A stretch of DNA of 42,235 bases from Subtercola lobariae (GTDB lineage Bacteria; Actinomycetota; Actinomycetes; Actinomycetales; Microbacteriaceae): positions 1 to 42,235 of the forward strand of contig NZ_BMGP01000009.1 of assembly GCF_014640255.1 (NCBI RefSeq), written 5' to 3'. The notes under the pieces were generated by a model. The model ran no database searches and was not told the origin of the DNA. It saw nothing but the letters and a program-made list of their open reading frames with translations. Position numbers and translations under genes: made by a program. This document shows positions 1 through 42,235 of this stretch, piece after piece (positions within the stretch are counted from its first letter, which is position 1; every line of letters begins with the position of its first letter).

Positions 1-1
1 C

Positions 2-433
2 TGGCAACTATCGACGAGCCTGCACACCGAACTTGCCCTGGACGCCCTGGAAATGGGCATCTGGACCAGGCAGCGGGCCGGACGTGACTTGTCGAATCTG
101 ATCCATCATTCCGATCGTGGGGTGCAATATCGGGCGATTCGGTACACCGAACGCCTCGCCGACGCCGATGCTGTCGCGTCGGTAGGCTCAAAGGGCGACA
201 GCTACGACAACGCGATGGCCGAGGCGTTCAACTCGCTATTCAAAGCAGAACTGATCCGCAACCGAGGCCCATGGAAAGGCATCGACGACCTCGAAATCGC
301 TGTCGCCGAGTACATCGACTGGTTCAACCACCGCCGCCTCCACGGCGAGCTCGGCCACATCCCACCCATCGAGAAAGAGAACGCCTACTACTCACAAACC
401 CCCGTCCCTCGACCGAGAGAACGGGTCAACTAG
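2..433 (+). CDS. IS3-family transposase OrfB, C-terminal part (cut by window start)
   Basis: This is the catalytic C-terminal half of an IS3-type DDE transposase, which cuts and joins the insertion-sequence ends. The reading frame is open from base 2, so the gene begins outside the window. Visible family marks are HHSDRGVQY (second catalytic Asp at 113-115), then GDSYDNAMAEAFN with the catalytic Glu at 221-223, and the FNHRRLHGELGHIPP tail typical of OrfB. The stop is TAG at 431-433. The sequence just after it (about 434-455, with CCACCAAACCCGGGGC) looks like the right terminal inverted repeat of this IS group, but I cannot confirm that without the left end. Whether the copy is complete cannot be judged here. 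The family call is secure; the subgroup is not. Confidence 0.9.
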   Translation, partial: WQLSTSLHTELALDALEMGIWTRQRAGRDLSNLIHHSDRGVQYRAIRYTERLADADAVASVGSKGDSYDNAMAEAFNSLFKAELIRNRGPWKGIDDLEIAVAEYIDWFNHRRLHGELGHIPPIEKENAYYSQTPVPRPRERVN

Positions 434-456
434 AGCCCCCACCAAACCCGGGGCTA

Positions 457-607
457 GACAGTCGTGGATGCACTCGGCTTTGTAGAGGCCGTTGATCGTC
501 ACCATCAGGACGTTATCGTACGCGTCACCGACAGCCCCGATCGAGGGCGCGATGCCGTCGAGGGCGAGTTTTTCGGTGTAGGTGCCAGCTGTGTCACGCG
601 ATCGCAA
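457..607 (-). pseudogene. IS3-family transposase fragment (second, degenerate copy)
   Basis: A short minus-strand frame contains YTEKLALDGIAPSIGAVGDAYDN followed by NGLYKAECIH, which is the region around the last catalytic residue of an IS3 OrfB. The Glu that normally follows YDNxxxE is a Val-Thr here, so the fragment is catalytically dead as well as truncated. Homology begins at about 584 and ends at about 457, where it abuts the right end of the first IS element. It is unlike the transposase at 2-433 in sequence, so it is a remnant of a different element. The upstream side joins an arylsulfatase 3'-end remnant at about 596. Confidence 0.75.
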
Positions 608-679
608 TGACCAACTAGTGAAGTCTGTCGTCGCATCCTGAGTTAATATGGTGCAAACGCTTGAGGCATATTTGCGCTG
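596..679 (+). repeat. 84-bp direct repeat, copy 1
   Basis: This 84-bp stretch matches 9399-9482 without gaps at 73 of 84 positions (87 percent). The first 20 bases are identical and the last 11 are identical. In copy 2 the first part is the 3' end of an arylsulfatase-like frame (ending AIAMTN). The same residues can be read here before a stop, so copy 1 carries the tail of the same gene plus its downstream DNA. No similarity continues after 679. Confidence 0.85.
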
Positions 680-1035
680 GGAGTGGATATTCTGTCAAGT
701 GAATTCAAGACGCAAGGTCAAGCGCGTACCGCGCGACCTGCATCTCCGAAGGCCGACCCATTGGCGGCTGCTGCTCCCTGCGGATCCGCTATTTTGTCTG
801 TCAAGGTTTCGGAAGCAAGGCTGCAGGATTCTTTCCCGGCCCGACGCCGATCATGAGGGCGACCTCCACGGCGGCTGCGCCTTGCAGCGTTCTTCGAGGT
901 CCGATAACCACAGCCGCCCCCGCGTCCGCGTATTCGTCGGCAGGTGAGGCCAGGGCTTATTCGCTTCACCTCGGGTGTTAGGTTGTGGAGCAGACACTAC
1001 TGCCTCGGGCCGTGGCCCGTCGACGGTGGCTACGG
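680..1035. other. No recognisable gene
   Basis: I find no frame here with a convincing start, ribosome-binding site or recognisable protein similarity on either strand. Short open frames exist but read as Arg-rich, low-quality translations. The stretch lies downstream of the hydrolase that ends at 1036 and next to IS debris, so it is best regarded as decayed DNA. Confidence 0.5.
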
Positions 1036-2295
1036 TCATGAACCCAATTTTCCGGAGGAGACCACAGCCGGTATTCGCGAGTAAAGGGTGTCGTCAAGCC
1101 AGTCGAACATGCGTTGCGCGGTCAGGGAACGGGCCATGGGCTGGCAGTGTCCGTTGGCGCCTTCTGCTTCGGTGAAGTGCACGATGGTTGACACGGAGGG
1201 GGTGAGGGTGGCGAGTTGCTCTGCCTGCCCGGGCCAGAATTGCTCGCCTTGGGGGTCGGTGATCAGCAGCGGTGTCGTGATTCGGGATGCGATGTCAGCG
1301 ATGGTGCATGCGCGAACAGCGTTGATGGTCTCGGCGTAGCCGGTGGCGCCATAGGGGCGGGCGCGGAACTGCCAGGTACGGGCAGTTGCCGGCGAGAGTT
1401 TCATTGCTATGCCCATCTCGGTGTCAAACCTTGCATTCTTTCCGTCGTCGATGAGCTTCATGAGCGATTTCGGAAGTTGGCTGACCCACGATGTCGATAC
1501 ATCGACTAGGCCAGGGTCGGTGATTGCGGCCGCGTAGCGGTGCTCGAATGCAAGTGCGCGGGCGACCCAGAAGCTGCCTTGGCTGATTCCGTAAAGGCCG
1601 ATTCGGGCGGGGTCTACCCCTTTCTGGCGGGAGACGAAGTCGTAGACGGGGGTGAGGATGTTTTCCCAGTCGGGGCGGAACGGGATGTTGCGTTCGAAGA
1701 GTTGCGATTGCTGGCCTGGTCCGTCGAACACGAGTACGTTGTAGCCGCGTTTCAGCGCGGGGGCTACGCAGGCGGCCCACAGCCCGGCGAGTGATCCGTC
1801 GCTTCCGTTCACGGCCACGAGCGTGACCCCGTTCGCGCCGAGGTCTGTGGTCGGCCGAAAGAAGTATCCGGGGAGGGAGCTGAGTTCGAATGGAATATCA
1901 ACATGGGATGCTCGCGCCATGGCGGTGAGCGAGACGAACGACTCCCAGGAGGCTCGCTGCTTGCGGAAGGTCGGAACGAGGTCGCTGGAGTCGGGGAGGG
2001 CGCTGGTGGCGTTGACAGCGACACTGTAATACGCCGAGGCGCGCAGGTACGCCTCGGCTGCGCTGACCCGATGTCCCGCGGCTTCGGCGGTAGCTGCGGT
2101 TTCGGCCGTTCGCTCGGCGAGGGAGTTCCAGGCGGTGAACCAGGCTTCGTGGTCGTTTTTGCCGATGTGGGCGGTGGCGGCGAGTACCTCGCCGATGTCG
2201 GCTGCGCCTTCGACAGCGTGGCCGAGCGCGGTACGGATCTCGAAGTCGTGGTCGGGGTTCGTTGAGAAGAGCGGGATGGTGTCGTGCGTGGTCAT
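1036..2295 (-). CDS. Alpha/beta hydrolase, FrsA/DHPON-hydrolase-like, 419 aa
   Basis: This is a cytoplasmic serine hydrolase of the alpha/beta fold. It has a long N-terminal helical part (about residues 1-130), as in the FrsA / 2,6-dihydropseudooxynicotine hydrolase-like group, followed by the catalytic domain. The nucleophile elbow is GISQGS with Ser238; likely triad partners are Asp347 (ITDPQGE) and His383 (NGHCQP). The substrate cannot be read from the sequence. The start ATG overlaps the stop of a small upstream frame (ATGA at 2292-2295), which suggests translational coupling. It lies downstream of the DUF6790-like gene and the LAL regulator in the same direction, so the three may form one functional unit with the regulator controlling the enzyme. 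Confidence 0.85.
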   Translation of the reverse strand: MTTHDTIPLFSTNPDHDFEIRTALGHAVEGAADIGEVLAATAHIGKNDHEAWFTAWNSLAERTAETAATAEAAGHRVSAAEAYLRASAYYSVAVNATSALPDSSDLVPTFRKQRASWESFVSLTAMARASHVDIPFELSSLPGYFFRPTTDLGANGVTLVAVNGSDGSLAGLWAACVAPALKRGYNVLVFDGPGQQSQLFERNIPFRPDWENILTPVYDFVSRQKGVDPARIGLYGISQGSFWVARALAFEHRYAAAITDPGLVDVSTSWVSQLPKSLMKLIDDGKNARFDTEMGIAMKLSPATARTWQFRARPYGATGYAETINAVRACTIADIASRITTPLLITDPQGEQFWPGQAEQLATLTPSVSTIVHFTEAEGANGHCQPMARSLTAQRMFDWLDDTLYSRIPAVVSSGKLGS

Positions 2296-2480
2296 GGTCG
2301 ATGCTTTCTTCGTCGTGGTTCAGTGGCCGACGGCTCGGGGGTGGTGTTCGCGGAAATGGTGCGTTTGGTGTACTTCACGGTGCTGATAATTGCGAAGATC
2401 GGAAGTCCCCAGTTCAGGGCGGCGAGGAGTGGGAAGAGAGTGAAGGGCACGAGTCACAGGATGATCTTGAGCGGATTCAT
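2292..2480 (-). pseudogene. Small membrane protein frame with one in-frame TGA
   Basis: On the minus strand, from ATG at 2478-2480, the frame reads MNPLKIIL, then TGA, then a hydrophobic segment (LVPFTLFPLLAALNWGLPIFAII) and a basic tail ending RRRKHRP. Read through, it would be about 62 residues with one or two membrane segments, and its stop overlaps the hydrolase start by ATGA. A single TGG-to-TGA change would explain the stop. The alternative is a GTG start at 2448-2450 giving an intact 52-aa protein, but I see no good ribosome-binding site for either start. It is unrecognised by family. The tight 3' overlap argues that the frame was once, or still is, translated. Confidence 0.45.
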
Positions 2481-2514
2481 GATGGTTGACGTTTCCGTGC
2501 ACGGACTGGGTGGT

Positions 2515-3078
2515 TCAGGCGGCCATGGTCTGACGCTCGGGTACCGCGTCGGTTGCGCTGGGCTGCGAGCGGCGGGCACCGGAGTGCCAGATCACGAGGG
2601 CAAGACCGACCGCAGAGATTGCGATGTCCATGACCAGCAGCAGTCCGGTGTTGTTGGCCGCGTAATCGTGATTGACGATCGTCTGGTAGATGTGCCCACC
2701 GGCAGCGCCGAAGCCGAAGATGGCCTGCGCAATAACGAGGGCGACTTTGCCGCGGAAAGTGGAATTCTTTTTCGACAGAATGATCGCCATCACGCCGAAC
2801 GCGAGGCTGGAGATCGCGAGCTCCAATTGAAACGGGCTCTGCGCCCATCCGATGGTCTTGGCCGCGTAGTCACCGAACACGGAGTGCATGATGAAGTTCA
2901 CCACCTGGCCGATACCGACGGCCCAGAGCACGAACGAGTTGAGGTACGTGCCGCTGACGAAGCTCGGGCTGCGGTGGCCGCGGCGGGCGAGCACCTTGAC
3001 GGTCGCGACGATGAGGCCGATGACGAAGAAGGTCGTCATGTAGTTGCCAATAAGTGCGGCGATGATGTGACTGATCAT
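2515..3078 (-). CDS. DUF6790-like integral membrane protein, 187 aa
   Basis: This is a polytopic membrane protein of unknown function with about five hydrophobic segments. The family-like signature is a stretch reading HSVFGDYAAKTIGWAQSPFQ, followed by a glycine-rich helix, which recalls DUF6790 proteins; I name that family from memory. I chose ATG 3076-3078 because GAGAGG lies 9-10 bases upstream; the longer frame to 3144 has no such site. The gene is followed at once by the small hydrophobic frame and the alpha/beta hydrolase, probably in one transcript. A strong overlapping palindrome lies 70-100 bases upstream. The product could be a transporter or membrane partner of the hydrolase, but that is inference. 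Confidence 0.75.
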   Translation of the reverse strand: MISHIIAALIGNYMTTFFVIGLIVATVKVLARRGHRSPSFVSGTYLNSFVLWAVGIGQVVNFIMHSVFGDYAAKTIGWAQSPFQLELAISSLAFGVMAIILSKKNSTFRGKVALVIAQAIFGFGAAGGHIYQTIVNHDYAANNTGLLLVMDIAISAVGLALVIWHSGARRSQPSATDAVPERQTMAA

Positions 3079-3146
3079 GGTTCTGGTCCTCTCGAGGATG
3101 AATTCTTGCGATGAACTCAGCCTCTCGAGAAACTCACCCGGCACGA

Positions 3147-3178
3147 CTGTGCAAAGTGCACAGGTCGCACCTGTACAC
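3147..3178 (-). promoter_or_regulatory. Overlapping palindromes, candidate LuxR/LAL operator
   Basis: CTGTGCA-AAG-TGCACAG (3147-3163) is a perfect 7-3-7 inverted repeat. Its right half is reused in a second repeat, GTGCACAGGT-CGC-ACCTGTACAC (3156-3178), which matches at 9 of 10 pairs. The block sits in the gap between the LAL regulator (ending 3203) and the DUF6790-like gene (starting 3078), which is the expected place for a regulator site controlling the membrane protein-hydrolase unit. Assignment to the neighbouring LuxR-type protein is inferred from position. Confidence 0.6.
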
Positions 3179-3202
3179 TCGCTTCGTGCGCTGCAGACGG
3201 AG

Positions 3203-5866
3203 TCAGACGCTGTTCTGCCGCGCTGCGGCGATGAGTTCGTGACGCGAGTTCGTACCCGTCTTCGCGTAGATGCGAGACAAGTGGAACGACACGGTCGATC
3301 GCGTGATGAACAGTTCCTTCGCCACCTGTGTGTAACTCAAGCCTTCAAGGATGAGAGCAGCTACTTCACGCTCGCGCTCGCTGAGCACCGAGAGCAGGGA
3401 GTTCTCCGGCTCTGACTCCATCGCGCTGTTCGGCTCGTCGCGGAGGCTCTTAGCGAGGTGGTCAGCGCCGAGAGCACGCAGAACCGAAGCCGCGTGCATC
3501 CGTCTCGCCGATCGCTCGGGCTCGGTGACGGTGCGCTGCGCCACGTCGACCTGCAGAAGAGCGTTCAATACCGGTAACGAAAGCCCCGCACGCGCGAGTT
3601 CTGCGAGACGAATCGTTGCGATGGGTGAGGTGTCGACGCGTGCCTCGAGCCAGTCGGCGATATCACTCGACCAGGGCGGCGGGTCGACGGTGCGCAAAAG
3701 CTCGGCCCAGCGAATCGCGGCTTCAGGATGCCCCGCCCAACCCGCGCCAATCGCCTGTGCGACGTACCACAGGTGAGGTACTTGCTCGTCTGCCCAGTCA
3801 TCCGGCGACCCCAAGTCTCTGATTCGGCCTTCCAGCCAGTCAGTCTGATCGGTGAGGCTGCCGACGAAGAACAGCGTCAGCACGTCGACGATGTCACCGG
3901 CGTGCACCGCCGCCGGCTGGGGGCCGTGGATTCGGATGCGGCGTGCCTCGCCGAGAGCCGCGCGTGCCCGATCCGGATCGCCAGCGATCACACCCGCAAG
4001 TGGCTCGATGGCCGCGCTGAGCGGAGCAGCGTAGAGGGGCCGGTCTCCTCGCGACAGATCGATCATCATCTCAGCACGCGGCCACTGACCGTTGACGAAG
4101 TAAGCGAAGCCCTGCAGGGCGTGAAACACCCCATCGGCGAATTCCATCTGCCCGGCCCCGAATCGCGAGGTCACCAACGTGAGGTCACCGATGGCTTCAT
4201 TCGGCATCCCGGTCAGCGACATCACCGCGCCCCTCCACGCCAACGCGATCACCCCTTGCGGTGACGAGGCCAGTTGCGCCCGATCGACCGAAAGCAGGCC
4301 GGGAATCGACATGCGCTGCTCAACCGGAGCCACCCGCTGCGCAGCCTGCCCCCGAGCGATCACCGCATACCCGCGCACCGCCGCATCCGTCACCGAACCA
4401 GTCTCGGCGATATCCAGATCGTGCAGGGCTGCCGCCGCCGACCGACCGGCAGCGACAAGCGACCAGGCTCGCATGACCCGGGCACGGTAGGCGGCGAGCG
4501 GGTCGAGCGAATCCAAATCGGGATCCGTCAGACTGGTCAGGATGTCGCTGGCCTCGACGAACCGCCTCTGAGCTGCGAGCTTCGAGCCGACAACGAGCCG
4601 TGCGCGAGTACTCAACCCGACGTCTCGTTCATCAACACTAAGGTCGTCGAGATCGAGGGCGAAGATCGACTCGAGATCCGCATCGAGAATGAGACCACCC
4701 CTCTCATCAGGATCAGAGCTGAGCTGAGCCGCCTGACGGCGGAAGCGGGCCGCCTCGCGGTAGCGCCCGGCCTCGTGAAGGGCATCCGCGAAGGCGCCCA
4801 GGTCGGCCGCAAGACCGTCGTCGGCTGAGCGCGCGGCTGCCACCCGATGCCGAAGACGCTCGCCTGGAGAGGTCAGGCGGGCGGCGGCGATCGCATGCAT
4901 ACGCTCCCTTGTTGCCGGAGGGATGTTGTCATAGACCGCGGCCTGAACAACGCCATGAAAGATTCGCGCACGAGCCGCCGGAGAGGCGCGGTCGATGACC
5001 ACTAGTCCTTGCTTGGCAAGGATGTCGAGTGCGGTGGTCACGTCAGAAACGTCGGCGACGGCACTCAAAATGAACGGCTCCGCACCATCCACACCGATCA
5101 CGGCGATCGCACTCAACGTCGCGACCGCCGCAGGGTCGAGGCGTGACAACCTCTCTCCCATCGTCGCGACAAGCTCCTGACTCGCCGGCAGTTCATGTCT
5201 CTCAGCGAGAAGTTCTAGATCTGCGATCGCATATTCGTGCAGCAGCGAGCGAATGAACAACGGACTGCCACCGGTGTGCACCCTCAGTCTTTTGGCCAAC
5301 GACAGAGGTGCTTCGGGCGTGGATTCGTGAAGCAAAGCCAACGTCTCTTCATCGTCAAGCCCTGCGAGAACGACACGCACAACAGAGGGAACGTCACGCA
5401 ACCGAGTCACCCAACGGGCATGCCTAGATCCGATCGGACGGTGACCGGCGACCACGAGCACTCGGTCGCCTGCCATTCGTTCCATCAGCACGCCGACCGC
5501 GTCGAGCGATTCGGGGTCGGCCCACTGGAGATCATCCAGCACCACAATCACCGGGCCTGTACCGGGCAAAGTATCGAGATGAGCGCCGAGAGCCCGCGAC
5601 GCACTCAGGGCATTGGAACTCAGACCGGCGACGGGAACACCGAGCTGCTGGAGCAGACTCAGCGGGTCGCTTTGGGTATCTTCGTACGCTGTGGCGCGCA
5701 GCACTCGATCGGCCGAAAAACGTCTGGCGACCTCACGTGCGAGATATGTCTTGCCAAAGCCCGCGTGACCCTCGAGATCAAGCACCGTCGGAGTCCCGGA
5801 CTCAGCCAAGGTGATGGCGTGCGCCACCTCTGCCTGAACATCCATCGACCCGGTCACGATCGCCAT
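3203..5866 (-). CDS. LAL-type LuxR transcriptional regulator with AAA ATPase domain, 887 aa
   Basis: This is a large ATP-binding LuxR regulator (MalT/LAL type). Residues 33-40 form the Walker A loop GHAGFGKT, residues 107-116 form Walker B (VVLDDLQWAD), a long alpha-helical repeat-like middle follows, and residues about 824-887 are a LuxR helix-turn-helix (LSEREREVAALILEG...STVSFHLSRIYAKTG). It would bind DNA as a multimer in an ATP- and ligand-dependent way. The start is uncertain: ATG 5864-5866 touches its own AGAAGG, while GTG 5855-5857 has AGAAGG at proper spacing and may be the true start. The likely target is the downstream DUF6790-like/hydrolase unit, through the palindromes at 3147-3178. 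Length is usual for the family. Confidence 0.92.
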   Translation of the reverse strand: MAIVTGSMDVQAEVAHAITLAESGTPTVLDLEGHAGFGKTYLAREVARRFSADRVLRATAYEDTQSDPLSLLQQLGVPVAGLSSNALSASRALGAHLDTLPGTGPVIVVLDDLQWADPESLDAVGVLMERMAGDRVLVVAGHRPIGSRHARWVTRLRDVPSVVRVVLAGLDDEETLALLHESTPEAPLSLAKRLRVHTGGSPLFIRSLLHEYAIADLELLAERHELPASQELVATMGERLSRLDPAAVATLSAIAVIGVDGAEPFILSAVADVSDVTTALDILAKQGLVVIDRASPAARARIFHGVVQAAVYDNIPPATRERMHAIAAARLTSPGERLRHRVAAARSADDGLAADLGAFADALHEAGRYREAARFRRQAAQLSSDPDERGGLILDADLESIFALDLDDLSVDERDVGLSTRARLVVGSKLAAQRRFVEASDILTSLTDPDLDSLDPLAAYRARVMRAWSLVAAGRSAAAALHDLDIAETGSVTDAAVRGYAVIARGQAAQRVAPVEQRMSIPGLLSVDRAQLASSPQGVIALAWRGAVMSLTGMPNEAIGDLTLVTSRFGAGQMEFADGVFHALQGFAYFVNGQWPRAEMMIDLSRGDRPLYAAPLSAAIEPLAGVIAGDPDRARAALGEARRIRIHGPQPAAVHAGDIVDVLTLFFVGSLTDQTDWLEGRIRDLGSPDDWADEQVPHLWYVAQAIGAGWAGHPEAAIRWAELLRTVDPPPWSSDIADWLEARVDTSPIATIRLAELARAGLSLPVLNALLQVDVAQRTVTEPERSARRMHAASVLRALGADHLAKSLRDEPNSAMESEPENSLLSVLSEREREVAALILEGLSYTQVAKELFITRSTVSFHLSRIYAKTGTNSRHELIAAARQNSV

Positions 5867-6047
5867 CCTTCTCTATCTGACCTGTGAACGCACCGCTCGG
5901 AAGGTCGCCATTGTCGTTTTCAAAGACGTCCAACGCTCGCCAACCCTCGATGACACCGGGTCCGACCTGAAGTCACTCTTTCCGGCCACCAAAGGTTACG
6001 CCCACTACGCATTCATTGACTACGCCAAACTCACGATCATCGGTGTC

Positions 6048-6236
6048 ATGCTGGCGTGCCTCGCATGGCCACTCGTCACGCTCCTCAGCAGCCGGGCCAG
6101 ACGCCTGTACTTCTGGCTCGCTGTCCTCGTGACCATTGTCGGCCTGAAGCCCGACGCCTGGGTCCTCTACAAGGGGCAGCCGGCTGCCGCGGTGTTCATT
6201 CTGGTGCTCATGCACCTGCGTCGATACCAAACCTGA
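6048..6236 (+). CDS. Small membrane protein or fragment, about 62 aa
   Basis: The frame codes for two to three hydrophobic segments (MLACLAWPLVTLL, LYFWLAVLVTIVGL, AAAVFILVLMHL) and looks like real membrane-protein sequence. The frame stays open upstream to before 5883, and that part also reads plausibly (SLFPATKGYAHYAFIDYAKLTIIG), but it has no start codon, and no ribosome-binding site precedes ATG 6048. I therefore suspect a 5'-truncated or start-lost gene whose original N-terminus was replaced by the start region of the divergent LAL regulator. The family is not recognised. Confidence 0.4.
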   Translation: MLACLAWPLVTLLSSRARRLYFWLAVLVTIVGLKPDAWVLYKGQPAAAVFILVLMHLRRYQT

Positions 6237-7119
6237 CGCCGGAATGTTTCGGCAGGACCGATGCGTCGGATGCTCCCGAGAAGGACCTGGTACACATGTC
6301 TGAGTGGCTGCACAGAACAATGAGTTCGGCGCGTGCAGCCAATAGCATGGAGGCGCTCGAGGATCGCAGCTTCGGGAAGCGACTATGCGTGCGAGAGCAC
6401 ACCGCATGGGGACGTATGGGGCGTAAACAGCACAGGTCGGCACGATCGAGGTTCTTCGACTCATCCGGCCCGGTGTTCGTTCCGATCAGCAACGATCACG
6501 GTCATGTCCTCGGGATCGTTGACGCCCTCGAATCGTTCGGCGGGCACCCTTACGCCAGGATCTACCGGGACAGGCTAGGTCCTCGCAGGACAACTGTGGT
6601 GAGTCTCCGGTTCGGTATGTACCGGGCGAAGATCGGGAAACTTTTACCCGAGGTCGCTGCCAGAGTCCGGGTGCCGGTGTTCTGGAACTCGCTCCGCAAT
6701 CGGGCGATCAGCGTCCCGGCCCGCATCGAGACCGACCCCACGTCACCGGAATGCCTTGGAGTGTGGAGCAACACCAGACCAGACCCCCGTTGAGCGAGCA
6801 TCGAGCCAATCAGAGTCTGAATGATCTCATCAGGGTGGGCTGCCCCCCGGGCACAGATATCGACGATATATAACGCACCCGGCGAGGTGTCCGTGAGCGG
6901 TGTTCTGCAGCCCACCGGTCACGGTCCGTCAAGACGTGTTCCCGCTCGCGACAGCGGTACGGCACGCACGCAGGGCTGGTTTGATCCGGACGGACAGCTT
7001 TCGCGGCGGCGCAAGTAGTGAGGTCGGTCCGCGAGACAATGTCTCGTGCTTGCACGAACTCGCTCCCGGGCACGAGGTCAGCTTAGTGGCGTCGGCCGAA
7101 ATCGAAGAAGGCATCACAT
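6237..7119. other. Long stretch without an intact gene
   Basis: No frame in these 880 bases has both a good start and recognisable sequence. The only suggestive piece is the minus-strand polysaccharide-deacetylase-like scrap at about 6600-6870. A plus-strand frame just before 7120 (LHELAPGHEVSLVASAEI...) reads somewhat like coding sequence and may be the broken upstream part of the small gene at 7120. Together with the neighbouring fragments it points to gene decay. Confidence 0.5.
6562..6870 (-). pseudogene. Possible polysaccharide deacetylase C-terminal remnant
   Basis: A minus-strand frame contains HPDEIIQTLIGSMLAQRGSG followed by LVLLHTPRHSG and a helix ending LIARLRSEF. That order (PDEII...RGxGxVLLH..., then a leucine-rich helix) resembles the end of NodB-type polysaccharide deacetylases. 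The usual Asp after LLH is Thr, and none of the metal-binding TFDDG/HxxxH motifs can be found upstream, so nothing functional remains. The similarity is modest and the call is tentative. Confidence 0.3.
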
Positions 7120-7296
7120 ATGCGAGAGCTGTCGAACGGTGCAGTTTCCAGGCCTCACCCGTTCACGCTGACGACTTCCCGGCGGCAGGGGCGGATCCTG
7201 TGCCTTGCCGATGGTGCGCCGTTCGTGGGTGACCCGATGTTCGACGTCATCGACGCGATTACAATGCGGGGGAGCGAACTTCCGCGGCGGTACTGA
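7120..7296 (+). CDS. Small unrecognised protein, 58 aa
   Basis: ATG 7120-7122 is preceded by GAAGAAGG at about 8 bases, a good ribosome-binding site, and the frame runs 58 codons to TGA. The product starts MRELSNGAVSRPHPF and continues with RQGRILCLADGAPFVGDP and a short MFDVIDAITMRG helix. I do not recognise the family. The composition looks like folded protein rather than a random frame. It could also be the C-terminal part of a larger gene broken by a frameshift, because the upstream frame also looks coding. It stands alone before the MBL-MarR pair. Confidence 0.4.
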   Translation: MRELSNGAVSRPHPFTLTTSRRQGRILCLADGAPFVGDPMFDVIDAITMRGSELPRRY

Positions 7297-7433
7297 TGTG
7301 TTCAGGGTGTCAGGGTTGAGCCCGGCATGCTGTGCGTGCTCCAACGGGCTTGGTCGTTGAATACTGATTCTTCGGTTTCTGGGTGACGGCGTCTTTGTGG
7401 CGAATGCCTGATAGTCCTCTTGTCTCAGATGAT

Positions 7434-7451
7434 CTGATCTCATACGATCAG
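7434..7451 (+). promoter_or_regulatory. Inverted/tandem repeat upstream of MBL-MarR pair, candidate MarR operator
   Basis: CTGATC-TCATAC-GATCAG is a perfect 6-6-6 inverted repeat ending 3 bases before the chosen MBL start. It also lies inside two near-tandem 15-mers (TCTCAGATGATCTGA / TCTCATACGATCAGG, 11 of 15 matching). A MarR-family gene is the second gene of the transcript, so autoregulation of the pair is a natural reading. The site would cover the ribosome-binding region or the promoter. Confidence 0.55.
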
Positions 7452-7454
7452 GTT

Positions 7455-8324
7455 ATGACTTCGTTACCTGCCCCGAGTCCGTGGACCGCTGCGTTACCAG
7501 AGGCCAACCCCCCGGAGGGCATGGCGCTCTACCAGTTGCCCACTGGCACGTATGACACCCGCGCGGCGCTCGCTGTGCGTGGGGGGTCGTTCCGGGACAA
7601 GCGGCATTTTGCAGCGAACGCTGTTCTAGTGACCCATCCCGGGGGGGATTTTTTGATCGATGCGGGGTTCGGTGAGCAGGTCGATGAGCATGTGAAAATG
7701 CTTCCTCTTTTCACGCGCGCCCCGTACACCAAGACGACGACTGTGTATGAGCAATTGGTTCGGGCAGGTTATGACTTCACCCGGTTGCGGGGGGTGATTC
7801 TGACGCATTCGCATTGGGATCACTCCAGCGGCCTGGATTCTCTTGATGTTCCGATCTGGATCAACAAGGGGGAGCGGGAGTACGCGGCGAAAGATGGTGA
7901 TGGGAAAGTGTTCCGCACGGTCTCTGTGGGGCACAAGATCCATGAGTACGTTTTCGGCGGTCCCGCCTACCTCGGATTCGCCAAGAGCTTCGACGTCTAC
8001 GGCGATGGATCGCTCGTGATCGCATTAGCAGGCGGCCACACGACCGGATCCGTCGTGGTCTTCGTCACGCTGCCGTCGGCGAGCCCGGTGGCGTCGGGGA
8101 AGAGGTATGCGTTTATCGGGGATCTGACGTGGCAGTATGACGGGATAAAGCGGCGGGCGGAACGTCCGTGGCTGCTTCGAACGTTGGCGGACAGTGACGC
8201 CGGTCAGGTGCGGGAGGGAATCGTTCTAGCGGCTGCGTTGGTTGACGTGATGCGGGTTGTTCCAGCCCACGACGTTGGCGCGTACGACGGTATTCCGGTG
8301 CTTCCGAGGGTGATGCCGTCATGA
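7455..8324 (+). CDS. MBL-fold metallo-hydrolase, 289 aa
   Basis: This is a metallo-beta-lactamase-fold hydrolase, probably binding two zinc ions. From the start at 7455 the ligands are T117-H118-S-H120-W-D122-H123 (HxHxDH), H195 (GGHTTGS), D223 (IGDLTW) and H272 (PAHD), so the full set is present. The N-terminal LIDAGFG and the length resemble the quorum-quenching lactonase/AttM-like and related hydrolases, but the substrate is not readable. I prefer ATG 7455 over the upstream 7383 because the protein begins naturally there (MTSLPAPSPW); the ribosome-binding site is weak. Its stop overlaps the MarR start by ATGA (8321-8324), so the two are co-translated. The MarR protein probably senses the substrate or product of this enzyme. 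Confidence 0.88.
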   Translation: MTSLPAPSPWTAALPEANPPEGMALYQLPTGTYDTRAALAVRGGSFRDKRHFAANAVLVTHPGGDFLIDAGFGEQVDEHVKMLPLFTRAPYTKTTTVYEQLVRAGYDFTRLRGVILTHSHWDHSSGLDSLDVPIWINKGEREYAAKDGDGKVFRTVSVGHKIHEYVFGGPAYLGFAKSFDVYGDGSLVIALAGGHTTGSVVVFVTLPSASPVASGKRYAFIGDLTWQYDGIKRRAERPWLLRTLADSDAGQVREGIVLAAALVDVMRVVPAHDVGAYDGIPVLPRVMPS

Positions 8325-8776
8325 CGGTCGGTGCTGGTCCCACGATCACGTCGGAGATCACCTGGTTGCTGCACCGGGCAGCGCAGCACATGCACGTCGT
8401 CACCGGGCTGCAAGCCGAGAAACACGGTCTGCAGCTGCGGGATCACATCATCCTCAGTGCCATACACAAAACCCCAGGTCTCACCCAAGTAGAGCTCGCT
8501 AAGACGGTGAGTCTCGACAAGACGACCCTGATGAGTCAACTCGACCGGCTCGAGCGGAACGGTCTGATCCTTCGCCGCCCAGACCCCCACGACCGGCGTG
8601 TCCGCATCCCCGAGATGACGGCCGCAGGTGAGGACATTCGTGCCCGAGTCGCCGCCGATAGCCGGGTCGCTGAGCAGGACGCATTGCGCAGCTTCAGCGG
8701 CACCGATATCGAATCGTTCCGCCGGATGCTGATCGGCATGATCGGCGACAGCGCCGACCCCGGATCCTGCCTCTGA
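8321..8776 (+). CDS. MarR-family transcriptional regulator, 151 aa
   Basis: This is a winged-helix repressor of the MarR family, acting as a dimer. The recognition part is LTQVELAKTVSLDKTTLMSQLDRLERNGLI (about residues 54-83), followed by the wing DPHDRRVRIPEMTAAGE. Length and order fit the family. It overlaps the MBL hydrolase by four bases, so it is made from the same message, and the inverted repeat at 7434-7451 is the obvious candidate binding site. The ligand is unknown. Downstream genes are fragments (8859-9424), which suggests the operon once continued with further enzymes. Confidence 0.9.
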   Translation: MTVGAGPTITSEITWLLHRAAQHMHVVTGLQAEKHGLQLRDHIILSAIHKTPGLTQVELAKTVSLDKTTLMSQLDRLERNGLILRRPDPHDRRVRIPEMTAAGEDIRARVAADSRVAEQDALRSFSGTDIESFRRMLIGMIGDSADPGSCL

Positions 8777-8858
8777 TCTTCCGATCCCCACCAATCCGCC
8801 TCCCGACGGGCGGCGACATTCGTTCGTTCGCTCCGCCACACGATTATGGGAAAGAAGT

Positions 8859-9086
8859 TCACTATGGGCCGACCCCGCGCTCCTGGACCGTGACCGGAGC
8901 ATCGCGATACTCACCGCCCTGATCTGCGACGGCGTGCTCGGCGAACGACTCCACGCGCACCTCGAACGCGCGGTGAGGAACGGGGTCGATCAACACGCCC
9001 TCGAAGTTCTGATGGTCCTCCTCTCCCTCTACGCCGGGCAGGCACGAACATCGATCGCGGCCGAAGAAATCCAACGATTCTTCTGA
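8859..9086 (+). pseudogene. Carboxymuconolactone decarboxylase-like fragment
   Basis: The frame reads WADPALLDRDRSIAILTALI, then GERLHAHLERAVRNGV, then EVLMVLLSLYAGQ and stops at TGA 9084-9086. This is the C-terminal half of a CMD/AhpD-like protein (RDRSI..TALI..G...LxxHLExAxxNGVxxxEvxEvLxxLxxYAG). No start codon fits upstream, the N-terminal half is missing, and the Cys of the active AhpD CxxC motif is absent in the readable part. I consider it a truncated remnant of a gene that followed marR. Confidence 0.65.
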
Positions 9087-9117
9087 AACCGTGCGGTAGA
9101 GGACGAAGGAGCACATC

Positions 9118-9168
9118 ATGCGCGCAGTTGTTTACAACGAATATGGTCACTCAACAGTTCATTGCTGA
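9118..9168 (+). pseudogene. N-terminal stub of a zinc-type/quinone oxidoreductase (16 aa)
   Basis: AAGGAG precedes ATG 9118, and the frame reads MRAVVYNEYGHSTVHC before TGA. MRAVVYNEYG is the classic start of NADPH:quinone reductase / alcohol-dehydrogenase-like MDR proteins. After about 12 residues the homology is lost and a different gene's tail begins, so this is the stub of a deleted gene with its original ribosome-binding site still in place. Confidence 0.6.
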
Positions 9169-9184
9169 GCGAGATGAGGGCGCC

Positions 9185-9424
9185 ACCGGCGATGCTCGCG
9201 GCGATCCGGAGGATGCGACGCAGGCGCTGACGTTCTCGCTCGACGAGACGACCGGCATCGGCATCGGCATCGAAACCGGAACCCCCGTAGGCGAAGACTA
9301 CGGAAACGCCGACAACCGTTTCACCGGCACCATCAGTTGGGTCCGACCCGACCTTGGCCTCGACAGCCACGACCATCTCATCGACCCTGCCGACCTTTAC
9401 GCGATCGCAATGACCAACCAGTAA
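9185..9424 (+). pseudogene. Arylsulfatase C-terminal fragment
   Basis: The frame contains FSLDETTGIG, ETGTPVGEDYG, NRFTGTISWVRPDLGLDSHD and HLIDPADLYAIAMTNQ, then TAA at 9422-9424. ETGTPVxxDY...FTGxIxWVxxDxGxDxHDHLI is the hallmark C-terminus of AtsA-type arylsulfatases. The catalytic N-terminal domain with the CxPSR sulfatase signature is absent. It is joined directly to the oxidoreductase stub, which indicates a deletion between two genes. Its 3' end is the left part of the 84-bp repeat. Confidence 0.75.
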
Positions 9425-9482
9425 AGTCTGTCGTCTCATCCGGAGCGAATGCGGTGCAAAGGCTTGAGGTGTATTTGCGCTG
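9399..9482 (+). repeat. 84-bp direct repeat, copy 2
   Basis: This matches 596-679 without gaps at 73 of 84 positions. It covers the last eight codons and stop of the arylsulfatase fragment and about 58 bases beyond. Similarity stops sharply on both sides. The region from 9483 to 9711 holds no gene that I can recognise. Confidence 0.85.
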
Positions 9483-9711
9483 ACAATGAACGTTACGTAA
9501 AGAGTCGCCGGCGCCGCTACAGGCAGAACCCTCGGGTCGCGGTTCGTTTGGTCCCCAACGGGGTCTTTCGAATTCGGTTGGGCGTGCCCACACTTTGCCC
9601 ACAAGACATCAAAATCGATGTGATTCAGGAGTGGTCGGTGAGACCAGAGATCGGCATGATTCCGGGGTTGTTCGGCAAACTACAAGTAGTTCCGCAGGTT
9701 GAATGGTGCGT

Positions 9712-10371
9712 TCAGTTGTGGTCTTGCGGAAACGCGAGGAGGGCTCTGGGCAGGGTGCGGCTAAGCCAGTCGCGGAAGTCGTCCAGGCTGTAGCTGAGGC
9801 GGTGGCAGAGAAGCTCGAATGTTTCGGGGCTGGCGAGGGCCCAGGCAGTATCGACGGCGGTCTCGCGAGTGAGCCCTGGCGTGAGTGCTTCGTCGGGGAT
9901 AGCGCTGACGATGGTGGTGAAGAGCTGATGCCGCAACAGCTGCAGTTCGTTCCAGTCGGAGGCGATTTCGGGGTCGATGGCGGCGGCGTCGCGGTAGAGG
10001 GTCCAGCCGAGTGAGGCGCGAGCGGCTATGTCGGTGACGAGGCTCGCGAGCTCGTGTAGGCGCCGTATGGGCGACATATCCGAAGAGAAGTGTTCGGCTG
10101 CTTGTGCGGGTGTGGCGGCGCTGCCTGAGAGGGCGTCCTCCACATATCCGCGTAGTAAGGCACGTTTGCTGCCCCAGGCCAGGTAGAGAGTTTGCACCGA
10201 CACGCCCGCGGAGGCGGCAAGGCGCGTTACGGTGGTCGCCGCGTAACCGTTTGCCGCGAACTCATTCGCCGCTGCTTCCAGGAGACGGTGGCGAGTTTCT
10301 TGCCGAAGAGCGTCACCTGCGCGCTTCTGCCGACTGCGGTAGTCACTTACCGGCGCATTTTCGCTACTCAT
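9712..10371 (-). CDS. TetR-family transcriptional regulator, 219 aa
   Basis: This is a one-component repressor with an N-terminal TetR helix-turn-helix (RHRLLEAAANEFAANGYAATTVTRLAASAGVS, then VQTLYLAWGSKRALL) and a C-terminal ligand/dimer domain. I chose the ATG at 10369-10371 because the longer frame would start inside the palindrome at 10381-10402. The gene is transcribed away from the CocE-type hydrolase at 10451, with the palindrome between them, so it most likely represses both itself and the hydrolase. The ligand is probably an ester or amide substrate of that enzyme, which is inference. Confidence 0.9.
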   Translation of the reverse strand: MSSENAPVSDYRSRQKRAGDALRQETRHRLLEAAANEFAANGYAATTVTRLAASAGVSVQTLYLAWGSKRALLRGYVEDALSGSAATPAQAAEHFSSDMSPIRRLHELASLVTDIAARASLGWTLYRDAAAIDPEIASDWNELQLLRHQLFTTIVSAIPDEALTPGLTRETAVDTAWALASPETFELLCHRLSYSLDDFRDWLSRTLPRALLAFPQDHN

Positions 10372-10380
10372 CGCTCTAGC

Positions 10381-10402
10381 GTAACTCATGTTCTTGAGTT
10401 AC
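10381..10402 (+). promoter_or_regulatory. Perfect palindrome, candidate TetR operator
   Basis: GTAACTCA-TGTTCT-TGAGTTAC is a perfect 8-6-8 inverted repeat lying 10 bases before the TetR start and 49 bases before the divergent CocE-type hydrolase. A TTGAGT inside its right arm could serve as -35 for the hydrolase. Position and symmetry fit a TetR operator controlling both directions. Confidence 0.75.
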
Positions 10403-10450
10403 GATCAAGAGCAATAGAGTGACACTCAAATCCGTCGATCGAGGATCCCC

Positions 10451-12145
10451 ATGGAAACCAAACCAATCGATAGGCCCTGGAAGCGCCCCGGAGCTGCTGC
10501 GTATGCTCGCGGCCGCCGTGCGGCACTCTTTCGCCCTCCGGTGACGGTGTACGAGATGGCGGCCGATGTGAAGAAAGACGAGGATGTGCCAGTGAAAATG
10601 CGCGATGGCGTCACGCTGCGACTGAACCTTTTCCGCCCTGCTGGCACGGATGGGCCGCTGCCCGTGCTGTTGTCGGCGCACCCGTACGGTAAAGACTCGG
10701 TTGCCAAGAAGAAGCGCGGGAAATGGTCGCTGAATCCGCAGTTCCGCATCATGAACCAGCCGGCGCCGCTGCGGATCTCAAACCAGACCAGCTGGGAGGC
10801 ACCCGATCCGGTGTGGTGGGCACAGCAGGGTTTCGCGGTCATCAACCTCGACACCCGCGGCGGCGGCCACTCCGAGGGCCGCGGTGATCTGCTCTCCGAT
10901 GAGGAGGCCGATGACCTCTCGCAGGTCATCGCGTGGGCCGCGGAGCAGTCGTGGTCGAGTGGGCGGGTCGGGATGCTCGGAGTGTCGTATCTGGCGCTCT
11001 CGCAGTACAAGGTTGCCGCCCTGAACCCTCCGGCGCTGAAGGCAATCTGCCCGTGGGAGGGGTTCACCGACGCCTACCGAGACTTCTTCACCCCCGGCGG
11101 TGTCGTCGAGAACGGCTTCGCCCGAGTCTGGCTGTTCTTGACCAATAGGGTCGCCAAGCTCAACATCAACCTCGCAGTCGAACGTAAAAAACATCCACTG
11201 CGCGACGAGTGGTGGGAGAAGCTCACCCCCGACCTCTCAAAAATCACCGTGCCGATCCTGGAATGCACGAGCTTCTCCGACGACAACCTGCACAGTGTCG
11301 GATCCATGCGCGCGTTCCAGAACGTCGGATCCGTGCACCGCCACGCCTACACACACCGCGGCCCCAAGTGGGCGACCTTCTATGGAGAACAGGCGCGAGC
11401 GCACCAGCTCCAATTCTTTGACAGACACCTCCGCGAGAAAGACGTGTCCGAGCTACCCGCAATGCGGCTCGAGATCCGGGACCGCCTCGACCACATCGCC
11501 GAGGTTCGCGACGAGCAGGAATGGCCGCTGGCACGCACCGATTGGCGCCGCCTGCACCTCAGCCGCGACGGTCGGCTCACCGAGAGTCCGACAAAACCCG
11601 GTAGCGTCAGCTTCGACCTGAAGCGCAACGCGGCCTCGTTCGAGTACCGCTTCGACGAAGAAACCGAGCTCAGCGGACCCATGACACTGCGGCTTCAGGT
11701 ATCTACCGAGCAAGCGGCCGACCCGCGCCTTTTCGTCGGAGTCGAAAAGTGGTCGCAGAGCAAGCCTGTATCTTTCGAGGGCTCCTATGGCTACGGGCGG
11801 GACAGCATCGCCCAAGGCCGGCTGCGCCTCGCGCTACGCGAACTCGACACGGCGCTCAGCACGCCGCACCAGCCCGAGCACACTTTCCGCACCCTGCAGC
11901 CGGTGCGCGACGGCGAGCAAATGGAAGTGCTGATCCCGCTCAGCTCTTCAGCCACACTCTTCCACTCAGGCGAAAGCATCCGGCTCGTGATCGCCGGCCG
12001 CTACCTGCAACCCCGCAACCCCCTCTTCGGCCACTTCCCGACCCACTACGAGCCCAGCAAAACAGGCAAAGCCACCATCACTTGGAACCCCAATCGGCCA
12101 TCCACCCTTGAAATTCCCGTCATCCCTCCGAAACTTCGCGGCTGA
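10451..12145 (+). CDS. CocE/NonD-family (X-Pro dipeptidyl-peptidase-like) hydrolase, 564 aa
   Basis: This is a serine hydrolase of the CocE/NonD family, acting on esters or acyl-peptide bonds. Residues about 45-330 form the alpha/beta hydrolase domain (KMRDGVTLRLNLFRP start motif, INLDTRGGGHSEG, nucleophile Ser179 in GVSYLA, likely Asp277 or 278 and His302). Residues about 345-560 form the C-terminal jelly-roll PepX_C domain (LSGPMTLRLQVSTE, LIPLSSSATLFHSGESIRLVIAGRYL). ATG 10451 has GAGGA about six bases upstream. No signal peptide is seen, so it is probably cytoplasmic. Regulation by the divergent TetR protein through the palindrome at 10381-10402 is likely. The enzyme is intact and of the usual length. 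Confidence 0.9.
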   Translation: METKPIDRPWKRPGAAAYARGRRAALFRPPVTVYEMAADVKKDEDVPVKMRDGVTLRLNLFRPAGTDGPLPVLLSAHPYGKDSVAKKKRGKWSLNPQFRIMNQPAPLRISNQTSWEAPDPVWWAQQGFAVINLDTRGGGHSEGRGDLLSDEEADDLSQVIAWAAEQSWSSGRVGMLGVSYLALSQYKVAALNPPALKAICPWEGFTDAYRDFFTPGGVVENGFARVWLFLTNRVAKLNINLAVERKKHPLRDEWWEKLTPDLSKITVPILECTSFSDDNLHSVGSMRAFQNVGSVHRHAYTHRGPKWATFYGEQARAHQLQFFDRHLREKDVSELPAMRLEIRDRLDHIAEVRDEQEWPLARTDWRRLHLSRDGRLTESPTKPGSVSFDLKRNAASFEYRFDEETELSGPMTLRLQVSTEQAADPRLFVGVEKWSQSKPVSFEGSYGYGRDSIAQGRLRLALRELDTALSTPHQPEHTFRTLQPVRDGEQMEVLIPLSSSATLFHSGESIRLVIAGRYLQPRNPLFGHFPTHYEPSKTGKATITWNPNRPSTLEIPVIPPKLRG

Positions 12146-12290
12146 GAGAGCACGTCGGCATCGGTTTCGCGCTCAGAACTGGAGGCAGCCCTGGCAACTC
12201 TTCAGATGGTACGAAGGGCACTGCCTGGGCGGTGAACCAACAACTGAAGAGGCCCCAGATGTGCGAGTGGCCTGAGGGTGCGAGCAACCT

Positions 12291-12410
12291 TTATGCGAGG
12301 ATCAGGGTTCTCCCAGACGGATTCTCGACAGGCGTGCCGTCTGGTTCGGTTCCGTCGTCAGGATCGATCTCGGCCGGCTTCGGGGTGTGCTCAGGTCGCG
12401 GATCACTCAT
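12291..12410 (-). CDS. Small acidic disordered protein, 39 aa
   Basis: The frame MSDPRPEHTPKPAEIDPDDG... ends NPSGRTLILA. It is acidic, proline-rich and without predicted folded core. The pattern DGTP-VENPSG near the C-terminus occurs in short hypothetical proteins of many actinobacteria, which supports translation. Its ATG lies inside the end of the preceding small gene (8-base overlap), so the two are probably coupled. The function is unknown. Confidence 0.55.
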   Translation of the reverse strand: MSDPRPEHTPKPAEIDPDDGTEPDGTPVENPSGRTLILA

Positions 12411-12528
12411 CGTCGGCTCCGCCGCCCGAGGCAGTGTCTTCGCCATCATCGGATTGTGAACCATCTGAACCCGAACCATCCGGAATCTCATCCGCGTCAG
12501 GTCTTCCAGCGTTATTCTGTTTCGTCAT
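12403..12528 (-). CDS. Small acidic Ser/Asp/Gly-rich protein, 41 aa
   Basis: ATG at 12526-12528 is preceded by AAAGGCGAG at about six bases. The frame reads MTKQNNAGRPDADEIPDG and continues as an Asp/Ser/Gly-rich tail ending GGGADDE, then TGA. It overlaps the next small acidic gene by 8 bases. It is too short for most gene callers. There is no recognised domain, and the composition suggests an intrinsically disordered protein. Confidence 0.45.
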   Translation of the reverse strand: MTKQNNAGRPDADEIPDGSGSDGSQSDDGEDTASGGGADDE

Positions 12529-12634
12529 CGACTCGCCTTTTCATTGTGAAGGGAGGTCTGAACCGTCGAGCACGAGATTGCCCGATCGCAGGCCCACCAC
12601 GTGGGCTGCTGCCGCGAAGTCTGGGGCAACATAC

Positions 12635-13501
12635 CTAACGTAGACGACGTCGTTCATGCGGGGTAGGCATTGACAATCGGGTGAGCCGGCGTCGGCCCGA
12701 ACGCTGACGGTCAACTCGACTCCACACGTTCGCGTTGAGGTTCGACGGGTCACGCACCTGCCGACCACGGGTGCAGATGCGATCAAGGAGCTTTCGTCGC
12801 CACCGGAGGGTGGATGAACTTCGCGGCCAGTTGCGGAGCAGTGTCCAGAACCCGCGCTGCACCCTCAGCAGGTAGGTGTCTGCGCGTCTGAAGGGCCGGT
12901 AGGAGATGCCGACCGAGATGGCCGGCTCGAACTCGATGCGATGGTGTGGCGTCAGGTGGATAGTCAGGTCGAGGTCGTCATGAATGCTGACCCCGGAACG
13001 GTGGACGCTGGTTGCGACCGCCTGCCACGCTTGCTGTCTGAGGAAGAAGTTCGAGCCGAAGAGCGGCGTCTCGCCCAACGCGAGCCTGAAGGCGGTGAAA
13101 TACGCGCCCAGGTACAGGCCTGCGACGACCCGGGACCCGCGGCGCGGCCCATCGTAGAAATAGCCCGACCCGGTGATGGCGTCTATTCCGGGTTCGTCGG
13201 TGAGAATCCGGATGCCCTCTTCGATCCAGGTCGGCGGTGCAACAGAATCCGCGTCGAGCCGGCCGATGACAGCGAAACGTGCAGCATCGTAACCGGCTGT
13301 CGAGGCTGCCGGGATGCCGGGAACTGACTCGTAGATCACGCGCGCTCCCAGGTCGCGGGCGACCCGCGCTGTCTCGTCGGTACTCCCGTTGTCAACAACG
13401 ATGATCTCGTCGGGATGCACTGTCTGTCTGGACAGTGCGGCCAGACAACGCCTTAAGGCGACAGCGTCGTTTTTCACTGGGATGACGACCGACACCGTCA
13501 A
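12635..13501 (-). CDS. GT2-family glycosyltransferase, 288 aa
   Basis: This is an inverting GT-A fold glycosyltransferase. SVVIPVKND opens the domain, VVDNGST (35-41) binds the nucleotide, and LDADS (82-86) is the metal-binding DxD-like motif. FGSNFFLRQQAW and HDDLDLTIHL follow in the acceptor region. I propose TTG 13499-13501 as the start, with GGGAA about seven bases upstream, because the domain begins immediately there; the frame extends further but would overlap the upstream gene. No membrane helices are evident. The basic C-terminal tail (RRKLLDR..., RRRLTRL) may bind the membrane surface. It sits 26 bases after the membrane protein at 13528. Confidence 0.85.
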   Translation of the reverse strand: MTVSVVIPVKNDAVALRRCLAALSRQTVHPDEIIVVDNGSTDETARVARDLGARVIYESVPGIPAASTAGYDAARFAVIGRLDADSVAPPTWIEEGIRILTDEPGIDAITGSGYFYDGPRRGSRVVAGLYLGAYFTAFRLALGETPLFGSNFFLRQQAWQAVATSVHRSGVSIHDDLDLTIHLTPHHRIEFEPAISVGISYRPFRRADTYLLRVQRGFWTLLRNWPRSSSTLRWRRKLLDRICTRGRQVRDPSNLNANVWSRVDRQRSGRRRLTRLSMPTPHERRRLR

Positions 13502-13527
13502 GAATTCCCGTCGGGTGCGTCGGGTGG

Positions 13528-14061
13528 TTAACGTTTGAGTAGCCCAGCGAAGGGGCGTTGCTGCTCGCCCTGTTGCGCGGCGAGAACGATGAGCGTGCCC
13601 GTCAGCACGGGCAGCACCCATTGCAGAATGCGCTGCTTCTTCTGCGCTGCGGTGAGCTCTGCCGAAGCCGTGCTGGCCGGCTCGGTGACCGTTTCGGCGC
13701 CTTCGCTGGAATGCAGCCCGATGGTGCGGCCGAGGAGCCCGGAGTAGAGCGACGCGCCGCCAGCGGCGACGGTGAGGGCTAGCTTGAGTTTTGTGTTGGT
13801 GCGACTCTCGGGTTGGCCGGCGAGGCGAGCCTTATTGCCGGCGATGAGTCCGATGCCGCCGATTCCGTGCACTGCGATCGCCGCGAGCTGCACCGGCGCC
13901 CACTTAGCCCAGCCCAGCGCTGACAGGCTGAGTCGTTCGGCCGGGTCTTTCGCATGTGCAGCGGCACCGTTCAATCCCACGGCGCCCATCAGGGTGCCGC
14001 CGAACCAGGCGGCGAGACCAAGATCGTGCATGCTTCGGACGAGGGTGTTGCGTTCAGACAT
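13528..14061 (-). CDS. Small integral membrane protein, 177 aa, unknown function
   Basis: The protein has about four hydrophobic segments (LAAWFGGTLMGAVGL, VQLAAIAVHGIGGIGLIAG, LALTVAAGGASLYSGLLG, QWVLPVLTGTLIVLAA). They are separated by short polar loops, with a Glu/Thr-rich loop before the last helix. ATG 14059-14061 is chosen because GAAAGGAA precedes it. Similar small membrane proteins occur widely in actinobacteria without known function. It follows the small soluble protein at 14101 by 39 bases and precedes the GT2 gene by 26, so the three likely form one transcript. Confidence 0.75.
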   Translation of the reverse strand: MSERNTLVRSMHDLGLAAWFGGTLMGAVGLNGAAAHAKDPAERLSLSALGWAKWAPVQLAAIAVHGIGGIGLIAGNKARLAGQPESRTNTKLKLALTVAAGGASLYSGLLGRTIGLHSSEGAETVTEPASTASAELTAAQKKQRILQWVLPVLTGTLIVLAAQQGEQQRPFAGLLKR

Positions 14062-14100
14062 GTGTTTCCTTTCGAGGTGGTTGGGGATCGATATCGTCAT

Positions 14101-14415
14101 TCACGTGATCCAGTGCAAGTCGCTTCCGACTCGTCTGGCTACCGTTTCGGCTGCCACGTCGTGAATGTGATGAAGGGCGTCGTACAGGCTGTCGTGAATC
14201 GACCATTCGAACGTGTCGCCGAGGCGCATCAGTTCGAAGCCGTCATCGCGCTGCTCAACAAACCCGAGCAGGAGAGGCAAGCGATCGTCGGAACTTTCGG
14301 AGACTCGCCAAGCACGGTCGGCGATGTGCTCGACCCGAAGCCCGAGTAAATCAGCGTCAGGATGTTCGCGTTCGCAGTGTAAGCCGAGTGCTGTAGTGCG
14401 CGTTTCGTCGAGCAT
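14101..14415 (-). CDS. Conserved-looking small protein, 104 aa, unknown function
   Basis: GGAGGT lies six bases before ATG 14413-14415, a very good ribosome-binding site. The protein contains VEHIADRAWRVSES, then LLGFVEQRDDGFELMRLGDTFEW and a C-terminal helix with ALHHIHDVAAE. This layout, a W-R-V-S motif then a beta hairpin ending in GDxFEW, recalls short actinobacterial proteins of unknown function. It is first in a probable transcript with the membrane protein and GT2 gene downstream. Confidence 0.7.
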   Translation of the reverse strand: MLDETRTTALGLHCEREHPDADLLGLRVEHIADRAWRVSESSDDRLPLLLGFVEQRDDGFELMRLGDTFEWSIHDSLYDALHHIHDVAAETVARRVGSDLHWIT

Positions 14416-14470
14416 CGTCTACCTCCATGACCGGCGTGGGAATGAATCGTCACCGCACAGTCAGGAGCAA

Positions 14471-14584
14471 CAACACAACGGTACGCGTCTGTGCCTCGCT
14501 CAAATAGGCATTGACAGACCCCACGCGGAGTGAGAAGTCACGGTGTTGCTTCCCACCAGTAACACGAGCAGAACCGTTGTGTTG
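14471..14584. repeat. Perfect 12-bp inverted repeat around a 90-bp core
   Basis: CAACACAACGGT (14471-14482) and its exact complement ACCGTTGTGTTG (14573-14584) enclose 90 bases in the gap between the YihY-type gene (ending 14620) and the 104-aa gene (starting 14415). It could be a pair of regulator half-sites forming a loop, a long hairpin or the ends of a tiny non-autonomous element. I see no target duplication. Confidence 0.5.
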
Positions 14585-14619
14585 GCGGTGTACTGGTCGA
14601 CTGAGTTCCGGCTCGAGCG

Positions 14620-15687
14620 TTATTCGTCGGCATCGTCGCGGGTACCCGAACTTTCGCGCAGGCGCCGCCCGACGGCAATGTCTTCGAGCTCTTTCTTTTC
14701 GGCCTTGTCGCTTCTGCGGGTGTCTCGAGGCGGTAGCTGAAGAGTTTTCTCTGCTTCAATTCCGGCCTGAAGTTGGCGGCCGCGTTCAAGTTCCGCATCG
14801 AACTCTGCCCCGAACAGCAGCGCCATGTTCGCAATCCACAACCAGAGCAGGAAGATGATGACGCCGGCGAGTGATCCGTAGTTCTTCGCGTAGTTCGCAA
14901 ACGTGGTGACGTATAAGCCGAACGCCGCGGAGGCAACGAGCAGCACGATCAGGGCGAGCAGAGCGCCGAGGCTCATCCATCGAAATTTAGGTTGTTTCGC
15001 ATTCGGCGTCGCGTAATACAGGATTGCGATGATCAGCACCACCGCTGCCGCGAGAATAGGCCATTTCACGATCGACCAGATGATCTTCGCTGCGTCTCCG
15101 ACGCCCAGCGCGTTTCCGACTGAGTCGGCGATCGGGCCTGAAACGATGAGGATGACCGAGATGATGACGATGAGTACGATGGCGATCACGGTCACAAGCA
15201 GTTGCACCGGCTTCAACTTCCAGAACGGGCGCCCTTCCTGAATCTCGTAAATACGATTCATGCCCCGACTGAACGCTGTGACGTATTTCGAGGCCGAGTA
15301 GATTGCAACCAGGATGCCGACGATGAGCGCGAACCCGGCAGCGGGTGAACTCGCGAACTGCTCGAGGGGGCCACGAATCGTGTCGAGTGTCGACGCCGGT
15401 GCGACGCCACTGAGCGTGTCCGTCAGGCTGTCGATAGCCTGCTGGCCCTGGCCGATGACTCCCAGAATCGACACCAGCGCCAAAAGGGCGGGGAAGATCG
15501 ACAGCACTGCATAGTAGGTCAGGCCCGCCGCGATGTCGGAGCACTGGTCTTTCCCGAACTCTCGGAGCGTTTTTCGTAGTACATACTTCCACGATGGCTT
15601 CTTCAGCTCCGTGGGTGAATCGGGCTTTCGCGCGTCGTCGGGGCTCGGTGCGGTTTCATCCTTTTCGCGGGTGCTGTTGGCGGCCAT
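14620..15687 (-). CDS. YihY/BrkB-family inner membrane protein, 355 aa
   Basis: This is a six-helix membrane protein of the YihY/virulence factor BrkB family. The signature AGLTYYAVLSIFPALLALVSILG comes first, then ALIVGILVAIYSASKYVTAFSRGMNRIYE, IWSIVKWPILAAAVVLIIAILYY and LLWLWIANMALLFGAEFDAELER. N- and C-terminal tails are charged and cytoplasmic. ATG 15685-15687 is preceded by GAGGAGAACGATC, so I use it rather than the upstream ATG that contains this site. The exact function of the family is unsettled; it is not an RNase despite old annotations. It is divergent from the Rieske gene. Confidence 0.92.
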   Translation of the reverse strand: MAANSTREKDETAPSPDDARKPDSPTELKKPSWKYVLRKTLREFGKDQCSDIAAGLTYYAVLSIFPALLALVSILGVIGQGQQAIDSLTDTLSGVAPASTLDTIRGPLEQFASSPAAGFALIVGILVAIYSASKYVTAFSRGMNRIYEIQEGRPFWKLKPVQLLVTVIAIVLIVIISVILIVSGPIADSVGNALGVGDAAKIIWSIVKWPILAAAVVLIIAILYYATPNAKQPKFRWMSLGALLALIVLLVASAAFGLYVTTFANYAKNYGSLAGVIIFLLWLWIANMALLFGAEFDAELERGRQLQAGIEAEKTLQLPPRDTRRSDKAEKKELEDIAVGRRLRESSGTRDDADE

Positions 15688-15901
15688 GATCGTTCTCCTC
15701 AAGCTGCGACTGTCATGCGACGGGCAGGGTCACGACTGAGCGCGATCTGCCCCGATCATCCCTCGGCGAAGAAATTTGCACCAGGACTAGCCAAAACACG
15801 CCGCCGGGGTTATGTACCTCAAAACGAGTGACTACCACTCCCATTGAGACAGCATCACGATCGCACCGTTCGGGCATCCTCTGCACCCGGTAGAGGTTCA
15901 A

Positions 15902-16399
15902 GTGCCCATCGGTGCCTGGACGTCAGCGGCGATTCTCGGCCTCGCAACCGTCTCCGGGGCAGGGTTTCTGGGCGGTCACCTGAGCTACCGGCAGGCCGCC
16001 GGAGCTAACCACGTCGAAGACCTACCCCACCCCTTTCCGACGGGCTGGCAGCACTTGGCCCGTCTCGACGAACTGACCGATAGCGAATTCTCTCGCCGTG
16101 TCGTCGCCGATCAGCCGCTGCTCGTCTTCAAGCGAGGCGAGAACGTAGACGTGATCGCGAAGACATGCAGTCATCTTTCCGCCCCGCTGAATGAGGGCGA
16201 ACTCAGTTACACCGACCGATCCGAGAGCCATGGGGAAGCAGCGGCGGGTGGATGTGTGACCTGCCCGTGGCACGGCAGTGTTTTCTCACTCATCACGGGC
16301 AAGGTTGTGCACGGACCGGCGACAAGTCCGCAACCCCGCTTCGACGTGCGAATCACCGAAGTCTCGTCGAGGCAATGCTTGCCAGCGCAGACTGAGTGA
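15902..16399 (+). CDS. Rieske [2Fe-2S] protein with eroded N-terminal membrane (DUF2231-type) domain, 165 aa
   Basis: The C-terminal part is a Rieske ferredoxin domain with both cluster motifs, C-S-H (TCSHLSAPL) and C-P-W-H-G (CVTCPWHGSVF), giving the two Cys and two His ligands. The N-terminal part matches only the two ends of a DUF2231 membrane domain: PIGAWTSAAILGL and, immediately after, GFLGGHLSYRQAAGANH. The upstream frame also reads FGHPLHPV, the family's opening motif, but it has no start codon before a stop at 15845-15847. The middle of the membrane domain therefore appears deleted. GTG 15902 has AGAGG five bases upstream and is the only plausible start. Likely role is electron transfer, if the protein still folds. 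Confidence 0.75.
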   Translation: MPIGAWTSAAILGLATVSGAGFLGGHLSYRQAAGANHVEDLPHPFPTGWQHLARLDELTDSEFSRRVVADQPLLVFKRGENVDVIAKTCSHLSAPLNEGELSYTDRSESHGEAAAGGCVTCPWHGSVFSLITGKVVHGPATSPQPRFDVRITEVSSRQCLPAQTE

Positions 16400-16476
16400 G
16401 CCGCGGGTCAGCCGCAGAAAGCGCTCCTTCAGCCGCACCTTCCGAACTCAGTGACGATCGGGCACCACGAACGGGG

Positions 16477-16539
16477 TAGCCTGGCCGCATGAACTCAGTC
16501 CGCGCCCGCGAAATGGTTACGACGCTCGCGCGTGGCTGA
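16477..16539 (+). promoter_or_regulatory. Leaderless-type promoter with 16-codon leader frame before GT4 gene
   Basis: TAGCCT (16477-16482) lies exactly six bases before ATG 16489, the spacing seen for leaderless actinobacterial transcripts. The ATG opens a 16-codon frame (MNSVRAREMVTTLARG) whose stop (16537-16539) overlaps the GTG start of the glycosyltransferase (16532). Translation of the short frame could deliver ribosomes to the GT gene, which has no good ribosome-binding site of its own. The -35 region is not convincing. Confidence 0.4.
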
Positions 16540-17776
16540 CGCCGCCTCTTCGCGGCAGCGGCGGTGGCTCGTCGGGCTCACCGAGTATGCCGGTGTCACC
16601 GACTACACGGGCGGAATCGGCACCCACTTCGCCGCGCTGCTGCCTGCACTTGCGCGCCGCGGCATCGCTGTCGATCTCGTGCTGTTCGTCGACACGCCCA
16701 CGGTACCGGATGCTCTGGTCGATGGTGTTCGGGTGATAACCATTCGCAACCTCACTCGACGGATGCCCGCGCTCGCGATGCTCGAACGCGCGCTCCGTTT
16801 TCGCCGTGCTGCGGCAGCCTTCGAATACGACGCCGTCTTTCTGCCGGAGTGGGCGGCCTTGGCGGCGGCGTTACCGGCGCGAGCGCCGCTCGTCACGAAC
16901 CTCGCCACGGGCATCAGGCTCGGCGACTGGATCGCGGGTCGTCGCAACCGTGATTTCGCACCCCGGTTGCGGTTCGCTCGCTGGGTGCAAGACGTTTTCG
17001 AGACAAGGCAGATTCGGCGGTCACAGGGTCTCGTCTCGATTTCGACAGCCGTGACGCGGTGGAATCGAACGTTCATCGATCACCTGCCGCCTGCCGCAAT
17101 TGTGCGCAACTGCGTCGATGTCGAGCAGATCAGGCGTCTGTCGCAGACCTCTGACCTACCGGTGCACTGGCCTACTGACGACGGAATGGGCTCGCCCATC
17201 GTACTGTTCGTCGGCCGGCTCGAGCGGCGAAAGGGTGTTGTGGTAATGATGGCCGCATTCGCGAAGGTTCTCGAGCGTCATCCCTCCGCCCGATTGGTTC
17301 TCGCCGGGGCCTCAGGCGATCGCCTCTTCGAGCCGACGAGACCGCAGTTGCTCGATGAGGTAGCCCGCCGATACCGTGCGCAGGTCACGTTTCTCGGCCA
17401 CCTCGCCGGCCCAGAACTGTTCGCCGCCATGCAGGCAGCAGATGTGGTTGCGTGTCCGTCGCTCTGGGAGGGTTTCGGCAACGTCGCGCTTGAAGTGAAA
17501 GCTGCCGGCAGCGCTCTCGTGGTGACGACGGGCAGTGGGTATGACGATTTCTGTCGGTCGGAAGGCGACTGTCTCATGGTTGCCCCGGGCGACGCACCGG
17601 CGCTCGCCGATGCCATCAACCGCCTTCTGGGCTCGGCGGAGCTTGGGGAGCGACTCGTTGACGTGGCCAGCGCATCGCTTGACCGTTTCACACCAGACGC
17701 TGTAGCAGCCGACCTCGTCGGGGTTGTGGATGCCCTGCTCAGGTCACCCGCATCCACCCCCCGTCGGCGAACCTGA
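16532..17776 (+). CDS. GT4-family (GT-B) glycosyltransferase, 414 aa
   Basis: This is a retaining GT-B fold glycosyltransferase of family 4. GGIGTHFAALLPALARRG (27-44) is the N-terminal acceptor-domain signature. VLFVGRLERRKG (about 224-235) begins the nucleotide-sugar domain, and SLWEGFGNVALEVKAAG (about 310-326) is the EGFGxxxLE (E-x7-E-like) donor site. The start is GTG, overlapped by a short leader frame. It runs toward the minus-strand GT operon, and the two 3' ends overlap by 38 bases (17739-17776). With seven GT-type genes in 8 kb it likely adds one sugar of a common glycan. Donor and acceptor cannot be read. Confidence 0.9.
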   Translation: MADAASSRQRRWLVGLTEYAGVTDYTGGIGTHFAALLPALARRGIAVDLVLFVDTPTVPDALVDGVRVITIRNLTRRMPALAMLERALRFRRAAAAFEYDAVFLPEWAALAAALPARAPLVTNLATGIRLGDWIAGRRNRDFAPRLRFARWVQDVFETRQIRRSQGLVSISTAVTRWNRTFIDHLPPAAIVRNCVDVEQIRRLSQTSDLPVHWPTDDGMGSPIVLFVGRLERRKGVVVMMAAFAKVLERHPSARLVLAGASGDRLFEPTRPQLLDEVARRYRAQVTFLGHLAGPELFAAMQAADVVACPSLWEGFGNVALEVKAAGSALVVTTGSGYDDFCRSEGDCLMVAPGDAPALADAINRLLGSAELGERLVDVASASLDRFTPDAVAADLVGVVDALLRSPASTPRRRT

Positions 17777-18542
17777 TCGCGCCGGCCTTGGCGAAGGCGT
17801 TCAGCCAGCCCTCCATCGGCCAGCTGCCCCAGCGGCTGTGGAAAATCGAGGCGTTTCGTACGATGTCGTCGAGGTGCTGCCAGGGCGGCGCTTGCGTCGG
17901 ATGGTACTGGTGGTAGGCGTGCGCGCCGCCGACCCAGACAAGCGGAATGGTTCGCTCGAGCAGCGTGGCGGCGAAGTCGGTGTCTTCGCCGCCGTAACCC
18001 TCGTAGAGCTCAGAGAAGCCGCCGGAGCGGCGCCAGGTGGGCGCGGTCACCGCAAACGATAGCGACCAGAACAGGCGGTAGTCGTCGGCCGGAGCCAGCT
18101 CGCATCGCGTGTCGGTGGGGTTCGGTCGTGCCGAATGCGGCTTCGTCGCTCTCTCGAGGTCGGCCGGAGTCGTGCCGACGAATTCTTCTGGCAGATAGGT
18201 GACCGGGCCGCAGAGCATGGCTTCAGAGTGCTCTCGTGACGCTGTGCAATATCGCTCGATCAGATTGTTGCCCGGCAGGCAGTCGGCGTCGAGAAAAACC
18301 AGAAGGTCGGCTCCACCATCGATTGCGGCCTGTGCCCCGACATTTCGGCCGACAGCGAGTCTCAGGCCGTTGGCACCGGGCGGCAGATGGATGACCGTGC
18401 CGGGCAGTCGCGGCGGAGACTTCTCGTCGAGCCACACGGTGACCTGACGCAGCCCTTCGATCTCGGCCGTGCGCGCCCACTGCGCCTGCGCATGATCGAG
18501 TCGCGCCGCAGAGACCAGGGTGACCACCGCTGGGCCGTTCAC
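17739..18542 (-). CDS. GT2-family glycosyltransferase with galactosyltransferase-type C-terminal motif, 267 aa
   Basis: This is a GT-A fold enzyme. FLDADCLPGN (metal site DAD at 85-87) and GGEDTDF (184-190) are the two hallmarks; the latter is the C-terminal motif shared with polypeptide-GalNAc- and beta-galactosyltransferase-like GT2/GT27 enzymes. The start is GTG 18540-18542, which overlaps the upstream stop as GTGA. The frame is open far upstream, but that part is only the shadow of the preceding gene. Last gene of a four-gene overlapping operon. No membrane helix. Confidence 0.88.
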   Translation of the reverse strand: MNGPAVVTLVSAARLDHAQAQWARTAEIEGLRQVTVWLDEKSPPRLPGTVIHLPPGANGLRLAVGRNVGAQAAIDGGADLLVFLDADCLPGNNLIERYCTASREHSEAMLCGPVTYLPEEFVGTTPADLERATKPHSARPNPTDTRCELAPADDYRLFWSLSFAVTAPTWRRSGGFSELYEGYGGEDTDFAATLLERTIPLVWVGGAHAYHQYHPTQAPPWQHLDDIVRNASIFHSRWGSWPMEGWLNAFAKAGAIRFADGGWMRVT

Positions 18543-19633
18543 GCTGCCGCAACCTCTTCGATCACCCGCGCAGCCCGATAGGCCGCGCCGTCGATCTGCC
18601 ACAGCGACCAGTCGGGTTCGAGCCGGGCCGCTTCGGCCAGTAGCTCGGGCCACTCTTCTGTTGCGGGCCAGTGCGGCCGTGCCACGGCGAGGTGTGTGCG
18701 CGCGAGAATTCGGGCCGTGGTCGACTGCTCGTGGAACGGTCGCGGTTGAGCGATGACGACCGCCCGTGCGGTAACGGCGGCCAGATCGGTGATGGCGTTC
18801 TGGCCGGCCCACGAGACCACCACGGTGGCGCGGCACAGAGTGTCGTACGGGTCGGTCAGCCACGCGGGGTCGTGCGCGTGTTGCGCGACAGTCGACTCTG
18901 GAGTCTGACGTGCGATATCGACCGGGTGAGGTGAATCGGGTAGACCCAGTGTCTGCCAGTCGAACTGTGGTGTGGCCGCCACCGCCGCTGCGACGGCCTC
19001 GGGGTTCACCGCCGAACCTCCCGCTCCGGCTATCAGCAGCACAGTGTTCGGTGCCGGCAGAAACGAGCGCTCGCGGCCCTCGAAGCGTGCCACGCCACCC
19101 ACGTATCGCACGCTCTCGCCTGCACGCTCGAGCCACGCCGGCCGGTACAGTGCCCCGGGCCACGGGGCGACGATAGCCTCGGCGGCGTCGACTGCGAGCC
19201 GGTGCGCGCGATCGGTGCGCTCGCCCGGTTGAGCAACGATGACTGTGGGTACTCCGAGCAGGCGAACCAGCAGCGCGACCTCGGCCGACACATCGACGAC
19301 AAACGCGTCGAAATGGTCGCTCTCGACGCGGTGGGCGATCGATGCCAGGCGCGATGCGTGCCCGCGGTGCCGGAGCGGCGCCCAGTGCAGCAGGCCCCGG
19401 GCGCTAGGGTCGTTCAGGCGCGGATCGCTTCTGCCCCGAGCATCCGTCTCGACTGAGTCATCGCGTGCGAGCAGCACCCATTCCACATCGGGCGCGAGCT
19501 CGAATGGACGCGGAGCGCTCGAGAAGATCACGACGTCGGCGTCGAGCTGCCTCGAGATAGCGAGAAAGCGATTCGTGTGGCCGGCTCCCTGATGGTGCAC
19601 GTACCAGCCCACCCGCGCGCGCGATCGGGTCAC
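18539..19633 (-). CDS. MurG/GT28-like glycosyltransferase, 364 aa
   Basis: The N-terminus reads VGWYVHHQGAGHTNRFLAIS, the glycine-rich G-x-GH-x-xR loop used by MurG/GT28-like GT-B enzymes. The C-terminal half has VVVSWAGQNAITDLAAV and AVVIAQPRPFHEQ, the nucleotide-sugar site pattern of that fold (SxxGxNxxxEh...P...EQ). The start GTG 19631-19633 overlaps the previous stop by GTGA; the stop likewise overlaps the next GTG. It likely transfers a sugar from a nucleotide donor in the cytoplasm. Acceptor unknown. Confidence 0.8.
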   Translation of the reverse strand: MTRSRARVGWYVHHQGAGHTNRFLAISRQLDADVVIFSSAPRPFELAPDVEWVLLARDDSVETDARGRSDPRLNDPSARGLLHWAPLRHRGHASRLASIAHRVESDHFDAFVVDVSAEVALLVRLLGVPTVIVAQPGERTDRAHRLAVDAAEAIVAPWPGALYRPAWLERAGESVRYVGGVARFEGRERSFLPAPNTVLLIAGAGGSAVNPEAVAAAVAATPQFDWQTLGLPDSPHPVDIARQTPESTVAQHAHDPAWLTDPYDTLCRATVVVSWAGQNAITDLAAVTARAVVIAQPRPFHEQSTTARILARTHLAVARPHWPATEEWPELLAEAARLEPDWSLWQIDGAAYRAARVIEEVAAA

Positions 19634-20775
19634 GCTGCTTCTCCGGAGGCTGTCATCGAATCTGTCTGGAACTGCACGGCCGAGCGCCGGTACAGTTCTT
19701 CGAGCTGTGTGATGCGGGCGTCGAGCGAATAGCGCGCAACGGCCAGGCTCCGGATGCCCGCCCGAACTCCAGGGTCGGCAGATGTCGTGTCGATGAGGGT
19801 CTGGGCCCCCGCAGCCAGAGCGATGCAGTCGCCCATCGGGGCGAGGTGGGTGCCGGTCAACCCGGAGATGACCTCGCGGATACCGCCGGCGTCGAAACAG
19901 GCGACCGGCGTGCCCGTCATCAGGGCCTCCACGATGATGAGCCCGAACGGCTCTTGCCACGTCGGTGTGACGAGTGCGCAGGCGCTCTGCCCCACGAGAG
20001 CGGCTAACTCGTCGTGCCGTAGATCGCCGGCGTAGACGACGTCGCGGCCGAGCAGCGGCCATACCTTCTCGGCAGCGTAGGCGGGGTCGCCGACACGCCC
20101 GGCGAGAACGATGCGCCGGCCGAGCAGCCGGGCGGTCTCGATGGCGAGGTGCGCACCCTTTTCGGCCACGATGCGCCCGAACCACACCAGGTCGTCACCG
20201 CCGCCGCCGAGCAGCCAGCGCGTCTGATCGACGGCGTTCGGCAGCACCGTCGACCGGATGCCCGCGCCCCGCCATTCGCTGGAGGTGTACGAGCTGACCG
20301 CCACGAAACTGCTCCCACGTTCGGAAATGATCTGATGGGCATCCACCAGTTCGGGCAGCACCGGGGTGTGCAACGTCGACAGCATGGGAATGCCGAGCTC
20401 GGGAGCACGACGCAATGGAGTGCCCTGCAAGCTGTGATTGTGCACGACATCGAACTGCGCTGAGTGCGCTTGCAGGTAATCGAGCGCTGCATCGAGAGCC
20501 AGCAGCGCCTCGTCGAGGTAGCCAGGGGGGTAGTCGGTGTCGTTCGCCTCGTCGCCGATGCCCCAAGCCGCAGCCGGCATCACGAACTCGGGTGGGCTGC
20601 CTGCCATGAAGTCTGAGCCGCGAACTGCACACAGCACGACATGATGACCGCGCCTGATCAGCTGATTCACCTGGTGCCAGATCGACGATTCGAGGCCGCC
20701 TGCGTGCGGCTCGCTGATGGCATAACGCAGGGGCGCGATCACAGCGATTCGCAGGGGTTTGACGGTCGGTGTCAT
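19630..20775 (-). CDS. GT4-family glycosyltransferase, 381 aa
   Basis: This is a GT-B fold family 4 enzyme. It has the N-terminal motif GGLES (26-30), the acceptor-side HNHSLQGTP (112-120), the donor-domain opener WFGRIVAEKG (198-207) and the EPFGLIIVEALMTGTP loop (275-290) with the two Glu of the E-x7-E motif. ATG 20773-20775 overlaps the upstream stop as ATGA and the stop overlaps the next GTG start, so it is the second gene of a tightly coupled operon. The fold and motifs resemble sucrose/trehalose-type and mannosyl GT4 enzymes, but the substrate is open. Confidence 0.92.
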   Translation of the reverse strand: MTPTVKPLRIAVIAPLRYAISEPHAGGLESSIWHQVNQLIRRGHHVVLCAVRGSDFMAGSPPEFVMPAAAWGIGDEANDTDYPPGYLDEALLALDAALDYLQAHSAQFDVVHNHSLQGTPLRRAPELGIPMLSTLHTPVLPELVDAHQIISERGSSFVAVSSYTSSEWRGAGIRSTVLPNAVDQTRWLLGGGGDDLVWFGRIVAEKGAHLAIETARLLGRRIVLAGRVGDPAYAAEKVWPLLGRDVVYAGDLRHDELAALVGQSACALVTPTWQEPFGLIIVEALMTGTPVACFDAGGIREVISGLTGTHLAPMGDCIALAAGAQTLIDTTSADPGVRAGIRSLAVARYSLDARITQLEELYRRSAVQFQTDSMTASGEAA

Positions 20776-21932
20776 GCGCGCACTCTCGCGAGAGCACGGC
20801 GGTAGACGGCGAGGTGTGCCTCGGCGATCTGGCCACTCTGGGTGAGGCGGGCATCCCGTCGTCTGCGACGCACCGCCTCGAGCGGCTCGTGCGCCCGGGT
20901 AAGCAGATGTTCGAGCGCGGCATCGAACGAGGGCGCCGATGCCGGGTCGAACAGGGCAATGGAGGCGTCACAGTGCTGTTCGCCGTAGAACCCGACACCT
21001 GGGGCGAGCACGTCGACGCCCAGATCCCAGCACAGTTCGAGCCAGCCCGAATGAGTGCCGTGCCGGTAGGGCAGCACAACGATACCGAGCGACGCTATCG
21101 AGGCGGTGAGGTCGTCGTCTGAGAGCCGCGGATGCTCGTTCCACTCGGCCACGTGCGAGTCGCCCACCAGGCGCTCGAGCTGCACGCGCAGTACCTCATC
21201 GCGCACCCGGTCGTTGATGTCGACCACGACCGTCACGGGCCGGCCCTCGCCGGCGAGACGTTCCGCGGCATCGATGAGCAGCCGCACGGTGTTCAGTGCA
21301 TCGATGTTCGGCCGTAGGTCTCGCAGCTGAACGCCCACGCGCGGGGCAGTGCGGCGCACCTTCCCACTCGCGGCTTCGACGGTTCGTGCAAGAACTCGCG
21401 GGTGAGGGATGAGTATCGCTTCACGTTGCCAGCGGTTTTCGATCTCTGCGGCTGCGCCTGGCGTAAGTGTGATGATCTCATCGGCTGCATCGATCAGAAG
21501 CCCGAGCAAGGCAGGGTAGTCGCCCTGATCGCTCAGTTGCGGATTCTCGAGGTCGTGCACAGTGAGCACTAACGGCCGGTCTGCCAGGCGCAGGGCATCC
21601 ACAGTTCGCGTCAGCTGTTCGACGGTGAACGATTCGAAGCCGAAGTGCACGTGCAACAGGTCGAACGACCGCGCGTTCTGCTCGATCCACGCCGCGTCGA
21701 GCATCACGGGCGGCCACCACTGCCCGGCTGGCGCGCCCGCGGGGTGCGGATCGTCGAGCACAGTCAGCAGACCGGCATCTTGAGCATCGGCCAGCGCATT
21801 CTGCACGTACGAGTGAGCGGCCGGAACGGAGGCGATGGTGACGGCACGACGCTCTACGTGAGGAATGTGCGGCGACAAAGCATTGACTCCAGACCGATTG
21901 CGATAGTGGTCAGCGAACACTTCGACCTTCAA
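20772..21932 (-). CDS. GT-B glycosyltransferase-like protein (GT1/GT4 group), 386 aa
   Basis: The protein has the GT-B layout with LLHVHFGFESF and VLTVHDLENP in the N-terminal domain and IVVLPYRHGTHSGWLELCWDLG in the donor domain. Here the usual E-x7-E is replaced by a G-T-H-S-G-W loop, as in some divergent GT4-like enzymes. The start is uncertain: TTG 21930-21932 lies directly after GAAGG, while GTG 21918-21920 has GAAGG at a better six bases. TAGATT five bases before the TTG could be a -10 of a near-leaderless transcript. First gene of the four-gene operon and divergent from the GT pair at 22003. Confidence 0.75.
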   Translation of the reverse strand: MKVEVFADHYRNRSGVNALSPHIPHVERRAVTIASVPAAHSYVQNALADAQDAGLLTVLDDPHPAGAPAGQWWPPVMLDAAWIEQNARSFDLLHVHFGFESFTVEQLTRTVDALRLADRPLVLTVHDLENPQLSDQGDYPALLGLLIDAADEIITLTPGAAAEIENRWQREAILIPHPRVLARTVEAASGKVRRTAPRVGVQLRDLRPNIDALNTVRLLIDAAERLAGEGRPVTVVVDINDRVRDEVLRVQLERLVGDSHVAEWNEHPRLSDDDLTASIASLGIVVLPYRHGTHSGWLELCWDLGVDVLAPGVGFYGEQHCDASIALFDPASAPSFDAALEHLLTRAHEPLEAVRRRRRDARLTQSGQIAEAHLAVYRRALARVRA

Positions 21933-22002
21933 CCTTCAATCTAGGCGCAAGACGCCGACGATTTCGGGGGTTGACGGCACCGATGGTCGCTATGCATGGT
22001 AG

Positions 22003-23001
22003 ATGGTGACTATCGCCAGTTCGCTCCCTCGACAGCTTGTCATCGGCGACCCGGAGCATGCGGTAGCGGCTTTTGCAGAGAGTCTGGCGGCCGCGCTGGG
22101 CGACGTTCGCACTTCGCTTGCGACGCGCGTGCATGTGCAGTTCACCGACCGCCTGTTCGGCAGCAGCCCTGAAGAGGCTGCAACGGCTTTCGAACAGATC
22201 GCTTCGGCCAGGGTCACCACGGTCACGGTGCACGACCTTCCCCAGCCCTCAGATGCGCACGCGTTCGACCGCCGTGTCGCCTGCTATCGGCGGGTGGTTC
22301 AGGCGGCGCGCGGAGTCGTCTGCAACAGCGATTACGAGGCTGAGCTGCTCGAGCGATATGTGGGCGGGGCCGGATCTGGGGCCGTCGGCGTGATTCCGCT
22401 GCCGGTGGACGTGCCGCCGCCCGGCCCGTCGCCGGCCGGCTCGCAGTCGGCCCGCCCGGCACCGGCCGAGACGTGGCATCGCCGTGACGAGGTCGCCGTA
22501 CTCGGGTTCTACTATCCCGGCAAAGGTCACGACGAGGTCATCGAGGCCGTCGCCGCACTTGAAGCGCCGCGGGCGGTCACGGCGCTGGGCCGAGCATCCG
22601 CCGGCCATGAGTGCGAACTCCGCCGAACGGCCGAACGGGCCGCACGGCTCGGGGTGAGGTTCGAGGCGACTGGGTTTCTGCCAGCCGACGAACTCGTGCG
22701 AAGGTGCCGTGCGTCTGCCGTGCCCATTGCTGCACATCGACACTTCTCGGCCTCGGCGTCGATCAACACCTGGATCTCGGCTGGGCGGCGACCGCTGGTG
22801 CCCGATGCCGCGTATCCGGCAGAGATGGCTCGCCTGCGGCCCGGCACCATCACCCTCTACGATCCGGCGCGCATGACCGAGGCGATCGAGGCCGCCTGGC
22901 GCGACCCGGCCTCGACATGGCTCGCCGCCGATGCCGTGACCGGGCCCGACACCCTCGAGGTTGCTCGGCTGTACCGCCGGTGGTGGGAGCGAGTGACATG
23001 A
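22003..23001 (+). CDS. GT-B glycosyltransferase-like protein, 332 aa
   Basis: The sequence shows TVTVHDLPQPSD (the HDLP loop common in GT4 N-domains), VVCNSDYEAELLERY, VAVLGFYYPGKGHDEVIEAVAAL (the donor-domain G-x-x-x-x-KG motif) and a shortened C-terminal half without a clear EGFG motif (ASASINTWISAGRRPLVPD instead). It is therefore a divergent GT4-like protein that may have lost or changed donor binding. There is no ribosome-binding site before ATG 22003, so translation may be leaderless. Its stop overlaps the next gene by ATGA. Confidence 0.7.
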   Translation: MVTIASSLPRQLVIGDPEHAVAAFAESLAAALGDVRTSLATRVHVQFTDRLFGSSPEEAATAFEQIASARVTTVTVHDLPQPSDAHAFDRRVACYRRVVQAARGVVCNSDYEAELLERYVGGAGSGAVGVIPLPVDVPPPGPSPAGSQSARPAPAETWHRRDEVAVLGFYYPGKGHDEVIEAVAALEAPRAVTALGRASAGHECELRRTAERAARLGVRFEATGFLPADELVRRCRASAVPIAAHRHFSASASINTWISAGRRPLVPDAAYPAEMARLRPGTITLYDPARMTEAIEAAWRDPASTWLAADAVTGPDTLEVARLYRRWWERVT

Positions 23002-24377
23002 CCGGCGCGCTTGAGGTCGCGTTGGGTCATCCACCGAACATCGCGGTGCCCGGCAATCGCTGGGATCTGCTCGACGGCATCGCTCCGGCCGAACTCGCGT
23101 CGGTTTCGGTGATCGTGCCGCACTACCGGCAGCAGGCCGAGCTCGACCGCACGCTCGCTGCGTTAGCTCGCCAGACCTATCCCACCGAGCTCGTGGAGGT
23201 GATCGTCGTCGACGACGGATCTCCCGAGCCGCCACGGGTTGCAACCAGCGTGAAACTGCTGACCCAGCCCGACCGCGGGTTCAGGGTCTCGGCCGCCCGC
23301 AACCTCGGCGTTCGGCATGCCGCGGGTGACCTGCTCTGCTTTCTCGACGCAGACTCGAGCCCCGAGCCTCGCTATCTTGAAGAGCTCACGCGCTTGCCGA
23401 GCCTCGCCCCCGATGTCGTCACGGTCGCCACCAGGCGTCATGCTGACTTCACGGGCGTGCCTCCGAGCGTTCCGGTCGAGCAGGCGGGCCCGGCGCACGA
23501 GCTGCCCATGCCGGCATGGCTCACCGATGAATACGTGCGCACGGCAGATCTGCTAACTGCGGATGACCGTTCATACCGATTCGTGATCGGCGCGGTGCTC
23601 TGTTGCCGTCGTTCGTTCTTCGACATCGTCGGTGGGTTCGACGAGACCTTCACCCACTACGGCGGTGAAGACTGGGAGTGGGCAAGTCGCGCCTGGTCGC
23701 ACGGCGCAGTCTTCGCCCACGAGGGCCGAGCCGTGGCCTGGCACGACGGCCCCGAGTGGTCGACGCGGGTGCGGTCTCACGCAGAGCGAATCGCCCGCAA
23801 GAACGTCGAGACGCTACGTCTGGCGCGATCCGTCGCGGCTACCGGGAGTGGGCCCGCGGCTTTGCGCATCGGCGCGCCGCAGGTTGCTGTCAGGCTGGGC
23901 GGGGCCGATTCGATGGCGGCACTGGTGGTCGGCGTCGATCAGCTTCTGCAGGCTCTACCGGGGGCGACAGTGATCGTGCCGCTAGCAGTGCACGTCGAAT
24001 CGGATTCGCGCCTCGCGTCTGTGTACGAGGTTTTCGCAGGCGATGAGCGGGTCGTTGCCCGCGATGCGGCACAGCCGATCATCCACTTGGCCGGCGTCAT
24101 CGTCGACGTGCCCGTGCCGGTGCGCGGTCTCGCATCTCATCTCGAATCTGCCGTACAGCGGCTGAGCAGAGATGATCTGGGGTCGATCGACGTGATCGAC
24201 CCGGTTGGCGCGACGCTTGCCACCGTCACCTCGACCCGAGCCGTGCGCCGCGAGGCCCGGTGGGCGCTCACCCTCTTCAGCCACGAAACCATGGTCGTAA
24301 CGGATGCCCTGCAGATCATGGGCGAACCCGATCTCGAAGCGTACTTCGGCGGCTGGGACGGCGAGCCATCTGAATAA
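22998..24377 (+). CDS. GT2-family glycosyltransferase with extra C-terminal domain, 459 aa
   Basis: The GT-A domain occupies about residues 34-290: SVSVIVPHYRQQ, VDDGS (71-75), RNLGVRHAAGD, LDADS (116-120, metal site) and YGGEDWEW (about 221-228). After it comes about 170 residues with no motif I recognise (VAVRLGGADSMAALVVGVDQLLQALPG...). This may be a second alpha/beta domain, perhaps acceptor- or protein-binding. The start ATG 22998 overlaps the upstream stop by ATGA. It is the last gene of the GT island, followed 70 bases later by an unrelated hydrolase. Confidence 0.85.
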   Translation: MTGALEVALGHPPNIAVPGNRWDLLDGIAPAELASVSVIVPHYRQQAELDRTLAALARQTYPTELVEVIVVDDGSPEPPRVATSVKLLTQPDRGFRVSAARNLGVRHAAGDLLCFLDADSSPEPRYLEELTRLPSLAPDVVTVATRRHADFTGVPPSVPVEQAGPAHELPMPAWLTDEYVRTADLLTADDRSYRFVIGAVLCCRRSFFDIVGGFDETFTHYGGEDWEWASRAWSHGAVFAHEGRAVAWHDGPEWSTRVRSHAERIARKNVETLRLARSVAATGSGPAALRIGAPQVAVRLGGADSMAALVVGVDQLLQALPGATVIVPLAVHVESDSRLASVYEVFAGDERVVARDAAQPIIHLAGVIVDVPVPVRGLASHLESAVQRLSRDDLGSIDVIDPVGATLATVTSTRAVRREARWALTLFSHETMVVTDALQIMGEPDLEAYFGGWDGEPSE

Positions 24378-24447
24378 CCCACCGTTTCAGAGCGGAGCTA
24401 CGAAGAGAGGGGTATGCGCCGAGCGACGGTGCGGGAAGGTATTACTC

Positions 24448-25284
24448 ATGACCGAGATCACCGCCCATCATGGGCTTTTTAAAGACACCAACCTCCACGT
24501 CGACGACACTGGCGGAGCGGGCCGCCCGGTTGTGCTGATTCATGGTTGGCCACTATCGGGGGAGGCATTTGAAGACCAAGTTCCCGCCCTTCAGGCCGCC
24601 GGCTACCGTGTGATCACCTATGACCGACGGGGTTTCGGCCGTAGTGACAAGCCTCTGACCGGCTACGACTACAACCACCTCACCGATGACCTGCATGCCG
24701 TGCTTGAGGCTCTCGACGTCAGCGATGTGACACTGGTGGGGTTCTCGATGGGTGGCGGAGAAGTCGCCCGTTACTTCTCCAAATACGGTTCCGAGCGCCT
24801 GCATTCGGTCGTTTTTGCGTCTGCGATCACACCGTACCTCTTGCAGTCACCAGGCAACCCTGACGGCCCACTGACCGCGGCTCAGGCCGCGAAGATGACC
24901 GCGAGCCTCACCGCTGACGCAGATGCCTTCTACGACCAATTCGCCACCGACTTCTTTTCAGTGGATGGCCGTGTGGTCGTTTCAGAAGAGCAACGCCAGG
25001 CGGCCGTGACCTTGGCAAAGCAGGCTCGCAAGGCTGCGGCCTTGGAATGCTTGACGGCGTTCGGCACGACCGACTTCCGTGACGATCTGGCGCAGATCAC
25101 TGTTCCTACCCTCGTGATTCAAGGTGACAGCGACTTCATCGTCTTCTACGACGGGTCGGGTGCCCGCACTCATTCGGCCATACCGCAGAGCGAGTTGTAT
25201 GTCATCGCGGGTGGCCCGCACGGCGTGAACGTCAGCCACGCCGAAGAATGGAACCGCGTCGTGATCGACTTTCTCGGCAAGTGA
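24448..25284 (+). CDS. Alpha/beta hydrolase, non-haem chloroperoxidase-like, 278 aa (copy 1)
   Basis: This is an alpha/beta hydrolase of the cofactor-free haloperoxidase/esterase group. IHGWPLSG holds the oxyanion region, TYDRRGFGRSDKP follows, the nucleophile is Ser100 in GFSMGG, the acid is probably Asp229 (with Asp227 nearby) and the base is His258 (GGPHGV). I use ATG 24448 because homology and the paralogue start there (MTEITAHHGLF). A second gene of identical length at 40725 shares about 190 of 278 residues without gaps. Members may act as esterases; perhydrolase/halogenation activity is a side reaction, and the physiological substrate is unknown. Confidence 0.9.
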   Translation: MTEITAHHGLFKDTNLHVDDTGGAGRPVVLIHGWPLSGEAFEDQVPALQAAGYRVITYDRRGFGRSDKPLTGYDYNHLTDDLHAVLEALDVSDVTLVGFSMGGGEVARYFSKYGSERLHSVVFASAITPYLLQSPGNPDGPLTAAQAAKMTASLTADADAFYDQFATDFFSVDGRVVVSEEQRQAAVTLAKQARKAAALECLTAFGTTDFRDDLAQITVPTLVIQGDSDFIVFYDGSGARTHSAIPQSELYVIAGGPHGVNVSHAEEWNRVVIDFLGK

Positions 25285-25340
25285 CGACTAACGAACTCGA
25301 TGGTGCCCGTGCCGCCGGTCATCCCGATTCACAGCGCCGT

Positions 25341-25772
25341 TCAGACGGGCGGCACGATCGCCACGGCCTGAATCGCCTGACCGGCCGCCCGGGCAGCCGC
25401 CACAGCTTGTTCCACCCTGACAAGCGAACCGACAGCGACCTCGAAATCGCCGGGCGCGTCGAGAGCCACCGTGAATCCCTCGACATGACCTGCAATGACC
25501 GCCACCGCGTGCAATGCAGGGTCGTCGGCGCGCGTGAGCAGCACAGAGCGCGTCACCGCGAGTCGCTCGAGGGTTCGCATCAGCACGCGGGCGATGCTTT
25601 CGCTGCCGCGAAAGGTTATTGAGATTTGGCCAACCCCTCCGAAGACGTCGAGGGTATTCAGCGACTCGAAACTCACGCCGCGGCTTGAAAAGGTCTCGGT
25701 GAGTGCCGAGAGGGCACCGCTTCGGTCGGTCATCGAGACGAACACGATCCACCTGTCTTCGATGCTGCTCAT
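25341..25772 (-). CDS. ACT-domain protein, 143 aa
   Basis: The N-terminal half is an ACT fold: WIVFVSMTDRSGALSALTETFSSRGVSFESLNTLD with the family's glycine between strand 1 and helix 1 (DRSGAL), then ISITFRGSESIARVLMRTLERL. The C-terminal half (HAVAVIAGHVEGFTVALDAPG...) may be a second, weaker ACT unit. ACT domains bind amino acids or other small ligands and regulate enzymes. ATG 25770-25772 overlaps the dehydrogenase stop by ATGA, so the two proteins are made together and may form a ligand-regulated complex; that is inference. Confidence 0.7.
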   Translation of the reverse strand: MSSIEDRWIVFVSMTDRSGALSALTETFSSRGVSFESLNTLDVFGGVGQISITFRGSESIARVLMRTLERLAVTRSVLLTRADDPALHAVAVIAGHVEGFTVALDAPGDFEVAVGSLVRVEQAVAAARAAGQAIQAVAIVPPV

Positions 25773-26839
25773 TCGAGCATCCACCTGTCAGTGAAAGCAC
25801 CGATGCGCGCAGCGACCTCACCGAGGTAGGCGTCTTCGTCGGGCGCGAGGTCGTCGAGCAGCACACGCGTCCATCCATCGGGACCCACAACGATGGGCAC
25901 GCCGAGCACGCCGGTGAAAGGCTGGCCGCCGAGCGAGATTTCGCCTTCGAGCGCAACTTGCCCCGCAACGACGATCTCGCGGCCGTCGAGCACGGTGTCG
26001 ACGAGTTCGACTGTCGCGCGAGCGGTGCCGAATGCCGTTTTCGCTCCGCTCTGATGGGTGAGAAAGGGGCGCACGATGGTTCGGATGCCCGGCGGCAGCC
26101 CATCGACATAGTCGAATGCGTCGGTGATGTCATCTCCAGCCATGCGCGAGATCGCCGCCCGCGCTGCAGCGATCTCTTCGCTGAAGATATTCAGATCGCG
26201 GTCGCCGCGAAGTCGGCGCACAAAGGCGGCGCGGTCGTCGGAGTCGAGTCCCCTGAGGCGAACAGTCGACCACAGGGGCACCACACCCTCGCCATGCTGC
26301 CCCGCCACAAAGCCGCTCACTCTCTGACGACGGATGCCCAGAGACCACGCTATTTCGCGCCGAAACCTCAAGGTGTCGAGCCAGGCGCCCATGCCGATCA
26401 CTCGGTGGCGATTCAAACGTCTGCTCATCGCGGCGACCCCGAGTTCGACCGGGTTCGTCACAACGATGACAACTTCGTGACCGCTGCCGTATTCGGCCAG
26501 TGCCGCGGCGTATTCGTCGAAAATCGGCAGGTTGGTCGATGCCAGAGCATCCCGATCGACGCCCGAGCCTGCGGCAGTGGGGATGGTGCGGCCCGCCGCC
26601 ATCACGACCACGTCTGCGACGACATCCTCAGGTCGGAGCGCTACGTCGATGATTGGTGCGTGTTCGTCGTGCGCGTCGATGAGATCAACGCGCAAGCCGT
26701 GTACGGCTCGCGCGGATAGCCCTCCCGCCCTGCCGACGAGTTGGAGTCTCGAGTGCGCGCCGAGCACGCGGCGCTCGATGAGTTCTGCGCAGATCGCGCG
26801 CCCCACATCTCCCGCGGCGCCGAGAACGGCAACATCCAT
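25769..26839 (-). CDS. Lactate/malate dehydrogenase-family protein, 356 aa
   Basis: This is an NAD-dependent 2-hydroxyacid dehydrogenase of the LDH/MDH family. Residues 7-13 GAAGDVG bind NAD, MAAGRTIPTAAGSGVDRDAL (about 80-99) carries the loop arginine, TNPVE (128-132) is the family box, LDTLRFR (154-160) holds the substrate Arg, and His182 (GQHGEGVVP) is the catalytic base with its own sequence context intact. The length is slightly above the usual 310-330 because of insertions. TAATGT lies six bases before the ATG, so the transcript may be leaderless. It is coupled to an ACT-domain gene. A specific substrate (malate, lactate or another 2-oxoacid) is not decided by what I can see. Confidence 0.8.
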   Translation of the reverse strand: MDVAVLGAAGDVGRAICAELIERRVLGAHSRLQLVGRAGGLSARAVHGLRVDLIDAHDEHAPIIDVALRPEDVVADVVVMAAGRTIPTAAGSGVDRDALASTNLPIFDEYAAALAEYGSGHEVVIVVTNPVELGVAAMSRRLNRHRVIGMGAWLDTLRFRREIAWSLGIRRQRVSGFVAGQHGEGVVPLWSTVRLRGLDSDDRAAFVRRLRGDRDLNIFSEEIAAARAAISRMAGDDITDAFDYVDGLPPGIRTIVRPFLTHQSGAKTAFGTARATVELVDTVLDGREIVVAGQVALEGEISLGGQPFTGVLGVPIVVGPDGWTRVLLDDLAPDEDAYLGEVAARIGAFTDRWMLE

Positions 26840-27021
26840 TCCTCAACATTAGGCGAGCTGCGGGGTCAATGACGTGCGACTTCACTCGACGCCTCTACCC
26901 AGAATCTGTTGATGGCGGGCGCGTCGTCTGTACCTGCAGGTGAGCCAGCCTTCGATCATCGATGAGTTCAGATTTCTCGCAAACCACCGCAGAATCGTGA
27001 AGGGTGCACTTTTATGTGGTC

Positions 27022-27303
27022 TCAATAGTCGAATTCGGCAAAGTCATCATTGCTGTCTCCAAGCAATTCCACGCCGGTGGGGCTGATGGTGTAGCCATCG
27101 TCATCATCGCGACGTTCTTCGAACAGCACAAACGTGTACGGAGTGATCATGACACTCACCGTGTCGTCGCCGAGAATGGGCAGCTCCACTAGACCCGCGC
27201 CTGCCAACGCTGCTGCGATGACTTCTTTTTTGAGTATGACGAAAGCCTCCACCGAGGGCACAGCGTAGGTTTTTCTGTTGATTCTTATGAGCCGGCGAAT
27301 CAT
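27022..27303 (-). CDS. Small conserved-looking protein, 93 aa
   Basis: The protein begins MIRRLIRINRKTYAVPS and contains an amphipathic helix (VILKKEVIAAALAGAGLVELP), the strand VSVMITPYTFVLFEERR and an acidic tail. This outline (short basic strand, helix with GAGLV, then VSVxITP) matches a group of short actinobacterial hypothetical proteins. ATG 27301-27303 follows TGGAAG. No partner is close: the GAF-ANTAR gene lies upstream on the same strand, 95 bases away from this gene. Function unknown. Confidence 0.55.
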   Translation of the reverse strand: MIRRLIRINRKTYAVPSVEAFVILKKEVIAAALAGAGLVELPILGDDTVSVMITPYTFVLFEERRDDDDGYTISPTGVELLGDSNDDFAEFDY

Positions 27304-27397
27304 GCGCACTTCCAGACCTGTCGACTCCAGCTAAGCGAGCCATCTTCATACGCGTAAGGGGTTGCGCCGCACCACTTCGACAATCGAACGCATTCGT

Positions 27398-28147
27398 CTA
27401 ACTCTGGCGCCGAGCCGTATTTTCTACCGCCATCGAACCGGGCTCGAGCTCGAGGCTGCCGTCAATGATTCTTTGTGCGTCACTGAGCAGCTTGTTGTTG
27501 TGGCTGCGGGCGTGAGAGCGAATCATGTCGAAAGCCACATCGGGGGTGACGTTCGCGCGAGCCGCGAGTATTCCCTTCGCCTGCTCGATCAATACTCGGT
27601 TGTTCAGGGCCGTTTGCAACTGGTCGGCCAGATCGGTTTTGGCGATGCTGCTTCGGTCTTGCAGCAAACTGATCGTCGCCATATCGGCTAGGGCCTGGCC
27701 GAGGTCGATGTCAGGTTGGCTCATCGGCGCAGGGTCGTCTGAAACCAAGTTCATTGATCCGACCACATCACCACGCAGCCGCAGGGGAAGCGCGTGGGTT
27801 GCCTTCAGACCGGCGTCAATCGCGACGTCAACGAAGAGAGGCCACCTGTCTTTTGCTTCTGCAATACCCACGTTGACGACGGGCTCGCCGGTGTGAAAGC
27901 AGTCGAGGCACGGGCCTTCGTCTACCTGTAACTCGAATACCTCGAGGTTGTGGATGCGTTCGGAAGATGAAGCGGCGAGCTTCAGCCCGCCACGAAGGTC
28001 TGAGAGCATGATGCCGGCTGCGTCGACACTCAGCAGTTCCACACACGCGTCAGCGAGATAGTGCAGCAGATCGGTCGCGTCAAAGTCTTGAGTGAGGGTG
28101 TCGGCGAGCGTGATGAATACTTCGGCGAGGCGAGTTTCTCGAGTCAT
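27398..28147 (-). CDS. GAF and ANTAR domain regulator, 249 aa
   Basis: Residues about 15-155 are a GAF sensor domain (LLHYLADACVELLSVDAAGIMLSD, DEGPCLDCFHTGEPVVN, a short-lived redox- or ligand-type pocket with paired Cys). Residues about 165-225 are an ANTAR RNA-binding domain (LQTALNNRVLIEQAKGILAARANVTPDVAFDMIRSHARS). ANTAR proteins bind tandem hairpins in nascent RNA and prevent termination. ATG 28145-28147 has AAAGGA at about eight bases. No paired histidine kinase is present, so the GAF domain probably senses the signal directly. The target RNA is not apparent in this window. Confidence 0.92.
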   Translation of the reverse strand: MTRETRLAEVFITLADTLTQDFDATDLLHYLADACVELLSVDAAGIMLSDLRGGLKLAASSSERIHNLEVFELQVDEGPCLDCFHTGEPVVNVGIAEAKDRWPLFVDVAIDAGLKATHALPLRLRGDVVGSMNLVSDDPAPMSQPDIDLGQALADMATISLLQDRSSIAKTDLADQLQTALNNRVLIEQAKGILAARANVTPDVAFDMIRSHARSHNNKLLSDAQRIIDGSLELEPGSMAVENTARRQS

Positions 28148-28565
28148 GCGCATGTCCTTTGCGGCTGAATTCAATTTTACTGCGCTCAGGTGATGCTGAG
28201 GGTGCGTGTGATCACATCGCGTGCGATTTTATTGACGGGTTCTGTGCTGAACGCGTGGGCGCGCAGTGGCGACAAGGCCACTCCGAGCTCGATAGCTGAC
28301 CTGCGGCCCCTCGCCGAGAACGAACGCGAGTTGCTCAAGCGCCTGACCGACCCCCGCGGTCGCAGCGATAGTCGGGGGAGTCGCCCGCCCCGCCGACCAG
28401 GCGAGTGAAACTCCGACGGCCGACAGTTCTGAGCCGCACCCGTCGACCGGTAGCTGCTCCAGACTGGACGCATCATCCGCTTCAAACGATACGGCGAGTT
28501 TTGCCGTTCGAATTGGAAAAACCAGCAGCCGGGATCAGGAGCAACTATGCGCCGAGCCTAGTGCT
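28148..28565. other. Stretch without a clear gene
   Basis: A plus-strand frame from 28190 reads DLRPLAENERELLKRLTD in its middle, which recalls a short actinobacterial family (LRPLTDxERxLLxxLL), but the rest is not coding-like and no good ribosome-binding site is present. I regard it as a possible decayed remnant. Nothing else is seen on either strand. Confidence 0.4.
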
Positions 28566-28988
28566 TCAACGACTTGCGCCGATCACAGGTGACACGAGGA
28601 ATCGGTCGTCTTGGCGCCGTTCGACGGTGACCTGTTCAACTCGTTTCGGATGGCTCTGAGAACGATTTTGATGACCGGGCACCGTTGCTTCGTACAGCGA
28701 ATTTTCGGCTGTGACGATGAGGCCGCGAGAACTGTTCGCTGATTCCGTCAATTCGGCAAGCCAGACCGGATTGATGCTGGGCACCCGGCTTCCGCTGAAC
28801 TTGAAGTGAAGCGGAATTGTCGGGTGTATCCAGACAGAGGCACGCCCACTTCCGAAATCGGGCGAGAAGGCCCACGACATGGCGAACCCTTCGCTGAGCC
28901 GCAACTTCCTGACGATCACGATCTGTAGATGAGTGAGGGTGCGGTCATCCATCTCAACCTCTGCACCGTCGTAAATAAAGGAACCCAT
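28566..28988 (-). CDS. DUF7882-like small protein, 140 aa (copy 1)
   Basis: The first 96 residues (MGSFIYDGAEVEMDDRTLTH...GLIVTAEN) are a compact domain with FAMSWAF, WIHPTIPLHFKF and WLAELTESANSSRGL. They match the protein at 41794 at 75 of 96 positions without gaps. The family, common in Microbacteriaceae, I know as DUF7882; some entries are called DNA ligase without basis. GAAGGG precedes ATG 28986-28988. After residue 96 the two copies diverge, and this one has a basic, polar tail with no recognised domain. Function unknown. Confidence 0.7.
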   Translation of the reverse strand: MGSFIYDGAEVEMDDRTLTHLQIVIVRKLRLSEGFAMSWAFSPDFGSGRASVWIHPTIPLHFKFSGSRVPSINPVWLAELTESANSSRGLIVTAENSLYEATVPGHQNRSQSHPKRVEQVTVERRQDDRFLVSPVIGASR

Positions 28989-29435
28989 CGCAATTGCCCT
29001 TCGCCCTCAGTGCGTGGCACCAGGCCTCGCACACGTTCGCACCTTTGGACCGGCGCGGGTGCGGATGGTTCTGACAGTCGGCGCGGACGACAGCGCGACC
29101 AAGGTCAGGGGCAGCAATACCACACTACGTGGCCGCGTCGATCTCCGCCACTACTTGCGCTGAATCTCGCGAACTGGCCCGCCGGAGCTTTCGGCGACCC
29201 TCGCGGCATTCTCAGCAATATGCTCGGGCTCGCTGTGAGAGCCGAGTGGTGAGATGACAAATCGCGACGTATCACGTTCGCACCCGCCGTGTAGCGCGCG
29301 CACGTGATACGCCTGAAAAGCCGATTCGGCTAGTCCTATTTGTAGTCGCATCGCTGACGCACACTTGGGGCACGCCCAGGTGATAGTGCATATACCAACT
29401 ACACCTCGGCATCTCGAGCTCTCGAAAGGAATCTC
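28989..29435. other. Intergenic region with inverted repeat and upstream region of the 29436 operon
   Basis: I see no gene in these 447 bases. They hold the 10-bp inverted repeat at 29268-29311 and, close to the next start, GAAAGGA as ribosome-binding site of the 261-aa gene. The length of the leader suggests a regulated promoter for the downstream three-gene operon. Confidence 0.5.
29268..29311. promoter_or_regulatory. Perfect 10-bp inverted repeat, candidate regulator site
   Basis: CGTATCACGT (29268-29277) and ACGTGATACG (29302-29311) are exact complements separated by 24 bases. Centre-to-centre spacing is 34 bases, about three helical turns, so two dimers or a looped dimer could bind on one face. 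It lies about 125 bases before the stress-like operon at 29436. Alternatively it forms an RNA hairpin. Confidence 0.45.
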
Positions 29436-30221
29436 ATGAGCGACAACTACGATCTTCCCGCTGCGTTTTACCCGCCTGAAACCTCAACCCTCGACGCGCC
29501 GAGCGCCACCTTCGAGGGGTCGGCGTCGAACGACTCCGATGGAACCACCGACCTCGGCGAGACAGCGAAAGCAAAAGCTGAAACAGCCAGAGACCAGGCC
29601 GGTCAGCTCAAAGATCAGGCCGTAGCATCTGGAAGTCAGGTGGCTGGTGCGGCGAAAGACGCTGCTGGCGACGTGGTCGGTGAAGCCAAGACTCAGGTCA
29701 AAGACCTCTTCGGCCAGGCCGAAAGTGAACTGAAAGACCAGGCCCAGGTGCAGCAGAAGCGCATTGCGACCGGCCTCAGGGCAATTGCCGACGAACTCGG
29801 TGAGATGGTGAATGGGTCCACGTCTGGCGGAGTAGCGACCGACCTCGCGCAGCAGGCGGCGTCACGCGCCGGCAGTGCAGCGTCGTGGTTGGATGCCCGC
29901 GATCCCGGCACACTGCTTCGTGACGTGCGGGCCTACGCCGCTCGCAGGCCGGGCACCTTCATTGCGGTTGCCGCGATTGCCGGACTGGCCGCCGGCCGTT
30001 TGGCCAAGAATCTCGCGGGTGCGGCCGTAGACGAGAAAGCGGCCGAGGCGAGGGCGGCGACGCCAACCTATGACTCGACCGGCTACGCGACCACGATTCC
30101 CGCAACATCCGCTCCCCTGGTTTCGCCTGCTTCGGTCGATGAGCCGGTCTATCTCGGTGACGAGTTCGGCGGCGCGCCAGTCGACGAGCCGCTCTATGGT
30201 GCCGCTGGTGAGCGCGCATGA
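29436..30221 (+). CDS. Alanine-rich, LEA-like protein with one membrane helix, 261 aa
   Basis: The N-terminal half is an Ala/Lys/Glu/Gln-rich helical repeat (TAKAKAETARDQAGQLKDQAV, QVAGAAKDAAGDVVGEAK...) typical of LEA-like or YtxH/apolipoprotein-like stress proteins. Residues about 176-195 form a membrane helix (GTFIAVAAIAGLAAGRLA) and the C-terminal tail is acidic. GAAAGGA precedes the ATG. The gene overlaps the holin-X-type gene by ATGA and is the first of three coupled genes, a set found widely in actinobacteria next to envelope and desiccation functions. Role in membrane protection is inferred. Confidence 0.75.
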   Translation: MSDNYDLPAAFYPPETSTLDAPSATFEGSASNDSDGTTDLGETAKAKAETARDQAGQLKDQAVASGSQVAGAAKDAAGDVVGEAKTQVKDLFGQAESELKDQAQVQQKRIATGLRAIADELGEMVNGSTSGGVATDLAQQAASRAGSAASWLDARDPGTLLRDVRAYAARRPGTFIAVAAIAGLAAGRLAKNLAGAAVDEKAAEARAATPTYDSTGYATTIPATSAPLVSPASVDEPVYLGDEFGGAPVDEPLYGAAGERA

Positions 30222-30628
30222 CCGACACGCCCTCCGAGCAGAAAGCAGCAACCACCTCGCTCGGTGAACTGATCGGCGATGTCACCCGCGACCTTTCGAC
30301 GCTCATGCGCCAAGAAGTCGAGCTTGCCAAGGTCGAATTGAAAGATTCGGCAACCCGCGCGGGCAAGGGTGCTGGCCTGCTCGGCGGTGCGGGCTACGCG
30401 GGTTTCATGGCGATTCTGTTCATCTCCATCGCCGCCTGGTGGGGCCTGGGTTACCTGGTCGGCAACGGCTGGTCGGGCCTCATCGTCGCCGGAGTCTGGC
30501 TGATCATCGCCACGATTCTGTACCTCGTGGGCCGAAATGAGTTGAAGACCGTGCGCGGAGCTCCTCAGACTGTGAGCACCGTCAAAGAGATTCCTGAAAC
30601 CTTCAAACGAAATGAGCAGAACCGATGA
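30218..30628 (+). CDS. Phage holin family / actinobacterial holin-X-type protein, 136 aa
   Basis: The protein has SLGELIGDVTRDLSTLMRQEVELAKVEL at the N-terminus, the family's signature amphipathic helix, and two membrane helices (GGAGYAGFMAILFISIAAWWGLG and SGLIVAGVWLIIATILYLVGR) forming a hairpin. It is a chromosomal housekeeping member of Phage_holin_3_6, not evidence of a prophage. Overlaps of four bases with both neighbours fix its place in the three-gene operon. Confidence 0.88.
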   Translation: MTDTPSEQKAATTSLGELIGDVTRDLSTLMRQEVELAKVELKDSATRAGKGAGLLGGAGYAGFMAILFISIAAWWGLGYLVGNGWSGLIVAGVWLIIATILYLVGRNELKTVRGAPQTVSTVKEIPETFKRNEQNR

Positions 30629-31203
30629 GCGACAACCCGAACGAGATCCGCGCCAACATCGAGGCGACGAGATTCGAATTGAGCAATAACGTCGACGCGT
30701 TGGCTGACAAGGTCGACCCGTCGAAGATCGCCGAACGCCAAACCGAGAAGGTCAAAGGCGCCTTTCGCGGTGTTCGTGAGCGAGTGATGGGTGCGGTATC
30801 TGATGTCGGCGACAACGCAAGCGGAGTCGCGGGTTCGGCTACTGACTCGGTCTCGGGCGCAGCGCAGACCGCCAAAGACAAGGTGCAGGGCAGCCCCTTC
30901 GCGATCGGACTGATCGCGTTCGGCGCCGGTTTGCTCGCCGCGTCGTTGGTTCCCGCCAGCACGAAAGAGAAAGAGATCGCCTCGAACATCAAAGAGCAGG
31001 CGCAACCACTGGTCGAACAGGTAACGGATGCGGCCAAAGAAGTCGCAGGTAACTTGAAAGAACCGGCTCAAGAAGCCGCTGCCGCCGTCAAAGACACGGC
31101 GACCGATGCCGCCTCGAGCGTTCAGGCAGAAGCCCAGTCGGCCGTTTCAGATGTGCAAGACCAGGCCGGCGACGCCAAACACGCCCTGCAAAACGAGAAC
31201 TGA
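30625..31203 (+). CDS. DUF3618-containing membrane-stress protein, 192 aa
   Basis: Residues 5-50 (PNEIRANIEATRFELSNNVDALADKVDPSKIAER) are the DUF3618 signature. A membrane helix follows at about 92-112 (FAIGLIAFGAGLLAASLVP), and the C-terminal 80 residues are an Ala/Lys/Glu-rich helical repeat (QVTDAAKEVAGNLKEPAQEAAAAVKDTATDAASS) like that of the first gene of the operon. Starts with ATGA overlap on the holin-X gene. The function is unknown; the partner proteins suggest an envelope complex. Confidence 0.88.
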   Translation: MSDNPNEIRANIEATRFELSNNVDALADKVDPSKIAERQTEKVKGAFRGVRERVMGAVSDVGDNASGVAGSATDSVSGAAQTAKDKVQGSPFAIGLIAFGAGLLAASLVPASTKEKEIASNIKEQAQPLVEQVTDAAKEVAGNLKEPAQEAAAAVKDTATDAASSVQAEAQSAVSDVQDQAGDAKHALQNEN

Positions 31204-31375
31204 TCTGCAGCAACGAGCGGCAGCCGGCCGCGACAGCAGCCACGCTGCTGAGTTCTGCACAGCGATAGTAAATGGTTTGCCACTCGGTCAGAAATTTCAC
31301 CCCAGAGGTAGGTACAACGGCGAATTCCTAGTGGTTCATACCTCAATAGAACGATGGATTCTCATGGGTCAGGGC

Positions 31376-31980
31376 TTATCGCTGTGTAATGGTAAGGGCG
31401 AGAGCTGAGAGCAGCGCTGCGGTTGCTCCGACGGTGAGGATCGTTGAAAGCTGCAGACATGGCGGGTATACCCGCGAGTCCAACGCCGATGCCGCGTAGG
31501 GCTTGAAGTAGTTCCACGACGACGAGGTTCTCTGTCGTGGGGAGAAAAACGAACGGAAGGGTCGCTCCGATCGTGATGACCAGGCCGAGGGCCGAGCTGA
31601 TGCCGCCGCCGACCCTGTCGGTTATTCTGCCGCCGAGGCGGAGGGCCACCGTGGCGCCGGCGCCGTACGCGAGCAGAAGGAGGCCCGTTTGAATAACGGC
31701 GGAGAAGCCCGATGTCGATGACGGGCTGATGCTGCGGATTTCGCGCTCTGCGAACCGCGGTGAGTACGTAGGCGACGAGCAGGGCGATGCCGATGATCGC
31801 GAAGAGGTAACCACTGGTGACCCATTGCGTGCTTGTCAACCGGGCTCCGAGTTCGTGGGCGATCGTCGTTAGACCCACGTTCACCAGCGATGTGTCGAGG
31901 CCGGCCATGAACGCGCCGAACACGATCACCGTTGCGATGCGCCACACGCTTCTGGGAATAGCGTCGTTGGCACCTGTCAT
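31376..31980 (-). pseudogene. Broken MFS exporter (DHA2/EmrB-type)
   Basis: The first frame has TM1-2 of a 14-TM drug exporter (VFGAFMAGLDTSLVNVGLTTIA, STQWVTSGYLFA), then jumps to a later segment (LLVAYVLTAVRRARNPQ... IDIGLLRR). A second frame continues with FSAVIQTGLLLLAYGAGATVALRLGGRITDR and LQALRGIGVGLAGIPAMSAAF. A third frame supplies the last helix (TVGATAALLSALALTITQR) before TAA at 31376-31378. At least two internal deletions and two frameshifts are needed, so no transporter is made. The neighbouring divergent TetR gene, which would have controlled it, is intact. Confidence 0.85.
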
Positions 31981-32002
31981 TTCGACCTCCTTATGCGTAC
32001 TC

Positions 32003-32042
32003 AGTATGCATACTTGGTAATGTTAGCCGTGCTCAGTACTCT
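32003..32042 (+). promoter_or_regulatory. Palindrome and promoter of the TetR gene at 32049
   Basis: AGTATGCATACT (32003-32014) is a 12-bp perfect palindrome in the divergent gap. It overlaps TTGGTA (32014-32019), which with TACTCT (32037-32042) at a spacing of 17 makes a good -35/-10 pair. TACTCT lies six bases before GTG 32049, so the transcript is probably leaderless. The palindrome is the likely TetR operator, once shared with the dead exporter. Confidence 0.6.
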
Positions 32043-32048
32043 TGTCAC

Positions 32049-32645
32049 GTGGCAAGAACAGGTGATAGGGGAGGTGCGCAGACCAGGGCGCACATTGCGC
32101 AGGTGGCGACTGGGTTGTTTTTGACCCGCGGCTTCGACGAGGTGACGATGGCTGACGTTGCTCACGAGTCTGGAGTCGCCAGGGTGACGGTCTTCTCTCA
32201 CTTCGCCAAAAAGGAAGATCTGCTTTTCGATAGGCTGCCCGACGCAGTGGCCCTGGTTCGGGCCGCGGTTCACGATCGCCCGAAGGGCACGAGCGCGATG
32301 GTAGCGATGCGAACGCTCGCGCTCAAACTGATCGATGAACGCCATCCGGTATCGGGGTTGAGCGATGGGGCCGAGCCTTTCTTCCGTACCGTCATGGCGT
32401 CGCCTACCGTCATTGCCAGGGCCCGCGAACTCGCCCTTGACGTCGAGCACGCCCTTGCAGGCGAACTGGCCTCGGACTCCGATTTTTCCGGTGACCCCGA
32501 CATCGCTGCGGCGCTCGTACTAGCCGTCTACCGAATCGCGCTCGTGAGCGTCGTCACCGCCCGGCTCGCCGGCACAGACATCTTAGACGCAGCGAAAACA
32601 GCGCGGCAACGCATCACCACCGGCTTCGCCACGATCTCTCCTTGA
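32049..32645 (+). CDS. TetR-family transcriptional regulator, 198 aa
   Basis: The N-terminal DNA-binding domain is clear (AHIAQVATGLFLTRGFDEVTMADVAHESGVARVTVFSHFAKKEDLLF, about residues 15-58). The C-terminal part has the usual all-helical ligand domain. GTG 32049 has no ribosome-binding site but follows a -10 hexamer at the leaderless spacing. The gene it presumably regulated, the divergent MFS exporter, is a pseudogene, so the repressor may now act on other genes or only on itself. Confidence 0.9.
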   Translation: MARTGDRGGAQTRAHIAQVATGLFLTRGFDEVTMADVAHESGVARVTVFSHFAKKEDLLFDRLPDAVALVRAAVHDRPKGTSAMVAMRTLALKLIDERHPVSGLSDGAEPFFRTVMASPTVIARARELALDVEHALAGELASDSDFSGDPDIAAALVLAVYRIALVSVVTARLAGTDILDAAKTARQRITTGFATISP

Positions 32646-32704
32646 TCTCGCACTGTCGCGGGATGAGACTCACGTCAACCCCCCATTCTGACCCATCCTG
32701 AATT

Positions 32705-32749
32705 TTGACGGCTCCGAAATAATCGCAATGATTCGATTGAGCGAATCGT
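32705..32749 (+). promoter_or_regulatory. Promoter and inverted repeat before the surface-glycan locus
   Basis: TTGACG (32705-32710) and AATGAT (32727-32732, 16 bases apart) form a plausible promoter. GATTCG-ATTGAG-CGAATC (32730-32747) is a perfect 6-6-6 inverted repeat that begins in the -10 region, with weaker symmetry extending outside. A repressor bound there would block the promoter of the operon beginning at 32798. Confidence 0.5.
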
Positions 32750-32797
32750 TCATGGCCTTGCCCCTGCCATCGTGTTCATCACTTTGGAGAGGTCGCC

Positions 32798-34297
32798 ATG
32801 TTTTTGTCGTTTCTGCTCGCGGTAAACCCGAACCCGGTACCTGATCCGCTTCTGACAGCGGTACCGATTCCCACCCCCAACCAGATCGAGTTGCCCAATC
32901 GGGGTGCGAATCTGATTGTGCCGTCGTCGGGGTCTCTGTCGAATTTCTACCCGCAGTGGTCGCCGGCTGAATGGATCGGCTATTCGGCGCTCATTGTGGT
33001 GTCGATATTGCTGACCGTCGTCGCCTGTACGACGCTGTGGTGGATGCTTCATGCCTGGCGTTCTCCGAAGGGCCTGAAAGATACGCAATTCTCTGAACAG
33101 CCTCGTGAACCGAGGCACTCGTTCACCCTTCTGGTGCCGGGCCGGCATGAAGAAGAGGTGCTCGGAGAGACACTCGACGTGCTCGCACGACAAGAGCATC
33201 CTGACTTCGAAATCATCGCCATCGTCGGCCATGACGACCCGGGAACAGAGGCCGTAGCGCGCGCCGCTGCCGCTCGTCACCCCGACATCATTCGGGTGAT
33301 CGTCGACGAAAGTGTGCCGAAGAACAAACCGAAGGCCTTGAACCTCGCGCTGAAGACAGCACGGGGCGATGTCGTTGGTGTTTTCGATGCAGAAGACGAA
33401 GTGCACCCGCGCCTGCTCACTGTCGTCGACTCGAAGTTTCAAGAATCGGGCGCTGACGTGGTGCAGGGCGGCGTTCAGCTGATGAACTTCAGAACGAGTT
33501 GGTGGGCGCTGCGAAATGTCTTGGAATACTATTTCTGGTTTCGCTCCCGATTGCACTTTCACGCGGCGTCGCGCTTCATTCCGCTGGGCGGAAACACGGT
33601 CTTCGTCAAAAAATCATGGCTTGATTGGTCTGACGGCTGGGATGCGGAGTGCTTGGCCGAAGACTGCGAACTCGGCGTGCGCCTCTCTAGCGCCGGCGCT
33701 CACGTCGTCGTCGCCTACAGCCCCGAATTCGTTACCCGTGAAGAGACTCCCGGCTCGTTGAAGTCGCTTTACAAACAGCGCACCCGCTGGAACCAAGGCT
33801 TTCTGCAGGTACTCCAAAAAGGGCATTGGCGTAACCTGCCGACATTTAAACAGCGTCTCTTTGCTCGGTACCTGCTCACGATGCCGTTCTTGCAAGCGGC
33901 GACCGGCATGCTCATTCCCATCTCGCTCTTTCTGATGTTCTTTTCGAAAGTGCCGACAATCGTCGCTCTGATCACGGTTGTGCCGCTTGTGCCAACCCTC
34001 ATCACGCTTGTGGTCGAGATGACCGGGCTCGCAGAATTCGGTCGGGCATATGGCCCGAAGGCACGTGCGGTCGACCACCTCAAGCTGGTGCTCGGACTGT
34101 TTCCGTTTCAGATCTTTCTCGCTCTCGCAGCCGTGCGCTCGGTGATTCGGCAGATGCGCGGCATCAACAGCTGGGAGAAGACCGAGCACACCGGCGCCCA
34201 CCGCCCTGACCCGTCGGTTGTCGCAGCAGCGCCTCGGGTACTCGTGTCAACGGGCGTTGTCGGCGACGCAGTGCTCGAGAAGGTGGAGAGCCGATAA
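32798..34297 (+). CDS. Cellulose-synthase-like GT2 polysaccharide synthase, 499 aa
   Basis: This is a processive-type membrane GT2 enzyme. A proline-rich N-terminus and a membrane helix (about 61-82) precede the GT domain: NKPKALNLALKTARGD (about 176-191), DAED (197-200), EDCELG (288-293) and the processivity motif Q-R-T-R-W (327-331). C-terminal helices follow (about 353-385 and 395-425, and one near 440-460). All D, D, D, QxxRW elements of cellulose/chitin/hyaluronan synthases are present. There is no PilZ domain, so direct control by cyclic di-GMP is not expected. GGAGAGG precedes the ATG. It is the first gene of the locus and probably makes its backbone polymer. Confidence 0.85.
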   Translation: MFLSFLLAVNPNPVPDPLLTAVPIPTPNQIELPNRGANLIVPSSGSLSNFYPQWSPAEWIGYSALIVVSILLTVVACTTLWWMLHAWRSPKGLKDTQFSEQPREPRHSFTLLVPGRHEEEVLGETLDVLARQEHPDFEIIAIVGHDDPGTEAVARAAAARHPDIIRVIVDESVPKNKPKALNLALKTARGDVVGVFDAEDEVHPRLLTVVDSKFQESGADVVQGGVQLMNFRTSWWALRNVLEYYFWFRSRLHFHAASRFIPLGGNTVFVKKSWLDWSDGWDAECLAEDCELGVRLSSAGAHVVVAYSPEFVTREETPGSLKSLYKQRTRWNQGFLQVLQKGHWRNLPTFKQRLFARYLLTMPFLQAATGMLIPISLFLMFFSKVPTIVALITVVPLVPTLITLVVEMTGLAEFGRAYGPKARAVDHLKLVLGLFPFQIFLALAAVRSVIRQMRGINSWEKTEHTGAHRPDPSVVAAAPRVLVSTGVVGDAVLEKVESR

Positions 34298-36318
34298 TGA
34301 CGACCACACTCGAGCCCATCAACTCAACAGAACCCATCGAAGAGTCTGTTTCGGCACAGTCAACCCCGCCAACGAGGCCGCGTCGCCCCGGCATCAGTCG
34401 ATGGTTTCGCCGAAGCCGTCGGTCTCTCGTTTGGCTACTACCTGCTTTAGTAGTCGGCATCGTTGCTCAAGTGGTGAACATCACGGGGGCGCCACAGCGT
34501 ATAGACGACGAGGGCACCTACACCGCTCAAGCCTGGGCTATCGACCGCTTAGGTTCACTCACGCACTACACGTATTGGTACGACCATCCACCCCTCGGCT
34601 GGATTCAGATCGCCCTCTACGCACGGCTGACGAATGCGTTCGGCCGATATGACTATGCAGTGTTCGCTGCCCGCGAGTTCATGGTCGTCGTCACGATGGT
34701 ATCGGCCGTGCTCTTGTGGATGCTCGCGCGCAAGCTTCGACTCGGCCGTGCTTCGGCGACCATTGCGGTGTTGCTCTTCACGGTCTCACCGCTCGCCTTG
34801 CAATTTCACCGCTCGGTGTATCTCGACAACATAGCGGCTATGTGGATGCTCGCAGCATTCGTTCTCGCCTTCGAAAAGCGTCACCAGCTCGCCAGTTTCG
34901 TCGGGAGCGCAGCCTGCTTCGGAATCGCCGTGCTCTCGAAAGAGACCTTCTTGCTAGCACTCCCGCTCTTAGCATGGCTGCTCTGGCGCAACGCGCACCC
35001 CTCGACGAGGCGGTACACGCTCGCCGTTGCCGCGACAGTGCTAATCGTGCTCGGAGCCGCCTACGTTCTGCTCGCAGCGGTCAAAGGCGAAGTGTTCCCC
35101 GCCGCAAACAGGGTGAGTTTGTTCAACGGCCTCACCTTCCAACTCTCATCGCGTGCATCGAGCGGCTCGATCACTGACCCCACAAGCCTCATCAATAAAA
35201 CCTTCTCCATGTGGTGGCAGCTTGACCCCGTGGGTATCGTCGGCGCAGTCTGCGCCGGACTCGGCGCGCTCTTCATCAAGCGACTACGGGCTTTCGCAAT
35301 CATGTTCTTAGTGCTGGTCGCTTTCATGTTCCGGCCGGGAGGGTACCTTCCCGTGCCCTACGTGATCATCTTGCTGCCGTTCGGCGCCCTGCTGATCGGC
35401 GCGGTGATCGATTCGGCTGCCCGGGTCGTGTACCGCAAAAAGCCCGCAACATCGCGCCGGCGCCTGTTCGGTGCCCTTGTGGTGCTGATGTCGCTCGTCG
35501 CCGCCACGATCGCCGGGCCGCTGTGGGTCGCTCAACTCCGTGGGTTCTTCAGTGCCGATCTTGACGCTCCGATGCGCCAGGCCGAAGCGTATACCGAGGC
35601 CAACGTGCCCCACGATGCCCGGCTGATCGTCGATGACTCGATGTGGGTCGACCTGGTGACCGCCGGATTCGCCCGCGACAACGTCACCTGGTATTACAAG
35701 GTCGACACTGACCCTGCAGTGGAGGCGCTCTCACCAAACGGCTGGCGCGACTCCGACTACATCATCACCACAGACTCGATGAGGTCACTTCTCAGTACCT
35801 CGCCCGACGTCAACGATGCCGTGCAGAACTCGGTCGTCGTGGCGAGTTTCGGTCAGGGCGACGCACTGGTCGAGGTTCGGCAGATCGAGCCGCAAGGGGC
35901 CACTCAGGCACAAGCCGACGCTACGGCGAGCACCAAGGCCCGAGCATCCGCCGGCGCCCAACTCGCCGAAAACGCCAACCTTACGATGCCGCTCGCCACG
36001 CGTGATCTGCTCACCGGCGGTCAAGTGGATGCTCGGGTCATTCTCACTCTCAGCGAGTTGCTTTCGACCTCGACAGTAACGGTCGGTGACTATCCACTCG
36101 TCGACGGCGAAGGAGACGACACCAGAAGGCAGATCCTGATCACCAGCCTGAACGGCGACCAGATCTCCAGTAACCCAGCTGCCGCGGCTGCAGCCCAAGC
36201 CTACTTTCAGGGCCTCACCGGCATGGTGAAACCGGCGCAAATCAGCCTGACACCAGCAGGGCTCCTCGTCACATTCGCGCTCGGCGAACCATCGGGCCTT
36301 CTCACACCCACGCCCTGA
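34297..36318 (+). CDS. GT39/PMT-like membrane glycosyltransferase, 673 aa
   Basis: This is a polytopic GT-C enzyme that uses polyprenyl-phosphate sugars. After a basic N-terminal tail, the first periplasmic loop carries the DDEGTYTAQAW acidic motif, and YDHPPLGW follows; these are GT39/ArnT-type signatures. About nine to eleven membrane helices follow, and a soluble C-terminal domain of about 230 residues (from about 420) begins APMRQAEAYTEANVPHDARLIVDD. ATG overlaps the upstream TAA by one base (TAATG), so it is coupled to the synthase. The lipid donor is probably supplied by the DPM1-like enzyme at 38967. It may glycosylate the polymer or an outer protein. Confidence 0.85.
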   Translation: MTTTLEPINSTEPIEESVSAQSTPPTRPRRPGISRWFRRSRRSLVWLLPALVVGIVAQVVNITGAPQRIDDEGTYTAQAWAIDRLGSLTHYTYWYDHPPLGWIQIALYARLTNAFGRYDYAVFAAREFMVVVTMVSAVLLWMLARKLRLGRASATIAVLLFTVSPLALQFHRSVYLDNIAAMWMLAAFVLAFEKRHQLASFVGSAACFGIAVLSKETFLLALPLLAWLLWRNAHPSTRRYTLAVAATVLIVLGAAYVLLAAVKGEVFPAANRVSLFNGLTFQLSSRASSGSITDPTSLINKTFSMWWQLDPVGIVGAVCAGLGALFIKRLRAFAIMFLVLVAFMFRPGGYLPVPYVIILLPFGALLIGAVIDSAARVVYRKKPATSRRRLFGALVVLMSLVAATIAGPLWVAQLRGFFSADLDAPMRQAEAYTEANVPHDARLIVDDSMWVDLVTAGFARDNVTWYYKVDTDPAVEALSPNGWRDSDYIITTDSMRSLLSTSPDVNDAVQNSVVVASFGQGDALVEVRQIEPQGATQAQADATASTKARASAGAQLAENANLTMPLATRDLLTGGQVDARVILTLSELLSTSTVTVGDYPLVDGEGDDTRRQILITSLNGDQISSNPAAAAAAQAYFQGLTGMVKPAQISLTPAGLLVTFALGEPSGLLTPTP

Positions 36319-36402
36319 CCTCGCACGTCAGGTGATCAGAGCGCGCCGACGTGCGTGCACCCCAGACACACCATCACCCAACTATCGAAAAGGATCACGC
36401 TC

Positions 36403-37317
36403 ATGTCTTCGCACACCCAATCGCTCTCGTACCGTCTGTCGAACCGCCGGCCTGCCGGCCTCGCCGCTCTCGCCGCTCTCGTTGCGACCATCGCGTTCGC
36501 TATCTTCGGACTCAATAGCAGCGCGATGGCAGCCGACGCGCCAACCGCCGGCGGCTGGATACGTATCGCCCACCTCTCACCTGACACGAAAGCGGTCGAC
36601 GTCACACTGACCGCCCTCGCAGGCGGCGCAAAGGTGTACGAACTCGATGATCTCGCGTACGGCGCGGTCTCCGCCTACGTCGCAATGTCTCAGGGCACCT
36701 ACGTCGTCGCGATGGTACCGACCGGTTCACCGGCAAACACGCCGGCCATGATCCAGCAATCGATCAATGTCGTCAGCGGGCAGCCGATGACCGTTGCGGC
36801 ACTGGGTAAGAACTCCGACCTGAAGACCGTCGTTTTTCCCGATGACCTCACACCACCAGCTGCCGGGCAGGCGCGAGTCAGGGTTATTCAGGCATCGACC
36901 GACGTTTCGTCAGTGAGCATTGCGACAAGCACCGGCCAGCCCGTCACAGCAGACGCCAAACAAGGCACCGCGACCGGCTACGCCAGCGTGCCGGCAGGAA
37001 CCTGGAACCTAGACCTCACCGGGGCCGCATCACCCGCTACTGCCTCAGTCACCCTCGCCTCAGGCGCGGTCGCAACCCTTTTCGTGCTCGATAACTCGAC
37101 CGGCGGAGTCACCATCAAACCCGTCATCGACTCGGCCAGCGTCGGAGCTACGCCAGTGGGTGGCATTCAAACCGGCGGCGGATTTCTCGCGCACCACATC
37201 AACGCAGCACCTTCCGCCGACAGCGTGCTCCTCGGCGTGACCATCGCTCTGGCGGCGGCGCTGCTCATCGCCCTCGGTGTACTCAGCGCCGCCCGTCGAC
37301 GGGAGAGCACCCGGTGA
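36403..37317 (+). CDS. Secreted DUF4397 protein with C-terminal membrane anchor, 304 aa
   Basis: A Sec signal peptide (about residues 10-44, ending SSAMA) is followed by a DUF4397 domain (GWIRIAHLSPDTKAVDVTLTA, YGAVSAYVAMSQGTYVV...), a beta-rich fold repeated in the second half (RVRVIQASTDVSSVSIAT). The C-terminus is a membrane helix (VLLGVTIALAAALLIALGVLSA) with the basic tail ARRRESTR, like sortase substrates but without a clear LPxTG before it. ATG 36403 has AAAAGGA at the right distance; the upstream frame does not. Its stop overlaps the next start by GTGA. In actinobacteria such proteins are often paired with a class F sortase, here fused downstream. Confidence 0.85.
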   Translation: MSSHTQSLSYRLSNRRPAGLAALAALVATIAFAIFGLNSSAMAADAPTAGGWIRIAHLSPDTKAVDVTLTALAGGAKVYELDDLAYGAVSAYVAMSQGTYVVAMVPTGSPANTPAMIQQSINVVSGQPMTVAALGKNSDLKTVVFPDDLTPPAAGQARVRVIQASTDVSSVSIATSTGQPVTADAKQGTATGYASVPAGTWNLDLTGAASPATASVTLASGAVATLFVLDNSTGGVTIKPVIDSASVGATPVGGIQTGGGFLAHHINAAPSADSVLLGVTIALAAALLIALGVLSAARRRESTR

Positions 37318-38933
37318 ACGCCCTCAGACATTCGTGCGCGGGTTTCATCGCCCTGGCTATCGCGGCTTCGCTTTTCGCGTGCACGTCTTCGCCCACCACA
37401 CCGGCGTCACCGTCTGGGCCTGCGCAGGCTCGCACTGCCGACGACGCTGCCCGAGCGTTTCTGTCGAACTACGTCGTCGACGGCCGCGTCGTCAGAAAAG
37501 ACCAAGGGTCAGACACCGTCAGCGAAGGGCAGGCCTACGGAATGCTCATCGCCGTCTCGATCGGAGACGAGAACGCCTTCGATTCGATTTACGCCTGGAC
37601 GACAGCCAATCTCGTGCAGACCGACGGGCTGATGGCGTGGGACTGGAAAGACGGAAAAATCATCGACAACGAACCGGCCAGTGACGCCGATCTTGACGCT
37701 GCGAGAGCTCTCGTCGAAGCCGGAAAGACGTTCAACGAACCCGACCTCATCGCGAAAGGCAACGCATTGGGTGAAGTCATTCTCGACAAGCTCACCGTCA
37801 CTACCGCCGCCGGCCGCATCCTGCTTCCCGGGCTGTGGGCGGCGACGAGCGAGCCGTATGCCTACAACCCCTCATACGCATCTCCGGCCGCTTTCAGCGT
37901 TCTGTCGGAGAGTTCGGGCGATGCGCGATGGCAAGAGCTCGCCAGCGGATCTCGCGCGGTGACCTCGGCATTACTGACAAAGAGTGGGCTGCCCCCCGAT
38001 TGGGCGCAGGTGCACGCCGACGGCACCGTCGATTCAATGCCCGGCGCACGCGGTACCGGAACAACGGTTCAGTACTCGTATGACGCGGCTCGGCTACCGC
38101 TGCGTTATGCGGAGTCATGCGACCCAGCAGACACCGCGCTAGCCGCAAAGCTCATTTCGGCCTTGCAACGTCAAAGCGATGTCTTCGCCCAACTCGATCT
38201 GGGCGGCGGAGCGCTGACCACCGATCAGAGCTCGGTGGGATACGACGCCCGAGCCGCCGCACTCGCAGCAGCGGGGCAGGCCAACCTGGCTGAACAAGAT
38301 CTCAGCAGGGCCGATCAACTCGAACAGTCCAATTCAACGTATTACGGCGCAGCGTGGAGCGCCCTTGCCCAGCAAGAACTTCAAGCGGGCACCCTCGGCT
38401 CCTGCGCGCCTCTGCATCAGGCGAGCGGTGCTGCCAACGCGATGCAAGACCCAGCTGCGCAGCAGACAAGTACGAGCGAACAGCTGGCTGGAGTCGTACC
38501 AACCCATCTGCAGATCGCGCAAATCGGAGTCGACACCTCGCTCGAAGCCCTGACAAAAGACGCGTCCGGCGAAATCGTGCCTCCGCAGAGCTTCAGCGAC
38601 GCGGGATGGTACAAAGATGGCGTCGTGCCCGGCGACCTCGGCCCAGCCGTGATCGCCGGGCACATTGATTCTGCAACCGGCCCCGCGATCTTCGATCAGC
38701 TCGCGACTCTGAAACCGGGTGCCGTGATCGATGTCACCCTCTCCGATAACAGCACGGTCTCATTCGTCGTCGACTCGACGATCACTGTACCCAAACAGCA
38801 GTTTCCGACCACCCAGGTCTACGGACCGACGCCGACAGCCCAACTCCGAGTGATCACCTGCGGCGGGGCTTTCGACGATTCTTACGGGCACTATCTCGAC
38901 AACGTGGTCGTTTTCGCCCACAAATCCGCCTGA
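37314..38933 (+). CDS. Lipoprotein fusion of a GH8 glucanase domain and a class F sortase, 539 aa
   Basis: A lipobox (LFAC, Cys23) predicts a membrane lipoprotein. Residues about 40-350 are a glycoside hydrolase family 8 domain. SEGQAYGM has the proton donor Glu71, SDADLD has the conserved Asp at about 126, and QYSYDAARLPLRYA has Asp257. Residues about 385-539 are a class F sortase: HLQIAQIGVDTSL, VIAGHIDSATGPAIFDQL (His450), LRVITCGGAFD (Cys516) and HYLDNVVVFA. At the place where many class F sortases have Arg (12 residues after Cys) I read Leu528. GTG 37314 overlaps the DUF4397 stop and has GGGAGAG upstream. The two halves are continuous in one frame with no stop, so fusion is real unless the assembly is wrong. 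Confidence 0.85.
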   Translation: MNALRHSCAGFIALAIAASLFACTSSPTTPASPSGPAQARTADDAARAFLSNYVVDGRVVRKDQGSDTVSEGQAYGMLIAVSIGDENAFDSIYAWTTANLVQTDGLMAWDWKDGKIIDNEPASDADLDAARALVEAGKTFNEPDLIAKGNALGEVILDKLTVTTAAGRILLPGLWAATSEPYAYNPSYASPAAFSVLSESSGDARWQELASGSRAVTSALLTKSGLPPDWAQVHADGTVDSMPGARGTGTTVQYSYDAARLPLRYAESCDPADTALAAKLISALQRQSDVFAQLDLGGGALTTDQSSVGYDARAAALAAAGQANLAEQDLSRADQLEQSNSTYYGAAWSALAQQELQAGTLGSCAPLHQASGAANAMQDPAAQQTSTSEQLAGVVPTHLQIAQIGVDTSLEALTKDASGEIVPPQSFSDAGWYKDGVVPGDLGPAVIAGHIDSATGPAIFDQLATLKPGAVIDVTLSDNSTVSFVVDSTITVPKQQFPTTQVYGPTPTAQLRVITCGGAFDDSYGHYLDNVVVFAHKSA

Positions 38934-38966
38934 TGAACAAATCGATGAAAACAAAGGAGCCACCTC

Positions 38967-39758
38967 ATGAATGAAGCGTTAGTGATCATCCCGACGTACA
39001 ACGAAAAAGAAAATATCTCGTCCATCGTCGCGCGAGTGCTGACCACCCGTCGCGCCGATGTTCTCATTGTTGACGATGGCTCGCCTGACGGCACCGGCGA
39101 AATCGCCGATCACCTTGCCCGTCTCTACGAAGAGGTTTCGGTTCTGCACCGCCCAGGCAAACAAGGCCTTGGCCGAGCGTATGTCGCAGGCTTCGACTGG
39201 GGCCGCGCTCGCGGCTACAAAGCACTGGTCGAAATGGATGCTGACGGCTCGCACCACCCCGAATCGTTGCCGCTCATGCTCGACATGCTCGATGACGACA
39301 CCATCGACATCGTTCTCGGCTCGAGGTGGGTGCAGGGCGGCGTCGTCGTCAATTGGCCGCTGAGACGCCGACTACTCAGCCGCGGCGGAAACGCATACGC
39401 TCGCATCGCACTCGGCATCTCGATCAAAGATGCCACCGGAGGGTACCGGGTGTACCGCCGCAGCGCGATCGAACGCATTCGCTTGACGACCATCGAATCC
39501 GACGGGTACTGCTTTCAACTCGACATGCTCTGGCGAGGGCTTCAAACCGGTCTCCGCGTCGTTGAAGTACCCATCATCTTCACCGAACGAACTCATGGCA
39601 CATCAAAAATGAGCGGAATGATCGTCGCTGAATCACTCATGCGAGTCACCCGATGGGGTCTTCAACGCCGAGCACAATCTGTAACAGAACTAGTGCTGCA
39701 CCGCCGGCGCCTCCCCTCCGTTCGCACCGTCAATCGCACACAAGCACCGAGCCGATGA
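38967..39758 (+). CDS. DPM1/Ppm1-like polyprenol-phosphate sugar synthase, 263 aa
   Basis: This is a GT2 enzyme that loads a sugar, usually mannose, from a nucleotide onto polyprenyl phosphate. VIIPTYNEKENI, VDDGSPDGTG (35-44), MDADGSHHPE (90-99), LGSRWVQGG and DATGGYRVYRR are all present, the full DPM1 pattern. The C-terminus (EVPIIFTERTHGTSKMS...RVTRWGLQRR) is standard, with no membrane domain, so it is a soluble peripheral type. AAAGGAG precedes the ATG. Next to a GT39-type enzyme it makes sense as its donor synthase. Its stop overlaps the next small gene by ATGA. Confidence 0.9.
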   Translation: MNEALVIIPTYNEKENISSIVARVLTTRRADVLIVDDGSPDGTGEIADHLARLYEEVSVLHRPGKQGLGRAYVAGFDWGRARGYKALVEMDADGSHHPESLPLMLDMLDDDTIDIVLGSRWVQGGVVVNWPLRRRLLSRGGNAYARIALGISIKDATGGYRVYRRSAIERIRLTTIESDGYCFQLDMLWRGLQTGLRVVEVPIIFTERTHGTSKMSGMIVAESLMRVTRWGLQRRAQSVTELVLHRRRLPSVRTVNRTQAPSR

Positions 39759-39991
39759 ACGACGAAACATACGAGCTCATTCAGCTCGACTCCACCAAAT
39801 GGCTGCTCCGTAAATCTGGAGCAGGTATCACCCTCGAGATCGCCGGATTCATCCACTTCCATCACGGCCGATACGAAGTGTTATTGCTCGATGTCGAGCT
39901 GACCCATGCCTACTTCAATTCCAGACAAGAAGCTCTGCAACACCTCACTGCAAGCAGAACGGTGTCGACACTGGTCAGCCCGAACAACTGA
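39755..39991 (+). CDS. Small protein, 78 aa, last gene of the glycan locus
   Basis: The start overlaps the DPM1-like stop by ATGA. The protein begins MNDETYELIQLDSTKWLLRKSG and has strand-rich segments (ITLEIAGFIHFHHGRYEVLL, LTHAYFNSRQEALQHL) that recall short actinobacterial proteins with a Y/F-x-S-x-x-E-A-x-x-x-L end. I cannot assign a family. Translational coupling to the DPM1-like gene suggests a role in the same locus. Confidence 0.55.
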   Translation: MNDETYELIQLDSTKWLLRKSGAGITLEIAGFIHFHHGRYEVLLLDVELTHAYFNSRQEALQHLTASRTVSTLVSPNN

Positions 39992-40420
39992 AGCGACGCA
40001 GGCCTGGTCATTGCGTTGCCGATGCAGTGTACGGCGATCCGGGAGTTGCGCAATGAGTGGTTTTGAGCAAATTGAACCTATAGCCTACAAAACATAGCCC
40101 TAGACCTCGGCGTCGATTCTTATCCGCTCGAAAGAAACGGCTTCCGCATGTTCAGTGTCTCCGATTCGCGTCAGGCGATGCACAAACCCGAGTTCTGGGC
40201 GTTTGCCGCGCCGGTAAGCGCGCTCGGCTCCACCAGTCCGGTCGTCGCGAAAGATCTGTACCTTCTGATTCGCGGCTGGATTGAGGCTAGTCGAACTCGT
40301 CGGAGGTGGTTCCAGCTTTCTCGTGAATCGCGACGGAACTCTTTTCTCCCCCCTGAATCGCCTCGCCGAGCAGGTCATGGCTCCGAATTACCTTCCTCCG
40401 AATAGAAATGGACGTCTACC
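39992..40420. other. Stretch without a clear gene
   Basis: Open frames exist on both strands (for example from 40148 plus and the 40100-40378 minus frame), but none has a ribosome-binding site or recognisable sequence. The region separates the glycan locus from the final hydrolase/DUF7882 block. Confidence 0.45.
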
Positions 40421-40675
40421 GTGTCTGAAGATCGGCTGGAGCAGCACCCGATTGCAAAACTCTGCTGGGTGCGGAACGGAACCACGATCTGGGTCGGCTC
40501 GGCATGGCGCGGGGGCACCGTTGTTGGGATCGTTTCCGAACGGCTTCGAGGCGCTTTCACCGCGATTACCACGTCGTGTCACGAGCTTGGCAGTTATGCC
40601 AGCCTCCTCGACGCGCAAGCCGCGCTCCAAGATAGCGTCGAGGCCCCATCGGTATCCGCGGCGCGTACACCCTGA
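40421..40675 (+). CDS. Small protein, 84 aa, unknown function
   Basis: GTG 40421 begins VSEDRLEQHPIAKLCWVRNG, and the middle is strand-rich (TTIWVGSAWRGGTVVGIVS) followed by ELGSYASLLDAQAALQDS, an end pattern like that of the 78-aa gene at 39755. The composition looks coding. No ribosome-binding site stands out, and the neighbours give no clue to function. It is placed 49 bases before the chloroperoxidase-like hydrolase. Confidence 0.45.
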   Translation: MSEDRLEQHPIAKLCWVRNGTTIWVGSAWRGGTVVGIVSERLRGAFTAITTSCHELGSYASLLDAQAALQDSVEAPSVSAARTP

Positions 40676-40724
40676 TGAGCACGTCCGGCGCACTGCTGTG
40701 TCGCGAACCGATGGAGAGAAGATC

Positions 40725-41561
40725 ATGACTGAGATTACGGCGCACCACGGATTATTCACGCACACGAACCTGCACGTTGATGACACCGGCGGCAACGGCC
40801 GCCCCGTGGTGCTGATCCACGGCTGGCCGTTGTCGGGTGAGTCGTGGTCGAAACAGGTGCCCGCGTTCGAAGCCGCAGGTTACCGAGTGATCACGTATGA
40901 CCGGCGGGGCTTTGGCCGAAGCGACAAGCCGCGCACCGGCTACACCTACGACACCCTCACCGAAGACCTGCACACCCTCCTCACCGAGCTTGACCTGAAC
41001 GATGTCACTCTCGTCGGGTTCTCCGCGGGCGGCGGTGAAGTCGCCCGCTACTTCACCGAGTACGGCACCGAACGCCTGCGCAGTGTGGTCTTCGCGTCTG
41101 CGGTGCCCCCGTTTCTGCTGAAGAACCCGAAGAACCCCGACGGTCCCTTGGGTGCGGGCGAGGCAGCGAAGATGACTGCCGCGCTGACAGCGAACCAGGA
41201 GATGTTTTACGACGACTTCATCACCCAGTTCTACTCCGTCGACGGTGTACTGAAAGTCACTGAGGCTGAACGCCAACAAGCGCTCAGCCTCGCGCTGCAG
41301 TCCAGCAAAGTCGCGGCCCTTGCCTGCATGGCCGCGTTCGCCAGCACCGACTTCCGTGACGACCTCACTAAGGTGACCATTCCCACGCTCGTCATCCACG
41401 GCGGCGGTGACGGTGTCGTTCCGTTCGAAGGGTCAGGGGCCCGCACCCATCAGGCCATCGCGGGCAGCGAACTCGTGCTCATCCCCGGCGCCCCGCACGG
41501 AGTAATTGTCAGCAACCCCGACGAATGGAACACAGCCGTCCTCGACTTCCTCACGAAATAG
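40725..41561 (+). CDS. Alpha/beta hydrolase, non-haem chloroperoxidase-like, 278 aa (copy 2)
   Basis: This is the paralogue of the gene at 24448, with the same length and about 68 percent identity without gaps. The nucleophile is Ser100 in GFSAGG, the acid Asp229 in GGGDGVVP and the base His258 in GAPHGV. This copy has the usual GGDGVVP acid loop, whereas copy 1 reads GDSDFIVF there, so the two may differ in activity. ATG 40725 follows GGAGAGAAG. It stands before a DUF7882-like gene. Confidence 0.9.
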   Translation: MTEITAHHGLFTHTNLHVDDTGGNGRPVVLIHGWPLSGESWSKQVPAFEAAGYRVITYDRRGFGRSDKPRTGYTYDTLTEDLHTLLTELDLNDVTLVGFSAGGGEVARYFTEYGTERLRSVVFASAVPPFLLKNPKNPDGPLGAGEAAKMTAALTANQEMFYDDFITQFYSVDGVLKVTEAERQQALSLALQSSKVAALACMAAFASTDFRDDLTKVTIPTLVIHGGGDGVVPFEGSGARTHQAIAGSELVLIPGAPHGVIVSNPDEWNTAVLDFLTK

Positions 41562-41793
41562 CAATGCCGCGGACCTCCGATTGTTTCGGGTTGATGAATC
41601 ATTCCGGTAATCGGGATGACACTGGGTTGGGTGGCGTAGGGTAAGGATTGCTGCTCCTGACCCTGGTCGCGACGTCGTCCGCGCCGATATGCATGTCAGA
41701 TCTCACCCGCACCTTCGCGTCGGTTCAAGAAGGTGTGTCCCTGTGCGCGGCAATGACCGCCCGCATTGACAGTGTTCACGGAGGGCAATACTC

Positions 41794-42153
41794 ATGGGTT
41801 CTTTCACATACGACGGTGCAGAGATCGAGTTAGACGATCGCACCCTCACTCATCTGCAGATCGTGATCGTGCAGAAGCTGCGGCGATCCGAAAGCTTCGC
41901 GATGTCGTGGGCCGTTTCCGCGGAGTTCGGTAGTGGTCGGTCGTCGATTTGGTTGCATCCATCGATCCCGATCCATTTCCGGTTCAACGGCAGCCGGGTC
42001 CCGGCGATCAACCCGGCGTGGCTGGCTGAACTGACCACCTCAGCGAACAGCTCCACCGGGCTGATCGTGACACCAGAGAACCCACGGGCGACAGGCGCGA
42101 TCGTCGTCCAGCCCGCACCGCGGCAACGTGAACGGCACCTCGAACCAGCTTGA
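41794..42153 (+). CDS. DUF7882-like small protein, 119 aa (copy 2)
   Basis: GGAGGG precedes ATG 41794. Residues 1-96 match the protein at 28566-28988 at 75 of 96 positions: MGSFTYDGAEIELDDRTLTH, FAMSWAVS, WLHPSIPIHFRF, NGSRVPAINPAWLAEL. The tail after residue 96 is short, proline- and arginine-rich and unlike that of copy 1. The function is unknown. No gene is recognised in the last 82 bases of the window or in the 232-base gap before it. Confidence 0.7.
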   Translation: MGSFTYDGAEIELDDRTLTHLQIVIVQKLRRSESFAMSWAVSAEFGSGRSSIWLHPSIPIHFRFNGSRVPAINPAWLAELTTSANSSTGLIVTPENPRATGAIVVQPAPRQRERHLEPA

Positions 42154-42235
42154 CGCCTGACCGACATCACCGTCGCCTTGCACCGGGTCGGATCGATGCG
42201 CTGTGCTCATGCTGTCCCGTTCCCGATGGGGTGCC

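Follow-up and report, generated by a model that had tools for sequence, protein, structure and literature searches.

The window analysed here is a stretch of 42,235 nucleotides of Subtercola lobariae (positions 1 to 42,235 of contig NZ_BMGP01000009.1, assembly GCF_014640255.1). It carries a forward-strand gene cluster in the order GT2 synthase, PMT-like transferase, DUF4397 protein, GH8, class F sortase and DPM1-like GT2, in which GH8 and sortase are encoded by one gene. The first gene (32798..34297, +) encodes a membrane GT2 with DAED, ED and QRTRW motifs (Pfam Glyco_tranf_2_3, 6e-43) and is a probable polysaccharide synthase. It scored 27.1 bits against the BcsA model (TIGR03030), where the cut-off is 699.1, so that the locus does not classify as a cellulose synthase operon, and it was also far under the PgaC cut-off; a glucan as the polymer is therefore a guess. 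The second gene (34297..36318, +) encodes a PMT-like, GT39-type membrane glycosyltransferase at a conserved position (Pfam PMT_2, 3.1e-10), and the third (36355..37317, +; GTG start, in-frame ATG at 36403) a DUF4397 protein (Pfam, 2.8e-32), which its structural model and its adjacency to the sortase make a candidate substrate. Downstream of the fused gene lies a DPM1-like GT2 (38967..39758, +; Pfam Glycos_transf_2, 2.2e-33), probably a polyprenyl-phosphate sugar synthase, for which the nearest NCBIfam model, PpgS, gave 79.7 bits against a cut-off of 370. Upstream of the cluster, Holin-X-like and DUF3618 genes are found in tandem (30218-31200).

The fused gene (37314..38933, +), identified from its open reading frame, Pfam and NCBIfam matches and homologues, starts with GTG and overlaps the stop of the DUF4397 gene by 4 nt. 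An earlier, sequence-only reading had described one continuous frame joining a lipobox, a GH8 glucanase and a class F sortase, and the frame is indeed a single unbroken one of 539 amino acids. As the lipobox, LFAC with Cys23 (37371..37382, +) can be read by eye in the translation, but Phe in the second place is unusual and the motif was rejected by the regular expression used for the homologues. LAGC is found in the closest fused homologue, that of S. vilae (L064), and the protein is probably lipid-anchored. Residues 45-349 (37446..38360, +) matched Glyco_hydro_8 well above the family threshold (E 5.7e-41; 141.1 bits, cut-off 24). The three acids previously pointed out read as E71, D126 (or D124) and D257; they aligned to 1wzz and were invariant in all 81 sequences (window plus 80 loci), and by CelA and BcsZ we take them to be the catalytic acid, the base and a substrate-binding Asp. 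Residues 401-537 (38514..38924, +) fell inside the sortase family by profile search (Pfam Sortase, E 1.5e-18, 67.2 bits, cut-off 26.6) and, narrowly, inside class F (NCBIfam NF033748, 169.3 bits against 166).

The AlphaFold2 model of the fused protein (mean pLDDT 89.6, pTM 0.70) showed two well-folded domains joined by a linker that is weak at residues 374-389, and Foldseek with this model recovered GH8 structures, the best at E 3.6e-17, as well as sortases, among them 5k9a at E 2e-8. The first domain has the GH8 (alpha/alpha)6 fold, with CMCax, CelA and BcsZ among its matches. It resembles BcsZ and CMCax in fold, in catalytic acids and in the position of the gene beside a membrane GT2, but its 140.3 bits against the BcsZ equivalog model (NF008305) are below the cut-off of 299 and, unlike BcsZ/CMCax operons, the window locus lacks a BcsA-type synthase and has its GH8 fused to a sortase. 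The second domain resembles class F sortases in its score just over the NF033748 cut-off, in its His and Cys, and in an Asn at the position of the SrtA Arg, as described in the available text of PMC6998099; it differs in being the C-terminal part of a GH8 protein and in having no signal or anchor of its own. Each domain thus belongs to a known family, while their combination in a single protein is a new architecture; the literature searched, which covered few subscription papers, yielded no GH8-sortase protein.

The distribution of the fusion was determined in several genome samples. In the family sample of 299 genomes, full-length matches were present in two, the window's own and another of the same genus (G090, 66% identity), and in the genus 2 of 12 genomes had such a match; 29 other family genomes had a GH8 match of 51-61% identity, with the sortase part absent among the matches listed. 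In the order sample, any match to the GH8 profile was confined to 20 of 297 genomes. Among named genomes, 205 relatives were confirmed, and the best 80 by score comprised 22 one-frame fusions, 52 loci with separate nearby genes and six without such a sortase within 4 kb; since this ranking favours fused proteins, the 22 of 80 should not be read as a frequency. The domain matches were less than 450 nt apart in 51 of the 52 split loci, the remaining one (L108) having a DPM1-like gene between them. The fusion first read from one genome is shared by S. vilae, one Herbiconiux MAG and 20 Microbacterium-type records, the last forming one tree cluster. More usually, the two domains are encoded by separate genes that lie side by side. 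The trees placed the fused proteins in two clusters, and a single cluster was not rejected.

Anchors, called by a lipobox regular expression and a hydropathy window, were distributed differently in split and fused loci. None of the 52 split GH8 genes had a lipobox (40 had a TM-like stretch and 12 neither), and the split sortases carried their own lipobox (19/52) or TM helix (33/52). In the fused homologues, a lipobox at the GH8 end was called in 20 of 22, the exceptions being L065, which reads VAGC where its contig is cut off, and L068, with none. The Subtercola and Herbiconiux fusions retain a spacer ending in QDP, like the spacer of split sortases, while the split-sortase signal is absent. 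Taken together, the signals of split sortases, the lipobox of fused GH8 and the retained spacer suggest that the sortase lost its own anchor and came to rely on that of GH8. This agrees with the earlier suggestion that the enzyme domain takes the place of the usual sortase anchor, as the sortase of the fusion has no signal and is served by the one at the GH8 end.

Gene context was strongly conserved. The order GT2-PMT-DUF4397-GH8-sortase was kept in 19 of 20 chosen family loci (L053 was rearranged), with the DPM1-like gene next after the sortase in 14 of the 19 colinear ones; in one of the family genomes (G285, L048:9554-10335) the DPM1-like match lies in two frames, a possible frameshift. The same order was found in 69 of the best 80 named loci, and of the 11 non-conforming loci, four are truncated at contig ends, one has GH8 and sortase separated by the DPM1-like gene, and the other six are those lacking the sortase. 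Among the latter, a Blastococcus locus (L118) has GT2, PMT-like, GH8 and DPM1-like genes with both DUF4397 and sortase absent. Conversely, the window's genome contains a second DUF4397-sortase pair (L144:8325-9910 in G000:C2, - strand) whose frames overlap by 4 nt, and no GH8 or glycosyltransferase genes occurred beside it in the scanned flanking frames. As judged from gene content, the fused protein physically links two modules, GT2-PMT-GH8-DPM1 and DUF4397-sortase. The conserved cluster looks built to produce a surface polysaccharide and to fix a partner protein to the cell, and a natural fusion of genes that are neighbours elsewhere is a strong hint that trimming and anchoring act on one assembly. 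The coupling of glycan trimming to covalent attachment, proposed earlier from the single protein, is plausible and is strengthened by this neighbourhood.

The explanation that we favour, by a little over even chances for the whole of it, is that the fused protein arose when two adjacent genes of a locus for a surface polysaccharide merged, that its GH8 domain trims a beta-glycan and that its sortase anchors the DUF4397 partner, as in the Listeria Pss system. The GT2 would make and extrude a beta-linked polymer, and the GH8 domain, tethered through Cys23 to the outer face of the membrane, would trim it, as BcsZ does for cellulose, to go by its family and context. The DUF4397 protein would be exported and retained by its C-terminal helix until Cys516 of the sortase attacks the T|G bond in GIQTGGG and transfers the protein to an amine, in all likelihood that of a peptidoglycan precursor. 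Once anchored, the protein would keep the polymer from leaving the cell, and owing to the fusion trimming and anchoring would take place at a single site. Either the polymer or the DUF4397 protein is probably decorated by the PMT-like and DPM1-like enzymes. The occurrence of both fusions and separate nearby genes (22 and 52 of 80, respectively) and the conserved order of separable modules argue for this reading, as do the invariant active-site residues, while the lipobox of one of the six GH8 genes with no sortase nearby (L118) and the GT2 scores far under the BcsA and PgaC cut-offs argue against it.

The Listeria precedent also speaks for trimming plus anchoring. According to the available part of PMC11439720, PssZ hydrolyses Pss, and deletion of srtA detaches Pss from the cell, which is ascribed to a sortase-anchored lectin. 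The two systems differ in that PssZ is filed under GH126 (in the accessible text of PMC7479077) and the window enzyme is a GH8, and in that the portions of these sources at hand describe no fusion for Pss; SrtA also anchors most surface proteins in Listeria, and the Pss lectin is a putative one.

The tail of the DUF4397 protein was then compared with sorting signals. It reads PVGGIQTGGG, a spacer, a TM helix (residues 288-319, 37216..37311, +; AlphaFold2 model and translation) and ARRRESTR, and GIQTGGG (37162..37182, +) was singled out by pattern search and conservation as a candidate class F sorting motif. There is no LPXTG pentapeptide, GIQTGGG standing in its stead, but the TG dipeptide followed by a hydrophobic helix and a basic tail is that of an LPXTG-like signal. 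[VI]xTGGG was present near the C-terminus in 70 of 73 loci, the three misses being from Arthrobacter, two of them reading GGTNTG, and in an alignment of 29 sequences T273 and G274 were invariant, while after G276 no position reached 90%. The second DUF4397 protein of the genome (G000:C2) has GIQTGGG too, but with a short non-hydrophobic tail and no TM helix. The DNA pattern of the motif occurred at six places in the window's own genome, compared to one for a backward control; these were the two DUF4397 genes, three short or unlikely frames, and one site (L210) in an open frame of 367 aa, 12 residues from its end. Conservation of the motif, adjacency to the sortase and its presence in both DUF4397 copies of the genome favour the trimming-plus-anchoring reading.

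The TM tail followed the fusion, being present in 21 of the 21 fused loci with a DUF4397 gene and in 7 of 52 split loci, a match that goes back to one or two origins (at most two independent comparisons on the tree) and is not independent evidence. In the other 45 of the 52 split loci, what follows the motif was short and non-hydrophobic, unlike LPXTG signals, as it was in the second DUF4397 protein of the window's genome, and this departure from a normal sorting signal argues against the favoured reading. These short tails would belong either to soluble substrates for the sortase or to proteins that use the motif in another way.

An unlikely alternative is that the fusion merely secures equal dosage of two unrelated extracytoplasmic enzymes, the sortase serving proteins other than DUF4397. 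This was weighed with a phylum sample of 149 genomes, in which adjacency was counted by hand among the matches listed. At least 34 DUF4397 genes were found, 17 of which lay on the same strand as a class F sortase match and no more than 1 kb from it; when only genomes with a class F match of E < 1e-15 are counted, this was so for 17 of 20, again among the matches listed. This adjacency, its recurrence in the GH8-less second copy of the window's own genome, the T-G invariant in 29 of 29 sequences and a single open frame of G345 that holds both a DUF4397 and a sortase match all speak against the dosage explanation. The last case (L188, G345:C355) is a 616-aa frame, which is either a substrate-enzyme fusion or a gene pair without a stop. 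In favour of that explanation, there are also class F sortases with no DUF4397 gene nearby, and several per genome, among the matches listed. Tails could be read in 12 of the 17 sortase-adjacent DUF4397 proteins (two from the window's own genome) and in 14 of the 17 others. Of the 12 adjacent ones, 11 showed by eye a TM helix and basic tail; xTG[GA]G occurred in only six, two of them from the own genome, which supports the dosage explanation and counts against trimming plus anchoring. By comparison, three of the 14 non-adjacent proteins end in IPDTGG, MPDTGG or LPDTGG followed by a TM helix and basic tail, and such LPXTG-like ends away from class F sortases favour trimming plus anchoring. These three (L181, L182 and L183, from G356, G329 and G433) belong to genomes in which the class F model matched only weakly. 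At least some members of the DUF4397 family thus resemble sortase substrates, and the conserved [VI]xTGGG end together with the adjacency indicates that the DUF4397 neighbour in the window is likely the substrate of its sortase.

Rather improbable is a second alternative, in which the sortase is mainly a releasing peptidase and both domains shed the polymer and its binding protein. H450 and C516, named in the earlier reading, were invariant in 75 of 75 sequences (window plus 74 loci), but the textbook Arg is replaced: the beta8 position matched by motif to SrtA Arg197 is Asn (N530, codon 38901-38903) in all 75. This lack of a catalytic beta8 Arg, like the short tails of the split loci, suits a releasing enzyme and weakens the favoured reading. 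The replacement of Arg by Asn in class F sortases is already in print in the available text of PMC6998099, and the part of PMC8361268 at hand states a His-Cys-Arg triad for all native sortases. Against release, an Arg four residues before the Cys on beta7 (R512, codon 38847-38849, context LRLITC) was invariant in the same 75 sequences. In a phylum set of 31 sequences, consisting of the window and the best per genome from 30 others (L149-L178), beta8 had Asn in 28, among them each of the 22 that passed the class F cut-off, and Arg in three; the beta7 Arg was present in 23, which are the window and these 22. The eight sequences below the cut-off all lacked the beta7 Arg: three had beta8 Arg with beta7 Thr, and five had neither Arg. 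The alternation of beta8-Arg/beta7-Thr with beta8-Asn/beta7-Arg looks as if the catalytic Arg had moved between strands. From these alignments, R512 may take over from the usual sortase Arg, and the beta8 Asn is a mark of class F and not of the window protein alone.

A third alternative, to which we give little credence, is that the sortase links DUF4397 subunits into a pilus-like polymer instead of to the wall, with GH8 clearing the exit site of the fibre. It is consistent with the AlphaFold2 model of the DUF4397 protein, which showed two tandem transthyretin-like beta-sandwich domains, and with Lys79, present in at least 90% of 28 aligned sequences. However, L120, L126 and the second DUF4397 protein of the window's genome (L144) have another residue in place of this Lys, and each locus has one small substrate gene.

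GH8 includes chitosanases, which would allow a variant in which the fused protein is a glycan-protein ligase, GH8 cutting an amine-bearing polymer and the adjacent sortase joining the DUF4397 acyl group covalently to the fresh polymer, which we hold to be very unlikely. Class F sortases in general are common among actinobacteria; the available portions of PMC13251363 and PMC6998099 state their role as unknown, and the latter describes biosynthetic gene clusters that contain class F genes. The quadruple class F deletion in Actinoplanes, which caused no phenotypic change according to the accessible text of PMC13251363, argues against trimming plus anchoring. With a partner protein dedicated to the sortase, GG[VI]xTGGG as a candidate motif and a setting in which a polysaccharide would be produced, trimmed and retained at the surface, the locus described here makes class F function testable. 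The motif recognised by the enzyme could also be a new one for sortases; a class F locus with a GIQTGGG-type motif was not found in the literature searched, which covered few subscription papers.

Finally, chance read-through or an assembly error is virtually excluded: beyond the window being one draft contig, nothing was found in its favour, and it is refuted by the 22 fused public records with conserved active sites, 20 of them with a lipobox by regular expression. Two of the named loci, L108 (titled Planococcus sp. APC 4015) and L134 (a Spirosoma MAG), are actinobacteria-like and likely misnamed or contaminated.
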